NCBI GenBank assembly: GCA_946616835.1
Contig: CAMOJK010000007.1
Span: forward strand, 1-45,904
Direction: 5' to 3'
DNA: 45,904 bases
Origin: an uncultured Lachnospiraceae bacterium
Lineage (GTDB): Bacteria; Bacillota; Clostridia; Lachnospirales; Lachnospiraceae
A program made the translations under genes and the position numbers. Shown piece by piece: positions 1 to 45,904 of the stretch; the first letter of the stretch is position 1; each line of letters opens with the position of its first letter. Below the pieces are notes generated by a model. The model was given only the letters and a program-made list of their open reading frames with translations, was not told where the DNA came from and made no database searches.

Positions 1-113
1 GGCGCAATTGCGAGTGTCGTTCTAAGTAGTTCAGTTAGTGGGAAGTTTTAGTAATATATAATTAAATGGGTATAAGTGGCTGTAGGAAATGACAGAAGAC
101 AGGGGGTATTGCT

Positions 114-1511
114 ATGTTTGGTAAGAAAGTCGATACGGCAGGCGAAGATCTGAAAAAGCTTATGGAGCATATGAAAAAAGCTGCGGACGGAGACATGAGC
201 GCTGTGGAAGCAGCTGAGTTCCATGATCCGGAAATAGCCGTATGCTACAATGAGCTGATGAAGAGCGTGTTCAGAGCCAACAATGTATTTGTTATGCGTA
301 TGAATGAAGCTATGACAGCTATAGGTGATTCTTCGGTTGTTAAAAATATGATCGAAGAGGTCAACGAGCAGGCTCAGGTTGTGGCGACTATTCACACTTC
401 AGGCCAGGAGCTGGAGCAGTCCATTACCAGAGTACAGAGCGCTGTTTCGAATATACAGTCCAGTTCCCATGATGTGATAGAAACCTCCAGAAACTGTTCC
501 GAAGAGATCACACAGAGTATCGCGGTTATAGATTCTACCGCAGACGAAGTGGATCAGATCAACAATCAGATCGCTACTTTTAAGGAAAATACGGAAAAGA
601 TCACAAAGATCATTGATCAGATAAAGGATCTTGCAGATAATTCAACCCTGCTTGCTCTGAACGCAAGCATAGAAGCAGCCCGTGCCGGTGAGTCCGGTCG
701 CGGTTTTGCCGTAGTAGCCCAGCAGATGGGAGTGCAGGCCGGCGATACTGCCTCCTGTGCGGATTCGGTTGTTTCATATGTTGAGGAGCTATTGGAAAAT
801 ATTGACGCTATCGCTGAGTCTGTCGCTGTCACATCAGATCATCTGAAAGAGGGAACGGAGCGTGCAAACAGTTCCGTGCTCAGTCTGGAAAACATGGTTG
901 ACGAAGTCACCGGTATAAATGAAGATATTGATTCCATATTCGAAGAAGTAAATACACAGTCAGCTCTTACGGAAGAGTTTATCGCACTGGGCAATACTGT
1001 TGCAGGCGGTTTTGAAAAGCTTAATGATGAGTGCTTTACTACAGGAGAGCATCTGTACAGGATTTCACGCAGCGTGGATAATGTCCGCTCCGATATGGCA
1101 AGGGGCCGTGCCGAACTGACCATGCTTGACTGGATCACTGTATTTAAGGTTGATCACCTGATATTTACATGGAGACAGTACAATAATCTTGTAGGCTTTG
1201 AACACCTTAAGATTGAGCAGGTAAATAATCCCAGAGGCTGTAAGCTTGGCAAGTGGTTTGCTTCGGTCGGAGATGACAGGATAAAGAAGCTTCCGGCGTA
1301 CAGGGAGGCTTATGAGTTTCACGATGAACTGCACCGACATGCGGTCAACTGTTTTAATGCGGCAGCAGAAGGACAGAGGGAGCAGGCTCTTGTTCATTTT
1401 GAGCAGGCATACAATACCTACGGCGACTTAAGCCGTGCTCTTGATGATCTTGCAGCCGGTGTAAAAGGGCTCGGCTATACGGATCAGACTGATACCACAA
1501 GGAAGAAATAA
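114..1511 (+). CDS. Soluble methyl-accepting chemotaxis protein with C-terminal CZB domain
   Basis: This is a chemoreceptor that would signal to CheA/CheW. The hairpin tip is recognisable around residues 177-205, with NASIEAARAGESGRGFAVVA matching the conserved MCP signalling domain. From about residue 346 there is a chemoreceptor zinc-binding (CZB) domain: DHLIFTW, then RGCKLGKWF near 375, then HDELHRHA near 402-409, which supplies the family's His/Cys/His/His zinc ligands. No signal peptide or membrane segment is present in 465 aa, so the receptor is cytoplasmic and must sense an internal cue. CZB domains are known to respond to zinc or hypochlorite redox chemistry; the ligand here is unknown. 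Just after the tip the usual EEVRKLAE run is replaced by QQMGVQAGDTAS. The start follows an AGGGGG ribosome binding site. It lies immediately upstream of the pectin genes. Confidence 0.9.
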   Translation: MFGKKVDTAGEDLKKLMEHMKKAADGDMSAVEAAEFHDPEIAVCYNELMKSVFRANNVFVMRMNEAMTAIGDSSVVKNMIEEVNEQAQVVATIHTSGQELEQSITRVQSAVSNIQSSSHDVIETSRNCSEEITQSIAVIDSTADEVDQINNQIATFKENTEKITKIIDQIKDLADNSTLLALNASIEAARAGESGRGFAVVAQQMGVQAGDTASCADSVVSYVEELLENIDAIAESVAVTSDHLKEGTERANSSVLSLENMVDEVTGINEDIDSIFEEVNTQSALTEEFIALGNTVAGGFEKLNDECFTTGEHLYRISRSVDNVRSDMARGRAELTMLDWITVFKVDHLIFTWRQYNNLVGFEHLKIEQVNNPRGCKLGKWFASVGDDRIKKLPAYREAYEFHDELHRHAVNCFNAAAEGQREQALVHFEQAYNTYGDLSRALDDLAAGVKGLGYTDQTDTTRKK

Positions 1512-1567
1512 ATACATCCTTTTTATTCATAAGACAAAAAGTCGTAAAAAAGGACAATATACATACT

Positions 1568-3154
1568 ATGAATACAGAGCATAAAAAAACATACAACAAT
1601 CCCGTGCAGAGAGGCTTCTTTCCGGATCCTTCAGTGATCAGGGTGGGGGATGACTATTATATGGTCAACTCAAGCTTCCAGTATTTTCCGGCGATTCCCA
1701 TATCCCACTCAAAGGATATGGTACATTGGCATATCATAGGTCACGCGGTTACAGATACGGACTGGCTGGACTTAAGCGATATCAGGGATTCTCATGGCAT
1801 ATGGGCTCCGGATATAGAATATGTGGACGGGAAATTTTATATCTATGCAACTCTCAGATTAAATGCTGACGGAAAGCGTGGCAATAATGTGATGCGCAGG
1901 CAGCTTGTCATGGTTTCCGATAAGCCTGAAGGTCCTTACAGCAAGCCGGTGTGCCTTGAGGTGGATGATATAGATCCATCGCTTTTTATAGATGATGACG
2001 GCAGCAGATATATGATCATAGCAGCCGGGGCAAAGGCGGTACCGCTGTCAGCAGATGGTCTGTCTGTAGCCGGGCCTTTGCGTAATGTATGGTTCGGAAC
2101 GGGTGAACGCTGTCCCGAGGGTCCGCATATTTTCAAAAAAGACGGTTATTATTATGCGATGGTTGCTGAAGGCGGCACGGGTTACGGTCACGGCATCAAT
2201 ATGGCCAGAAGTCATGAACTGTTTGGAGAATACGAGGAATCGCCTTACAATCCGGTAATGAGGCAGACGGATGCTGATGCGCCGCTGCAGAGAGCCGGCC
2301 ACGGGAAACTTGTGCAGGACCGGAACGGGAAATGGTGGTGCTATTACCTTTGCGGCAGACCAAATAGCGGCAATTATACTACCGTTGGCCGGGAAAGCGC
2401 TCTGGATCCTGTGGAATGGACAGAGGACGGATGGTTTAAGGTCAATAACGGAAAAGGGCCGAGTACAGAGCAGGAGGCACCGGATCTTCCGGAATGTATA
2501 TTCGAAAGAAACCTGCATGATGATTTTGATGATCCTAAGCTTAATCCGGAATGGGAGTTTGTTCGTAATCCCGATAACGGTTCGTGGTCGCTTACGGAAA
2601 GGCCGGGGTTTTTCAGGATATGGACAAGAGACGGACAGTTAAATGAGATAAGGGCGAAGAATACCCTCCTGCGAAGGGAACAGGAGCTTTGCTATATTGC
2701 ACAGACAAAACTTGATTTTTCACCGGACCGTGACGGGGAGCAGGCGGGGCTTTGCTGCTATTATAGTACAGTGACATATATACGGTTTTCTCTCTGCTAT
2801 GAGGAAGGCAGGAAGATACAGCTGGTGATCAACCGCAATCACGGGGAGGAAAACGTTGCCACAATAGAAAATATACCGGAGGGTGCAGTTTATCTTAAAG
2901 TAGTGGTAAAATATCTGTGCCGGACTTTTTATTACAGTATGGATGGCACGGACTGGACTGAAGCAGGCACTGTTGCAGACTGCGTATTCCTTTGTGATGA
3001 GGGCGTTCCCGATGATCCCAAGCGCCATACCGGCACACTTGTAGGAATATATGCAAACAACGGCGGCTGTGGCAGCAGAAAACCTGCGGATTTTGATTAT
3101 TTTATTTATGAAGACCGTCCGGGATACTTAGAGATGGATGAACAATGGCAGTAA
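1568..3154 (+). CDS. Glycoside hydrolase family 43 (beta-xylosidase / alpha-L-arabinofuranosidase type)
   Basis: This is a GH43 five-bladed propeller enzyme expected to remove arabinofuranosyl or xylosyl units from oligosaccharides. The three catalytic acidic residues are visible: Asp in GFFPDPS (about residue 20, base), Asp in IWAPDIEYVDG (about 80, pKa modulator) and Glu in RCPEGPHIF (about 182, acid). From about residue 317 (DDFDDPKLNPEW) a C-terminal beta-sandwich of the GH43_C2/DUF1349 kind follows, giving 528 aa, normal for two-domain members. No signal peptide is present, so it acts in the cytoplasm on imported oligosaccharides. In a rhamnogalacturonan locus an arabinan or xylogalacturonan side-chain role is likely, but the subfamily and substrate cannot be read from motifs alone. 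Its end overlaps the next gene by 10 nt. Confidence 0.9.
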   Translation: MNTEHKKTYNNPVQRGFFPDPSVIRVGDDYYMVNSSFQYFPAIPISHSKDMVHWHIIGHAVTDTDWLDLSDIRDSHGIWAPDIEYVDGKFYIYATLRLNADGKRGNNVMRRQLVMVSDKPEGPYSKPVCLEVDDIDPSLFIDDDGSRYMIIAAGAKAVPLSADGLSVAGPLRNVWFGTGERCPEGPHIFKKDGYYYAMVAEGGTGYGHGINMARSHELFGEYEESPYNPVMRQTDADAPLQRAGHGKLVQDRNGKWWCYYLCGRPNSGNYTTVGRESALDPVEWTEDGWFKVNNGKGPSTEQEAPDLPECIFERNLHDDFDDPKLNPEWEFVRNPDNGSWSLTERPGFFRIWTRDGQLNEIRAKNTLLRREQELCYIAQTKLDFSPDRDGEQAGLCCYYSTVTYIRFSLCYEEGRKIQLVINRNHGEENVATIENIPEGAVYLKVVVKYLCRTFYYSMDGTDWTEAGTVADCVFLCDEGVPDDPKRHTGTLVGIYANNGGCGSRKPADFDYFIYEDRPGYLEMDEQWQ

Positions 3155-3876
3155 TGGATGAGTTCCAAGAGGAACGGGACAAAATAAAGGATGCCTCTTT
3201 CAAGGCAAAATGGAAATACTTTAAGGACTATTACCTGATGTGGGTGATCGTGGTCGTGGTCATTCTTGCCATTGCCGTACCGATACTTGTCTCGATGTTT
3301 ACCCATAAGAAAGATGCGCTTTATGTCTGCATGATAAATTTTGTGGAAAAGGACAGCGCACAGAGTGATGTTAAAGACCGTTTTACTGCTGTGTCAGGAA
3401 TAAATCCGGGGAAGGAACGCATTGTTATTGATACCTCAATGTTTATTGCCGTGCAGCCGGAAGTAAGTGCCGATGAGGCATCGGCCGTATCCGGAAATGA
3501 CGGGGAGTATTCGGTCATGGATACGGTCAAATACGGATACGAGGATCAACAGAAACTGTCTGCTATATTGTTTACCGGTTCCGTAGATATCATTATTACA
3601 GGAGAGGATGTGTTCCAAAGCTTTGCAGCGATGGATTATTTTGTACCGTTAGACGAGATATACAGTGAAGAAGAGCTGAAAGCATATGCGGATGCTGACA
3701 TGCTCCTGTACCGGGATGGTACCGCTGTGGGTATTTATGTGGATGATATGCCCGGTATGAAGAATAATTATGTCTATGACGGCGAAGGAAATCCCCGTAT
3801 TGCGGCCGGATATATCGTTAACAGCGCACACGGAGAGCTCGCCTCAGAGTTTATAGATTTTCTTGAAGGAAAATAA
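3145..3876 (+). CDS. Membrane-anchored protein of unknown function
   Basis: The function is not recognised. The 243-aa protein has a charged cytoplasmic N-terminus of about 30 residues, one strong hydrophobic segment (YLMWVIVVVVILAIAVPILV, about residues 29-50) and a soluble domain of about 190 residues predicted to be outside the membrane. That domain carries IIITGEDVFQSF and DYFVPLDEIYSEEE, loosely reminiscent of substrate-binding-protein folds (a domain that asks whether a position is occupied), but this is only an impression. The ATG lies inside the GH43 gene and overlaps it by 10 nt, implying translational coupling; an in-frame ATG at 3154 is an alternative. It converges on the serine hydrolase with only a 3-nt gap. 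Confidence 0.8.
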   Translation: MAVMDEFQEERDKIKDASFKAKWKYFKDYYLMWVIVVVVILAIAVPILVSMFTHKKDALYVCMINFVEKDSAQSDVKDRFTAVSGINPGKERIVIDTSMFIAVQPEVSADEASAVSGNDGEYSVMDTVKYGYEDQQKLSAILFTGSVDIIITGEDVFQSFAAMDYFVPLDEIYSEEELKAYADADMLLYRDGTAVGIYVDDMPGMKNNYVYDGEGNPRIAAGYIVNSAHGELASEFIDFLEGK

Positions 3877-3879
3877 ATT

Positions 3880-5439
3880 TTACTCCGGGATTTTTTCTCC
3901 GTTCAGAAAACAGTTAAACTCTTTATACAGGCTTTCCTCCACCTTGCGGAGTGAGAGCGTGATCTTATCATCTTTTATATTCATCATAAAATGAATACTT
4001 CCCACATATTCATCAAGGATCTGCGTATTTAGATATAAGCTGCCGTCAGGCTGGGGGAGAGCCGTGGTGTATATTTTCTGACCGTATCCCGGTTCTGTTG
4101 CTTCCTTTGCCTTTCTGATCCCGTAAGGAAAAACAAATCTTTTTTCTTCTGCTTCCAGTATGAGTTCGTTGTCAGTAAATATAAGCTGATGAAAGGCACC
4201 CGCATTTGGCATGAGACGGTAGCTGCCATAGTAGCTGCTGATACAGTTTTCAATAAGGTTGTCCGTATCATCAGGTGTATCTGTGATAACGCCACCGGGT
4301 GCATCGGAGCAGCTGTAGACCCCTGCGTCGTTTGCAGTAGCCTTAGCCGGTGCAGAGATATGAGCGTTAAGCTCCGGTGCAATGGAAAGCGCTACGCGTC
4401 TTATCTCGTCCAGTATATACTGCGTCCCGCCCTGTACTGACTGGGTATCGGCCGTCGTGATAAATATAAGCTCTGCTTCAGGGTACAGGACCATATACTG
4501 GCCGCCCATTCCGTACATCATTATTCCGTTATCCCTGAGTCTCCAGAACTGGTATCCGTAGCCTTGCATCTCATCAACGGTCTTTCCTTCATGAAGAGTA
4601 GGACTATGCAGGCTGACAGCATCTCTTACATATTCGGCATATCTTTCATAGAAAGCTTCATCATATATATATTTGATGCTTTCTGAGTTATTGCAGGCGT
4701 TTTCACATTCATGGCTGTTATCATTCACATCTCCATTCTCATTTTCTTTTTCATTACTGTCATTATCCTTCTTATGGGCAGTATTATCCGGCGTGAAGCC
4801 TGTGGGAGAGTGGTACTCGAATGTTCCGTTTATTAATGATAATAAAAATGTTCCCACTTTCAGCAGGTCTTCAGGATAGGCGATCATTCCGGATCCTCCG
4901 ATCTCGCAGCCGAAGGGATCCTCCAGTATATAGGCGTCCTTTGAAAAGCCGATATCCTCCGGGAATAAATCCCGCAGATAGTCGAGGACTTTCTGCCCGC
5001 TTAACTTTTGGACCAGTGCGGCAAGTGTATGGGCGGCAGAAGTATCGTATTTAAAGATCATGCCGGGTCTGTGGTCCGGAGCTGTTGTAAAAAATGACTG
5101 TACCCAGTGAGCGGAAGCATTGATCTTGTAAGTTGTGGCTTTATGGCAGGTCCTCATCATCAGGAGGTCCTGCACTGTCATTGATGTCAGAAAAGGATCT
5201 GCATCAGCGGGCGTGTATTCCGGAAAGTATTTACATATCGGATCGGAAAGCGAGAGTTTCCCCTCTGCGATCAATGCACCGACTGCAAGAGAGGTAAAAC
5301 TCTTGGTTATGGAAAACATCCGGTGCATCCGTCCCTTTTCATAAGGAGAGAAGTACTCTTCCTGTATTAATTTGCCTTTGTGCATTATGTGTATGCTGTG
5401 CATGGGAAAAGGAAAAATTTCGCTTGAAAACATTTTCAT
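3880..5439 (-). CDS. Serine hydrolase, class C beta-lactamase / esterase fold
   Basis: This is a cytoplasmic serine hydrolase of the beta-lactamase class C / EstB family. The nucleophile motif SITK lies at residues 43-46, followed by SFTSLAVGALIAEGKLSLSD, the classic context. The second motif is KYDTSAAHTLAAL near 145, and the GMGGQYMVLYP strand near 330 corresponds to the KTG-box region. No signal peptide is present, which argues against a secreted beta-lactamase and for an intracellular esterase or amidase; an acetylesterase acting on imported pectic oligosaccharides is one plausible role. An insertion of about 40 residues near 213-250 is extremely rich in Asp, Asn and Glu. The 519-aa length exceeds many relatives because of this insertion and an extra C-terminal beta domain. 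A good AGGAGT site precedes the start. It is divergent from the importer operon and shares its operator region. Confidence 0.85.
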   Translation of the reverse strand: MKMFSSEIFPFPMHSIHIMHKGKLIQEEYFSPYEKGRMHRMFSITKSFTSLAVGALIAEGKLSLSDPICKYFPEYTPADADPFLTSMTVQDLLMMRTCHKATTYKINASAHWVQSFFTTAPDHRPGMIFKYDTSAAHTLAALVQKLSGQKVLDYLRDLFPEDIGFSKDAYILEDPFGCEIGGSGMIAYPEDLLKVGTFLLSLINGTFEYHSPTGFTPDNTAHKKDNDSNEKENENGDVNDNSHECENACNNSESIKYIYDEAFYERYAEYVRDAVSLHSPTLHEGKTVDEMQGYGYQFWRLRDNGIMMYGMGGQYMVLYPEAELIFITTADTQSVQGGTQYILDEIRRVALSIAPELNAHISAPAKATANDAGVYSCSDAPGGVITDTPDDTDNLIENCISSYYGSYRLMPNAGAFHQLIFTDNELILEAEEKRFVFPYGIRKAKEATEPGYGQKIYTTALPQPDGSLYLNTQILDEYVGSIHFMMNIKDDKITLSLRKVEESLYKEFNCFLNGEKIPE

Positions 5440-5518
5440 TTTTGTACTCCTTTGAAATTTCTATGTAAGCAAATAACGCTCTAAAATGTCCGAATTTAAG
5501 GTTAAAATAAGCATATCA

Positions 5519-5532
5519 TGAAAGCTCTTACA
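5519..5532. promoter_or_regulatory. LacI/CcpA-type operator (cre-like), upstream site
   Basis: TGAAAGCTCTTACA matches the cre/LacI-family pattern TGWAANCGNTNWCA except at the central G. It differs by a single base from the site at 5651-5664. It lies 80 nt upstream of the divergent serine hydrolase start, so the two sites could together control both directions. Confidence 0.55.
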
Positions 5533-5608
5533 CCGGCAATAGGGCTAAATAATCTCTTTTTGGTAAAAATATGAAAAAAATGTGACAATTATTTATAAGA
5601 TTTGTTAA

Positions 5609-5638
5609 TTGCGCTTATAGGAACATAAGTGATATATT
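5609..5638 (+). promoter_or_regulatory. Candidate promoter of the pectin importer operon
   Basis: TTGCGC (5609-5614), an 18-nt spacer and TATATT (5633-5638) form a weak sigma-A-like promoter. Transcription would begin near 5645, so the operator at 5651 would cover the early transcribed region. Confidence 0.4.
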
Positions 5639-5650
5639 TTTCCTATAGCG

Positions 5651-5664
5651 TGAAAGCGCTTACA
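5651..5664. promoter_or_regulatory. LacI/CcpA-type operator (cre), downstream site
   Basis: TGAAAGCGCTTACA is a full match to the cre consensus TGWAANCGNTNWCA. It is placed just downstream of the candidate promoter and 49 nt before the binding-protein start, a position typical of repression by roadblock. It could serve CcpA or a local LacI-family regulator; no such regulator gene is in the window. A weaker AAACGGTTT-centred element lies at 5675-5688. Confidence 0.7.
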
Positions 5665-5712
5665 TTTTCACAAATGAAACGGTTTTAGCAAAAATCCTAA
5701 AGGAGGAAAAAA

Positions 5713-7467
5713 ATGAAAAAGAGACTTGTATCTCTGCTCATGAGTACCGTGATGGTAGCCGGCACACTCACAGCCTGCGGCCCTCAGGGCGGTGGAACCA
5801 CAGAGGTAACCGTGACAGACGATGAAGGAAACGAGCAGACAGTTAATGTCGCAGAAACACAGACCGGTGAAGTTAACGAAGAGACCGGAACATATGAGGT
5901 AAAGGACCTTTACATCGTTGTAGATGGTACTCTTACTGCTACAGTTGATAATGGCCAGGATGCTTTTATCGAGCAGTGGGAGGACGCTGTAAGTGAAAAG
6001 CTTGGTCATGAAGTACACCTTCACATCAACCAGGTTGATCACTCCGATTATGCGAACACAGTATCCCGTCTCCTTACAACAGGTGAGCCGGGTGATGGAT
6101 CTTTCCCTGATGCTATGATCATGAGCGCTTCCATGTATCGTGACTACATGAATACAGGATACCTCTGGGATATGGCTGATGCATATGACAATGCTGAGTT
6201 CCAGTCCAGGATCGAGATCCCCAGCATCAACCTCAACATGCGTACAGCAGACGGCAAGCAGTATGGTTTCGCTCCTACCTATGGTAACGGCTGCGTAACA
6301 TATGTAAAGGCAAGCTGGTTTGAACAGTATGCTGCAGCTACAGACGGTATCGACAAGATCGAAGATATTGATACTTTCGACGAGTATTATGACATGCTCA
6401 AGTTCTTCAAGGATGTTAAGGTACAGGATGCTGACGGCAACGAAGTACAGACAGGCGGCAAGACCTACGGTGTTGTAGCAGCAGGTTTCGGTAAGCTCGA
6501 TGAGGCTCCTTACATCAACTACATGCCTGAGTTCTGGCAGGGTGCATATCCTTCATTCTATCAGAAGGACGGCGTTTGGGTAGACGGTTTCGCAGAGGAT
6601 GCAACTGTTGAAGCTCTTGATCGTATGGCAGTAGCTTACGCAGACGGCGTTATCGATCCTGATACCGAAGATTTCGGTACAAAGCAGGCTCGTGAGAAGT
6701 GGTTTTCAAATGACCAGACCACATCTGAAGGCGTATTCACATACTGGGCAGGTACATGGCTCCGCACACTTACAGACAATATGTCCAAGCAGGGCGTAGA
6801 TGATGATCTCGGTGATGATCGTCTCCTCCAGCTTCCTCCTATCAAGGAAATCAAGGATACATGGGGCGGCTACCTCAACAGAGAAGCTCCTGTATGGGTT
6901 ATCTCTGATGACGGTGATGACAACAGTCTCCGTGAGCAGGCTATCTTCGATGCACTCTTCGAGACAATGCTTGACGGTGATAGGGTACAGACACTTTGGA
7001 CATATGGCGCAGAGGATGTACACTGGTCAACAAAGGCTGAGTCCTTCACAACAAATCCTGATGATCCTGAGAAGAAGAAGGATTATGAGTACGCAGACGG
7101 TGAGTTCCACCTTAAGCAGACTCCTAACGATCCTAACTCTGTATGGAAGAAGAACCACCTTGATCCCGCACTTACGATCGCTCCTCTTACAAACGGCTTT
7201 GTAACAGACGATCCCCTTATCGATGAAGGTAACCAGTTCTTCACAGCAAACTGTGTAGATGCTCCTACAGCTCCTTCCTGCCAGACTCTTACAGATAATC
7301 TGGAAGCTCTGACAACAGATAAGACAACACTCATGATCGAGGTTGTTACAGGAGAAAAGACCGGTGCAGAAGCTATCGCTGAGTACAATGACAAGTGGGG
7401 CGATGTATCAAAGCAGATCGTCGATGAGCTTAACGCACAGGGTACAGAAGCACCTGAAGCAAAGTAA
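5713..7467 (+). CDS. Extracellular solute-binding lipoprotein, CUT1 ABC importer (pectic oligosaccharide)
   Basis: This is the binding component of the first sugar importer. The N-terminus is a lipoprotein signal peptide with lipobox LTAC, so Cys22 would be lipidated and the mature protein displayed on the outer face of the membrane. The rest of the 584 aa has the family-1 / LplA-YtcQ-like binding-protein character: long, acidic, rich in aromatic residues (PEFWQGAYPSFYQ, FTYWAGTWLR), with an HxNQVDHSDYANTVSRLL segment early in lobe one. Large LplA-type proteins bind oligosaccharides; rhamnogalacturonan or unsaturated oligogalacturonide is inferred from neighbours. A very strong AAAGGAGG site (5699-5706) precedes the start. 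Codon choice is strikingly biased, as expected of a highly expressed gene. An intercistronic hairpin separates it from the permeases. Confidence 0.92.
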   Translation: MKKRLVSLLMSTVMVAGTLTACGPQGGGTTEVTVTDDEGNEQTVNVAETQTGEVNEETGTYEVKDLYIVVDGTLTATVDNGQDAFIEQWEDAVSEKLGHEVHLHINQVDHSDYANTVSRLLTTGEPGDGSFPDAMIMSASMYRDYMNTGYLWDMADAYDNAEFQSRIEIPSINLNMRTADGKQYGFAPTYGNGCVTYVKASWFEQYAAATDGIDKIEDIDTFDEYYDMLKFFKDVKVQDADGNEVQTGGKTYGVVAAGFGKLDEAPYINYMPEFWQGAYPSFYQKDGVWVDGFAEDATVEALDRMAVAYADGVIDPDTEDFGTKQAREKWFSNDQTTSEGVFTYWAGTWLRTLTDNMSKQGVDDDLGDDRLLQLPPIKEIKDTWGGYLNREAPVWVISDDGDDNSLREQAIFDALFETMLDGDRVQTLWTYGAEDVHWSTKAESFTTNPDDPEKKKDYEYADGEFHLKQTPNDPNSVWKKNHLDPALTIAPLTNGFVTDDPLIDEGNQFFTANCVDAPTAPSCQTLTDNLEALTTDKTTLMIEVVTGEKTGAEAIAEYNDKWGDVSKQIVDELNAQGTEAPEAK

Positions 7468-7505
7468 AGATAAGAAATATATAAGTAAATTTAAGTAACA
7501 GAAAG

Positions 7506-7531
7506 CCTGCTCCCGTGAAAGCGGGGGCAGG
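7506..7531 (+). promoter_or_regulatory. Intercistronic hairpin after binding-protein gene
   Basis: CCTGCTCCCG (7506-7515) pairs with CGGGGGCAGG (7522-7531), 10 bp with one G-U and a 6-nt loop. There is no proper T-run after it (TATTTAAAA follows), so it is more likely a 3' stabiliser or partial attenuator. That would make binding protein exceed permease, the usual stoichiometry. Confidence 0.6.
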
Positions 7532-7578
7532 TATTTAAAACAAAAACGTAAACAGTCAACGGAAAGGAAATACCCGTT

Positions 7579-8517
7579 ATGAGTAGAAAGAAAGAAAAGG
7601 TTAATGTAAATAAGAAACCTTTGGGAATGAGAATCTGGAATAACAGAGGATTCTACCTGATGTTCCTTCCTGTATTCATCTTTGTTTTGATCATGTACTA
7701 TTGGCCGATGTTAGGTATCCGCTACTCTTTCTTTGTATATAAGGGCAGAGATATACATTGGGTAGGATTACAGCACTTTGCATCCATGTTCTCAGAACCG
7801 GAGTTTTGGATCGCCTTTAGAAATACACTGGTTATATCTATAGTCAAGTTGTTGCTGAACACTTTCGTGGCAGTCGTGATATCAATATTCCTGAACGAAA
7901 TGACATCGCTTTTCTGCAAGAAGTTTGTCCAGACAGTCATTTACCTGCCGCACTTTATGTCATATGCGGTGGTTGCAGCAATCTTCACATTGTTCCTGTC
8001 CACTTCTTCAACAGGTATGATAAATGAAACCCTGAAGAGCTGGGGCTGGATAGAAACAAGCATAGACTTCCTGCATTCAACAAAACTGTGGCAGCCGGTC
8101 TTTTACATCATAAACCTATGGAAAGAAACAGGATGGGGAACAGTCATATTCTTCGCTACACTTTCCGGTATATCACCGGATCTCTATGAAGCGGCAGACA
8201 TTGACGGAGCTACCAGATTACAGAAGATGCGTTATATCACTCTTCCCGCCCTGGCAAACACTATCATCATCGTACTGATACTGAACATTGCAAAAGTACT
8301 TAACATATTTGAGCCGGTATTCGTTCTTTACAACAACCGTGTATTCGAGGTATCAGATGTTATTTCGACATATGTTTACAGAAAGACCTTTATGACATCA
8401 CTGCCTGACTATGGATATACAACGGCAGTAGGTCTCTTCAAGTCAGTTGTTGGATGTCTTCTGATGCTTGGCAGCAACTGGGCAAGTAAGAAGATCCGCG
8501 GACGCGGCATCATATAA
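7579..8517 (+). CDS. CUT1 ABC importer permease, LplB/YtcP-partner type
   Basis: This is the first membrane subunit of the pectic-oligosaccharide importer. About six hydrophobic segments are visible, starting with FYLMFLPVFIFVLIMYYW near residue 26. The permease EAA loop that docks the ATPase reads YEAADIDGATRLQKMRYITLP near residue 204. The 312-aa length and the order binding protein - permease - permease are normal for LplABC-type systems. The start follows GGAAAGGAAA. The gene is 16 nt upstream of the second permease, so the two are co-translated. No ATPase gene is present here; such systems are usually energised by a shared MsmX/UgpC-type ATPase encoded elsewhere. Confidence 0.92.
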   Translation: MSRKKEKVNVNKKPLGMRIWNNRGFYLMFLPVFIFVLIMYYWPMLGIRYSFFVYKGRDIHWVGLQHFASMFSEPEFWIAFRNTLVISIVKLLLNTFVAVVISIFLNEMTSLFCKKFVQTVIYLPHFMSYAVVAAIFTLFLSTSSTGMINETLKSWGWIETSIDFLHSTKLWQPVFYIINLWKETGWGTVIFFATLSGISPDLYEAADIDGATRLQKMRYITLPALANTIIIVLILNIAKVLNIFEPVFVLYNNRVFEVSDVISTYVYRKTFMTSLPDYGYTTAVGLFKSVVGCLLMLGSNWASKKIRGRGII

Positions 8518-8533
8518 GGAGGAGGTTAGGAAA

Positions 8534-9550
8534 ATGGCTGAAATAAATGAAAAAGAATTAACCAACTCTGAAGCTGTAAAGGATGCTGTGGAGACTAAGG
8601 TGGAAAAAAAGGCAGAAGAAACTGTTATCGATAAGGCAGTTGCAATAAAGCCTGAGGTCGAAGTGGTTGAAAAAGATAAGAAGAGCGTTCCCAAGGTTAA
8701 CGTGATCGAAACCAGGAGACCAAAGATTAAGGTTTTCGATATCGTAAACTATGCGGTGTTCATCATACTTACCCTGATTATCATCCTTCCTATCTGGAAG
8801 GTTGTATCGGACAGCTTTAATGCCGTAGGCGTGTATCAGTTCCGCTTATGGCCCAACCAGCCGACACTTGGCGGTTATGCTACGATAATGACGACCAGCA
8901 AACTGTTCCGTCCCCTGCTGAACTCTTTCATCACGACCATAGCCGGTACACTGCTTGGTCTGATAATGGCAACACTCGGCGGATATGTACTGAACCAGTA
9001 TGAGATGCCCGGACGTTCATTCTTCTCATATTTCCTGCTGGTGACTATGATCTTCTCTGGTGGTATGATCCCTGAGTACCTGGTTATGAAACAGCTCGGA
9101 CTCGTGGATAATATGTGGATACTGGTGCTTAAGCATGGTATGAACGTATATAACCTGGTACTTATGAAGAACTTCTTCGAAGGCATTCCTGCATCACTTT
9201 ACGAAGCAGCTAAGCTGGACGGATGTTCACCGATGCAGATCTTCTACAAGATAGTGCTTCCGCTTTCCAAAGCAGCGCTTGCATCCATCGGTCTGATGTT
9301 TGCCGTAACAGTATGGAATGACTACAGCACAGTACAGATCTATATCTCCAGCCGTGACCAGGCTAACTTCCAGTACATGCTGAGAGTAATGGTCATGGAC
9401 GGCGATACACCGACAACTTCTTACAAAGTATCGCAGAGTACACTGTACTATTCCGGAATCGTATGCGCTATACTGCCTTTCATGCTCGCATATCCGTTCC
9501 TGCAGAAGTACTTTGTTACCGGTGTTAACGTAGGTGCGGTTAAGGAATGA
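8534..9550 (+). CDS. CUT1 ABC importer permease, LplC/YtcP type, with charged N-terminal extension
   Basis: This is the second membrane subunit of the pectic-oligosaccharide importer, pairing with the upstream permease. The start at 8534 is chosen because a strong GGAGG lies at 8519-8525; an in-frame upstream codon at 8468 lies inside the previous gene. The EAA loop is YEAAKLDGCSPMQIFYKIVLP near residue 222, and the typical C-terminus FVTGVNVGAVKE is present. What is odd is an extension of about 65 residues before the first membrane segment, rich in Lys, Glu and Val (for example VETKVEKKAEETVIDKA), absent from ordinary YtcP-like proteins. It would be cytoplasmic and disordered or helical. The rest is of normal length. 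Confidence 0.92.
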   Translation: MAEINEKELTNSEAVKDAVETKVEKKAEETVIDKAVAIKPEVEVVEKDKKSVPKVNVIETRRPKIKVFDIVNYAVFIILTLIIILPIWKVVSDSFNAVGVYQFRLWPNQPTLGGYATIMTTSKLFRPLLNSFITTIAGTLLGLIMATLGGYVLNQYEMPGRSFFSYFLLVTMIFSGGMIPEYLVMKQLGLVDNMWILVLKHGMNVYNLVLMKNFFEGIPASLYEAAKLDGCSPMQIFYKIVLPLSKAALASIGLMFAVTVWNDYSTVQIYISSRDQANFQYMLRVMVMDGDTPTTSYKVSQSTLYYSGIVCAILPFMLAYPFLQKYFVTGVNVGAVKE

Positions 9551-9594
9551 TGTGGTATATAGAAATTAAACCGCTGATCAAATAACTGTATATA

Positions 9595-9635
9595 AAGCGG
9601 GCGGAACGTGATGAAAAACACGTTGTCGCCCGCTT
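9595..9635 (+). terminator. Hairpin after importer genes, possible terminator
   Basis: AAGCGGGCG (9595-9603) pairs with CGCCCGCTT (9627-9635), and AACGTG (9605-9610) with CACGTT (9619-9624), giving a long two-part stem. It lacks a T-run, so it may be a weak or bidirectional terminator or an mRNA-stabilising structure at the end of the importer message. Confidence 0.5.
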
Positions 9636-9641
9636 GTCATA

Positions 9642-9687
9642 GTAAACGGATCAATCAGAAATAAAAATGAGTATTTGATACGTTTAC
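9642..9687. promoter_or_regulatory. Long inverted repeat, candidate operator before the acetylesterase gene
   Basis: GTAAACGGATCAA (9642-9654) and TTGATACGTTTAC (9675-9687) are inverted copies matching at 12 of 13 positions, separated by 20 nt. The AAACG cores recall LacI-family half-sites. The arms could bind a regulator or form a hairpin in mRNA. Confidence 0.45.
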
Positions 9688-9745
9688 CATGATCCCGAAT
9701 ACAGATGAAGATCATGATTTTAACAATTACCGAAAGGACAGAAAG

Positions 9746-10513
9746 ATGAAAAGACTTATATACCTTGGTGACAGTACAGTAACATTCAATAAGATCGCAA
9801 CATGGCCTCAGTGCGGATTATCCCAGGGGCTTCTGCTGTACTTAAAAGATGATGTATTTTTAAGAAGCTTTGCTATCAATGGACGCAGCACCAAGTCATT
9901 TATAGATCAGGGAAGACTGGAACAGGTGGACGGATATCTGGAAAAGGGAGATGTAGTCCTGATACAGTTTGGCCACAATGACTCCAAGGAATCCGATCCC
10001 GCCAGGTATGCACCGGTTGATGTATACGAGGAAAATCTTAAGAAAATGATCCGTACCGCTAAGGCTCATGAGGCTTATCCGGTCATTATCTCACCGCTCA
10101 CCCGCAGGTACTTTGACGAGTGCGGTGCTTTTCTGCCGGGGTGTCACGCAGGATATCCTGCCGCTGCAAAAAAAGCAGCAGAGGCTGAGGGTGTTCCTTT
10201 TATAGACCTGACATACGTTACGGAAAAATATCTGGCAGCTATCGGGGAGATAGCATCCAGAAGTCTTTTTGTATATCCCAAGGACAACACACATCTTGTA
10301 ATGGAAGGTGCCATAGTTTTTGCGGGATTTATTGCTGACGGACTGAGGGAATTGGGCCATCCGTATGTGGATCTTCTGTGTGCACATGATGCAAAGACTG
10401 TTGATGAAGACGGAAAGGAAGCACTATGTCCTTATATGACATTTGAGGGCAGCGGTCAGGCCGTCGATATGCAGGAGTTAAAGAAGAGCGAATACAGTAA
10501 CGAGACCGAATAA
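9746..10513 (+). CDS. GDSL-family rhamnogalacturonan acetylesterase
   Basis: This is an SGNH hydrolase of the rhamnogalacturonan acetylesterase (RhgT/YesT, CE12) type, expected to remove acetyl groups from galacturonate in imported rhamnogalacturonan oligosaccharides. Motif blocks are in order: LGDSTV with nucleophile Ser10, INGRST near residue 46 (oxyanion Gly), FGHND near 75 (Asn) and DNTHL near 179 (catalytic Asp and His). The start at 9746 is preferred because AAAGGA precedes it and the motif then begins at residue 8, as in relatives; an in-frame ATG 57 nt upstream has no ribosome binding site. At 255 aa it is the normal length. No signal peptide is present, so it acts in the cytoplasm. 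Confidence 0.9.
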   Translation: MKRLIYLGDSTVTFNKIATWPQCGLSQGLLLYLKDDVFLRSFAINGRSTKSFIDQGRLEQVDGYLEKGDVVLIQFGHNDSKESDPARYAPVDVYEENLKKMIRTAKAHEAYPVIISPLTRRYFDECGAFLPGCHAGYPAAAKKAAEAEGVPFIDLTYVTEKYLAAIGEIASRSLFVYPKDNTHLVMEGAIVFAGFIADGLRELGHPYVDLLCAHDAKTVDEDGKEALCPYMTFEGSGQAVDMQELKKSEYSNETE

Positions 10514-10544
10514 ATGTGACATCTGCGGAGATACTGCTTGATTT

Positions 10545-12341
10545 ATGGCTAAAATAAAGGTTTCGGAATTATACGAGCAAAAGTATGTAAAATATTATAA
10601 GAAATACAGCGATAAGCCGCTTTTGGTTCTGTTAGGCTTTTACAAAGGACAGTACCATAAATTTTTAATAAGCTCGGTTTTCTACCTGATAAAGCACTCT
10701 CCGGCACTTTTTTCCTCGCTGTTAATAGCCAATGTAATAAACGGTGTAATAGAAGGTGGGGAGGCAGCCAAGACGGCCATAATAGTCAATACAGCAATAT
10801 GGCTGGGGCTGCTGCTTATTCACCTCCCTGCAAATTATCTTCACAGCATGTATCGCAGCCGTGTGACGAGACAGACGGAAGCCGGCTTAAGAGCAGCTCT
10901 TGTCAGAAAGCTTCAGGAGCTCTCGATACCTTACCATACACAGGTACAGTCCGGAAGACTGCAGTCCAAGATCATACGTGATGTGGAAGCGATAGAGACA
11001 TTATCGTCACAGATGTTTATAAATGTGATAAATATCGTGATGAACCTGACAATCATGATATCTGTCACGGCAGTTAAAAACCGTACGATACTGCTGTTTT
11101 TTCTGTTGGTGGCACCGATCGCCTCATTTACAGTGATAGCCTTCAGAAAAAAGATCAGCAGGGAGAACAGAGCTTTTCGTATGGAAATGGAAGAAACCTC
11201 TGCCAGGGTAATGGAAATGGTGGAGATGGTTCCCGTCACCAGGGCACATGCCCTTGAGGATGTGGAGAAGGAGAAGATATCCAGACAGCTTGAGCAGACA
11301 GCGGAGAGCGGATACAGACTGGATATGGTGCAGTCCAATTTCGGAGCCGTAGGCTGGGTGGTATTTCAGGTATTCCAGGCTTTATGTCTTGCTTTTACCG
11401 GATATCTTGCACTGAACGGAAAGATAATGGTGGGAGACATCACCTTTTATCAGACCGGATTTACGACGGTTGTTAATCAGTTTACAGCCCTCATTAATCT
11501 CCTGCCTGTTATGACCAAGGGTCTGGAATCGGTCAGCTCCATAGGCGAAGTGCTCTCCAGTGAGGACATTGAGCATAACGAGGGCAAGGAAGAGCTGGAA
11601 GACCTTAAGGGTGAGTATGAGATAAAAAATGTTGATTATACATATCCCGGAACAGAGCAGAAGATACTGGACGGTCTCAGCATGAAGGTGAAGCGGGGCG
11701 AGACCATTGCCTTTGTCGGAGAGTCCGGAGCCGGAAAATCCACACTTTTGAACATGCTGATAGGCTTTATGCTTCCCGATGACGGAATTATCCGCGTAGA
11801 CGGCAGGGATATCAGGGACATAAACCTGAAGAGCTACAGAAGATTCATATCGGTGGTACCGCAGATGCCTCTTTTATTTACCGGAACACTGCGTGACAAC
11901 ATCACCTACGGTATGGAAAATGTAAGTGATGAAGCGTTAGACAGAGCTATTGAAGCGGCTAATCTGAAAACCTTTGTATCCGGTCTCCCGGATGGTCTGG
12001 ATACCATGATAGATGAACATGGCGGAAATCTTTCAGGAGGACAGAGACAGAGGATATCCATAGCGAGAGCAATAATCAGGGATCCGAAGGTTATCATTCT
12101 TGATGAAGCGACCTCCGCACTTGATGTGGTGTCCGAAAGGGAGATACAGGAAGCGCTAAACAGGCTTATCTGCGGTCGTACGACATTTATCGTTGCGCAT
12201 CGCCTTTCAACAGTAAAGAATGCCGACAGGATAATGGTCCTTTCAAAGGGACATACGGTCGAGGATGGAAGCTACAACGAACTGATGGAAAAAAGAGGGA
12301 TATTCTATCACATGGAAAAAATCCAGATAAGCGAGCCGTAA
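10545..12341 (+). CDS. ABC exporter half-transporter (transmembrane domain plus ATPase)
   Basis: This is a type IV ABC exporter with fused membrane and nucleotide-binding domains that would work as a dimer. The membrane domain spans roughly residues 30-330. The ATPase shows Walker A GESGAGKST (about 392), signature LSGGQRQRISIARA (about 494), Walker B VIILDEATSALD (about 515) and the switch His in IVAHRLST (about 547), so both ATP-site halves look intact. The 598-aa length is standard for MdlB/MsbA-like proteins. Substrate cannot be read. It lies 31 nt after the acetylesterase, inside the pectin run, so it may export a catabolic by-product or an unrelated compound. It is not an importer ATPase and cannot replace the missing MsmX-type subunit. 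Confidence 0.9.
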   Translation: MAKIKVSELYEQKYVKYYKKYSDKPLLVLLGFYKGQYHKFLISSVFYLIKHSPALFSSLLIANVINGVIEGGEAAKTAIIVNTAIWLGLLLIHLPANYLHSMYRSRVTRQTEAGLRAALVRKLQELSIPYHTQVQSGRLQSKIIRDVEAIETLSSQMFINVINIVMNLTIMISVTAVKNRTILLFFLLVAPIASFTVIAFRKKISRENRAFRMEMEETSARVMEMVEMVPVTRAHALEDVEKEKISRQLEQTAESGYRLDMVQSNFGAVGWVVFQVFQALCLAFTGYLALNGKIMVGDITFYQTGFTTVVNQFTALINLLPVMTKGLESVSSIGEVLSSEDIEHNEGKEELEDLKGEYEIKNVDYTYPGTEQKILDGLSMKVKRGETIAFVGESGAGKSTLLNMLIGFMLPDDGIIRVDGRDIRDINLKSYRRFISVVPQMPLLFTGTLRDNITYGMENVSDEALDRAIEAANLKTFVSGLPDGLDTMIDEHGGNLSGGQRQRISIARAIIRDPKVIILDEATSALDVVSEREIQEALNRLICGRTTFIVAHRLSTVKNADRIMVLSKGHTVEDGSYNELMEKRGIFYHMEKIQISEP

Positions 12342-12385
12342 GGTCGTTTATATCAAAAATACAGGCAGAAAAGGGGTAAGGAATC

Positions 12386-13042
12386 ATGAAATTTTTAGAG
12401 ATTGACAGTCCGTTTATGAGAGTACTTGGCAGAATTGCGGATCTGATGATAATAAACTTTCTGACGATCCTTTTGTGCATACCCGTGGTTACTGCGGGGG
12501 CAGCATTTACTGCCATGCATTATGTCATGCTTAAGCTGGTGCGTGATGAAGAGGGATATATTGTTAAACAGTATTTCAAATCTTTTAAGGAAAACTTTGT
12601 TCAGTCTACCATTCTCTGGATAGGTATGCTTGTAGTATCGGCAGCTCTGTTTGTTGACTGGCGCATTATGAGGATGCAGGGGGATCAGTTTTCCGGAGTA
12701 ATGCTCATACTGCTTCTTGCTGCTGCATTGATTGCGTACATGATAATGATATATATCTTCCCGGTACTTTCGAGATATAAGAACACTATCCGCGGTACAC
12801 TGAAAACATCATTGTCAATGTCCGTATTGGGGATACTTACATTAAGGACCATAGCATCCGCAATTCTTATCCCTCTTCCGTTTATACTTGCACTGCTATT
12901 TGGATATGCTTCGATACCGTTTTTTGCAGTGATATGTTTCACAGGCCCTGCGTATCTCAGAGCCATGATGTACAGCGGTCTGTTTGACAAGTACGAAGGA
13001 AAGGAAAAATCATCTGATAGCGAGAATAAGGATGAGGATTGA
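12386..13042 (+). CDS. YesL-type DUF624 membrane protein
   Basis: The N-terminus (FLEIDSPFMRVLGRIADLMI, then NFLTILLCIPVVTAGAAFTA) is diagnostic of the DUF624/YesL family. About five hydrophobic segments occur in 218 aa, the usual size. Family members are typically encoded next to CUT1 sugar importers and, in Bacillus subtilis, inside the rhamnogalacturonan yes operon; the molecular role is not established, with permease assembly or regulation suggested. The C-terminus is charged (EGKEKSSDSENKDED). The gene follows a GGGGTAAGG site, and its end is 33 nt before the start chosen for the next gene. Confidence 0.88.
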   Translation: MKFLEIDSPFMRVLGRIADLMIINFLTILLCIPVVTAGAAFTAMHYVMLKLVRDEEGYIVKQYFKSFKENFVQSTILWIGMLVVSAALFVDWRIMRMQGDQFSGVMLILLLAAALIAYMIMIYIFPVLSRYKNTIRGTLKTSLSMSVLGILTLRTIASAILIPLPFILALLFGYASIPFFAVICFTGPAYLRAMMYSGLFDKYEGKEKSSDSENKDED

Positions 13043-13074
13043 GAAAAAGGTTTAATACAGAAAGGAACGGCGGG

Positions 13075-13920
13075 ATGAGAATAGGAATTCGTCTGCATGA
13101 TACTAAAGAATGTGAGATAAAAGAGCGTCTTGATATAGTCCGTGAACAGGGGTTTTGCTGTGCACATATTGCTCTTGCAAAGACAGCGGGACTGCCAAAG
13201 GAAACGGAAGCGCTGACTCCGGGATATGCACTGTGGCTCAAAAGGGTATTCGCAGATGCCGGCATAGACATTGCAGTGCTTGGCAATTATCAGAATCTGG
13301 CATATCCTGATCCTGAGAAATTAAAGACCATTCAGGACCGCTACTGTGCCCATCTTCGTTTTGCTTCACTCCTTGGATGCTGCATGGTAGGAACGGAAAC
13401 CGGCGCTCCTAATGCGGATTATCATTACGACAAGGAAGCCTGCCGCAGCAAAGAGGCACTGGAGATTTTTATCAACAATCTGCGCCCGGTGGTGTCGTAT
13501 GCTGAAAAATGCGGCGTGATCATGGCTATCGAGCCGGTATATAAGCATATAGTGTGGAATCCGCGCCGGGCACGTGAAGTCCTTGACCGGATCGGATCTC
13601 CGAATCTTCAGATCATCTTTGATCCCGTAAACCTGATAGATCCGGAATGCATAGAGGCAAGGGATGAAGTGATAGGAGAGGCAATGGATATCCTTGCTCC
13701 CGAGATAGCGATGATACATTTAAAGGACTATGTGTTTGAAGCAGGAGAAATGAAGGCAGTAGGCTGCGGATACGGCGAGATGGATTACAGAAAGATCGTG
13801 CAGTTTGCGGAAGAAAAGAAACCATATATTCATGCAACACTTGAGAATACGAAGCCGGATACCGCAGTACATTCAAGAGAGCTGATCGAAGGCATTATTA
13901 AGGATGTTCAGAATAAGTGA
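13075..13920 (+). CDS. Sugar phosphate isomerase/epimerase-like TIM barrel protein
   Basis: This is an AP-endonuclease-2-type TIM barrel (xylose isomerase-like superfamily). Metal-ligand segments appear in the expected order: MAIEPV (Glu), IIFDPVN (Asp), MIHLKDY (His) and ATLENTKP (Glu). Such proteins isomerise or epimerise free sugars or keto-sugars; in this locus a role in rhamnose, galacturonate or unsaturated uronate metabolism is likely, but the substrate is not readable. The start at 13075 is chosen because AAAGGA lies 8 nt upstream; an in-frame TTG at 13039 has no site and overlaps the previous stop. At 281 aa the length is standard. Confidence 0.85.
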   Translation: MRIGIRLHDTKECEIKERLDIVREQGFCCAHIALAKTAGLPKETEALTPGYALWLKRVFADAGIDIAVLGNYQNLAYPDPEKLKTIQDRYCAHLRFASLLGCCMVGTETGAPNADYHYDKEACRSKEALEIFINNLRPVVSYAEKCGVIMAIEPVYKHIVWNPRRAREVLDRIGSPNLQIIFDPVNLIDPECIEARDEVIGEAMDILAPEIAMIHLKDYVFEAGEMKAVGCGYGEMDYRKIVQFAEEKKPYIHATLENTKPDTAVHSRELIEGIIKDVQNK

Positions 13921-14056
13921 GTAACTAACCAATAAAATATCCCACATACATTTTCCGGGAAACACAACGAAGCGCTATTTGGTTTGATTATGTAAGTGGA
14001 AAGCACAGAAGTAACAGAAACGCAGACAATTACAGAAAAGACAGGAGAACAGGCAA

Positions 14057-15199
14057 ATGACAGCAGAAACAAGAGACCGGATACAGCAGTATATTGATTA
14101 TCTTCTAGAAAATTCCAGTGCGGAGAAGCCCATGTGGAATAAAGAAATGATCCTGCAGGGACGCCCGAATAAGTGGAATTATATCGACGGGTGTATGATC
14201 ACTGCGTTGCTTTCGCTTTACGATATTACGGGGGAAGAGCGCTATTTTAAGTTCGCGAAGGATTTTATCGACTATTTCGTGCAGGAAGACGGATCCATAA
14301 AGACTTACGATATTAAGGAATACAATCTCGACAATATCAATACCGCAAGTAATCTGTTTTTCCTATATGAAAAGACAGGTGAAAATAAGTACAAGCTTGC
14401 CCTTGACCATGTGCGGGAACAGCTTACAGGAATGCCGAGGACAAAGGAAGGAAGTTTCTGGCATAAGGAGATCTATCCCAACCAGGTGTGGCTGGACGGC
14501 CTGTATATGGCAGAACCGTTTTATATGAAATACGAAACACTTTTTAACAAAATGGAAAAGTGCAATGATGTCATACATCAGTTTGAAAATGTTGAAAAGA
14601 ATATGAAGGATCCCAAGACCGGACTGTACTATCACGGATATGACGAGAGCCGTGAAATGTACTGGGCAGATACCGAGACCGGCTGCAGCCCCAATTTCTG
14701 GCTGAGGTCTCTGGGGTGGTTCACCCTTGCGCTGGTTGAAACGGCACAGGCAACGGATGAATCGCTGTATTACGAGAAGAGATATCTGCAAAAGCTCCTG
14801 GAAAACCTTGCGGATGCCCTTGCTCCTTTCCAGGATGAAAGCGGTATGTTCTATCAGGTGGTGGATCATCCTGAAGCTGAGGGCAACTATCTGGAGACTT
14901 CTGGCACCGCGCTTATCTCATATGCAATATTAAAGGCAGTACGTCTGGGCTATCTTACGCCGCGTTATGCCGAAATGGGAGAGCGGGCATTTGACGGTAT
15001 CGTTGATAAATACCTTTCGGAAAACGAGGATGGAACCCTCAAGCTTTCAGGCATATGTCTCGTGGCCGGATTGGGCGGAAAGCAGCACAGGGACGGTTCG
15101 CTTGAGTATTACTTCAGTGAACCGGTAGTGGAGAATGAAGCGAAGGGTGTCGCACCTTTTCTGTTAGCATACACGGAAATGATCAGGAGAGCAGATTGA
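14057..15199 (+). CDS. Unsaturated rhamnogalacturonyl hydrolase, GH105 (YteR/YesR-like)
   Basis: This is a GH105 enzyme that removes the unsaturated galacturonate left at the non-reducing end by rhamnogalacturonan lyases, by hydrating the double bond. The alpha/alpha-barrel hallmarks are present: NYIDGCMITALLSLYDIT near 38, NTASNLFFLYEKTG near 97, and NQVWLDGLYMAEPFY, where Asp147 corresponds to the catalytic Asp of YteR. Later segments SLGWFTLALVE and SGTALISYAILKAVRLGYL are typical. The 380-aa length matches the family, and no signal peptide is present, so it is cytoplasmic. AGGAGA precedes the start. Its stop lies next to the start of the GH28 gene, so the two are translationally coupled. 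Its presence implies that a lyase acts outside the cell, encoded elsewhere. Confidence 0.93.
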   Translation: MTAETRDRIQQYIDYLLENSSAEKPMWNKEMILQGRPNKWNYIDGCMITALLSLYDITGEERYFKFAKDFIDYFVQEDGSIKTYDIKEYNLDNINTASNLFFLYEKTGENKYKLALDHVREQLTGMPRTKEGSFWHKEIYPNQVWLDGLYMAEPFYMKYETLFNKMEKCNDVIHQFENVEKNMKDPKTGLYYHGYDESREMYWADTETGCSPNFWLRSLGWFTLALVETAQATDESLYYEKRYLQKLLENLADALAPFQDESGMFYQVVDHPEAEGNYLETSGTALISYAILKAVRLGYLTPRYAEMGERAFDGIVDKYLSENEDGTLKLSGICLVAGLGGKQHRDGSLEYYFSEPVVENEAKGVAPFLLAYTEMIRRAD

Positions 15200-15200
15200 T

Positions 15201-16781
15201 ATGGAATTTGAGATAGCTGGTATATTTAGCAGAAGTATTACGATCGAAAGGGATAATAATGACCGTTTTGAAACTGAAGACGAATGTATAGTCAGCGTTA
15301 ACGGTAAAGAGTATGCCCGCACAAAAAGGAATGTCATAACGATAGATGGGCTTAAGCCTGAAAATAAATATGAGATTTCTATATGCAATGAGGCAAAAAA
15401 CGATTATAATATGCATACGGTGCAGACCAGGGCTGAAAGCATTCTCTTGAATGTACGGAGTTTTGGGGCAGAGGGAGACGGAATACATAATGATACTTCT
15501 GCCATTCAGGCTGCTATAATGGGATGCCCTGACGATGGAACTGTATATGTGCCTGCGGGAACATATCTTACCGGTCCTTTATTCCTGAAGAGTCATATGA
15601 CACTGTGGATAGATGAAGGTGCCGTGCTGCGGGGAGATACTAACAGAGCAAATTATCCCATACTTCCCGGTATGGTGCGTGATATGTATGACAACAGCAA
15701 GGAATATAACCTCGGCAGCTGGGAAGGAAATCCGTTAGACAGTTTCGCGTCACTGATAACAGCAATAAACGCTGAGGATATTTCTATCGTAGGACGCGGT
15801 ACTATTGATGGGAATGCGCCGAACAGCGACTGGTGGATCGAGGCAAAGAAGAAAAGGATTGCATGGCGCCCTAATCTGGTCAACCTGATCAGATGCAAAA
15901 ATATCAGAATGCAGGGACTGACACTTAAGAATTCAGCCTGCTGGTGTATACATCCTTACTATTCGGAAAGCCTCAGCTTTTTGGATCTTACTATACAGAA
16001 TCCTTCCGATTCACCGAATACAGACGGATTTGATCCTGAGAGCTGTGAAGATGTGTGCCTTTTAGGTACTACCATATCGGTGGGGGATGATTGCATTGCA
16101 CTTAAGAGCGGAAAGCTCTATATGGCAAAGTATCATCACAGAGAGACTAAGAATGTTACGATCAGGAACTGCAGGCTTGAAAAAGGCCACGGTTCTGTGA
16201 CTATAGGATCCGAAATCGCAGGAGGCGTTAGCAATGTGCATGTTTCAAGATGCATATTTGCAGGCACGGACCGCGGTGTACGCATAAAGACAAGGCGGGG
16301 ACGCGGAGAAAAATCCATACTTACAGATCTGCTTTTTGAGAATATCAGTATGGATCATGTGCATATGCCCCTTACCGTAAATATGTTTTATTTCTGTGAT
16401 CCTGACGGGCATACGGAATATGTTCAGAGTCAGGAAAAGTGTCCTGTGGATTACCGTACCCCAAGAGTCGGCAGTATTTCCATAAAGGATGTGGATTGTA
16501 CGGGAGTAGATGCATCGTTTGTATGTGCGATGGGGCTTCCGGAAGCACCGATAGAAAAGATATCGCTGGAGAATATAAAGGTTTCATATCTTGAGGAAAA
16601 TAAACGCACTCCCCAGAGACCTGTAATGATGGATGGTTTCCCCGAAATGTCCGGACGCAGTATCTTTTTGAAAAATGTAAAAGAAATTGATATAAATAAT
16701 GTATCGATAGATGGCAGCGTTGATGATGATATAACGCTTGAAAAAGTAAGTATCAGACAGATTGACGGATTGCATATGTGA
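15201..16781 (+). CDS. Polygalacturonase, GH28 (exo-acting, intracellular)
   Basis: This is a right-handed beta-helix hydrolase of GH28. All four family motifs are present: NTDGFDP (about 271), VGDDCIALKSG (about 293, the two catalytic Asp residues plus NTD Asp), GHGSVTIGSE (about 328) and RIKTRRGRG (about 357). Residues 1-85 form an FN3-like beta domain (IDGLKPENKYEISIC), as in exo-polygalacturonases such as the Thermotoga enzyme. Without a signal peptide, it should trim imported oligogalacturonides or RG fragments from the non-reducing end. It has 526 aa, normal for the exo-type. The start is 1 nt after the GH105 stop, with AGGAGAG inside that gene. Confidence 0.93.
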   Translation: MEFEIAGIFSRSITIERDNNDRFETEDECIVSVNGKEYARTKRNVITIDGLKPENKYEISICNEAKNDYNMHTVQTRAESILLNVRSFGAEGDGIHNDTSAIQAAIMGCPDDGTVYVPAGTYLTGPLFLKSHMTLWIDEGAVLRGDTNRANYPILPGMVRDMYDNSKEYNLGSWEGNPLDSFASLITAINAEDISIVGRGTIDGNAPNSDWWIEAKKKRIAWRPNLVNLIRCKNIRMQGLTLKNSACWCIHPYYSESLSFLDLTIQNPSDSPNTDGFDPESCEDVCLLGTTISVGDDCIALKSGKLYMAKYHHRETKNVTIRNCRLEKGHGSVTIGSEIAGGVSNVHVSRCIFAGTDRGVRIKTRRGRGEKSILTDLLFENISMDHVHMPLTVNMFYFCDPDGHTEYVQSQEKCPVDYRTPRVGSISIKDVDCTGVDASFVCAMGLPEAPIEKISLENIKVSYLEENKRTPQRPVMMDGFPEMSGRSIFLKNVKEIDINNVSIDGSVDDDITLEKVSIRQIDGLHM

Positions 16782-16793
16782 CGGGTGAGAGTT

Positions 16794-18215
16794 ATGGAAG
16801 CAACGAACATGGGATCAGATTTATCCATAGAGGATTATGAACATTTTCTGGAAGTATCGAAATGCTCAGAAATGTTGTATGATCCTGAGGCTGACCTGAT
16901 GGAGGTATTTAAATACACTCCCGAAAAAAAAGTCATATTCAAAGGAACTGCCAAGGAATCTGTCAAGCTTTTGGAAGCTTCGGGAACTGAACTTTCAAAG
17001 AAGCAGGTTGAAGCACTTCGTGAAGCACTGCGGTCCGGAAAGAAGAGTTTCAGTGGGATCATCGATCTGCACAAGGGAAGATATCTGGTACGTTTTAAAA
17101 AATATGAAGATAAGGGGGATAAGATATACGGTGTATTTATCCCCTGTACTGATGGGGTATCGATACCTTCATACAGACGCGCCAGCGATAAGGATGCCAT
17201 GCTGGATATGCTGAATAAAAGGGCTATCAATGAATATGCTCACAGGGTGTGTGCACAGGATGAATGTCCCACTACATATTTTATAATGTTCGATATGGAC
17301 AATTTTAAGATTGTTAATGACAGTTTCGGACATGCGTTTGGAGATGAAGTCCTGCATACAGTGACTTCCATAATAAACAGGGCAATCGGCGACCATGGTA
17401 TGGTCGGAAGAGTCGGCGGTGATGAGATAATGATAGTCACAAAGGGCATTGCCGATAAAGCTGAATTACGCCCTTACATGAGAGAGATACGCGTAAATGT
17501 TGAGGAACAGTTCAAGGATAAGCTTAATGGTATATCCCTTACCTGTTCTATGGGTGCCGCTGCCTATCCTGATCACGGTGAAAGCTGTGACGATGTCAAG
17601 GATCTGGCGGATAAGATGCTTTACCTGGCAAAAGAAAAGGGGCGTAACCGCTACATAATCTATACTCCCGACATGCATGCGGATCTGATTAAAGCTCCCG
17701 AGAAAAGCGCAGATGGTCTCAAGACTGTGCTGGCCAATAATTTTGACAAGGTAGGCATAGTTCATTATATGATAGAAGACTACCTGAAGAAGGGGACGAG
17801 CAGCAATGCCCTGGCCTTCAGGAATGTCGGTGAAGCCTTTAATCTCCAGGAGATTCTTATCGTTTATAACAATGCCAAGGTAGGATTCAAATGGTCCATA
17901 GATAATTCTGAGATAAGCAAATCCGATCTTAATTGGATTGAACTCGATGATGCGTTTTATTCGCATTTTAACAAGGATGGCATGTTTGTTATAGACGGAC
18001 TCTATGATCTTGAAGGGGATAAAGAGTATTTAAGACCTAAGCTTGTTGAAAGAGGGGCAGAATCTGCACTTTTCTACCGCCTCAAGAACAACGATGATTA
18101 TCAGGGATTTGTATTGTTTGTAAAAAAAGGTCAGAGACAGAAATGGTCTGAGTATGAACTCCTGGCACTCTCTACCATAGGCAAGATTTTTGAAATGTCC
18201 GTGCAGGGACAGTAA
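16794..18215 (+). CDS. GGDEF-domain diguanylate cyclase with PAS-like and GAF-like flanks
   Basis: This cytoplasmic protein probably makes cyclic di-GMP. The GGDEF domain occupies about residues 150-285: IMFDMDNFKIVNDSFGHAFGDE supplies metal and nucleotide contacts, and the active loop reads RVGGDEIMIV, with Ile replacing the usual Phe but all catalytic residues kept. No RxxD inhibitory site is found five residues before the loop, so product inhibition may be absent. The first 130 residues look like a degenerate PAS-type sensor and the last 170 like a GAF-type domain. No membrane segment is present. The ATG at 16794 follows GGGTGAG; an in-frame GTG at 16785 is less likely. It follows the GH28 gene directly, so its expression probably tracks pectin use. 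Confidence 0.87.
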   Translation: MEATNMGSDLSIEDYEHFLEVSKCSEMLYDPEADLMEVFKYTPEKKVIFKGTAKESVKLLEASGTELSKKQVEALREALRSGKKSFSGIIDLHKGRYLVRFKKYEDKGDKIYGVFIPCTDGVSIPSYRRASDKDAMLDMLNKRAINEYAHRVCAQDECPTTYFIMFDMDNFKIVNDSFGHAFGDEVLHTVTSIINRAIGDHGMVGRVGGDEIMIVTKGIADKAELRPYMREIRVNVEEQFKDKLNGISLTCSMGAAAYPDHGESCDDVKDLADKMLYLAKEKGRNRYIIYTPDMHADLIKAPEKSADGLKTVLANNFDKVGIVHYMIEDYLKKGTSSNALAFRNVGEAFNLQEILIVYNNAKVGFKWSIDNSEISKSDLNWIELDDAFYSHFNKDGMFVIDGLYDLEGDKEYLRPKLVERGAESALFYRLKNNDDYQGFVLFVKKGQRQKWSEYELLALSTIGKIFEMSVQGQ

Positions 18216-18266
18216 GTATCCGCACATTCCTGTGTGGCTTATCGATGTGACCATAGCCTCTTATGG

Positions 18267-18295
18267 TTGACAAATTCCCAAAAATGTTTTTTAAT
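18267..18295 (+). promoter_or_regulatory. Strong sigma-A promoter of the riboswitch-antiporter unit
   Basis: TTGACA (18267-18272), a 17-nt spacer and TTTAAT (18290-18295) give a near-consensus promoter. Transcription would start near 18301, exactly at the 5' edge of the folded leader. Confidence 0.8.
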
Positions 18296-18300
18296 ATAAG

Positions 18301-18443
18301 GACGTGTTGAGGGAGTAGCTTGCGAGCCTTTTTACACCGTGGTGTTTGGTTGAGGCTGCAGCGTGTTTCGTCAGGACGGGAAAGAGGCCGGTGATGATAA
18401 GGCCGGTTTCCCCGGAACATGTTTTAAAAAGCGAGACTTACAC
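18301..18443 (+). promoter_or_regulatory. yybP-ykoY family (manganese-type) riboswitch
   Basis: The leader has the yybP-ykoY landmarks: the L1 segment GAGGGAGTAGC (18309-18319), a GTCAG segment (18370-18374) and the L3 segment GCGAGAC (18431-18437). Helices found by eye: P1 GTGT-T-GAG (18304-18311) with CTT-ACAC (18437-18443); an arm with AGCC/GGCT (18326-18329/18354-18357) and ACACC/GGTGT (18334-18338/18341-18345); CGTGTT with AACATG (18361-18366/18416-18421); GGGAAA/TTTCCC (18378-18383/18407-18412) capped by GGCC/GGCC. The P1 3' strand is also the 5' strand of a terminator, so ligand binding would permit read-through (ON switch). Manganese is the known ligand of the class. The downstream gene is a cation antiporter. 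Class assignment is from memory of the consensus. Confidence 0.7.
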
Positions 18444-18473
18444 CATGGTTTTTCTGTGGTGTAGGTTTTTTTT
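18437..18473 (+). terminator. Riboswitch-controlled intrinsic terminator
   Basis: CTTACACCA (18437-18445) pairs with TGGTGTAGG (18457-18465), 9 bp including one G-U, followed by eight Ts (18466-18473). It shares 18437-18443 with riboswitch helix P1, so the two are mutually exclusive. Nothing else is evident between it and the antiporter start at 18604. Confidence 0.85.
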
Positions 18474-18603
18474 ATACCTCAGAGCCGCAGGTACTGTGGA
18501 TAACCATGCCGGTTCCTGTCTGTGAAGAAGGGAACCAAATGAAACAGCAGGAACCGTTACAGATTAGTCAAAAGGTCGTGCAGGCGCACAGAAAGAGGAA
18601 TGT

Positions 18604-19602
18604 ATGCTTACTTATCTGGAAATTCTCATCGTTGGTTTTTACGCACTGATAAAGGGTGCGGATATGTTTGTGGACGGAAGCTCCGCTGTGGCGAAGCGGT
18701 TCAAGGTGCCGGGAGCTATCATAGGACTTACCATAGTGGCTATGGGAACCAGTGCACCGGAGCTGGCGGTATCCGTTACCTCAGCAATAAAGGGCTCCAA
18801 TGAGCTCGCCATAAGCAATGTGCTGGGGTCGAATCTGTTTAATGTCCTGGTGGTGCTTGGCGTGTGTGCGCTGTTTCATCCGGTTCCCGTAGATTCTACT
18901 ATATTAAGGAGGGATTTCCCCATTAATATCCTTGCCACTATTGCAATGCTTTTGGCAGCGCCTGTAGGGATCAAGGCTATTATGTCCGCAAGGCTTGAGA
19001 ATATCAGCATGTCGGATAAGGTTTATGACCTGGGACGCATATTCGGAATCGGTATGTTAATTCTATTCATTATATACATGGTAGTTCTGGTTATGGCTGC
19101 TAAGAAAAATCCCACTGCGGCAGAGGAAGAAGATGGCAGCGAGCCTATGCCGATGAGCAAGACTGTATTTTCTATTATATTTGGTGCGGTACTTATTGTA
19201 TCCGGCGGCGAGGCTGTCGTTGAGTCTGCAAAAAATATCGCATTTTCACTGGGAATGTCGGAAACCCTTGTGGGATTAACTATCGTAGCAATGGGCACAT
19301 CTCTTCCGGAGCTGGTTACTTCCATGGTAGCTGCAAAGAAGGGCGAGGTGGATATGGCTGTAGGAAATGTTATAGGATCCTGTATCTTCAATATAATGCT
19401 TATATTGGGCGTGTCTTGCACTATCCTCCCGGTAGGTGTAAATTTCGCTTCAATGTGCGATATTGGTATCCTGCTGGCAGTTGTTATAATCTGCTTTATT
19501 TACTGTCTCTTCGGAAAGAAGATTGGAAGGATAAGGGGCATTTCCATGCTGCTTTTGTACATAGGATATGTAGTTTTTGCATATCTGAGAGAGGTCGGCT
19601 GA
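18604..19602 (+). CDS. CaCA-family Na+/Ca2+ (or Mn2+) cation antiporter
   Basis: This integral membrane protein has about ten hydrophobic segments and two diagnostic alpha-repeats, GLTIVAMGTSAPELAVS (about residue 40) and GLTIVAMGTSLPELVTS (about 223), each followed by GNV/SNV-LGS-type helices (SNVLGSNLFNVLVVLG; GNVIGSCIFNIMLILG). It is of the YrbG/K+-independent exchanger type, 332 aa, normal length, exporting a divalent cation in exchange for Na+ or H+. The leader is a manganese-type riboswitch with a terminator, which suggests manganese efflux as the physiological job; the family is generally named for calcium. The start at 18604 is 4 nt after GAAAGAGGA. It is coupled to the LCP gene, which begins 5 nt after its stop. 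Confidence 0.9.
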   Translation: MLTYLEILIVGFYALIKGADMFVDGSSAVAKRFKVPGAIIGLTIVAMGTSAPELAVSVTSAIKGSNELAISNVLGSNLFNVLVVLGVCALFHPVPVDSTILRRDFPINILATIAMLLAAPVGIKAIMSARLENISMSDKVYDLGRIFGIGMLILFIIYMVVLVMAAKKNPTAAEEEDGSEPMPMSKTVFSIIFGAVLIVSGGEAVVESAKNIAFSLGMSETLVGLTIVAMGTSLPELVTSMVAAKKGEVDMAVGNVIGSCIFNIMLILGVSCTILPVGVNFASMCDIGILLAVVIICFIYCLFGKKIGRIRGISMLLLYIGYVVFAYLREVG

Positions 19603-19606
19603 TATT

Positions 19607-21424
<1,818 letters not shown>

Positions 21425-21454
21425 ATGTGGTATGACTTCTTAAGTTACTAGCAC

Positions 21455-21695
21455 TATGTAAGTTCATCGGGTGGCTGTATGTTCCAATTCGGTAGCAAGC
21501 GACTGAAGTTTTGCAAGGAGCTCGGCGGCGCGACGCGACCCGGTTCATTAGGAGCCAAAGCGCCGTCCAAGTCTAGACGCCAACGGCGGATAGACTATGG
21601 CGACTGCAGCAAAACAAAGGTAGCGAGTGTTAAAACCGCTAAAAGCGGTTTTAACCTCGTGAATTGGGACTACAGACAGCTGATGAACGCAGGTA
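21455..21695 (+). ncRNA. Large structured non-coding RNA, raiA-like or new class
   Basis: About 240 nt between the LCP and MMPL genes fold into nested helices seen by eye. P1: GTTCATC (21462-21468) with GATGAAC (21682-21688). P2: CTGTA-T-GTTCCAATTC (21475-21490) with GAATTGGGAC-TACAG (21661-21675), 15 bp with one G-U. P3: GTTTTGC (21508-21514) with GCAAAAC (21609-21615). P4: CGGCGC (21526-21531) with GCGCCG (21560-21565). P5: AGTCTA-GA-CGCC (21570-21581) with GGCG-GA-TAGACT (21585-21596), containing tandem G-A mismatches. P6: a perfect 12-bp hairpin GTTAAAACCGCT/AGCGGTTTTAAC (21629-21640/21644-21655), extended by CGAG/CTCG. GGTAGC and GCGACTG each occur twice. GGGT (21469-21472) could pair with ACCC (21538-21541) as a pseudoknot. 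Size and complexity fit the raiA RNA class known in Firmicutes, but I cannot confirm the class. It could be a free RNA or a leader for the MMPL gene at 21737. No T-run terminator follows. Confidence 0.75.
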
Positions 21696-21736
21696 TATAG
21701 ATCAGTTTATACACAGAAAAGAGGATTGATGCATTA

Positions 21737-24352
21737 ATGGAAACCGAAGAAAACGAACAGGCCGCTAAACAGAGCCCAATGCTGAAGGTAGCCACCTTTA
21801 TAGTAGACAGGAGAAATCTATTTTTCCTGCTTTTTGCATTGGGCATGATATTCTGTGCTATATCAGCAGGATGGACAAAGGTGGAGAACTCCCTTGCGGC
21901 GTACCTTCCCGATACAATGGAAACCCGCGTGGGTCTGGATCTTATGGACGAGCAGTTCGTGACCTATGGAACCGCCCGTGTGATGGTCATGAATATTGAC
22001 CTTGATGAGGCAAATGATATCGCTGATGAGCTTAAGAAGAACAGCGATATTGCAATGCTTTCCTATAATGAAACAACTGACCACTATAATAATTTCTCTG
22101 CGTTATACAGTATTACATTTAATTATAAATCTGATGATGACAAGGCGCTGGAAGCATTGGGTAAAGTAGAGCAGAGCCTGTCGGATTATGATGTTTATGT
22201 TTCCACATCCATGGGTGATCCACAGGCGGCGCTGCTTGCGGAGGAAATGAAGCCTATACGTATCATTGCAGTCCTCGTAGTAATTACCATACTTTTTCTT
22301 ACATCCCAGACATATGCCGAGGTGCCTGTGCTGCTCATTACTTTTGGTGCAGCCGCACTGCTTTCCGCAGGTACAAACTTTCAGTTCGGAACTATTTCCT
22401 TTGTATCCAATTCCGTAACAATAGTCCTGCAGCTGGCGCTGTCCGTTGACTATGCGGTTATTTTCTGTAACAGGTATAAGGAGGAACACCAGACTCTGGG
22501 GATACGCGAGGCTTGCATTGTGTCTTTAAGTAAGGCAATACCCGAGATATCGTCCAGCTGTCTGACTACTGTCGGCGGACTGTTAGCCATGATGATGATG
22601 CAGTATGGTATAGGTTCCGACCTTGCTATCTGTCTGATAAAGAGTATCTTCTTTTCACTGATGTCGGTTTTCCTGCTCATGCCGGGCCTGCTGATGCTCT
22701 TTGGTCCTTTAATGGACAAGACCAAGCATAAGAGTTTCATACCGAAAATAGATTTTGCCGGTAAATTTGCATTTGCTACGAGAAAGTTTGTGCCGGTCAT
22801 CTTCATTGTTGTCATGGTAGTAGCTTTCTTCCTGCAGAATAAATGTCCGTACGTATTCGGATATTCCCTGCTGAAGACACCTATAAAGAATGATGTACAG
22901 ATAGCGGACGGGCTTATAGAGGACAGCTTCGGACGCAACAACTTCGTCGTTATGTGTTTCCCGACCGGAAACTATGAATCGGAAAAGAAGATGATAGCAG
23001 ATCTGGAGCGTGAGCCACAGGTAGATCACTGCATGGGTCTCAGCAATACCAAGCTGCTGGGGCACAACCTGACGGACAAGCTGACCGCCAGGGAATTTTC
23101 GGAACTCATGGACGTGGATTATGAAGTGGCACAGCTCCTTTACACTGCTTATGCGGTAAATGATGAAAACTATGCCAAGCTGGTAAACGGCATCAGCACA
23201 TATTCAATCCCTCTGATAGATGTGATCATGTTCCTGTACGACGAAGTGCAGGAAGGGTATGTCACACTTGATGACGATGTTTATGACAGGCTGAAAAAAG
23301 CCCATGACACCATGCTGGTACTCCGGAATATGCTTGAGGGCGAGGAGTATAGCAGAATACTGGTGTATTTAGATCTTCCCCAGGAGGGTAAAGAGACTTT
23401 TGCTTTCCTTGACCGCATGCATGAGATCGGTGAGGTTTATTATCCTGAAGACCAGATAATACTGACGGGTGACTCCACCAGCCAGCGTGACCTGAAGAAC
23501 ACATTCGCAAGAGATAATATCATCGTAACAGTGGGCTCCATACTCATAGTCCTGGCGGTGCTGCTCTTTACATTTATGTCAGCCGGTATGCCGCTGCTTC
23601 TGATCGCTGTCATAGAGGGTGCCATCTGGATAAATTTTGCAACGCCGACATTGCAGCAGAATAACGTGTTCTTCATGTGCGAGCTGATAGTAAGTTCCAT
23701 ACAGATGGGCGCAAATATTGACTACGCTATCGTAATAGCAGGACGTTTTATGGAACTCAGAAAAGTAATGGACAGGAAAGAAGCTGTCATAGAGACATTA
23801 AATTTTGCTTTCCCGACCATCATAACCAGCGGCTCCATGATGGTGCTTGCCGGTATGATCATCGGAAGGCTTTCATCCAACGGTTCCATCTGCGGCATAG
23901 GAAAGTACCTGGCACAGGGAACTATTATCTCCATCATACTTGTTATGTTCGTTCTGCCTCAGATCCTGCTCATAGGTGAGAGGATAATAGAAAAGACCAG
24001 TTTCAAAGTGTCGGTTCCCATAAGGCTCGACCGGGTACGCGGATATGTGAGGGTCGATGGTCTGGTGAGAGGACAGGTAAATGGCTTTGTTGTGGGTGAG
24101 ATGCACGGCGTGGTAAGAGGCGAAGTAAATGCCATCGTATCCATGGGCGGCATGTCTGCAGTAAATCCTGATGAAGTAAATCTCCTGCCGGGGGATGTGA
24201 TACTGCCGGATGAGGCAGGACCTTCGGAAGGTACAGAGGTTCCGGACGACGGAGAGCCATCGCCCGGAGAAGAAACGGTAAATGATGACAGAGTGTCTGA
24301 GAGCACTGCTCAGGCAGATGCATCTGACAGTAAAGGAGATGCAAAGTCATGA
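21737..24352 (+). CDS. MMPL/RND-family transporter
   Basis: This is an RND-superfamily membrane protein of the Gram-positive MMPL/YdfJ-HAE3 kind, 871 aa. It is built as two repeats, each with one membrane helix (first at RRNLFFLLFALGMIFCAISA, about 31-50), a large extracytoplasmic domain and a bundle of five more helices. The first bundle carries LALSVDYAVIFCNRYKEE and the second IQMGANIDYAIVIAGRFMELR, both with the proton-relay Asp-Tyr typical of the family. It would export lipids or amphiphilic compounds or energise an envelope partner. The last ~110 residues are cytoplasmic: first a V-x-G-rich repeat (residues about 760-800), then an acidic disordered tail. It follows the structured RNA, and its ATGA end overlaps the next gene. 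Confidence 0.9.
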   Translation: METEENEQAAKQSPMLKVATFIVDRRNLFFLLFALGMIFCAISAGWTKVENSLAAYLPDTMETRVGLDLMDEQFVTYGTARVMVMNIDLDEANDIADELKKNSDIAMLSYNETTDHYNNFSALYSITFNYKSDDDKALEALGKVEQSLSDYDVYVSTSMGDPQAALLAEEMKPIRIIAVLVVITILFLTSQTYAEVPVLLITFGAAALLSAGTNFQFGTISFVSNSVTIVLQLALSVDYAVIFCNRYKEEHQTLGIREACIVSLSKAIPEISSSCLTTVGGLLAMMMMQYGIGSDLAICLIKSIFFSLMSVFLLMPGLLMLFGPLMDKTKHKSFIPKIDFAGKFAFATRKFVPVIFIVVMVVAFFLQNKCPYVFGYSLLKTPIKNDVQIADGLIEDSFGRNNFVVMCFPTGNYESEKKMIADLEREPQVDHCMGLSNTKLLGHNLTDKLTAREFSELMDVDYEVAQLLYTAYAVNDENYAKLVNGISTYSIPLIDVIMFLYDEVQEGYVTLDDDVYDRLKKAHDTMLVLRNMLEGEEYSRILVYLDLPQEGKETFAFLDRMHEIGEVYYPEDQIILTGDSTSQRDLKNTFARDNIIVTVGSILIVLAVLLFTFMSAGMPLLLIAVIEGAIWINFATPTLQQNNVFFMCELIVSSIQMGANIDYAIVIAGRFMELRKVMDRKEAVIETLNFAFPTIITSGSMMVLAGMIIGRLSSNGSICGIGKYLAQGTIISIILVMFVLPQILLIGERIIEKTSFKVSVPIRLDRVRGYVRVDGLVRGQVNGFVVGEMHGVVRGEVNAIVSMGGMSAVNPDEVNLLPGDVILPDEAGPSEGTEVPDDGEPSPGEETVNDDRVSESTAQADASDSKGDAKS

Positions 24353-27300
24353 GAAAATTTAATTTAAGATCAGAAAATAAAATATCGCTTTCACGCATGG
24401 TTACAGTTCTTCTGGTAATTGTTCTGTGTGCAAACATTACCTTTGATGCACTGACAGTATCTGCGTCATACCGGATACCGGAGGGATATACGGAGTATGA
24501 TCCGGATGAAGAGAAAGAAGAAGCTGAGGATAAGGAAGGCAGGGAAGATGAAAACACCGCATCCGAAAATACACTTTCCGATAACGAAGCAAAGAAAAAA
24601 GAGCGCATAGAGATCAGCTCTCTGTCTGGGCTTCGTGAGCTTTCTGAAAACTGCCATGATAATACCTGGTCTGACGATAAGGAAGTGGTTCTGACTGCTG
24701 ATATATCCCTGACAGGATCGGATTTTACCTGCATACCGTATTTCAATGGTATTTTTGACGGAAACGGTTATAAGATAAACGGTTATGTATATGGAGGAGA
24801 CGGCTATGTAACGGGATTTTTCCGCTATCTGGGAGATGATGCCGTAGTCAGCAATATAAATATAGCCGGAACCATACAGGCTACCGGTGATGAGCAGGTT
24901 ACCGGAGGAATAGTCGGAATAAACAGGGGCCGCGTGATAAACTGTGAATTTATGGGCCGTGTGGAAGGCAAGTCCGTAACCGGAGGAATAGCCGGGATAA
25001 ATGAGGCAAACGGCGATCTGATCGACTGCAATAATAACGCTGCGGTAAACGGATATTATTTTACCGGCGGTATATGCGGAAAAAATTACGGAATGATTTC
25101 TTCGTGCATCAATAACGGTTCACTGAACGAGTCTGCCGAATGGATAAACGGCGAGGATGAAATGAACAGTGACGTACTGGAAATCTTAAAGCTTCAGTCG
25201 CTTAAGGAGATAAAGATACAGAGCGGCCTGGATACCGGAGGAATAGCCGGTCTTTCAAAAGGCCTGATAATAAGATGTGAGAATCAGGGAACCGTCGGAT
25301 ACCCTCACGCCGGCTATAATGTGGGCGGTATAGCGGGCAGACAGTCCGGTACTATCATCAGCTGCACCAATAAAGGCGAGGTAAACGGACGCAAGGATGT
25401 AGGCGGAATAGTGGGGCAGATGGAACCCTTCCTGGAGCTGGATTCTGCCGAGTCGCTTTCCAATTCCGTAACTGAGCTTCATGATATGATCGATAAGCTT
25501 TATGATGATATGGATGAAGGAAATGCGACACTCAGTGCGGACTTTGATCTTCTCAGGGATACAGCGGATGCTTCAGTGGATACCATGGATTCCCTCAGTA
25601 CCGGAGTAGAGGATTATGTCAATACGAATACTGACACCATAAATGATCTGGGTGACAGGGCTGACCAGGTAATGGAGATGGCTCCGAAGGTTGTGGACAA
25701 TGTGAATGCCGCTAGTAAGGATGTGGATGACTTAAACGAGGCCCTTGATGATCTGAGTGATGCGATAGACAGTATCACGGATTACAAGGGTGAAGATAAA
25801 AAGACAGTGGACAGAGAGCGGGACAATATAGAGGCGCAGCGTAAGATCATGAATGAACAGGCGGCTCTGACGGAGGAAAAGTCTAATGAGATTTCGGAGA
25901 TCACTGCAAAGTACAAAAGCAACCCGTCGAGAATGTGGACTGATCCGACTTCTGCGGAAGACAGGAGCAGACTGGTAAATGCCCTTACCACTCTTATGGG
26001 TGCTTATACAAAAGAAACAGATGCGATATCCAGCATAGCTGCATCTTCACTTATTCTCTCAAGGATATATGCGGAATATGCTTCTGACGGAGTGGAGGAT
26101 GCTTCCGATGCCATAGATGATGCTTCTGATGCTGCAGAAAAGGCAAAGAAAAGTGCGGATGTTGCACAGGAAGGCGTGGATGATATCGTAACCTACCTGA
26201 ATGCCGAAAAGGAGCTTGAGCTGGTAGGTATCAGCAGGAGCGTGGAGGACGATGCGGATGCGCTCAATGCTCAGATGCACCAGATGAGCGATATTCTGAG
26301 CCAGCTTTCAGAGCATGCTGATGATTATCCTGCTGAGGTAAATGATGATCTGAGGGATATAAATGACCAGCTGGATAAAATCTACAACATAATAAATGAT
26401 GACCTTACCCGTATGGAAGGCGGATTAGAGGAATACTACAGCGATATTTCGGAGGAGACGCTTCTGAAGGCTGTCAACGGCAAGGTGTCTTCAAATGTTA
26501 ACTATGGCAGCATAAACGGAGATATAAATGTAGGCGGTATAACGGGATCCATGGCCATTGATGAAAACGATCCTGAGGAGAATGCAGCAGGTACGGTTGA
26601 GACCGAGCTGGGGGGAAGGTATACCACCCAGAATATCCTTCACAACTGCATCAATCATGGATATGTGACTGCAAAGAATGACGGTGCAGGTGGTATCGCG
26701 GGCTTTATGAAGCAGGGGATCATAAACGCATGCTCATCCTATGGTCCCGTAAAGAGTTCCGGCGGAAGCTATGTGGGCGGAGTGGCCGGACAGTCCCTTT
26801 CCGTGATAAAAGGCTGCTATTCACTTTGTACTCTTGAGGGTGAGGATTATATAGGCGGCATAACGGGATATGGCACTACCATTTCATCCTGCTTCGCAAT
26901 GCCCCATATACCTGTAAAGAGCGGAAAGTGCGGAGCCATAGCAGGCCAGATCGAAATAAGCGATGATACGGAAGAGCTTATGCTTGAGAATGTTACGCTT
27001 AACTATTATGTAAGCGAGGATCTTTTCGGTATCGATAACATCAACTATGTGGGAGCTGCCGAAAGGATAAGCTATGAGGAACTGCTCAAGATGGGCAACT
27101 GCCCTTCGGATTTCAGGAACCTGAAAGTGCGTTTCTTTGTTGATGAAAATGTGGATGAAGATGAAGATGAGGATCTCAGGGAAATAGGAACCCAGGCACT
27201 TAAGTTTGATGACAGTGTCGACCTGATAGTTTATCCTGAAATACCCGAAAAAGACGGATATTACGGATCCTGGTCCGAGCTTGATACGGATACCATAGAC

Positions 27301-27819
27301 GGTAACCTGGTAATAATAGCGGAGTACAGAAAAAATGTGACTACTGTTGAAAGCAAAGAGCGTGAGAGTGCATCTTCGAACCGTGCGCTGGCACTGGTAA
27401 GCGGACAGTTTGATGAGGATGCGGAGCTTCATGTACTCAATAATGGTGCAGCGGATATAGCTGAATATCATAAGCTGCCATATAAAGAGATTACTTCATA
27501 CGCAGTGGAAATGATCGGCAGCAGCGGAATGGACGAGGATGGTACCCCGGTGGATGCTGTCTTAAGGATACTGAATCCTTATGACAAGAATATAAGGTTA
27601 TATAAGTATAACGGCTCCGGCTGGGAAGAGTGTGAATATCTGACAAGAGGATCGTATCTGGAGATAGAGATGCCGGATGAATATCCGCTGTACTGTGTAG
27701 TCCATGAGTACAACTACAAGCTTATAGCGATAATTGCGGCTTCCGGACTGGTGGCTATTGCTGTGCTGGTGTTTGTGACGGTGATGATAAAGAAGAAGCG
27801 TGGGACTAAGTCAAAGTAA
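24349..27819 (+). CDS. GLUG-repeat, coiled-coil membrane-anchored surface protein
   Basis: This is a large extracytoplasmic protein of 1156 aa. A signal peptide lies at about residues 11-40 (MVTVLLVIVLCANI, ending TVSAS). Two blocks of GLUG-type repeats follow (about 184-355 and 727-865), for example GGIVGINRGRVINCEFMG and GGIAGLSKGLIIRCENQG, predicted to form beta-solenoid turns. Between them, residues about 358-705 are an acidic helical region (VDDLNEALDDLSDAIDSI) resembling long coiled coils such as those in YhgE/Pip proteins. A C-terminal membrane helix (IAIIAASGLVAIAVLVFVTV) and KKKRG stop-transfer tail end the protein, so it is anchored at the C-terminus. The start overlaps the MMPL gene by 4 nt (ATGA), implying a fixed partnership. 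The function is unknown; a periplasmic-side scaffold or adhesin served by the MMPL protein is inferred. Confidence 0.82.
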   Translation: MRKFNLRSENKISLSRMVTVLLVIVLCANITFDALTVSASYRIPEGYTEYDPDEEKEEAEDKEGREDENTASENTLSDNEAKKKERIEISSLSGLRELSENCHDNTWSDDKEVVLTADISLTGSDFTCIPYFNGIFDGNGYKINGYVYGGDGYVTGFFRYLGDDAVVSNINIAGTIQATGDEQVTGGIVGINRGRVINCEFMGRVEGKSVTGGIAGINEANGDLIDCNNNAAVNGYYFTGGICGKNYGMISSCINNGSLNESAEWINGEDEMNSDVLEILKLQSLKEIKIQSGLDTGGIAGLSKGLIIRCENQGTVGYPHAGYNVGGIAGRQSGTIISCTNKGEVNGRKDVGGIVGQMEPFLELDSAESLSNSVTELHDMIDKLYDDMDEGNATLSADFDLLRDTADASVDTMDSLSTGVEDYVNTNTDTINDLGDRADQVMEMAPKVVDNVNAASKDVDDLNEALDDLSDAIDSITDYKGEDKKTVDRERDNIEAQRKIMNEQAALTEEKSNEISEITAKYKSNPSRMWTDPTSAEDRSRLVNALTTLMGAYTKETDAISSIAASSLILSRIYAEYASDGVEDASDAIDDASDAAEKAKKSADVAQEGVDDIVTYLNAEKELELVGISRSVEDDADALNAQMHQMSDILSQLSEHADDYPAEVNDDLRDINDQLDKIYNIINDDLTRMEGGLEEYYSDISEETLLKAVNGKVSSNVNYGSINGDINVGGITGSMAIDENDPEENAAGTVETELGGRYTTQNILHNCINHGYVTAKNDGAGGIAGFMKQGIINACSSYGPVKSSGGSYVGGVAGQSLSVIKGCYSLCTLEGEDYIGGITGYGTTISSCFAMPHIPVKSGKCGAIAGQIEISDDTEELMLENVTLNYYVSEDLFGIDNINYVGAAERISYEELLKMGNCPSDFRNLKVRFFVDENVDEDEDEDLREIGTQALKFDDSVDLIVYPEIPEKDGYYGSWSELDTDTIDGNLVIIAEYRKNVTTVESKERESASSNRALALVSGQFDEDAELHVLNNGAADIAEYHKLPYKEITSYAVEMIGSSGMDEDGTPVDAVLRILNPYDKNIRLYKYNGSGWEECEYLTRGSYLEIEMPDEYPLYCVVHEYNYKLIAIIAASGLVAIAVLVFVTVMIKKKRGTKSK

Positions 27820-27860
27820 GTCTGCTTTATGACTGCTTATAGAGAAGGAAACCATAACAG

Positions 27861-28790
27861 ATGGAAAAAATCAATGCATATGCGAAAATAAACCTTACCC
27901 TTGATGTTACGGGGCGGCTGCCGAACGGCTATCATACAATAAAGTCTGTGATGCAGCAGGTAGATCTCTGTGATGAGGTAACGGTGGAATGTCTTGATGA
28001 GCCGGGTATTATACTCACTGTAGAGAGTGAATGTGAGGGGATGCCGGCAGCAGGGCATGACCTTATTCCCTGTGATGATAAAAATATCGCATACAGGGCG
28101 GCAAAAGCGGTATTGGCTGAGGCTGAAAAACGAGGGCTCAGAGTGCCGGGTGTTCACATTAACTTAAATAAAAGGATCCCTGCGGCAGCAGGGCTTGCCG
28201 GAGGCAGTACGGATGCTGCAGCAGCACTTGTGGGAATAAATGAAGCCTGCTGTTTTGCGTTTACGACAGAAGACCTGTGTGCTATAGGCAAGACCATCGG
28301 TGCTGATGTTCCCTTCTGCATAAAAGGTGGGACTGTCCTATGTGAAGGCATAGGAGAGAAAATGATGGATTTAAAAGGGCTTCCGGCTATAACGGTTATA
28401 ATAGCCAAGCCGGATACAGCTGTATCCACGGCAGAGGGCTATGCAAATCTGGACAGGGAGCTGGAGGCGGGCACTCTTGATCATCCCGATACGGATGGTT
28501 TGGTTTCTGTTATAGAAAATATAGAACAGAACGCTCTGGCAGAAGCTGTTGACAGTCTTATCCCTTTCCTGGGGAATGTCTTTGCCCCTATGACTGAGGA
28601 AAGCCATCCGGTGATAGCTGATATAAGACAAGCAATGCTTGAGTCCGGAGCGGCAGGAGCTCTTATGAGCGGAAGTGGGCCTTCGGTATTTGCACTGTAC
28701 AAAGATGATGCCATGGCAGCAGAGAGTGAAGCTGCATTAAGGAAACGCTTTCCGGATATATTCATATACCGAGGGAAGTTGAGAGGGTAG
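27861..28790 (+). CDS. ispE: 4-diphosphocytidyl-2-C-methyl-D-erythritol kinase
   Basis: This enzyme phosphorylates CDP-methylerythritol in the non-mevalonate isoprenoid pathway, using ATP. The N-terminus AYAKINLTLDVTGRLPNGYH is the IspE signature, with the catalytic Lys-Asn pair. The GHMP-kinase ATP loop PAAAGLAGGSTDAAAAL lies near residue 103, with a further Asp in IGADVPFCIKGG and the C-terminal loop MSGSGPSVFAL. At 309 aa it is the standard length. The start follows GAAGGAAA. It stands alone functionally in the window, between the GLUG protein and small genes, a common clostridial placement near an FCD-GntR regulator. Confidence 0.96.
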   Translation: MEKINAYAKINLTLDVTGRLPNGYHTIKSVMQQVDLCDEVTVECLDEPGIILTVESECEGMPAAGHDLIPCDDKNIAYRAAKAVLAEAEKRGLRVPGVHINLNKRIPAAAGLAGGSTDAAAALVGINEACCFAFTTEDLCAIGKTIGADVPFCIKGGTVLCEGIGEKMMDLKGLPAITVIIAKPDTAVSTAEGYANLDRELEAGTLDHPDTDGLVSVIENIEQNALAEAVDSLIPFLGNVFAPMTEESHPVIADIRQAMLESGAAGALMSGSGPSVFALYKDDAMAAESEAALRKRFPDIFIYRGKLRG

Positions 28791-28804
28791 GATCGCGTGA
28801 AGTT

Positions 28805-28833
28805 TTGGCAATTGATTTATATATGCATAAAAT
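28805..28833 (+). promoter_or_regulatory. Sigma-A promoter before the small anchored protein
   Basis: TTGGCA (28805-28810), a 17-nt spacer and TAAAAT (28828-28833) form a good promoter 80 nt upstream of the gene at 28914, so that gene need not depend on ispE transcription. Confidence 0.6.
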
Positions 28834-28913
28834 GATAGAATACTCTAGGCGTCGGATGTGACCGGCAATGCGCTGCATGGACAGGCAGTAATCGTTATTA
28901 CAGGAGGTTTTTG

Positions 28914-29393
28914 ATGAGTCCCCAGCTTATAGTTACGATAGTCATAGTGGTAGTTACCATCGGTGCGATGGTGGCCCTGTATTTTGCCGGGAAAAAAATG
29001 AAGACCAAACAGGACGAGCAGCAGGCCCTGATGGAAGCAAACAAGCAGACTGTATCCATGCTTATAATCGACAAGAAAAAGATGAAGCTCAAGGATGCGA
29101 AGCTGCCTGAGTCTGTGCTTAAGCAGGTGCCCTGGATATCAAGGGGCGTTAAAGTACCTGTTGTAAAGGTAAAAGTCGGCCCCCAGATCATGACGATGTT
29201 CTGTGACGAGGAGATATTTGACATCATTCCCGTAAAGAAGGAAGTGAAGGCTACCGTCAGCGGAGCCTATATCACGGCAGTTAAGGGTGTTCACGGTACG
29301 CAGCTTGCGGAAAAACAGAAAAAGAAAAAGAACATCTTCAAGCGTGCGGTTGAAATGGCTCAGGAAAAAGCCGGCGCAAAGCCTTCGAAGTGA
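28914..29393 (+). CDS. Small N-terminally anchored protein, unknown function
   Basis: The function is not recognised. The 159-aa protein begins with one hydrophobic helix (LIVTIVIVVVTIGAMVALYF, residues 5-24), then a basic stretch KKMKTKQ and a soluble domain of about 120 residues. The domain contains KLPESVLKQVPWISRGVKVPV and KVGPQIMTMFCDEEIFDIIP, and ends in a lysine-rich tail. Topology with the positive stretch after the helix suggests the domain faces the cytoplasm. The YajC-like overall layout (single helix plus small basic domain) is superficial only. ATG at 28914 is chosen because GGAGG lies at 28903-28907. It has its own promoter. Confidence 0.8.
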   Translation: MSPQLIVTIVIVVVTIGAMVALYFAGKKMKTKQDEQQALMEANKQTVSMLIIDKKKMKLKDAKLPESVLKQVPWISRGVKVPVVKVKVGPQIMTMFCDEEIFDIIPVKKEVKATVSGAYITAVKGVHGTQLAEKQKKKKNIFKRAVEMAQEKAGAKPSK

Positions 29394-29408
29394 TTTAAAT
29401 CAATTGGT

Positions 29409-29861
29409 TCATGCAAAGAATGCTCCTGCCGTATCCTTGGATCTGATATCCATTTCCATGTGGCATTCCGCATAGAATGCGTAGTTAAGGTCAAGATTGT
29501 AGAAAATATCTATCTTCATCGTGTCATCATCCGGCTGGGTGATGACGATGTCGGTAGTATCTATGCCCACCATAAGAGTGCCCATAAGGGTTTTGTAACT
29601 GCACTGGTTCTTGCAGCCCTTCAAGAAATTCATGCTGACGGAAAGAGAGCCCTTGCGGGTGATCTCGATCCTGTCATCAAAAATCTTCATGATGGTATGG
29701 CAGTTTTTTTCTCCTGAATCATCAGGCTCATCGTATATCAGATATCTAACGCCTTTTTTTATGTAATATTTCCCGGGTACTATCAGTTCCGCATTGCCCT
29801 GTTCGTTGTCGGGACCCTGGTACTGCAGTCCTTTCAGTGATATCAAAACATCTCTGGTCAT
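29409..29861 (-). CDS. DUF1934 (YwiB-like) beta-barrel protein
   Basis: The pattern of alternating beta strands, with DVLISLKGLQY at the start, KKGVRYLIYDEPDDSGE, IEITRKGSLSVSMNFLKG and KIDIFYNLDLNYAFYAECHMEM, is that of the DUF1934/YwiB family of small lipocalin-like barrels. At 150 aa it is the normal length. It is cytoplasmic, with no signal peptide. The biochemical role of the family is not known. AAGGAAAT precedes the ATG. It is convergent with the previous gene and lies just downstream of the - strand GntR regulator, with which it could be co-transcribed in the same direction. Confidence 0.85.
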   Translation of the reverse strand: MTRDVLISLKGLQYQGPDNEQGNAELIVPGKYYIKKGVRYLIYDEPDDSGEKNCHTIMKIFDDRIEITRKGSLSVSMNFLKGCKNQCSYKTLMGTLMVGIDTTDIVITQPDDDTMKIDIFYNLDLNYAFYAECHMEMDIRSKDTAGAFFA

Positions 29862-29959
29862 TATTTCCTTTCAGGCCTGATCCTGTGACAGGTCGTTCAC
29901 ATTGTAGCATTTCCGCTTAGAGGACTAATTTGAAGCACTGGCAGAATCCCGACGGTTTA

Positions 29960-30628
29960 TCAGTCGGAAAGATTTTCAAGGAAGGAATCCATCTGCCAGG
30001 ATATGTGTGAGCGTGCAGTTGCTGCAGCCTTTTCTTTGTCATGTGCCTTTATGGCTTCAAGAATATCTTTATGCTCTGTTACAAGACGGCTATGGTCAGA
30101 AAAATGCTTAATGGTCTCGTACCTGTAACGGTTTACCTGGTCCTCCATTTCGCGGTTTATCTCCTGCAGCCTCTTGTTGTGGGATGCGGCTGAAATGGAG
30201 CCGTGGTAAAGTGTGTCTTTTTCTATTATTGTGTGCAGGTTTCCTTCTTTAAGTGCTCTTCTGAACTGTACTCCGGCATCTTCCACTATGGATATGTCTT
30301 CATCGGTTGCTCTTTCACAGGCAAGCTCGGCAGCCAGGGCATCCAGTATCATCCTGAGCTCAAGCACATCGCGCATCTGCGTAAGGGTTATGGGTGCAAC
30401 CTCTGCACCGCGTTTTGCCCTCATGACTACCAGCCCGTCCCGCTCCAGCTTCTGAATGGCCTCCCTGACAGGGGTGCGGCTGACACCAAGCTCGTCTGCC
30501 AGGTGTACCTCATAAAGCCTGGTTCCCGGCGGAAGCTGGTTTGCAAGTATCGCATGCCGCAAAGTATTATATACCACATCGCGCAGCGGTGTGGATTCGT
30601 CCATTTCCAGCTTAAGTTTTTCTGCCAT
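29960..30628 (-). CDS. GntR-family regulator, FadR/FCD subfamily
   Basis: This is a DNA-binding regulator. The winged helix spans residues about 10-75 (LRDVVYNTLRHAILANQLPP, then LADELGVSRTPVREAIQKLE as the recognition helix). The C-terminal FCD domain is all-helical with metal-ligand histidines in LYHGSISAASHNKRL, TEHKDILEAIKAHD and ARSHISW, so a carboxylate or metal-bound effector is expected. The start at 30628 is chosen because AAAAGGGGGG lies just upstream; an in-frame ATG 93 nt earlier has no ribosome binding site. At 222 aa it is standard. No obvious metabolic partner is adjacent, so the target is unknown. Its promoter region is shared with the divergent DUF2752 gene. Confidence 0.92.
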   Translation of the reverse strand: MAEKLKLEMDESTPLRDVVYNTLRHAILANQLPPGTRLYEVHLADELGVSRTPVREAIQKLERDGLVVMRAKRGAEVAPITLTQMRDVLELRMILDALAAELACERATDEDISIVEDAGVQFRRALKEGNLHTIIEKDTLYHGSISAASHNKRLQEINREMEDQVNRYRYETIKHFSDHSRLVTEHKDILEAIKAHDKEKAAATARSHISWQMDSFLENLSD

Positions 30629-30778
30629 ACAAATCCCCCCTTTTCCTTGAGGAACGGCAAACTGATGCAGTTCCCGTACTGTAAAGCCCCTCGTTTGGTA
30701 ATTATAGCATATTATGCTCAACTAGCCAAAATTAACTTTTTTTGATTCGTACGGATCGCGGCAGCTATAAGTACTTTT

Positions 30779-30809
30779 TTGATGTTTATTTTGTTGTATA
30801 GTGTATAAT
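30779..30809 (+). promoter_or_regulatory. Candidate promoter for the first DUF2752 gene
   Basis: TTGATG (30779-30784), a 19-nt spacer and a perfect TATAAT (30804-30809). Transcription would start at about 30816, only a few bases before the ATG at 30820. This bears on which start is used. Confidence 0.55.
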
Positions 30810-30819
30810 ACCTAAGTCG

Positions 30820-31335
30820 ATGCGCATTTTAATAAAACTTTCCAAACCGTGTAGCGTGTGGACGGTTCGGAAATATTCCAAAGTTTGGGGCATTTTTGCA
30901 GGAACTTCTTTTAGTTTTATATTTTACGATTTAGGGAAAGCAGTTAATATCTTGAAACAGATACTGACAAAAATCACAGAGAAGCTGAAAAAAACTGAGG
31001 TCTGGATTCCTATTGTAATCATACTTGTGCTGGCAGTCCTTATGGCTTTCAGGCTGTATAAATGTCCGTTGGTAGCGATTGCCGGAATTCCCTGTCCGCT
31101 GTGCGGAACCACCAGAGCGATCAAGTCTGTGCTCAGGGGTGATATAGAAATGGCCTTTCATTATCATCCGCTCTGGCCGATGACTATTCTGACCGCTGCG
31201 GGGATAGTGCTGCATGAGACGGGGATTCTTAAGATGCCGAAGTGGCTTGGAAATACGCTGTTAGGGATCGTCATAGCAGCACTGCTTGTGTGTTATGTTT
31301 GGAGATGGATAAACCACACTCTGCCGCCTGTGTAG
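30820..31335 (+). CDS. DUF2752 membrane protein (copy 1), start uncertain
   Basis: The DUF2752 core is clear: a membrane helix (WIPIVIILVLAVLMAFRLYK), then CPLCGTTRAIKSVLRGD, whose CPxCGxTR motif defines the family, then FHYHPLWPMTIL and two more hydrophobic helices. The function is unknown; the Cys pair suggests metal or redox chemistry at the membrane. The reading frame opens at 30820, but the promoter would place the transcript start at about 30816, leaving no room for a ribosome binding site. A TTG at 30952 behind AGGGAAAG would give a 127-aa protein close to the usual size, with no domain loss. Treat residues 1-44 as doubtful. A second DUF2752 gene lies 2.4 kb downstream. Confidence 0.75.
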   Translation: MRILIKLSKPCSVWTVRKYSKVWGIFAGTSFSFIFYDLGKAVNILKQILTKITEKLKKTEVWIPIVIILVLAVLMAFRLYKCPLVAIAGIPCPLCGTTRAIKSVLRGDIEMAFHYHPLWPMTILTAAGIVLHETGILKMPKWLGNTLLGIVIAALLVCYVWRWINHTLPPV

Positions 31336-31462
31336 AATATATGTATCAGCTGTCTGCCATGCAGTATTTTACTGTTTTTGACCGGAGGGATGTGTTATAC
31401 TTTCTCTGTTGTTGAGTGAGAAAAAATTAATAACTAAGGGGATTTTCTTCGGGGAGGGAAAA

Positions 31463-32647
31463 ATGGGGATAGAAGTAAACAGTCTGAATTGCAATGGATG
31501 CGGTGCACCGCTGGATCCGCCTAAAGGAGCGATGAGACGCATAAAGTGTCCGTACTGCGGTGTGGAAAATATCATAAAGGGAGCAGAAACCAACAGAGAG
31601 ATCCTTAATAAGGAAAATATCATGGGCGGATTGCCGTTTGGACTGAACGATCCGAAGATACATAAGATGATAGTGGAAATGCTCTCTATGGCGCAGTGCC
31701 CGCCGGCTGATGTTTATGAAGCCTGTGAAGTAAAAAATGTAAACAGGGTGATAGTTCCGGCATATTGGTTTGATAACTGTACCGGCATAGGTACTGCACA
31801 GTATGAGAAGGGTGTCAGCAGGCAGTACAATGAGATTGTCGGCTCCGGTGAAAATATGCACAGTGAGACCAGGCACCGTACAGAGTGGTTTCCGATGAGT
31901 ACGGCTGTCAGTGCCACAAGTGATTTTCTGGTGTCGGGTAATAAGCAGTACAATGAGATATTTGGAATCCTGTATGCCAATGTCCATTCACCGGAAATGA
32001 TAGATATAGAGCAGCTTGATTATCCATCCGACTGTACTGCACTGGATTATGATCTTCCGGATGCGGTTGCTTTTAATCAAAGCGTAAAGGAAAAGATGGA
32101 AAATGAGATAAATGAAAAGGCAAAAAGTACTGTAGGAAATAAATCCGTGAGAAACTTAAGGGTTGACGGAGTCAGCGTACAGAGGGGAGATGTCAGAAGG
32201 GTATCCGTTGCCGTATATGAAATAGTAGTAGACTATAAGGGAACTGATTATTATTTGTACCTTTCGAATGATGGCAGCAGCTATGCATACGCCGGTCTTC
32301 CCAATGATGATAACCGACAGACGCTCATTGAAGAAAAGAAACAGGCCATCAAGGATGCAAGCACTACCAAAAGAATGGTTCTTATGATATCCTTGATAAT
32401 ACTTGTGGTGCTGGGTATAGTTACTCTGCTCTTCTTTATCGGTATTGTATTCCTGATCGCTGCCATACCTGTAGGAATTTTCTATTATCCTGTGGAAAAG
32501 GAATATCAGACGACGAAGAAGCAGCTTGAGGAAGAGATAAAGAGGATCAACGGAGAGTTTCCGGTGATCAAACAGAATTTTATCAATAACAGAACAGCGC
32601 TTAAGGGAGTGCTGAGCGGAGTGTCCGGTGATCCGGAGGCATTCTGA
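31463..32647 (+). CDS. Zinc-ribbon membrane protein, unknown function
   Basis: The N-terminus has a zinc ribbon with Cys10, Cys13, Cys29 and Cys32 (CNGCGAP and CPYCGVEN). A soluble region of about 270 residues follows, rich in beta strands (RVIVPAYWFDNCTGIGTAQY, RVSVAVYEIVVDYKGTDYYL), then two adjacent membrane helices at about 304-345 (MVLMISLIILVVLGIVTLLF and the next) and a short C-terminal coiled coil. With no signal peptide, the ribbon and soluble domain should be cytoplasmic. The 394-aa protein matches no family I can name with confidence. ATG 31463 is chosen for its GGGGAGGG site; an in-frame codon 54 nt upstream lacks one. An extended -10 element (TGTTATACT, 31393-31401) lies upstream. 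Confidence 0.83.
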   Translation: MGIEVNSLNCNGCGAPLDPPKGAMRRIKCPYCGVENIIKGAETNREILNKENIMGGLPFGLNDPKIHKMIVEMLSMAQCPPADVYEACEVKNVNRVIVPAYWFDNCTGIGTAQYEKGVSRQYNEIVGSGENMHSETRHRTEWFPMSTAVSATSDFLVSGNKQYNEIFGILYANVHSPEMIDIEQLDYPSDCTALDYDLPDAVAFNQSVKEKMENEINEKAKSTVGNKSVRNLRVDGVSVQRGDVRRVSVAVYEIVVDYKGTDYYLYLSNDGSSYAYAGLPNDDNRQTLIEEKKQAIKDASTTKRMVLMISLIILVVLGIVTLLFFIGIVFLIAAIPVGIFYYPVEKEYQTTKKQLEEEIKRINGEFPVIKQNFINNRTALKGVLSGVSGDPEAF

Positions 32648-32724
32648 AGACACTTGTATATATGCATAAGATGTGAGGATCAGCCGGATGACCGAAGTAA
32701 TATAAAGGATGATAGTTATTAGTT

Positions 32725-33087
32725 ATGGAAGAGAAAAAAACATCAAAAGGATGTCTTATAGCATCGATCATATCGATTGTGATAACAGGGCTTGAAATCC
32801 TGTCGGGACTTTTTATCTTTTTCAGTCTTATATTTGCGGGAACCGGTCCCGGTTCAACGGCAATAACTAATGAAGCGGTTGTTGGTATAATGGGGATGAT
32901 GTTCTTTATCGCAGCGGTCATGATCACCAGTGCTGTCGGAGGTCTGATGGGACTGATCGTAGCAATAATCGATCTGGTGAAAAAGCAGTATAAGCTGATA
33001 TGGATGCCTATAATAAGTCTGGTTCTGGGCATAGGTCCATGGCTGTTTATACCCCTGTTCGTTGTGATCATGGAGCAGATAGGGTAA
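32725..33087 (+). CDS. Small multi-pass membrane protein, unknown function
   Basis: The 120-aa protein has three or four hydrophobic helices (LIASIISIVITGLEILSGLF; IMGMMFFIAAVMITSAVGGL; LIWMPIISLVLGIGPWLFIP) joined by short loops, and a lysine-rich N-terminus MEEKKTSKG. The spacing resembles DUF4190-like proteins, but no diagnostic motif was found. The ribosome binding site is weak. It lies within the cluster of zinc-ribbon, DUF2752 and TM2 genes and is probably part of that group. Confidence 0.7.
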   Translation: MEEKKTSKGCLIASIISIVITGLEILSGLFIFFSLIFAGTGPGSTAITNEAVVGIMGMMFFIAAVMITSAVGGLMGLIVAIIDLVKKQYKLIWMPIISLVLGIGPWLFIPLFVVIMEQIG

Positions 33088-33117
33088 CCGGTAAGGTAAA
33101 AAGTGCAAAAGTTATCG

Positions 33118-33146
33118 TTTACATAATGTTACCCTTATGATTTAAT
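33118..33146 (+). promoter_or_regulatory. Sigma-A promoter of the second zinc-ribbon gene
   Basis: TTTACA (33118-33123), a 17-nt spacer and TTTAAT (33141-33146), 47 nt before the ATG at 33193. Confidence 0.6.
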
Positions 33147-33192
33147 AAAAAAGCAGTGGTGTTGGATACATTAAAATGGGGAGGAAATAATA

Positions 33193-33711
33193 ATGAATTG
33201 TCCAAATTGCGGAGCAGAGAATCCTGATGGAAACAGATTTTGCGAAAGCTGCGGAGCTGAACTGACGGTTGCGCAGAACAGCTCAAATGCAGGCACAGGC
33301 GATCCTGTACCTAATGTAACAAACAGTGCAGATACTGTATATAACGGAAATAACAACGGATATAATAATGGGAACAGTCAGGGATATTCCGGCTATTCAT
33401 ATGGCCCGAATAATTCAACAGCCTATGGACAGCCTAATCCTGCTTCTTACAATCAGCCGAATTACTATGCGCCCGAGAAAAAGGATCAGACTACGGTATG
33501 TGTTCTGGCACTTGTTTTCGGAATACTTTCATTTTTCTGCGATCCGTTTTATGCATTTACACTTGCAGCCATCGTGCTCGGCATAGTGGGTATTGTAAAT
33601 AACGGTTCAAAGAAAGGGCTGGCAATAGCAGGACTTATCTGTGCCATATGTGCAATTCCCGTGCAGTTTGTCGTTGACCTCTGCACGATGGGAATCGGAG
33701 TATTCTTCTGA
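33193..33711 (+). CDS. Zinc-ribbon plus DUF4190-like membrane protein
   Basis: Three parts are visible in 172 aa. Residues 1-25 form a zinc ribbon (Cys3, Cys6, Cys17, Cys20: CPNCG and CESCG). Residues 26-95 are a low-complexity linker rich in Asn, Gly, Tyr, Ser and Gln (NGNNNGYNNGNSQGYSGYSY). Residues 100-172 contain two hydrophobic helices of DUF4190 character (VCVLALVFGILSFFC; LAAIVLGIVGIVNNGSKKG). The repeat-like NNGY linker resembles that of the TM2 protein at 34611. The function is unknown; the layout (cytoplasmic zinc ribbon on a flexible arm tethered to the membrane) recurs widely in Firmicutes. A GGAGG site precedes the start, and it has its own promoter. Confidence 0.85.
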   Translation: MNCPNCGAENPDGNRFCESCGAELTVAQNSSNAGTGDPVPNVTNSADTVYNGNNNGYNNGNSQGYSGYSYGPNNSTAYGQPNPASYNQPNYYAPEKKDQTTVCVLALVFGILSFFCDPFYAFTLAAIVLGIVGIVNNGSKKGLAIAGLICAICAIPVQFVVDLCTMGIGVFF

Positions 33712-33725
33712 AGAAACAGAATGTC

Positions 33726-34172
33726 ATGTATGACATAAGGTGGCAGAGGATATGGCTTATTGTCCTGACACTCATAGGTATAGTGGCGGTGCCTGCCGTC
33801 ATATATTTAAGAGGTCATATTGATGATATCTCCTTTGGCGGTTCGTGTTTTTTATGGAGACATTTCCATTTGTACTGTCCTACCTGCGGAGGCACGAGGT
33901 CAGTGCAGTATTTTGTAAGCGGCAGGTTTGTGGAATCTCTGCTTGCGAACCCTGCCCCGTTTATTATGTGCATTTTCTATATGAGGATATGGGCAGCGCT
34001 TTTATATAACTGTCTGGCTCCGGGTAAGGAAAAGAATATGATCCCTCCGTTGACGGATCTTGAAGCCTGGGGCATACTGGCAGGAATAGCAGTTTATTTT
34101 ATAGTCCGTAACCTGCTGATGATTTTTTTCCATATAGATTACCTTGGGGATCTGGTACAGTATTGGCAGTAA
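33726..34172 (+). CDS. DUF2752 membrane protein (copy 2)
   Basis: This is the second DUF2752 gene of the window. The diagnostic motif is CPTCGGTRSVQYFVSG (CPxCGxTR), flanked by membrane helices (IWLIVLTLIGIVAVPAVIYL at the N-terminus, then PFIMCIFYMRIWAALLY and WGILAGIAVYFIVRNLLMIF). At 148 aa it has the usual length. The ribosome binding site is weak, but the ATG lies 14 nt after the stop of the zinc-ribbon gene, so it is probably translationally coupled to it. Copy 1 and copy 2 share only the motif and helix order, so they are old paralogues rather than a recent duplication. Confidence 0.85.
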   Translation: MYDIRWQRIWLIVLTLIGIVAVPAVIYLRGHIDDISFGGSCFLWRHFHLYCPTCGGTRSVQYFVSGRFVESLLANPAPFIMCIFYMRIWAALLYNCLAPGKEKNMIPPLTDLEAWGILAGIAVYFIVRNLLMIFFHIDYLGDLVQYWQ

Positions 34173-34178
34173 ATGCTA

Positions 34179-34207
34179 TTGACAAAGCATATGAAAATCA
34201 ATAAAAT
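34179..34207 (+). promoter_or_regulatory. Sigma-A promoter of the first TM2 gene
   Basis: TTGACA (34179-34184), a 17-nt spacer and TAAAAT (34202-34207). The transcribed leader then holds a small hairpin AGGTC/GACCT. Confidence 0.7.
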
Positions 34208-34263
34208 CTAACCCGTAGGTCGGGCAGACCTTATATTGTTTTGTGCAATAGGAGGATATAATA

Positions 34264-34503
34264 ATGGAAAAAAGAATTGAAAAAAATACATGGGTATGGC
34301 TGTATGTGTTTTTCCTCGGAAGCTTTGGAGTTGACCGTTTTATGAGGGGTCAGGTTCCTCTGGGAATACTTAAGCTTATAACAGTTGGTGGCTGTGGGAT
34401 ATGGTCCTGGGTAGACCTTATCATTGCGCTTATCAAAGTATACGGTGATGCATACAAAAATGATACTGAAGTTGTATTCATCGATGGTAAGTATTCCAAG
34501 TAA
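34264..34503 (+). CDS. TM2-domain protein
   Basis: This is a 79-aa TM2-domain protein: a first helix [19 protein letters not shown] carrying the family's G-x-DRF-type turn, then [20 protein letters not shown] as the second helix, and a short polar C-terminus. TM2 proteins sit in the membrane as hairpins; their bacterial role is unknown. It differs from the three later TM2 proteins in having DRF in place of HKF and a different C-terminal motif. It has its own promoter and is followed by a terminator-like hairpin. Confidence 0.85.
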
Positions 34504-34540
34504 TCTGCAGGATTGATAATTTAATTATTAAATTCAGGAG

Positions 34541-34563
34541 CCCGGCGGGAGACCGTCGGGTTT
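34541..34563 (+). terminator. Terminator-like hairpin after the first TM2 gene
   Basis: CCCGGCGG (34541-34548) pairs with CCGTCGGG (34553-34560), 8 bp with one G-U and a GAGA tetraloop, followed by TTTA. The T-run is short, so termination may be partial. Confidence 0.6.
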
Positions 34564-34610
34564 ATGAATAAAGATCAGGAAATTACAGAATCAATGAAGG
34601 GGAGGACGAT

Positions 34611-35039
34611 ATGGATCAGAATCAGAACATGAATCAGAACCAGAATATGAACATGCAGGGCGGACCGGTTAACGGCCAGAACATGAACCAGAATTTCAAC
34701 AATCAGGGTTTTAACCAGAATCCTAATCCGGGATTCAATCAGAACCCTAACATGAATCCAAATATGAACCAGGGCAATATGCCTCCTAAAAAGGATAAGG
34801 TTACAGCAGGACTGCTGGCTCTCTTCCTTGGCGGATTAGGTATACATAAGTTTTATCTTGGCTATACTACTGAAGGTATCATTATCCTTCTGGTGCAGCT
34901 TTTGCTCGGACCGCTGACATTCGGACTTATCTATTTTATAACGGGGCCCATCCTGCTTATTGAGGCTATAATTTATTTCACGAAGTCAGACGAAGATTTT
35001 TATCGGACATATGTATTAGGACACAGAGGATGGTTCTAA
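34611..35039 (+). CDS. TM2-domain protein with Asn/Gln/Met-rich N-terminal arm
   Basis: Residues 1-60 are almost entirely Asn, Gln, Met, Gly and Pro (NQNQNMNQNQNMNMQGG, then further NQNPN units). From about residue 62 the TM2 hairpin begins: GLLALFLGGLGIHKFYLGYT (G-x-HKFYLGY signature), LLVQLLLGPLTFGLIYFITG and the closing KSDEDFYRTYVLGHRGWF. The C-terminal motif KSDEDF-x-x-YV-x-GH-GWF is shared with the two later TM2 proteins. The low-complexity arm could act as a flexible or self-associating tether. It has 142 aa. GGGGAGGA precedes the start. Confidence 0.87.
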   Translation: MDQNQNMNQNQNMNMQGGPVNGQNMNQNFNNQGFNQNPNPGFNQNPNMNPNMNQGNMPPKKDKVTAGLLALFLGGLGIHKFYLGYTTEGIIILLVQLLLGPLTFGLIYFITGPILLIEAIIYFTKSDEDFYRTYVLGHRGWF

Positions 35040-35147
35040 TCGGTTAAAAAGCGGACGATTTTGCAGATGTTTTGCAGGTATTGGTAATGGTTTACCGTAA
35101 ATTTGTTATTGTTAGTGACATTTTTGTTGTTATTCAATGAAAAATGC

Positions 35148-35177
35148 TTGCAAAAAGCTGTGTATGTATGCTATATT
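35148..35177 (+). promoter_or_regulatory. Promoter of tandem TM2 copy A
   Basis: TTGCAA (35148-35153), an 18-nt spacer and TATATT (35172-35177), with a TGC extended -10 (35169-35171). Copy B has the same pattern. Confidence 0.65.
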
Positions 35178-35261
35178 TTCATGTGTTGTGTTATGTAGTT
35201 TGACACGGCGTGGTATGTAAAAAGTAAAGTAATCTTAAGGGCTGTGCCCGGGGAGGTAAAA

Positions 35262-35392
35262 ATGGAAAATCAGAAGAGTAAAATGGTAGCAGGTCTGCTG
35301 GGAATCTTTCTTGGAGCATTCGGTGTTCATAAGTTCTATCTTGGATACACCAAGGAAGCAGTCATCATGCTTGTTATAAGCCTTCTTTCACT
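35262..35392 (+). repeat. Direct repeat, first copy (matches 35702-35832)
   Basis: These 131 nt, beginning at the start codon, are identical to 35702-35832, an offset of exactly 440 nt. After that the copies diverge, mostly at synonymous sites. Confidence 0.95.
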
Positions 35393-35510
35393 CGGTACAC
35401 TGGCAGCTATCGTTGAGCTGATCGGTTTCATCGAGGGAATCATCTACATCACGAAGAGTGATGAAGATTTCCAGGCTATCTATGTTGATGGTCACAAGGG
35501 CTGGTTCTAA
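35262..35510 (+). CDS. TM2-domain protein, tandem copy A
   Basis: This is an 82-aa TM2 protein: MVAGLLGIFLGAFGVHKFYL, a second helix rich in Leu/Ile (VIMLVISLLSLGTLAAIVEL), then IIYITKSDEDFQAIYVDGHK. ATG 35262 is chosen because GGGAGG precedes it; a GTG 18 nt upstream is in frame but lies before the ribosome binding site. The coding sequence is identical to copy B over the first 131 nt, and the proteins differ only near the end. A terminator follows and its own promoter precedes it, so it is a single-gene unit. Confidence 0.88.
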   Translation: MENQKSKMVAGLLGIFLGAFGVHKFYLGYTKEAVIMLVISLLSLGTLAAIVELIGFIEGIIYITKSDEDFQAIYVDGHKGWF

Positions 35511-35538
35511 TTTAAGCGGAATCTGATAAAAAGAATTG

Positions 35539-35570
35539 CCACCCTGTCATTTTTGGCAGGGTGGTTTTTT
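35539..35570 (+). terminator. Intrinsic terminator after TM2 copy A
   Basis: CCACCCTG (35539-35546) pairs with CAGGGTGG (35557-35564), followed by six Ts. Confidence 0.9.
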
Positions 35571-35606
35571 AGTATGATGAGCGCTATGCTTATTTATAAA
35601 TTGTAC

Positions 35607-35636
35607 TTGCAAATAAATAAGAAAATGTGTTATATT
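35607..35636 (+). promoter_or_regulatory. Promoter of tandem TM2 copy B
   Basis: TTGCAA (35607-35612), an 18-nt spacer and TATATT (35631-35636), the same hexamers and spacing as for copy A. Confidence 0.65.
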
Positions 35637-35701
35637 GTGAAAGGTATGTACTTGGTACATAAGAAAAATAATCAAAAAGCATAGCTTTAGGGAGGGAAAA
35701 A

Positions 35702-35832
35702 ATGGAAAATCAGAAGAGTAAAATGGTAGCAGGTCTGCTGGGAATCTTTCTTGGAGCATTCGGTGTTCATAAGTTCTATCTTGGATACACCAAGGAAGCA
35801 GTCATCATGCTTGTTATAAGCCTTCTTTCACT
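35702..35832 (+). repeat. Direct repeat, second copy (matches 35262-35392)
   Basis: Identical to 35262-35392 over 131 nt from the start codon. The first mismatch is a synonymous C/T at 35393/35833. Confidence 0.95.
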
Positions 35833-35950
35833 TGGTACACTGGCAGCTATCGTTGAGCTGATTGGTTTCATAGAAGGAATCATCTATCTTACAAAGTCTG
35901 ATGAGGATTTCCAGGCTATATATGTTAACGGACATAAGGGCTGGTTCTAA
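35702..35950 (+). CDS. TM2-domain protein, tandem copy B
   Basis: This is an 82-aa TM2 protein nearly identical to copy A; the few differences lie in the last 25 residues (for example IIYLTKSDEDF and YVNGHKGWF). The TM2 hairpin and the KSDEDF...GHKGWF ending are intact. GGGAGGG precedes the start. Its own promoter and terminator repeat the architecture of copy A, so the whole transcription unit appears to have been duplicated. The function is unknown. Confidence 0.88.
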   Translation: MENQKSKMVAGLLGIFLGAFGVHKFYLGYTKEAVIMLVISLLSLGTLAAIVELIGFIEGIIYLTKSDEDFQAIYVNGHKGWF

Positions 35951-35992
35951 TCCTTTTCGCAGATTGAACAGTAATATTCAGTAAGACTAAAG

Positions 35993-36021
35993 CCACCTTG
36001 TTTTATAACAAGGTGGTTTTT
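35993..36021 (+). terminator. Intrinsic terminator after TM2 copy B
   Basis: CCACCTTGTT (35993-36002) pairs with AACAAGGTGG (36007-36016), followed by five Ts. The stem differs in sequence from the copy A terminator beyond its CCACC start. Confidence 0.9.
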
Positions 36022-36034
36022 ATGTGCGCATTTA

Positions 36035-36043
36035 TGATACAAT
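36035..36043 (+). promoter_or_regulatory. Extended -10 element before the GNAT-like pair
   Basis: TGATACAAT forms a TGN-extended -10 about 100 nt before the start at 36143. No convincing -35 was seen. Confidence 0.4.
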
Positions 36044-36142
36044 TACCGCAAGTGTGAAGTACTTGCTGCCGCCGCTGCACAGGTTCTAAACAGCTGTCTT
36101 TGGTACATGAATAAAGAGCAGCGTGTAAGCCGGGAGGATTCT

Positions 36143-36979
36143 ATGTCCGTTCATAAAATAGATTCGGAAAATATTGATAAGTATAGTAAGATTCTCCCGA
36201 AACTGGCTCATGAGAATGTTGTGCGTTCCTGCTACAGAGGCGTGGCTTCTGAAGGGAATGAGGGTATCGCTATATTAATATGGGAGCTGGTCAATGAACC
36301 GAAGACAGGTGAGGAGAGGGCAGATGTCCGTTACATTGTAAATAAGGACATGGATGCTTTTGATGAAGTATTCAATTATTTTTTGAATTATGCTAAAACG
36401 CATTCCCTGACTGTAAAATTTGAAGTAAGGGGCACTGTATCCAAGGTTACAAAGGGCTACCTTAAGGAAAAGGGCTTCCCTCTTACCAGGGGGGAAGGGA
36501 AGGATGTGACCATAAGCGTGGGCGACCTGGTGAATGTTACTTCAAAGTATCGCAGGGATATCCCAGAATATATTAAAAGTATAGGGGAACTGAATCTGGG
36601 AGAGCTTGGGCGTGTGCTCAGGAAATGTCTGTACTGCGGTGCAGTGGGCATAGTCTATGATCTGGAGACTATAAATATAAGTTATTTCGAGAGGCGGGTG
36701 TCCTGCTGTCTCTATTCTGAAGGCGAAGTGCTGGGAGCTTTTATGTTCCATAAAAATGCAGAGAATGAGCTTGAAATATGTATCTTAGCATGTTTTTCTG
36801 ATGATCCAGCCGATATACTGTATATGCTGTGTTATTCGGGCATGGTGGCTGACCGCTGCTACCCTGCTGATACCCGCATAGTGATAAGGCGCAATACGAT
36901 GGCGATGAGAGGACTTGTGGAGAAGCTTTTTCCCGGTGCAAAGACTGTTACGGTTACAAAAGACGGAGTCAGAAAATGA
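36143..36979 (+). CDS. Divergent GNAT-like protein, unknown function
   Basis: The 278-aa protein shows no firm signature. It has two halves that each look like a degenerate GNAT fold: strands such as GIAILIWELV and ADVRYIVN followed by an amphipathic helix (DEVFNYFLNYAKTHSLTVKF), and a second half with EGEVLGAFMFHKN and ELEICILACFSDD. The acetyl-CoA loop Q/RxxGxG/A is not visible, so it may be inactive or structural. The start at 36143 follows a GGGAGGA site; an in-frame ATG 36 nt earlier lacks one. Its ATGA end overlaps the next, more typical acetyltransferase, and the two share the layout of N- and C-terminal halves, so they could be paralogues acting as a pair. Confidence 0.7.
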   Translation: MSVHKIDSENIDKYSKILPKLAHENVVRSCYRGVASEGNEGIAILIWELVNEPKTGEERADVRYIVNKDMDAFDEVFNYFLNYAKTHSLTVKFEVRGTVSKVTKGYLKEKGFPLTRGEGKDVTISVGDLVNVTSKYRRDIPEYIKSIGELNLGELGRVLRKCLYCGAVGIVYDLETINISYFERRVSCCLYSEGEVLGAFMFHKNAENELEICILACFSDDPADILYMLCYSGMVADRCYPADTRIVIRRNTMAMRGLVEKLFPGAKTVTVTKDGVRK

Positions 36980-37890
36980 TTAATTTTATATCGCTTACAG
37001 AGGATCAAATGCAATATTTTGAGGGTATGGATCCCTTTCTTCTTATGGGAAGGACGAAGTTTCCGGGAGTGTATGCCGTTGGTGTAGTGGATACGGATGA
37101 TGATGACGAGGATGTTCCGGTGGGACTTGTGATATGTACGGCATCAGGCACGGATTTCATTATTGAATGGATTTATGTTATCAAGGAAATGAGAGGACGG
37201 GGGATAGGGAGAAAAATCCTGGAGCGCATTTTTGAGATGGCAGATGAAGGCGAGATGGAAAATGTCTGTGCTTATTTTACTGCTGACTACGAAAGGTATA
37301 ATGTATTTTCCGATGCAGAGGATTTTTTCCGGGCTAATTCCTTTGACAATGAAGTAGAACTGGGGGGCGAATGGTATACGGACCTGAGAATGCTCATGAG
37401 GGACGAGAAGATGAAGGAAAACAGGGAAGATCCTGTGGCTGTGGTCCCATTGAGACGTCCGGTTTCTTACAAGACCAGGGAGATACTTAAAGAAATCAGT
37501 ACTGCCAGAACGGGCCAGACCTTTTTCAGCAAGAAGGGCTTGCCGGGATCTTATGATCCCAAACTCAGCTTTATCGTGATGGAGAAGCAGGAAGTAACAG
37601 GTGCTCTCATGGTTATGGTTGTTGATGACGTGCTGTATCCTACATGCATATTTGCATCCTGTGAGGATGATCTTCGTTCCATGCTCAATGCCCTGATAGA
37701 TTCCGCCAGGAGGATGGGGCTCCTTGGAAACGAGATGCATTTCATGATGCGGCTTGATGAGATAGATGCTATGGTGGAAGCTGTAATGCCTGTGAGCAGG
37801 ATACCCAATAAAGTTCTGGTAGCGAATGTGGCTTCGTACAGGGATGATGATTCTGAAAAAGCTAGAAGTATTTTTGATGGTCTCCTGTGA
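36976..37890 (+). CDS. GNAT-family N-acetyltransferase
   Basis: The N-terminal half is a GNAT domain: FIIEWIYVIKEMRGRGIGRK, where RGRGIG is the acetyl-CoA pyrophosphate loop, followed by ILERIFEMADEGEMENVCAY and a beta strand. The C-terminal 150 residues (KLSFIVMEKQEVTGALMVMV; DLRSMLNALIDSARRMGL) look like a second, degenerate GNAT half without the loop, giving 304 aa in place of the usual 150-180. The acceptor is unknown. Translation is coupled to the upstream gene by a 4-nt overlap. Confidence 0.8.
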   Translation: MINFISLTEDQMQYFEGMDPFLLMGRTKFPGVYAVGVVDTDDDDEDVPVGLVICTASGTDFIIEWIYVIKEMRGRGIGRKILERIFEMADEGEMENVCAYFTADYERYNVFSDAEDFFRANSFDNEVELGGEWYTDLRMLMRDEKMKENREDPVAVVPLRRPVSYKTREILKEISTARTGQTFFSKKGLPGSYDPKLSFIVMEKQEVTGALMVMVVDDVLYPTCIFASCEDDLRSMLNALIDSARRMGLLGNEMHFMMRLDEIDAMVEAVMPVSRIPNKVLVANVASYRDDDSEKARSIFDGLL

Positions 37891-37952
37891 CACGGATGGT
37901 ATATATAATGACTTGAATTATGACAAAATATCAAAAAAATGATGTTAATTTA

Positions 37953-37961
37953 TGGTAGAAT
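37953..37961 (+). promoter_or_regulatory. Extended -10 promoter before the GH13 gene
   Basis: TGGTAGAAT (37953-37961) is a TGN-extended -10 about 70 nt before the start. The leader holds a hairpin TCAGG-GTGA-CCTGA (37974-37987) with a GNRA-type loop. Confidence 0.5.
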
Positions 37962-38032
37962 TTCCGTGACTGATCAGGGTGACCTGAGGAAACGGCTATA
38001 AGTAAGCTGTATAAGGGCGGCGAAAAGGAATT

Positions 38033-40150
38033 ATGATCGAGAAAAGTTTGTTGAGGCTGAATGAATATTACATTGCAGGGATGCGTCCCATTATAAGCAA
38101 GGCTTCTTTCTATTCAGATTCCACACCGAATTTCATATCACCTGCGGAACCAATGCCCTATGATGTGGTAACGGTTCGTTTTCGTGCGGCTCGCAACAAT
38201 CTTGACAGTGTGATCCTTATTATGGACAAGGAAAAGATTCCTATGGAGCTGTATGACCGCGATGAGCTTTTTGACTATTATAAGGCAGAGATACAGCTGG
38301 AAGAGGATCCCCTCATATATTATTTTGAGGTTTCGGTAGGACATATTACGGTGGTGTTTGATACCAGGGGTGTCGGCAGGGTCCCTGATGACCATTACAG
38401 CTTCAGGATATATCCGGGCTTTAAGACTCCTGACTGGGTAAAGGGCGCCGTGATGTATCAGATTTTCACTGAGCGTTTCTGCAACGGTGATGAATCCAAT
38501 GATGTACTTACAAATGAATATTCATATATCGGAGAGCCTGTCAGGAAAATAGATGACTGGGACCGTAAGCCGGACAGCATGGATGTGCGGAATTTTTACG
38601 GTGGTGATCTTAAAGGGGTCATGAGTAAGCTTGACTACCTGGCAGACCTGGGGATTGAGGTCATTTATTTCAATCCGCTTTTTGTCTCACCCTCCAATCA
38701 TAAATACGATATTCAGGATTATGATTACATAGATCCTCATTTCGGAAGGATAGTCCACGATGAGGGCGAACTTCTGCAAGAGGGAGACAGGGATAATACC
38801 CATGCCACCCGCTATATTGACCGTGTGACCAATAAGGAAAACCTCGAAGCCAGCAACGAACTTTTTGCGGAGCTGGTGGCCGAGGCACACAGCCGCGGTA
38901 TAAAGGTCATAATGGATGGTGTTTTCAATCACTGCGGTTCCTTCAATAAATGGCTGGATCGTGAGCGCATATACGAAAATGCATCCGGATATGAAAAGGG
39001 AGCCTTTGTGGATAAGGACAGCCCTTACCATGATTATTTTAAATTCTACGAGGACAGGTGGCCGAATAACTATACCTACGACGGATGGTGGGGAAATGAT
39101 ACTTTGCCTAAACTTCACTATGAAGCATCGGAGAATCTGCATGACTATATAATGCGTATTGCGAAAAAGTGGGTGTCTGCCCCATACAATGCTGACGGGT
39201 GGCGTCTTGACGTGGCGGCAGACTTGGGACAGTCCACTGAGTACAACCACAAATTCTGGCAGGATTTCAGGAAGGCGGTAAAGGAAGCCAATCCCAACGC
39301 TGTCATACTTGCGGAGCATTACGGCTCGCCCAATGCATGGCTCAAGGGCGGTGAGTGGGATACGGTCATGAATTACGACGCGTTTATGGAACCTTTGACC
39401 TGGTTCCTCACCGGAATGCAGAAGCATAGCGATGAGTACAGGGAAGACCAGCTTAACAATGCCGAGAATTTCTGGAACGCCATGGTATACCATAATGCAG
39501 AGATGACGGCACCTTCAATGTTAACGGCGATGAACGAGCTGTCCAACCATGATCATTCCAGATTTCTTACCCGTACAAATCATATAGTTGGCAGGACCGG
39601 GACTCTCGGTCCGGATGCTGCCGACAGGGATGTGAACAAAGCGGTAATGCGGGAAGCTGTCCTGGTGCAGTTTACCTGGATGGGAGCTCCTACCATATAT
39701 TATGGAGACGAGGCCGGAGTGTGCGGATTTACGGATCCGGATAACCGCCGTACCTATCCCTGGGGGCATGAAGACAGGGAGATGATAGAGTTTCATAAAA
39801 AGATGATCTCTATCAGAAAGAAATACCATGAATTTAAATATGGTTCAATAAAGGTGCTGAAGATAAAACACGGCCTGCTGGCATTTGGGCGTTTCAGCAA
39901 AAAAGGCCAGTCAGCGGTGATCGTGAATAATACTGCGGAGACTATTGTGGAGGAAATCTCCCTCTGGGAGCTGGGTATCCGTAAGAATGCCACTCTTAAA
40001 CAGGTAATGCTGACCTGGGAGGATGGCTTTGACGATGCGCACCGTGAGTACTGGCTTGAAAATGGGCGTATAATACTTACTCTGCCGCCTTTTTCCGGAA
40101 CTATCTTAAGACACGGAGGCGACGGAGGCCTGAAGCTGGCAAATGAATAA
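38033..40150 (+). CDS. GH13 alpha-amylase family enzyme, neopullulanase/cyclomaltodextrinase type
   Basis: This enzyme hydrolyses alpha-1,4 (and possibly alpha-1,6) bonds of maltodextrins, pullulan or cyclodextrins. The conserved GH13 regions are visible: DGVFNHCG (about 295), GWRLDVAAD with the nucleophile Asp (about 392), VILAEHYG with the acid Glu (about 427) and LSNHDHSR (about 503). Residues about 25-125 form a beta-sandwich like CBM34 (VTVRFRAARNN, YYFEVSVGHITVVF), which in neopullulanases mediates dimerisation. The region HKYDIQDYDYIDPHFG is typical of the subgroup. It has no signal peptide in 705 aa, so it acts in the cytoplasm on imported maltodextrin. It precedes the second importer but is separated by 331 nt with an independent promoter. 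Confidence 0.93.
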   Translation: MIEKSLLRLNEYYIAGMRPIISKASFYSDSTPNFISPAEPMPYDVVTVRFRAARNNLDSVILIMDKEKIPMELYDRDELFDYYKAEIQLEEDPLIYYFEVSVGHITVVFDTRGVGRVPDDHYSFRIYPGFKTPDWVKGAVMYQIFTERFCNGDESNDVLTNEYSYIGEPVRKIDDWDRKPDSMDVRNFYGGDLKGVMSKLDYLADLGIEVIYFNPLFVSPSNHKYDIQDYDYIDPHFGRIVHDEGELLQEGDRDNTHATRYIDRVTNKENLEASNELFAELVAEAHSRGIKVIMDGVFNHCGSFNKWLDRERIYENASGYEKGAFVDKDSPYHDYFKFYEDRWPNNYTYDGWWGNDTLPKLHYEASENLHDYIMRIAKKWVSAPYNADGWRLDVAADLGQSTEYNHKFWQDFRKAVKEANPNAVILAEHYGSPNAWLKGGEWDTVMNYDAFMEPLTWFLTGMQKHSDEYREDQLNNAENFWNAMVYHNAEMTAPSMLTAMNELSNHDHSRFLTRTNHIVGRTGTLGPDAADRDVNKAVMREAVLVQFTWMGAPTIYYGDEAGVCGFTDPDNRRTYPWGHEDREMIEFHKKMISIRKKYHEFKYGSIKVLKIKHGLLAFGRFSKKGQSAVIVNNTAETIVEEISLWELGIRKNATLKQVMLTWEDGFDDAHREYWLENGRIILTLPPFSGTILRHGGDGGLKLANE

Positions 40151-40298
40151 ATCGGTAACCATGACCGCTGGAATGGTGATTTTGTATACATCTGAATGTG
40201 AAGTGTTCGAATAATTTCGGAAATATCCCCCTGGCAGGTGATGTAAGGGGCGAAAATCTCTCTACAATATATAGTAGATAAATCTAGAACAAATACAA

Positions 40299-40375
40299 TT
40301 ATGAACAGTTTATGAACGAATTGTGAATAAAAGTTCATAATTAGTTTTGTTAAACATTCACAATTATTCACAATT
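40299..40375. promoter_or_regulatory. Cluster of repeated operator-like words upstream of the second importer
   Basis: Two words recur. TTATGAAC occurs at 40299-40306 and 40310-40317 and inverted (GTTCATAA) at 40333-40340. AATTGTGAAT occurs at 40319-40328 and inverted (ATTCACAATT) as a perfect tandem pair at 40356-40365 and 40366-40375. All lie within about 90 nt upstream of the -35, the position expected for activator or repressor binding. The rest of the 40151-40298 gap shows nothing clear. Confidence 0.6.
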
Positions 40376-40389
40376 TTTTCATTTTTGTC

Positions 40390-40418
40390 TTGCACATTTT
40401 TTTTGCCTATGCTAATAT
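40390..40418 (+). promoter_or_regulatory. Promoter of the second importer operon
   Basis: TTGCAC (40390-40395), a 17-nt spacer and TAATAT (40413-40418), with a TGC extended -10 (40410-40412). Transcription would start near 40425. Confidence 0.6.
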
Positions 40419-40426
40419 TCAAATTG

Positions 40427-40447
40427 CAGACGGCATAGGGCCGTCTG
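40427..40447 (+). promoter_or_regulatory. 5'-terminal mRNA hairpin
   Basis: CAGACGGC (40427-40434) pairs perfectly with GCCGTCTG (40440-40447) around a 5-nt loop. It would lie at the very 5' end of the transcript, a place where stem-loops protect mRNA from decay. The GGGAGG site follows at 40464-40469. Confidence 0.7.
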
Positions 40448-40481
40448 ATTATACAAATATTTATGGGAGGTAATTGTAACA

Positions 40482-41936
40482 ATGAAAAAGAGATTATTGG
40501 CACTTTCTATGGCAATGATCATGGTTGCAGGCACTCTGACAGCTTGTACAACAGAGCAGGCTCCTGCTGAAGGCGGCGAGACAGCTACTGAGGCTCCTGC
40601 TGAGGGTGGCGAAGAGGCTACAGAGGCTCCTGCTGATGGTGGCGAGGCAGCTACAGAGGCTCCTGCTGTTCAGGATGCAGCTACTATGGAAGCTCCTAGC
40701 ACAGAAGGTTGGGATGAGAGCAAGAAGATCTATGCTTACTCTTGGAATGATGAGTTCGGCAGCAGACTTCAGATGGTACTTGATGAGTATCCTGAGTACG
40801 CTGATTATGTTGAGTTCATCAACCTCGGTGTATCCGGAACAGACGGAACATATCAGACAGCTATCGAGACAGCTATGACTTCTGGCGACAAGTATCCTTC
40901 ACTTGTTCCTGCTGATAACGATGTAGCTAAGAACTTCACAGAAGGCGTTGGTTTCATGCCTGTATCTGAAGTTGGTATCACACCTGAGATGTATGCAAAT
41001 GCATATCAGTACACTGTTGATTACGCTACTGTTGACGGCGAGCTTATGGCTCTTACATGGCAGGCAACACCCGGATGTCTCATCTACAGAACAGATATCG
41101 CTGAGGAAGTTCTTGGCACATCTGATCCTGCTGAGGTTCAGGAGGCCGTTAAGGATTGGGATGCATTCTTCGCAACAGCTGACAAGATGAAGGAAGCTGG
41201 TTACAAGATGGTATCTGGTCCTGATGAAGTTAAGTATGCTATGTGGGATCAGCAGACACAGCCTTGGGTAACAACCGCAGCTGATGGTTCTGAGACTCTT
41301 ACACTTGACAGCTCTGTAACAGATTATCTTGAGACAGCTAAGAAGCTCTATGATGGAGATTACACAGATAAGTCTTCTATGTGGTCAGACGGTTGGAATG
41401 CTAACTACGAAGGTAAGGTATTCTGCTACTTCGGATGCACATGGTCAGTTTACTGGTGCATCAGCACATCTCCTGACAGCGCAACAAGCACCTATGGTAA
41501 GTTCCACATCTGCCAGGGTCCTGTTTCCTATCACTGGGGCGGTACTTATGTATGCGTAGGTGAGGATACTCCTAACCCTGAGCTTTGCGGATTCCTTCTT
41601 TATGAGCTTTGCTGCGATAAGGATATGATGTACAAGATCTCTGCTGAGACCGCTGATTTCGTAAACAACAAGGCTGCTATGGAGCAGATCGCTGCTGACG
41701 GCGTTATCGCTGATCCTGCTGCTGTTCTTGGCGGACAGAACCCTGTTGAAATCTGGCTTCAGTCTGCACCTGGAATCGACCTTAGCAACGCTACTTACAT
41801 GGATTCTGCTATCAAGGCTATCATCGACAAGGCTTCTGAGGGTTACAACTCAGGTACCTATGCTACAGCTGATGATGCAATCCAGTTCATCAAGGACGAA
41901 GTTGCTTCCGGTTACACCAACATCACTGTAGAATAA
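40482..41936 (+). CDS. Extracellular solute-binding lipoprotein, CUT1 ABC importer (maltodextrin-like)
   Basis: This is the binding subunit of the second sugar importer. Lipobox LTAC places the lipidated Cys at residue 22. The next ~45 residues form a low-complexity tether of three TEAPA-xGGE-type units, lifting the binding domain from the membrane. The binding-protein body starts near residue 70 (KKIYAYSWNDEFGSRLQMVL) and ends at about 484, the usual size for a family-1 sugar-binding protein. Maltodextrin is inferred from the neighbouring GH13 enzyme. Codon usage is highly biased toward the same few codons as in the first binding protein, implying high expression. GGGAGG precedes the start. 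Confidence 0.92.
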   Translation: MKKRLLALSMAMIMVAGTLTACTTEQAPAEGGETATEAPAEGGEEATEAPADGGEAATEAPAVQDAATMEAPSTEGWDESKKIYAYSWNDEFGSRLQMVLDEYPEYADYVEFINLGVSGTDGTYQTAIETAMTSGDKYPSLVPADNDVAKNFTEGVGFMPVSEVGITPEMYANAYQYTVDYATVDGELMALTWQATPGCLIYRTDIAEEVLGTSDPAEVQEAVKDWDAFFATADKMKEAGYKMVSGPDEVKYAMWDQQTQPWVTTAADGSETLTLDSSVTDYLETAKKLYDGDYTDKSSMWSDGWNANYEGKVFCYFGCTWSVYWCISTSPDSATSTYGKFHICQGPVSYHWGGTYVCVGEDTPNPELCGFLLYELCCDKDMMYKISAETADFVNNKAAMEQIAADGVIADPAAVLGGQNPVEIWLQSAPGIDLSNATYMDSAIKAIIDKASEGYNSGTYATADDAIQFIKDEVASGYTNITVE

Positions 41937-41974
41937 TCTGCAGAGACTGTAGTAAAACTTAAATGGTAAGAAGG

Positions 41975-42006
41975 CTGTGCATCGGTATGAACATACCGGT
42001 GCACAG
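41975..42006 (+). promoter_or_regulatory. Intercistronic hairpin after the second binding-protein gene
   Basis: CTGTGCATCGGTATG (41975-41989) pairs with CATACCGGTGCACAG (41992-42006), up to 15 bp with one G-U (the inner pair must open). No T-run follows. It is the counterpart of the hairpin at 7506-7531 and probably stabilises the binding-protein mRNA. Confidence 0.7.
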
Positions 42007-42063
42007 TTTATCCATTAAAAAAAGAAGCGTATACTAACTTATCCGGATTGGGGAGTGACAAAA

Positions 42064-43032
42064 GTGCAAAAAAAACGTAAAACAGTAGAATATGGAAAAT
42101 ATGGTTATATTTTCCTCGTTCCTTTCTTTTTAGTATTTCTCATTTTTCAGTTATATCCTTTGCTTTATACCTTCTACATTTCCTTCTTTAAGCAGGTTCA
42201 GGTAGGACATGGTAGAAAAGCTACGATCGAGCTTGTGCCCGGTCTTAATAACTATACTGATTATGTGTTCGGTTCACTGGGTGGCGGTGAGGTATTCAAT
42301 GCTATCATCGTGACCATTGTTATGTGGTTACTGAACTTTGTTCCGCAGATTCTTCTTTCTCTTCTGCTTGCAGGATGGTTTACAGATGCATTCAACAAGC
42401 TTAGGGGAGAGGGTGCATATAAAGTCATCATGTATATGCCCAACATCATTACGGCAGCTACCATCGCCGTTCTGTTCTACAGCTTCTTCGATGTTAACGG
42501 TTCCATAACCGGACTTCTTAAGAGCGTAGGCATACTTAATGATAATTCCGATATATTGAAATCGGGTTACGCATCGCTATTCATTATCGCATTCATACAG
42601 TTCTGGATGTGGTATGGTAATACGATGATCGTTCTTATTGCCGGCATCATGGGTATCAGCCCTTCACTTTATGAGGCTGCCATGGTCGACGGTGCTACAC
42701 CTACACAGCAGTTCTGGCTTATCACAATGCCGCTGCTCAAGCCCATCCTTCAGTTCACACTTGTAACCTCCGCTATCGGTGGTCTGCAGATGTACGATAT
42801 TCCCCAGCTTTTCAACAAGGGAGGCCCGGTTGTAAAGTGGGGTGCTAACTCCGTTAACTCTACTCAGACGATCATCATGCTGGTTAAGAGTTATATTGAT
42901 GCAGGTCCTAAGCAGGACTACGGCCGTGCTGCGGCATATTCCGTTATCCTGTTCATCATCACACTTGCTATCAGTATGATCTTCTTCCTTGCAACATCTG
43001 AGAAGAAATCAAAGTCATCAGGCGTAGGCTGA
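42064..43032 (+). CDS. CUT1 ABC importer permease, MalF/UgpA type
   Basis: This is the first membrane subunit of the second importer. About six helices are visible, starting at YIFLVPFFLVFLIFQLYPLL. The ATPase-docking EAA loop reads YEAAMVDGATPTQQFWLITMP near residue 203. The GTG start at 42064 is chosen because GGGGAG (42050-42055) lies 8 nt upstream; an in-frame GTG 9 nt earlier overlaps the site itself. It has 322 aa. It follows the intercistronic hairpin and is 22 nt from the next permease. No ATPase accompanies it. Confidence 0.92.
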   Translation: MQKKRKTVEYGKYGYIFLVPFFLVFLIFQLYPLLYTFYISFFKQVQVGHGRKATIELVPGLNNYTDYVFGSLGGGEVFNAIIVTIVMWLLNFVPQILLSLLLAGWFTDAFNKLRGEGAYKVIMYMPNIITAATIAVLFYSFFDVNGSITGLLKSVGILNDNSDILKSGYASLFIIAFIQFWMWYGNTMIVLIAGIMGISPSLYEAAMVDGATPTQQFWLITMPLLKPILQFTLVTSAIGGLQMYDIPQLFNKGGPVVKWGANSVNSTQTIIMLVKSYIDAGPKQDYGRAAAYSVILFIITLAISMIFFLATSEKKSKSSGVG

Positions 43033-43054
43033 GTAAGAGAGGAGGATAAGATTA

Positions 43055-43936
43055 ATGGCTAGTAGTATTCAGGTAAATACAACGCAGGAAAAGGGGAAAT
43101 TTTCCCTGCGTAAACCATTCAGATATGCTGTTTGCATAATCTTGGTTGTACTTGCACTTTTCCCGTTCTATATTCTGATCGTTAACTCCACGCTGACATC
43201 AGATTTGATCAAGCAGGGTATCCACTTCATACCCGGCGCAAATTTCATAAAGAACTATAACGGTCTGGTGGCAAAGACAGAGGCGGTAGGCGTTTCACTT
43301 TGGAAGTCCATGCTGAACTCGCTGCTTATCACAGTTCCTACAGTAGTTCTTCAGGTATATTTTGCATCACTTACTGCATATGCAGTTACGGTATACCACT
43401 TTAAGGGCAGAAATTTTGTATGGGCATTCATCTACGCTATCATGATGATCCCTACACAGGTTTCCATCGTCGGTTTCATCAAGGTCTGCAATCTTACACA
43501 TCTGTATGGTTCCAGACTGGCGCTTATCATTCCTGCAATGGCTGCTCCTACTACTGTTTATTTCATGAAGCAGTACATGGAAGCGAGCTTCTCTGTAGAA
43601 ATCGTTGAAGCTGCCCGAATCGATGGTGCAAGCGAGTTCTATACATTCAACAGGATTGCAGTTCCGCTGATCATGCCGGCTATAGCTACACAGGCGATCT
43701 TCGCATTCGTTGCATCCTGGAACAACCTGTACACACCTTCACTTATACTCGCAACAGAGCGTGACAAGGCAACAATGCCTATGTATGTGCAGGCATTGCA
43801 GTCCAACGATAAGCAGAGGGATTTCGGTCAGATCTATACCGGTCTGTTCATCTCCATCCTGCCTATTATGGTAGCATACTTCCTGCTTTCCAAGTACATC
43901 GTAGCCGGTGTTGCACTCGGTGGTGTAAAGGAATAA
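43055..43936 (+). CDS. CUT1 ABC importer permease, MalG type
   Basis: This is the second membrane subunit of the second importer, 293 aa, with about six helices (AVCIILVVLALFPFYILIVN at the N-terminus). The EAA loop is VEAARIDGASEFYTFNRIAVP near residue 184, and the C-terminus KYIVAGVALGGVKE is the classic MalG-like ending. AGGAGG precedes the start. It is the last gene of its transcription unit, because a strong terminator follows at 43970. Like the first importer, it must borrow an ATPase from elsewhere. Confidence 0.93.
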   Translation: MASSIQVNTTQEKGKFSLRKPFRYAVCIILVVLALFPFYILIVNSTLTSDLIKQGIHFIPGANFIKNYNGLVAKTEAVGVSLWKSMLNSLLITVPTVVLQVYFASLTAYAVTVYHFKGRNFVWAFIYAIMMIPTQVSIVGFIKVCNLTHLYGSRLALIIPAMAAPTTVYFMKQYMEASFSVEIVEAARIDGASEFYTFNRIAVPLIMPAIATQAIFAFVASWNNLYTPSLILATERDKATMPMYVQALQSNDKQRDFGQIYTGLFISILPIMVAYFLLSKYIVAGVALGGVKE

Positions 43937-43969
43937 TGCTTTTGGTACGATTGTAAATATACGCTTTAG

Positions 43970-43996
43970 AAGCCCCACCATTTTGGTGGGGCTTTT
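43970..43996 (+). terminator. Intrinsic terminator after the second importer operon
   Basis: AAGCCCCACCA (43970-43980) pairs perfectly with TGGTGGGGCTT (43984-43994) around TTT, with Ts to 43996. The CotH gene begins 20 nt later, so it is transcribed only by read-through or from an unseen promoter. Confidence 0.88.
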
Positions 43997-44016
43997 GAAA
44001 ATAGAAAGGAAAAGCC

Positions 44017-45750
44017 GTGCTTAACAAAAACGCTATGCCATTAAAACTCCGATCCATCATAGCATGTGTGATGATACTGATGCTTGTTTTTTCAGTAGCA
44101 GCATGTACAAACGTGGGTGATGTAACAGGTGGGACCGAAGAAGGAGGCACAGAAAGCACCGAGAATACGGATGGCGCTGAGACTGTCAGTGTAAACCGCA
44201 TTACCTTTTCAGAACCCAGCGGATTTTATGATGAGGCATTTGAGCTGACCATTACGGCAGAGCAGGGTGATACTATTTATTACACCCTGGACGGAAGCGT
44301 GCCTACCACAGAGTCGGCGGTTTACAGCGGACCTATAACCATAGACGATGCCAGCAAAAATGAGAATGTCTACTGTATGAGGGATGACACCTCTGTATAT
44401 TTTATGCTTGGAACATATAAGCTGCCGGAAGTGACCATAGATAAATGCAATGTTATCCGTGCGGCAGTTTTTGACGAAGCGGGCAATCTTCTGCAGGAAA
44501 AATACGCCAGCTATTTTGTGGGTTTTCAGGATAAGGAAGGCTACCAGAATATGAGTTTTGTCAGCCTTATCACTGATCCCGATAATATGTTTGACAATGA
44601 AACCGGAATATATGTACTGGGTAAAACCTACAATGATGCTCTGGAAGCGGGTGTGGATATGGGCGAGAATGAGAGATACTGGCCCGCAAACTACCGCGAA
44701 AAGGGACGTGAGTGGGAACGCGAGGCCTATATGACGGTATTCAGTCCGGAAAAGGAACTCCTCTGCGATCAGAAGATCGGAGTGAGGATCAAGGGGCATG
44801 GTACTCGTGTATGTCTGCCAAAGAGTTTTAATCTCTATGCAAGAAAGGAATATGGTAACGGGCATTTTGAGGCAGATCTTCCGCAGGTGGGCTATGAGTC
44901 CAAAAAGCTTGCGCTTTACGGTGCCGGAAATGACAGAGCCAAGATCAAGAATGTGCTTGCGGCTGAGCTGACTGCAGATCTGAATGTAGCCAATCTTTCC
45001 TATGAGCCATGTGTGGTATTCCTGGATGGCGAATACTGGGGTGTGTACTGGATCACTGATAAATTCGACAATCTGTATTTTAAGAACCACTACGGTATGG
45101 ACAAGGACAATCTCGTTTACATTAAAGGCGGTGAGCTGGAGATAGGAGAAGAGGGAGATTTTCAGATCTACGAAGATTTTGTGGATTTCTGCGAGTCGAA
45201 TGATATGTCGGATCCGGCAAACTACGAGGCGTTCAAGTCTATGGTGGATATGGAGAGCTTCTTAGATTATTATGCTACGGAAGTTTATCTGGCCAATCAT
45301 GACTGGCCCAGCACCAATTTTGGCCTGTGGCGAAGCCGCGTGGCGGGGGATGGTGAATATGCAGATACCAAATGGCGGTGGACACTTTTTGATACAGATG
45401 AGGATTGCATGGATCAATGGTATGCAGATTATGATTCCATAGAGCATGCAAAGGAAAGAGATGTAATATTCAACAGCCTTTGTGATAATGCGGAATTCAG
45501 ACAGGTATTTTCCGAGAGGCTGATACTTTTCTCCAAGACAGTATATGCACCGGAGACCGTGCAGCCTGTACTTGATAAATATGTGAATCTCATGTTCTAT
45601 CCGATCGAGCTGGAAACAGAGCGTTATAATTTCGGGGAAGAAGAAGTAGCCTGGCAGAGAGGCGAATATATGCGTGGCTTCTTTGAGAAAAGACCTGAGT
45701 CTATTAAGGAAATAATAGAAAGTAATTTTCCGGATGTGACTGTGGAGTGA
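44017..45750 (+). CDS. CotH-domain lipoprotein with chitobiase-type (CHB_HEX) domain
   Basis: This is a surface lipoprotein: hydrophobic leader ending VFSVAAC, with Cys30 as lipidation site. Residues about 70-110 (FELTITAEQGDTIYYTLDGS) form a chitobiase/HEX C-terminal-type beta domain. A CotH domain follows (about 180-520): RIKGHGTRVCLPKSFNLYAR (about 257), DNLVYIKGGELEIG (about 363), WRWTLFDTDEDCMDQWY (about 452). CotH proteins are atypical protein kinases in Bacillus spore coats, and secreted versions occur widely in gut Firmicutes. DTDED takes the place of the usual D-x-D metal motif, so activity cannot be assumed. GTG start with AGAAAGGA 6 nt upstream; 577 aa. It lies beside the maltodextrin importer, but no sporulation gene is nearby. 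Confidence 0.85.
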   Translation: MLNKNAMPLKLRSIIACVMILMLVFSVAACTNVGDVTGGTEEGGTESTENTDGAETVSVNRITFSEPSGFYDEAFELTITAEQGDTIYYTLDGSVPTTESAVYSGPITIDDASKNENVYCMRDDTSVYFMLGTYKLPEVTIDKCNVIRAAVFDEAGNLLQEKYASYFVGFQDKEGYQNMSFVSLITDPDNMFDNETGIYVLGKTYNDALEAGVDMGENERYWPANYREKGREWEREAYMTVFSPEKELLCDQKIGVRIKGHGTRVCLPKSFNLYARKEYGNGHFEADLPQVGYESKKLALYGAGNDRAKIKNVLAAELTADLNVANLSYEPCVVFLDGEYWGVYWITDKFDNLYFKNHYGMDKDNLVYIKGGELEIGEEGDFQIYEDFVDFCESNDMSDPANYEAFKSMVDMESFLDYYATEVYLANHDWPSTNFGLWRSRVAGDGEYADTKWRWTLFDTDEDCMDQWYADYDSIEHAKERDVIFNSLCDNAEFRQVFSERLILFSKTVYAPETVQPVLDKYVNLMFYPIELETERYNFGEEEVAWQRGEYMRGFFEKRPESIKEIIESNFPDVTVE

Positions 45751-45904
45751 TATTAAACGAATTAACTATAGTTCACTATGATGAAAAATCCAATGGCCCC
45801 AATGCTTTTCACCGGTTTTTTTCTTGAGAAATACCGATGACCACATGGTTCTCGTCCCTGTTCCTTGTTTGAATGGTACGTAGTACATATGATCTCAGCT
45901 CATT

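Follow-up and report, generated by a model that had tools for sequence, protein, structure and literature searches.

A dispersed family of structured intergenic elements, with a copy in an LCP–MMPL gene gap of a Lachnospiraceae genome

Fold of the element between the LCP and MMPL genes

The window (the whole analysed stretch of 45,904 nt) contains a gap of 312 nt (21425–21736) between two genes of the plus strand. The upstream gene belongs to the LytR_cpsA_psr (LCP) family (19607–21424, Pfam PF03816) and the downstream one to the MMPL family (21737–24352, Pfam PF03176); both provide the context and lie outside the element described here. The element, one copy of a dispersed family, occupies 21454–21700 on the plus strand, as delimited by its fold, its helices and its homologous copies. 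An earlier note on this DNA had proposed a large closed structure in this place. The structure is real: the minimum-energy fold of 21440–21705 contains the helices of that note and has an energy of −108.9 kcal/mol; the shuffles average −75.2 (z = −6.53), and not one of the 200 folds as well. The reverse strand of the same segment folds more weakly (z = −4.56).

The element is closed by a 5' outer arm (21454–21490), whose sequence varies among copies while its pairing is constant, and a 3' outer arm (21661–21700), both defined by the helices and by the arm-permutation test described below. In the minimum-energy fold (all helices on the plus strand) the arms form an outermost 7-bp helix (21454–21460/21694–21700), which extends the element beyond the helices noted earlier, a helix containing the former P1 (21462–21470/21680–21688), a short helix (21472–21473/21677–21678) and the former P2 with its one bulge (21475–21479/21671–21675 and 21481–21490/21661–21670). 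The conserved core (21490–21623) is spanned by the covariance model R1 (96.2 bits, E = 7.3e-22). Its helices 21502–21504/21619–21621 and 21508–21514/21609–21615 flank a purine 3×3 internal loop, which corresponds to the tandem G-A feature recorded before. The terminal part of the core stem-loop (21524–21567, with helix 21524–21531/21560–21567) is near-invariant among copies according to the seven-copy alignment and the pair counts. Two more helices are found at 21570–21575/21591–21596 and 21578–21581/21585–21588; the alignments and the listing of copies identify 21573–21600 as a 28-nt insertion that makes an extra hairpin in this copy only (1 of 10). The perfect 12-bp hairpin (21629–21655; stem 21629–21640/21644–21655), extended by 21623–21627/21656–21660, is an optional module, as the comparison of copies shows, carried by 6 of 10 copies and at 4 of 8 loci.

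None of the Rfam 15 families (raiA, OLE, ROOL and GOLLD included) reaches its gathering score in the window, and none matches 21400–21760 even at E up to 10. Membership in the raiA class, one of the suggestions made for this RNA, is thereby not supported. Its alternative, a new class of structured RNA, still stands, the outer stem being found to covary among homologues (see below). Several finer details did not hold once copies were compared. The supposed pseudoknot (21469–21472 with 21538–21541) has its ACCC side kept in 9 of 10 copies, while the GGGT side, part of the variable outer stem, occurs in this copy only. As to the two repeated words, the first occurrence of GGTAGC reads GATAGC in 7 of 10 copies, and the second occurrence of GCGACTG stands at the edge of the 28-nt insertion found in 1 of 10 copies. 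The GC content of 0.47, thought to set the gap apart from neighbouring spacers, is matched by one other of the 11 spacers measured (18216–18603).

This other spacer, located upstream of a Na/Ca exchanger gene, is also strongly structured (z = −5.65); it has a promoter-like start and a hairpin with a T run after it. Its match to Rfam SSRC10 amounts to 25 bits (E = 0.012), under the cut-off of 56. A divergent leader of the metal riboswitch kind, comparable to yybP-ykoY, is a possible identity. After the MMPL gene, 24349–27819 encodes a protein of 1156 aa, the sole Pfam match of which, ATG17_like, is below the cut-off (32.5 vs 43 bits). No tRNA or tmRNA was found within the window. Protein coding in the 21479–21700 frame was considered and judged unlikely, as copies differ by indels and occur in both orientations.

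Dispersed copies and covariation of the outer stem

Six places in the genome of origin (G000), the window included, were found by blastn, namely five full copies and one fragment. The family is therefore a dispersed structured intergenic repeat with multiple copies per genome at unrelated loci. Matches occurred in 2 of 40 genomes of a first set of relatives (the genome of origin counted). R1 represents the 106-position core and was built from seven copies; its search over 35 genomes of the genus revealed copies in four of them (five in G000, two each in G008 and G040 and one in G042). In total the family comprises five full copies in the genome of origin and five in three close relatives, and these ten include two orthologous pairs, which leaves eight distinct loci. 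The carriers are a small group of related rumen bacteria. With stricter filters, an order-wide sample of 392 genomes gave a match in the genome of origin only. One exact loop pattern retrieved nine stretches from bacterial genome contigs. Four are true copies, from the Lachnospiraceae assemblies AB2028, UBA4364 and RGIG9225 (RGIG9225 comes from water deer rumen); the other five score at most 13.1 bits or have no R1 match. Lachnospiraceae bacterium AB2028 has two copies, the second of which was missed by the pattern because of a one-base difference in the loop, so diverged relatives would escape it too.

No blastn match at E 1e-5 was obtained among 72,556 plasmid and 50,697 phage records, and viral contigs gave no match to two core patterns. 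A 16-base word found 13 stretches in viral contigs, of which the best has a model score of 13.3 bits, and the rest of the element is absent from all of them. The copies in L016, L002 and L009 have no overlapping Rfam match at E up to 1. No description of the family was found in the literature searched (on TwoAYGGAY, Clostridiales-1, dispersed repeats and Lachnospiraceae).

The orientation of the copies relative to genes is mixed. Five of the eight loci are co-directional with both neighbours (the window, G000 C9, C1 and C12, and G008 C52) and three are antisense to both (G000 C11, G008 C27 and G040 C1b); one antisense locus is retained in full in two species. The immediate neighbours, as assigned with Pfam, include LCP, MMPL, glycosyltransferases, ABC transporter proteins, an FtsJ/S4 protein, NAD kinase, D-Tyr-tRNA deacylase, LytB/IspH, cytidylate kinase, HPr, GH32, a phosphoesterase and an aminotransferase, and no common function or constant gene partner is seen among them. 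The antisense loci and the unrelated neighbours do not agree with a cis-regulatory leader or riboswitch. By eye, the copies show no conservation on their upstream side, so no shared promoter is seen.

The earlier note had proposed checking in homologues whether the outer stem covaries, and it does. The summed duplex energy of the native pairings between 5' and 3' outer arms at the eight loci ranks first of 40,320 permutations in an exhaustive, alignment-free test (two orthologous copies, G042 C52 and G040 C1a, were omitted), and the same test on all ten copies gave 5e-6 with 200,000 random permutations. The own arm pairing is the best one, or tied with that of an orthologue, in 7 of 8 loci; the exception is G008 C52, with −31.8 for its own pairing and −32.9 for one cross pairing. 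Since a single alignment of all copies misplaced the hairpin-less ones, two groups were aligned separately. Pairing holds for 97.0% of cells in the core, and 5 of 29 pairs show changes on both sides, as counted in the 7 of 10 copies known when R1 was built and on a structure that came from this same alignment. The core covariation score of 0.187 was reached by none of 500 shuffles (0.074 after shuffling; relatedness not corrected for). Among the six hairpin-bearing copies both sides changed in 14 of 67 pairs, and the differences in the 12-bp hairpin stem between the orthologous copies of G000 and G040 near the NAD kinase gene (NADK) are paired changes. As judged from these comparisons of sequence, the fold of the element is under selection. 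A strand-symmetric alignment of the outer stems at the eight loci contains 208 Watson-Crick pairs, 9 G-T, 1 A-C and 21 other mismatches; the excess of G-T over A-C is a modest sign that the folded strand is the plus strand.

Orthologous spacers and the elements that share them

Presence and absence of the element were observed at orthologous sites (the IspH-CMK, DTD and HPr spacers). At the NADK site full copies are found in G000 and G040 and internally deleted ones in G008 and G042; this copy is old, since all four carriers have it and two of them have deletions in it. The DTD spacer contains the window family in G000 and G042 and a Clostridiales-1 RNA in G008 and G040 (106.5 bits in G008). 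In the HPr spacer the window family of G008 is replaced in G040 by a partial TwoAYGGAY-type element (L200, found by blastn, below the Rfam cut-off), the flanks being 96–98% identical. In the LCP–MMPL spacer itself, G040 has kept the 5' arm of the copy, which is followed by a TwoAYGGAY element (67.5 bits), G042 has a short spacer and a shorter LCP tail, and G008 has a different hyper-structured element of 239 nt (L086, about 2202–2440, minus strand; z = −10.2) to which no Rfam family corresponds at E up to 1. The fold z-scores of the three replacing elements are −9.7, −10.2 and −8.4 (60 shuffles each). At the IspH-CMK site the element is present in G040 only, among eight genomes in which both flanks were found. 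Alignment of G008, G042 and G000 against G040 gave neither a clean empty site nor a clear target duplication, the spacer being different in all four species.

Of 35 genomes of the genus, 7 were matched by the TwoAYGGAY query in blastn, one of them as many as 24 times with fragments counted, and 16 by the Clostridiales-1 query. TwoAYGGAY cores lie inside or beside the arms of window-family copies in L154, L210 and L215 (100.4, 88.0 and 93.7 bits, respectively). L210 and G000 C1 may descend from one ancestral site, as the genes that follow start alike by eye. Two Clostridiales-1 RNAs of the same orientation are located about 300 nt apart in L166 (1494–1672 and 1967–2137).

Between species, the element-bearing spacers of the NADK, DTD and LCP sites are 93–99% identical and the flanking genes 83–89% (L053, L054, L111, L112, L085 and the window). 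At the NADK site (G000 vs G040) the element has 202/217 identical positions and the flanking spacer 58/60 and 49/50, in comparison with 508/610 and 426/500 in the genes; at the DTD site (G008 vs G040) the Clostridiales-1 spacer has 184/186 and the genes 539/610 and 461/519; at the LCP site the spacer has 85/90 and the genes 426/500 and 351/400. The HPr site, where the flanks are 96–98% identical, departs from this pattern. This better conservation could reflect a cellular function.

Nature of the element and its relation to known systems

We favour, with somewhat better than even confidence, the view that the copies form a new family of mobile intergenic elements, small (about 180–250 nt) and non-autonomous, with selection acting on the folded plus strand. 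Dispersed copies in both orientations, their presence and absence, covarying stems, nesting with TwoAYGGAY and the sharing of spacers with TwoAYGGAY and Clostridiales-1 are direct observations. Small mobile elements without autonomy give the best explanation for the dispersal, the mixed orientation, the nesting and the way the elements replace one another. Such an element would be defined by its conserved core together with an outer stem that evolves fast yet is always paired. The plus strand would act as a folded single strand, most likely as RNA rather than single-stranded DNA, and the fold would be kept because the spread or persistence of the element needs it. Movement is presumably active, with the copying machinery probably supplied from elsewhere in the genome. 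Several findings count against this view: none of the sites compared is a clean empty one with a target duplication, the ends lack sequence conservation and so do not resemble those of ordinary MITEs, the NADK-site copy is old, which makes present activity of the family doubtful, the own arm pairing of G008 C52 is not its best, the partial element in the HPr spacer of G040 stays below the Rfam cut-off, and element-bearing spacers are better conserved than the genes around them at three sites.

It is possible, though unlikely in our opinion, that the copies are stand-alone non-coding RNAs with a cellular job, the core of which binds a protein or a ligand, and that the paralogous loci arose by duplication or recombination and not by autonomous spread. 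The compensatory changes in the conserved core agree with this, as does the fact that element and spacer are better conserved than the flanking genes (see the NADK site above). Moreover, two analogous families, TwoAYGGAY and Clostridiales-1, were rated as probable RNAs, not cis-regulatory, by Weinberg et al. 2010 (PMC2864571). Such a job is difficult to reconcile with the narrow occurrence of the family (4 of 35 genomes of the genus), with its decayed copies, with the filling of the same spacers by other RNA families and with the variable upstream sequence.

A cis-acting intercistronic mRNA element (a processing site, stabiliser, insulator or leader for the adjoining genes) seems more doubtful. 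TwoAYGGAY is typed as cis-regulatory by Rfam (Clostridiales-1 as sRNA), and co-directionality with both neighbours is found at five of the eight loci of the window family and, by mechanical ORF calls, at 12 of 18 TwoAYGGAY loci (L139–L157) and 9 of 14 Clostridiales-1 loci (L159–L178). Against it stand the three antisense loci, one of them intact in two species, and the lack of a common function among the neighbours. The narrower proposal of a leader of the MMPL operon, made in the earlier note, is not supported, because the element is a dispersed repeat, is antisense to both neighbours at 3 of 8 loci and lies in a spacer the content of which varies among relatives.

Least probable is a palindrome acting on the DNA level only, with arms kept complementary via cruciforms or template-switch repair in replication and no selection on RNA: quasipalindrome correction would yield arms that diverge far more than the core yet remain paired, as is the case here, but the multi-branched fold, the conserved core, the compensatory changes in inner helices, the prevalence of G-T over A-C mispairs (9 to 1) and the better folding of the plus strand relative to shuffles (z of −6.5 and −4.6) all speak against it.

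Returning to the small mobile elements, the occupation of the same gaps by the window family, TwoAYGGAY and Clostridiales-1 suggests that all three are of this kind. A bolder version, which we regard as quite improbable, is that these families are bacterial SINE-like RNA parasites, short and structured, that carry no genes and return to intergenic DNA via an RNA intermediate and a host reverse transcriptase. If true, it would explain the conserved RNA structure with variable paired ends, the occurrence in both orientations, the absence of transposon ends and the nested or mutually replacing copies. An undescribed family of structured elements is added by this work. It also yields concrete evidence that two catalogued candidate RNAs, TwoAYGGAY and Clostridiales-1, act within this genus as interchangeable mobile elements would: related species have them in the same spacers, and TwoAYGGAY is nested within or next to copies of the window family. 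It becomes a testable question whether such RNAs are regulators or small genomic parasites that spread through their fold.

Bacteria are known to have families of repeated stem-loops (PMC2267715), and TwoAYGGAY (RF01731) gained two covarying pairs in Rfam 15 (PMC11701678). Like the window family, TwoAYGGAY is a dispersed structured intergenic element of similar size in the same genomes; the two have one spacer in common (LCP–MMPL, where G040 carries TwoAYGGAY), and TwoAYGGAY is also found nested in or beside window-family copies. Its core and helices differ from those of the window element, which does not match the RF01731 model at E up to 10. Clostridiales-1 RNA (RF01699) is likewise a dispersed structured intergenic element and shares the DTD spacer, but its model is not matched by the window element and it is more widespread (16 of 35 genomes of the genus by blastn, versus 4 of 35 by model matches for the window family). 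REP, ERIC, RUP and bcr1 repeats and MITEs resemble the window family in being short, multicopy, intergenic, non-coding, foldable and present in both orientations. No partner transposase was seen with Pfam among the immediate neighbours of the copies. The ends of the window element pair but differ in sequence among copies, in contrast to the conserved terminal inverted repeats of MITEs. Finally, whereas stem-loop repeats and MITEs are simple palindromes, the fold of the window family is branched, its core conserved and its outer stem covarying.
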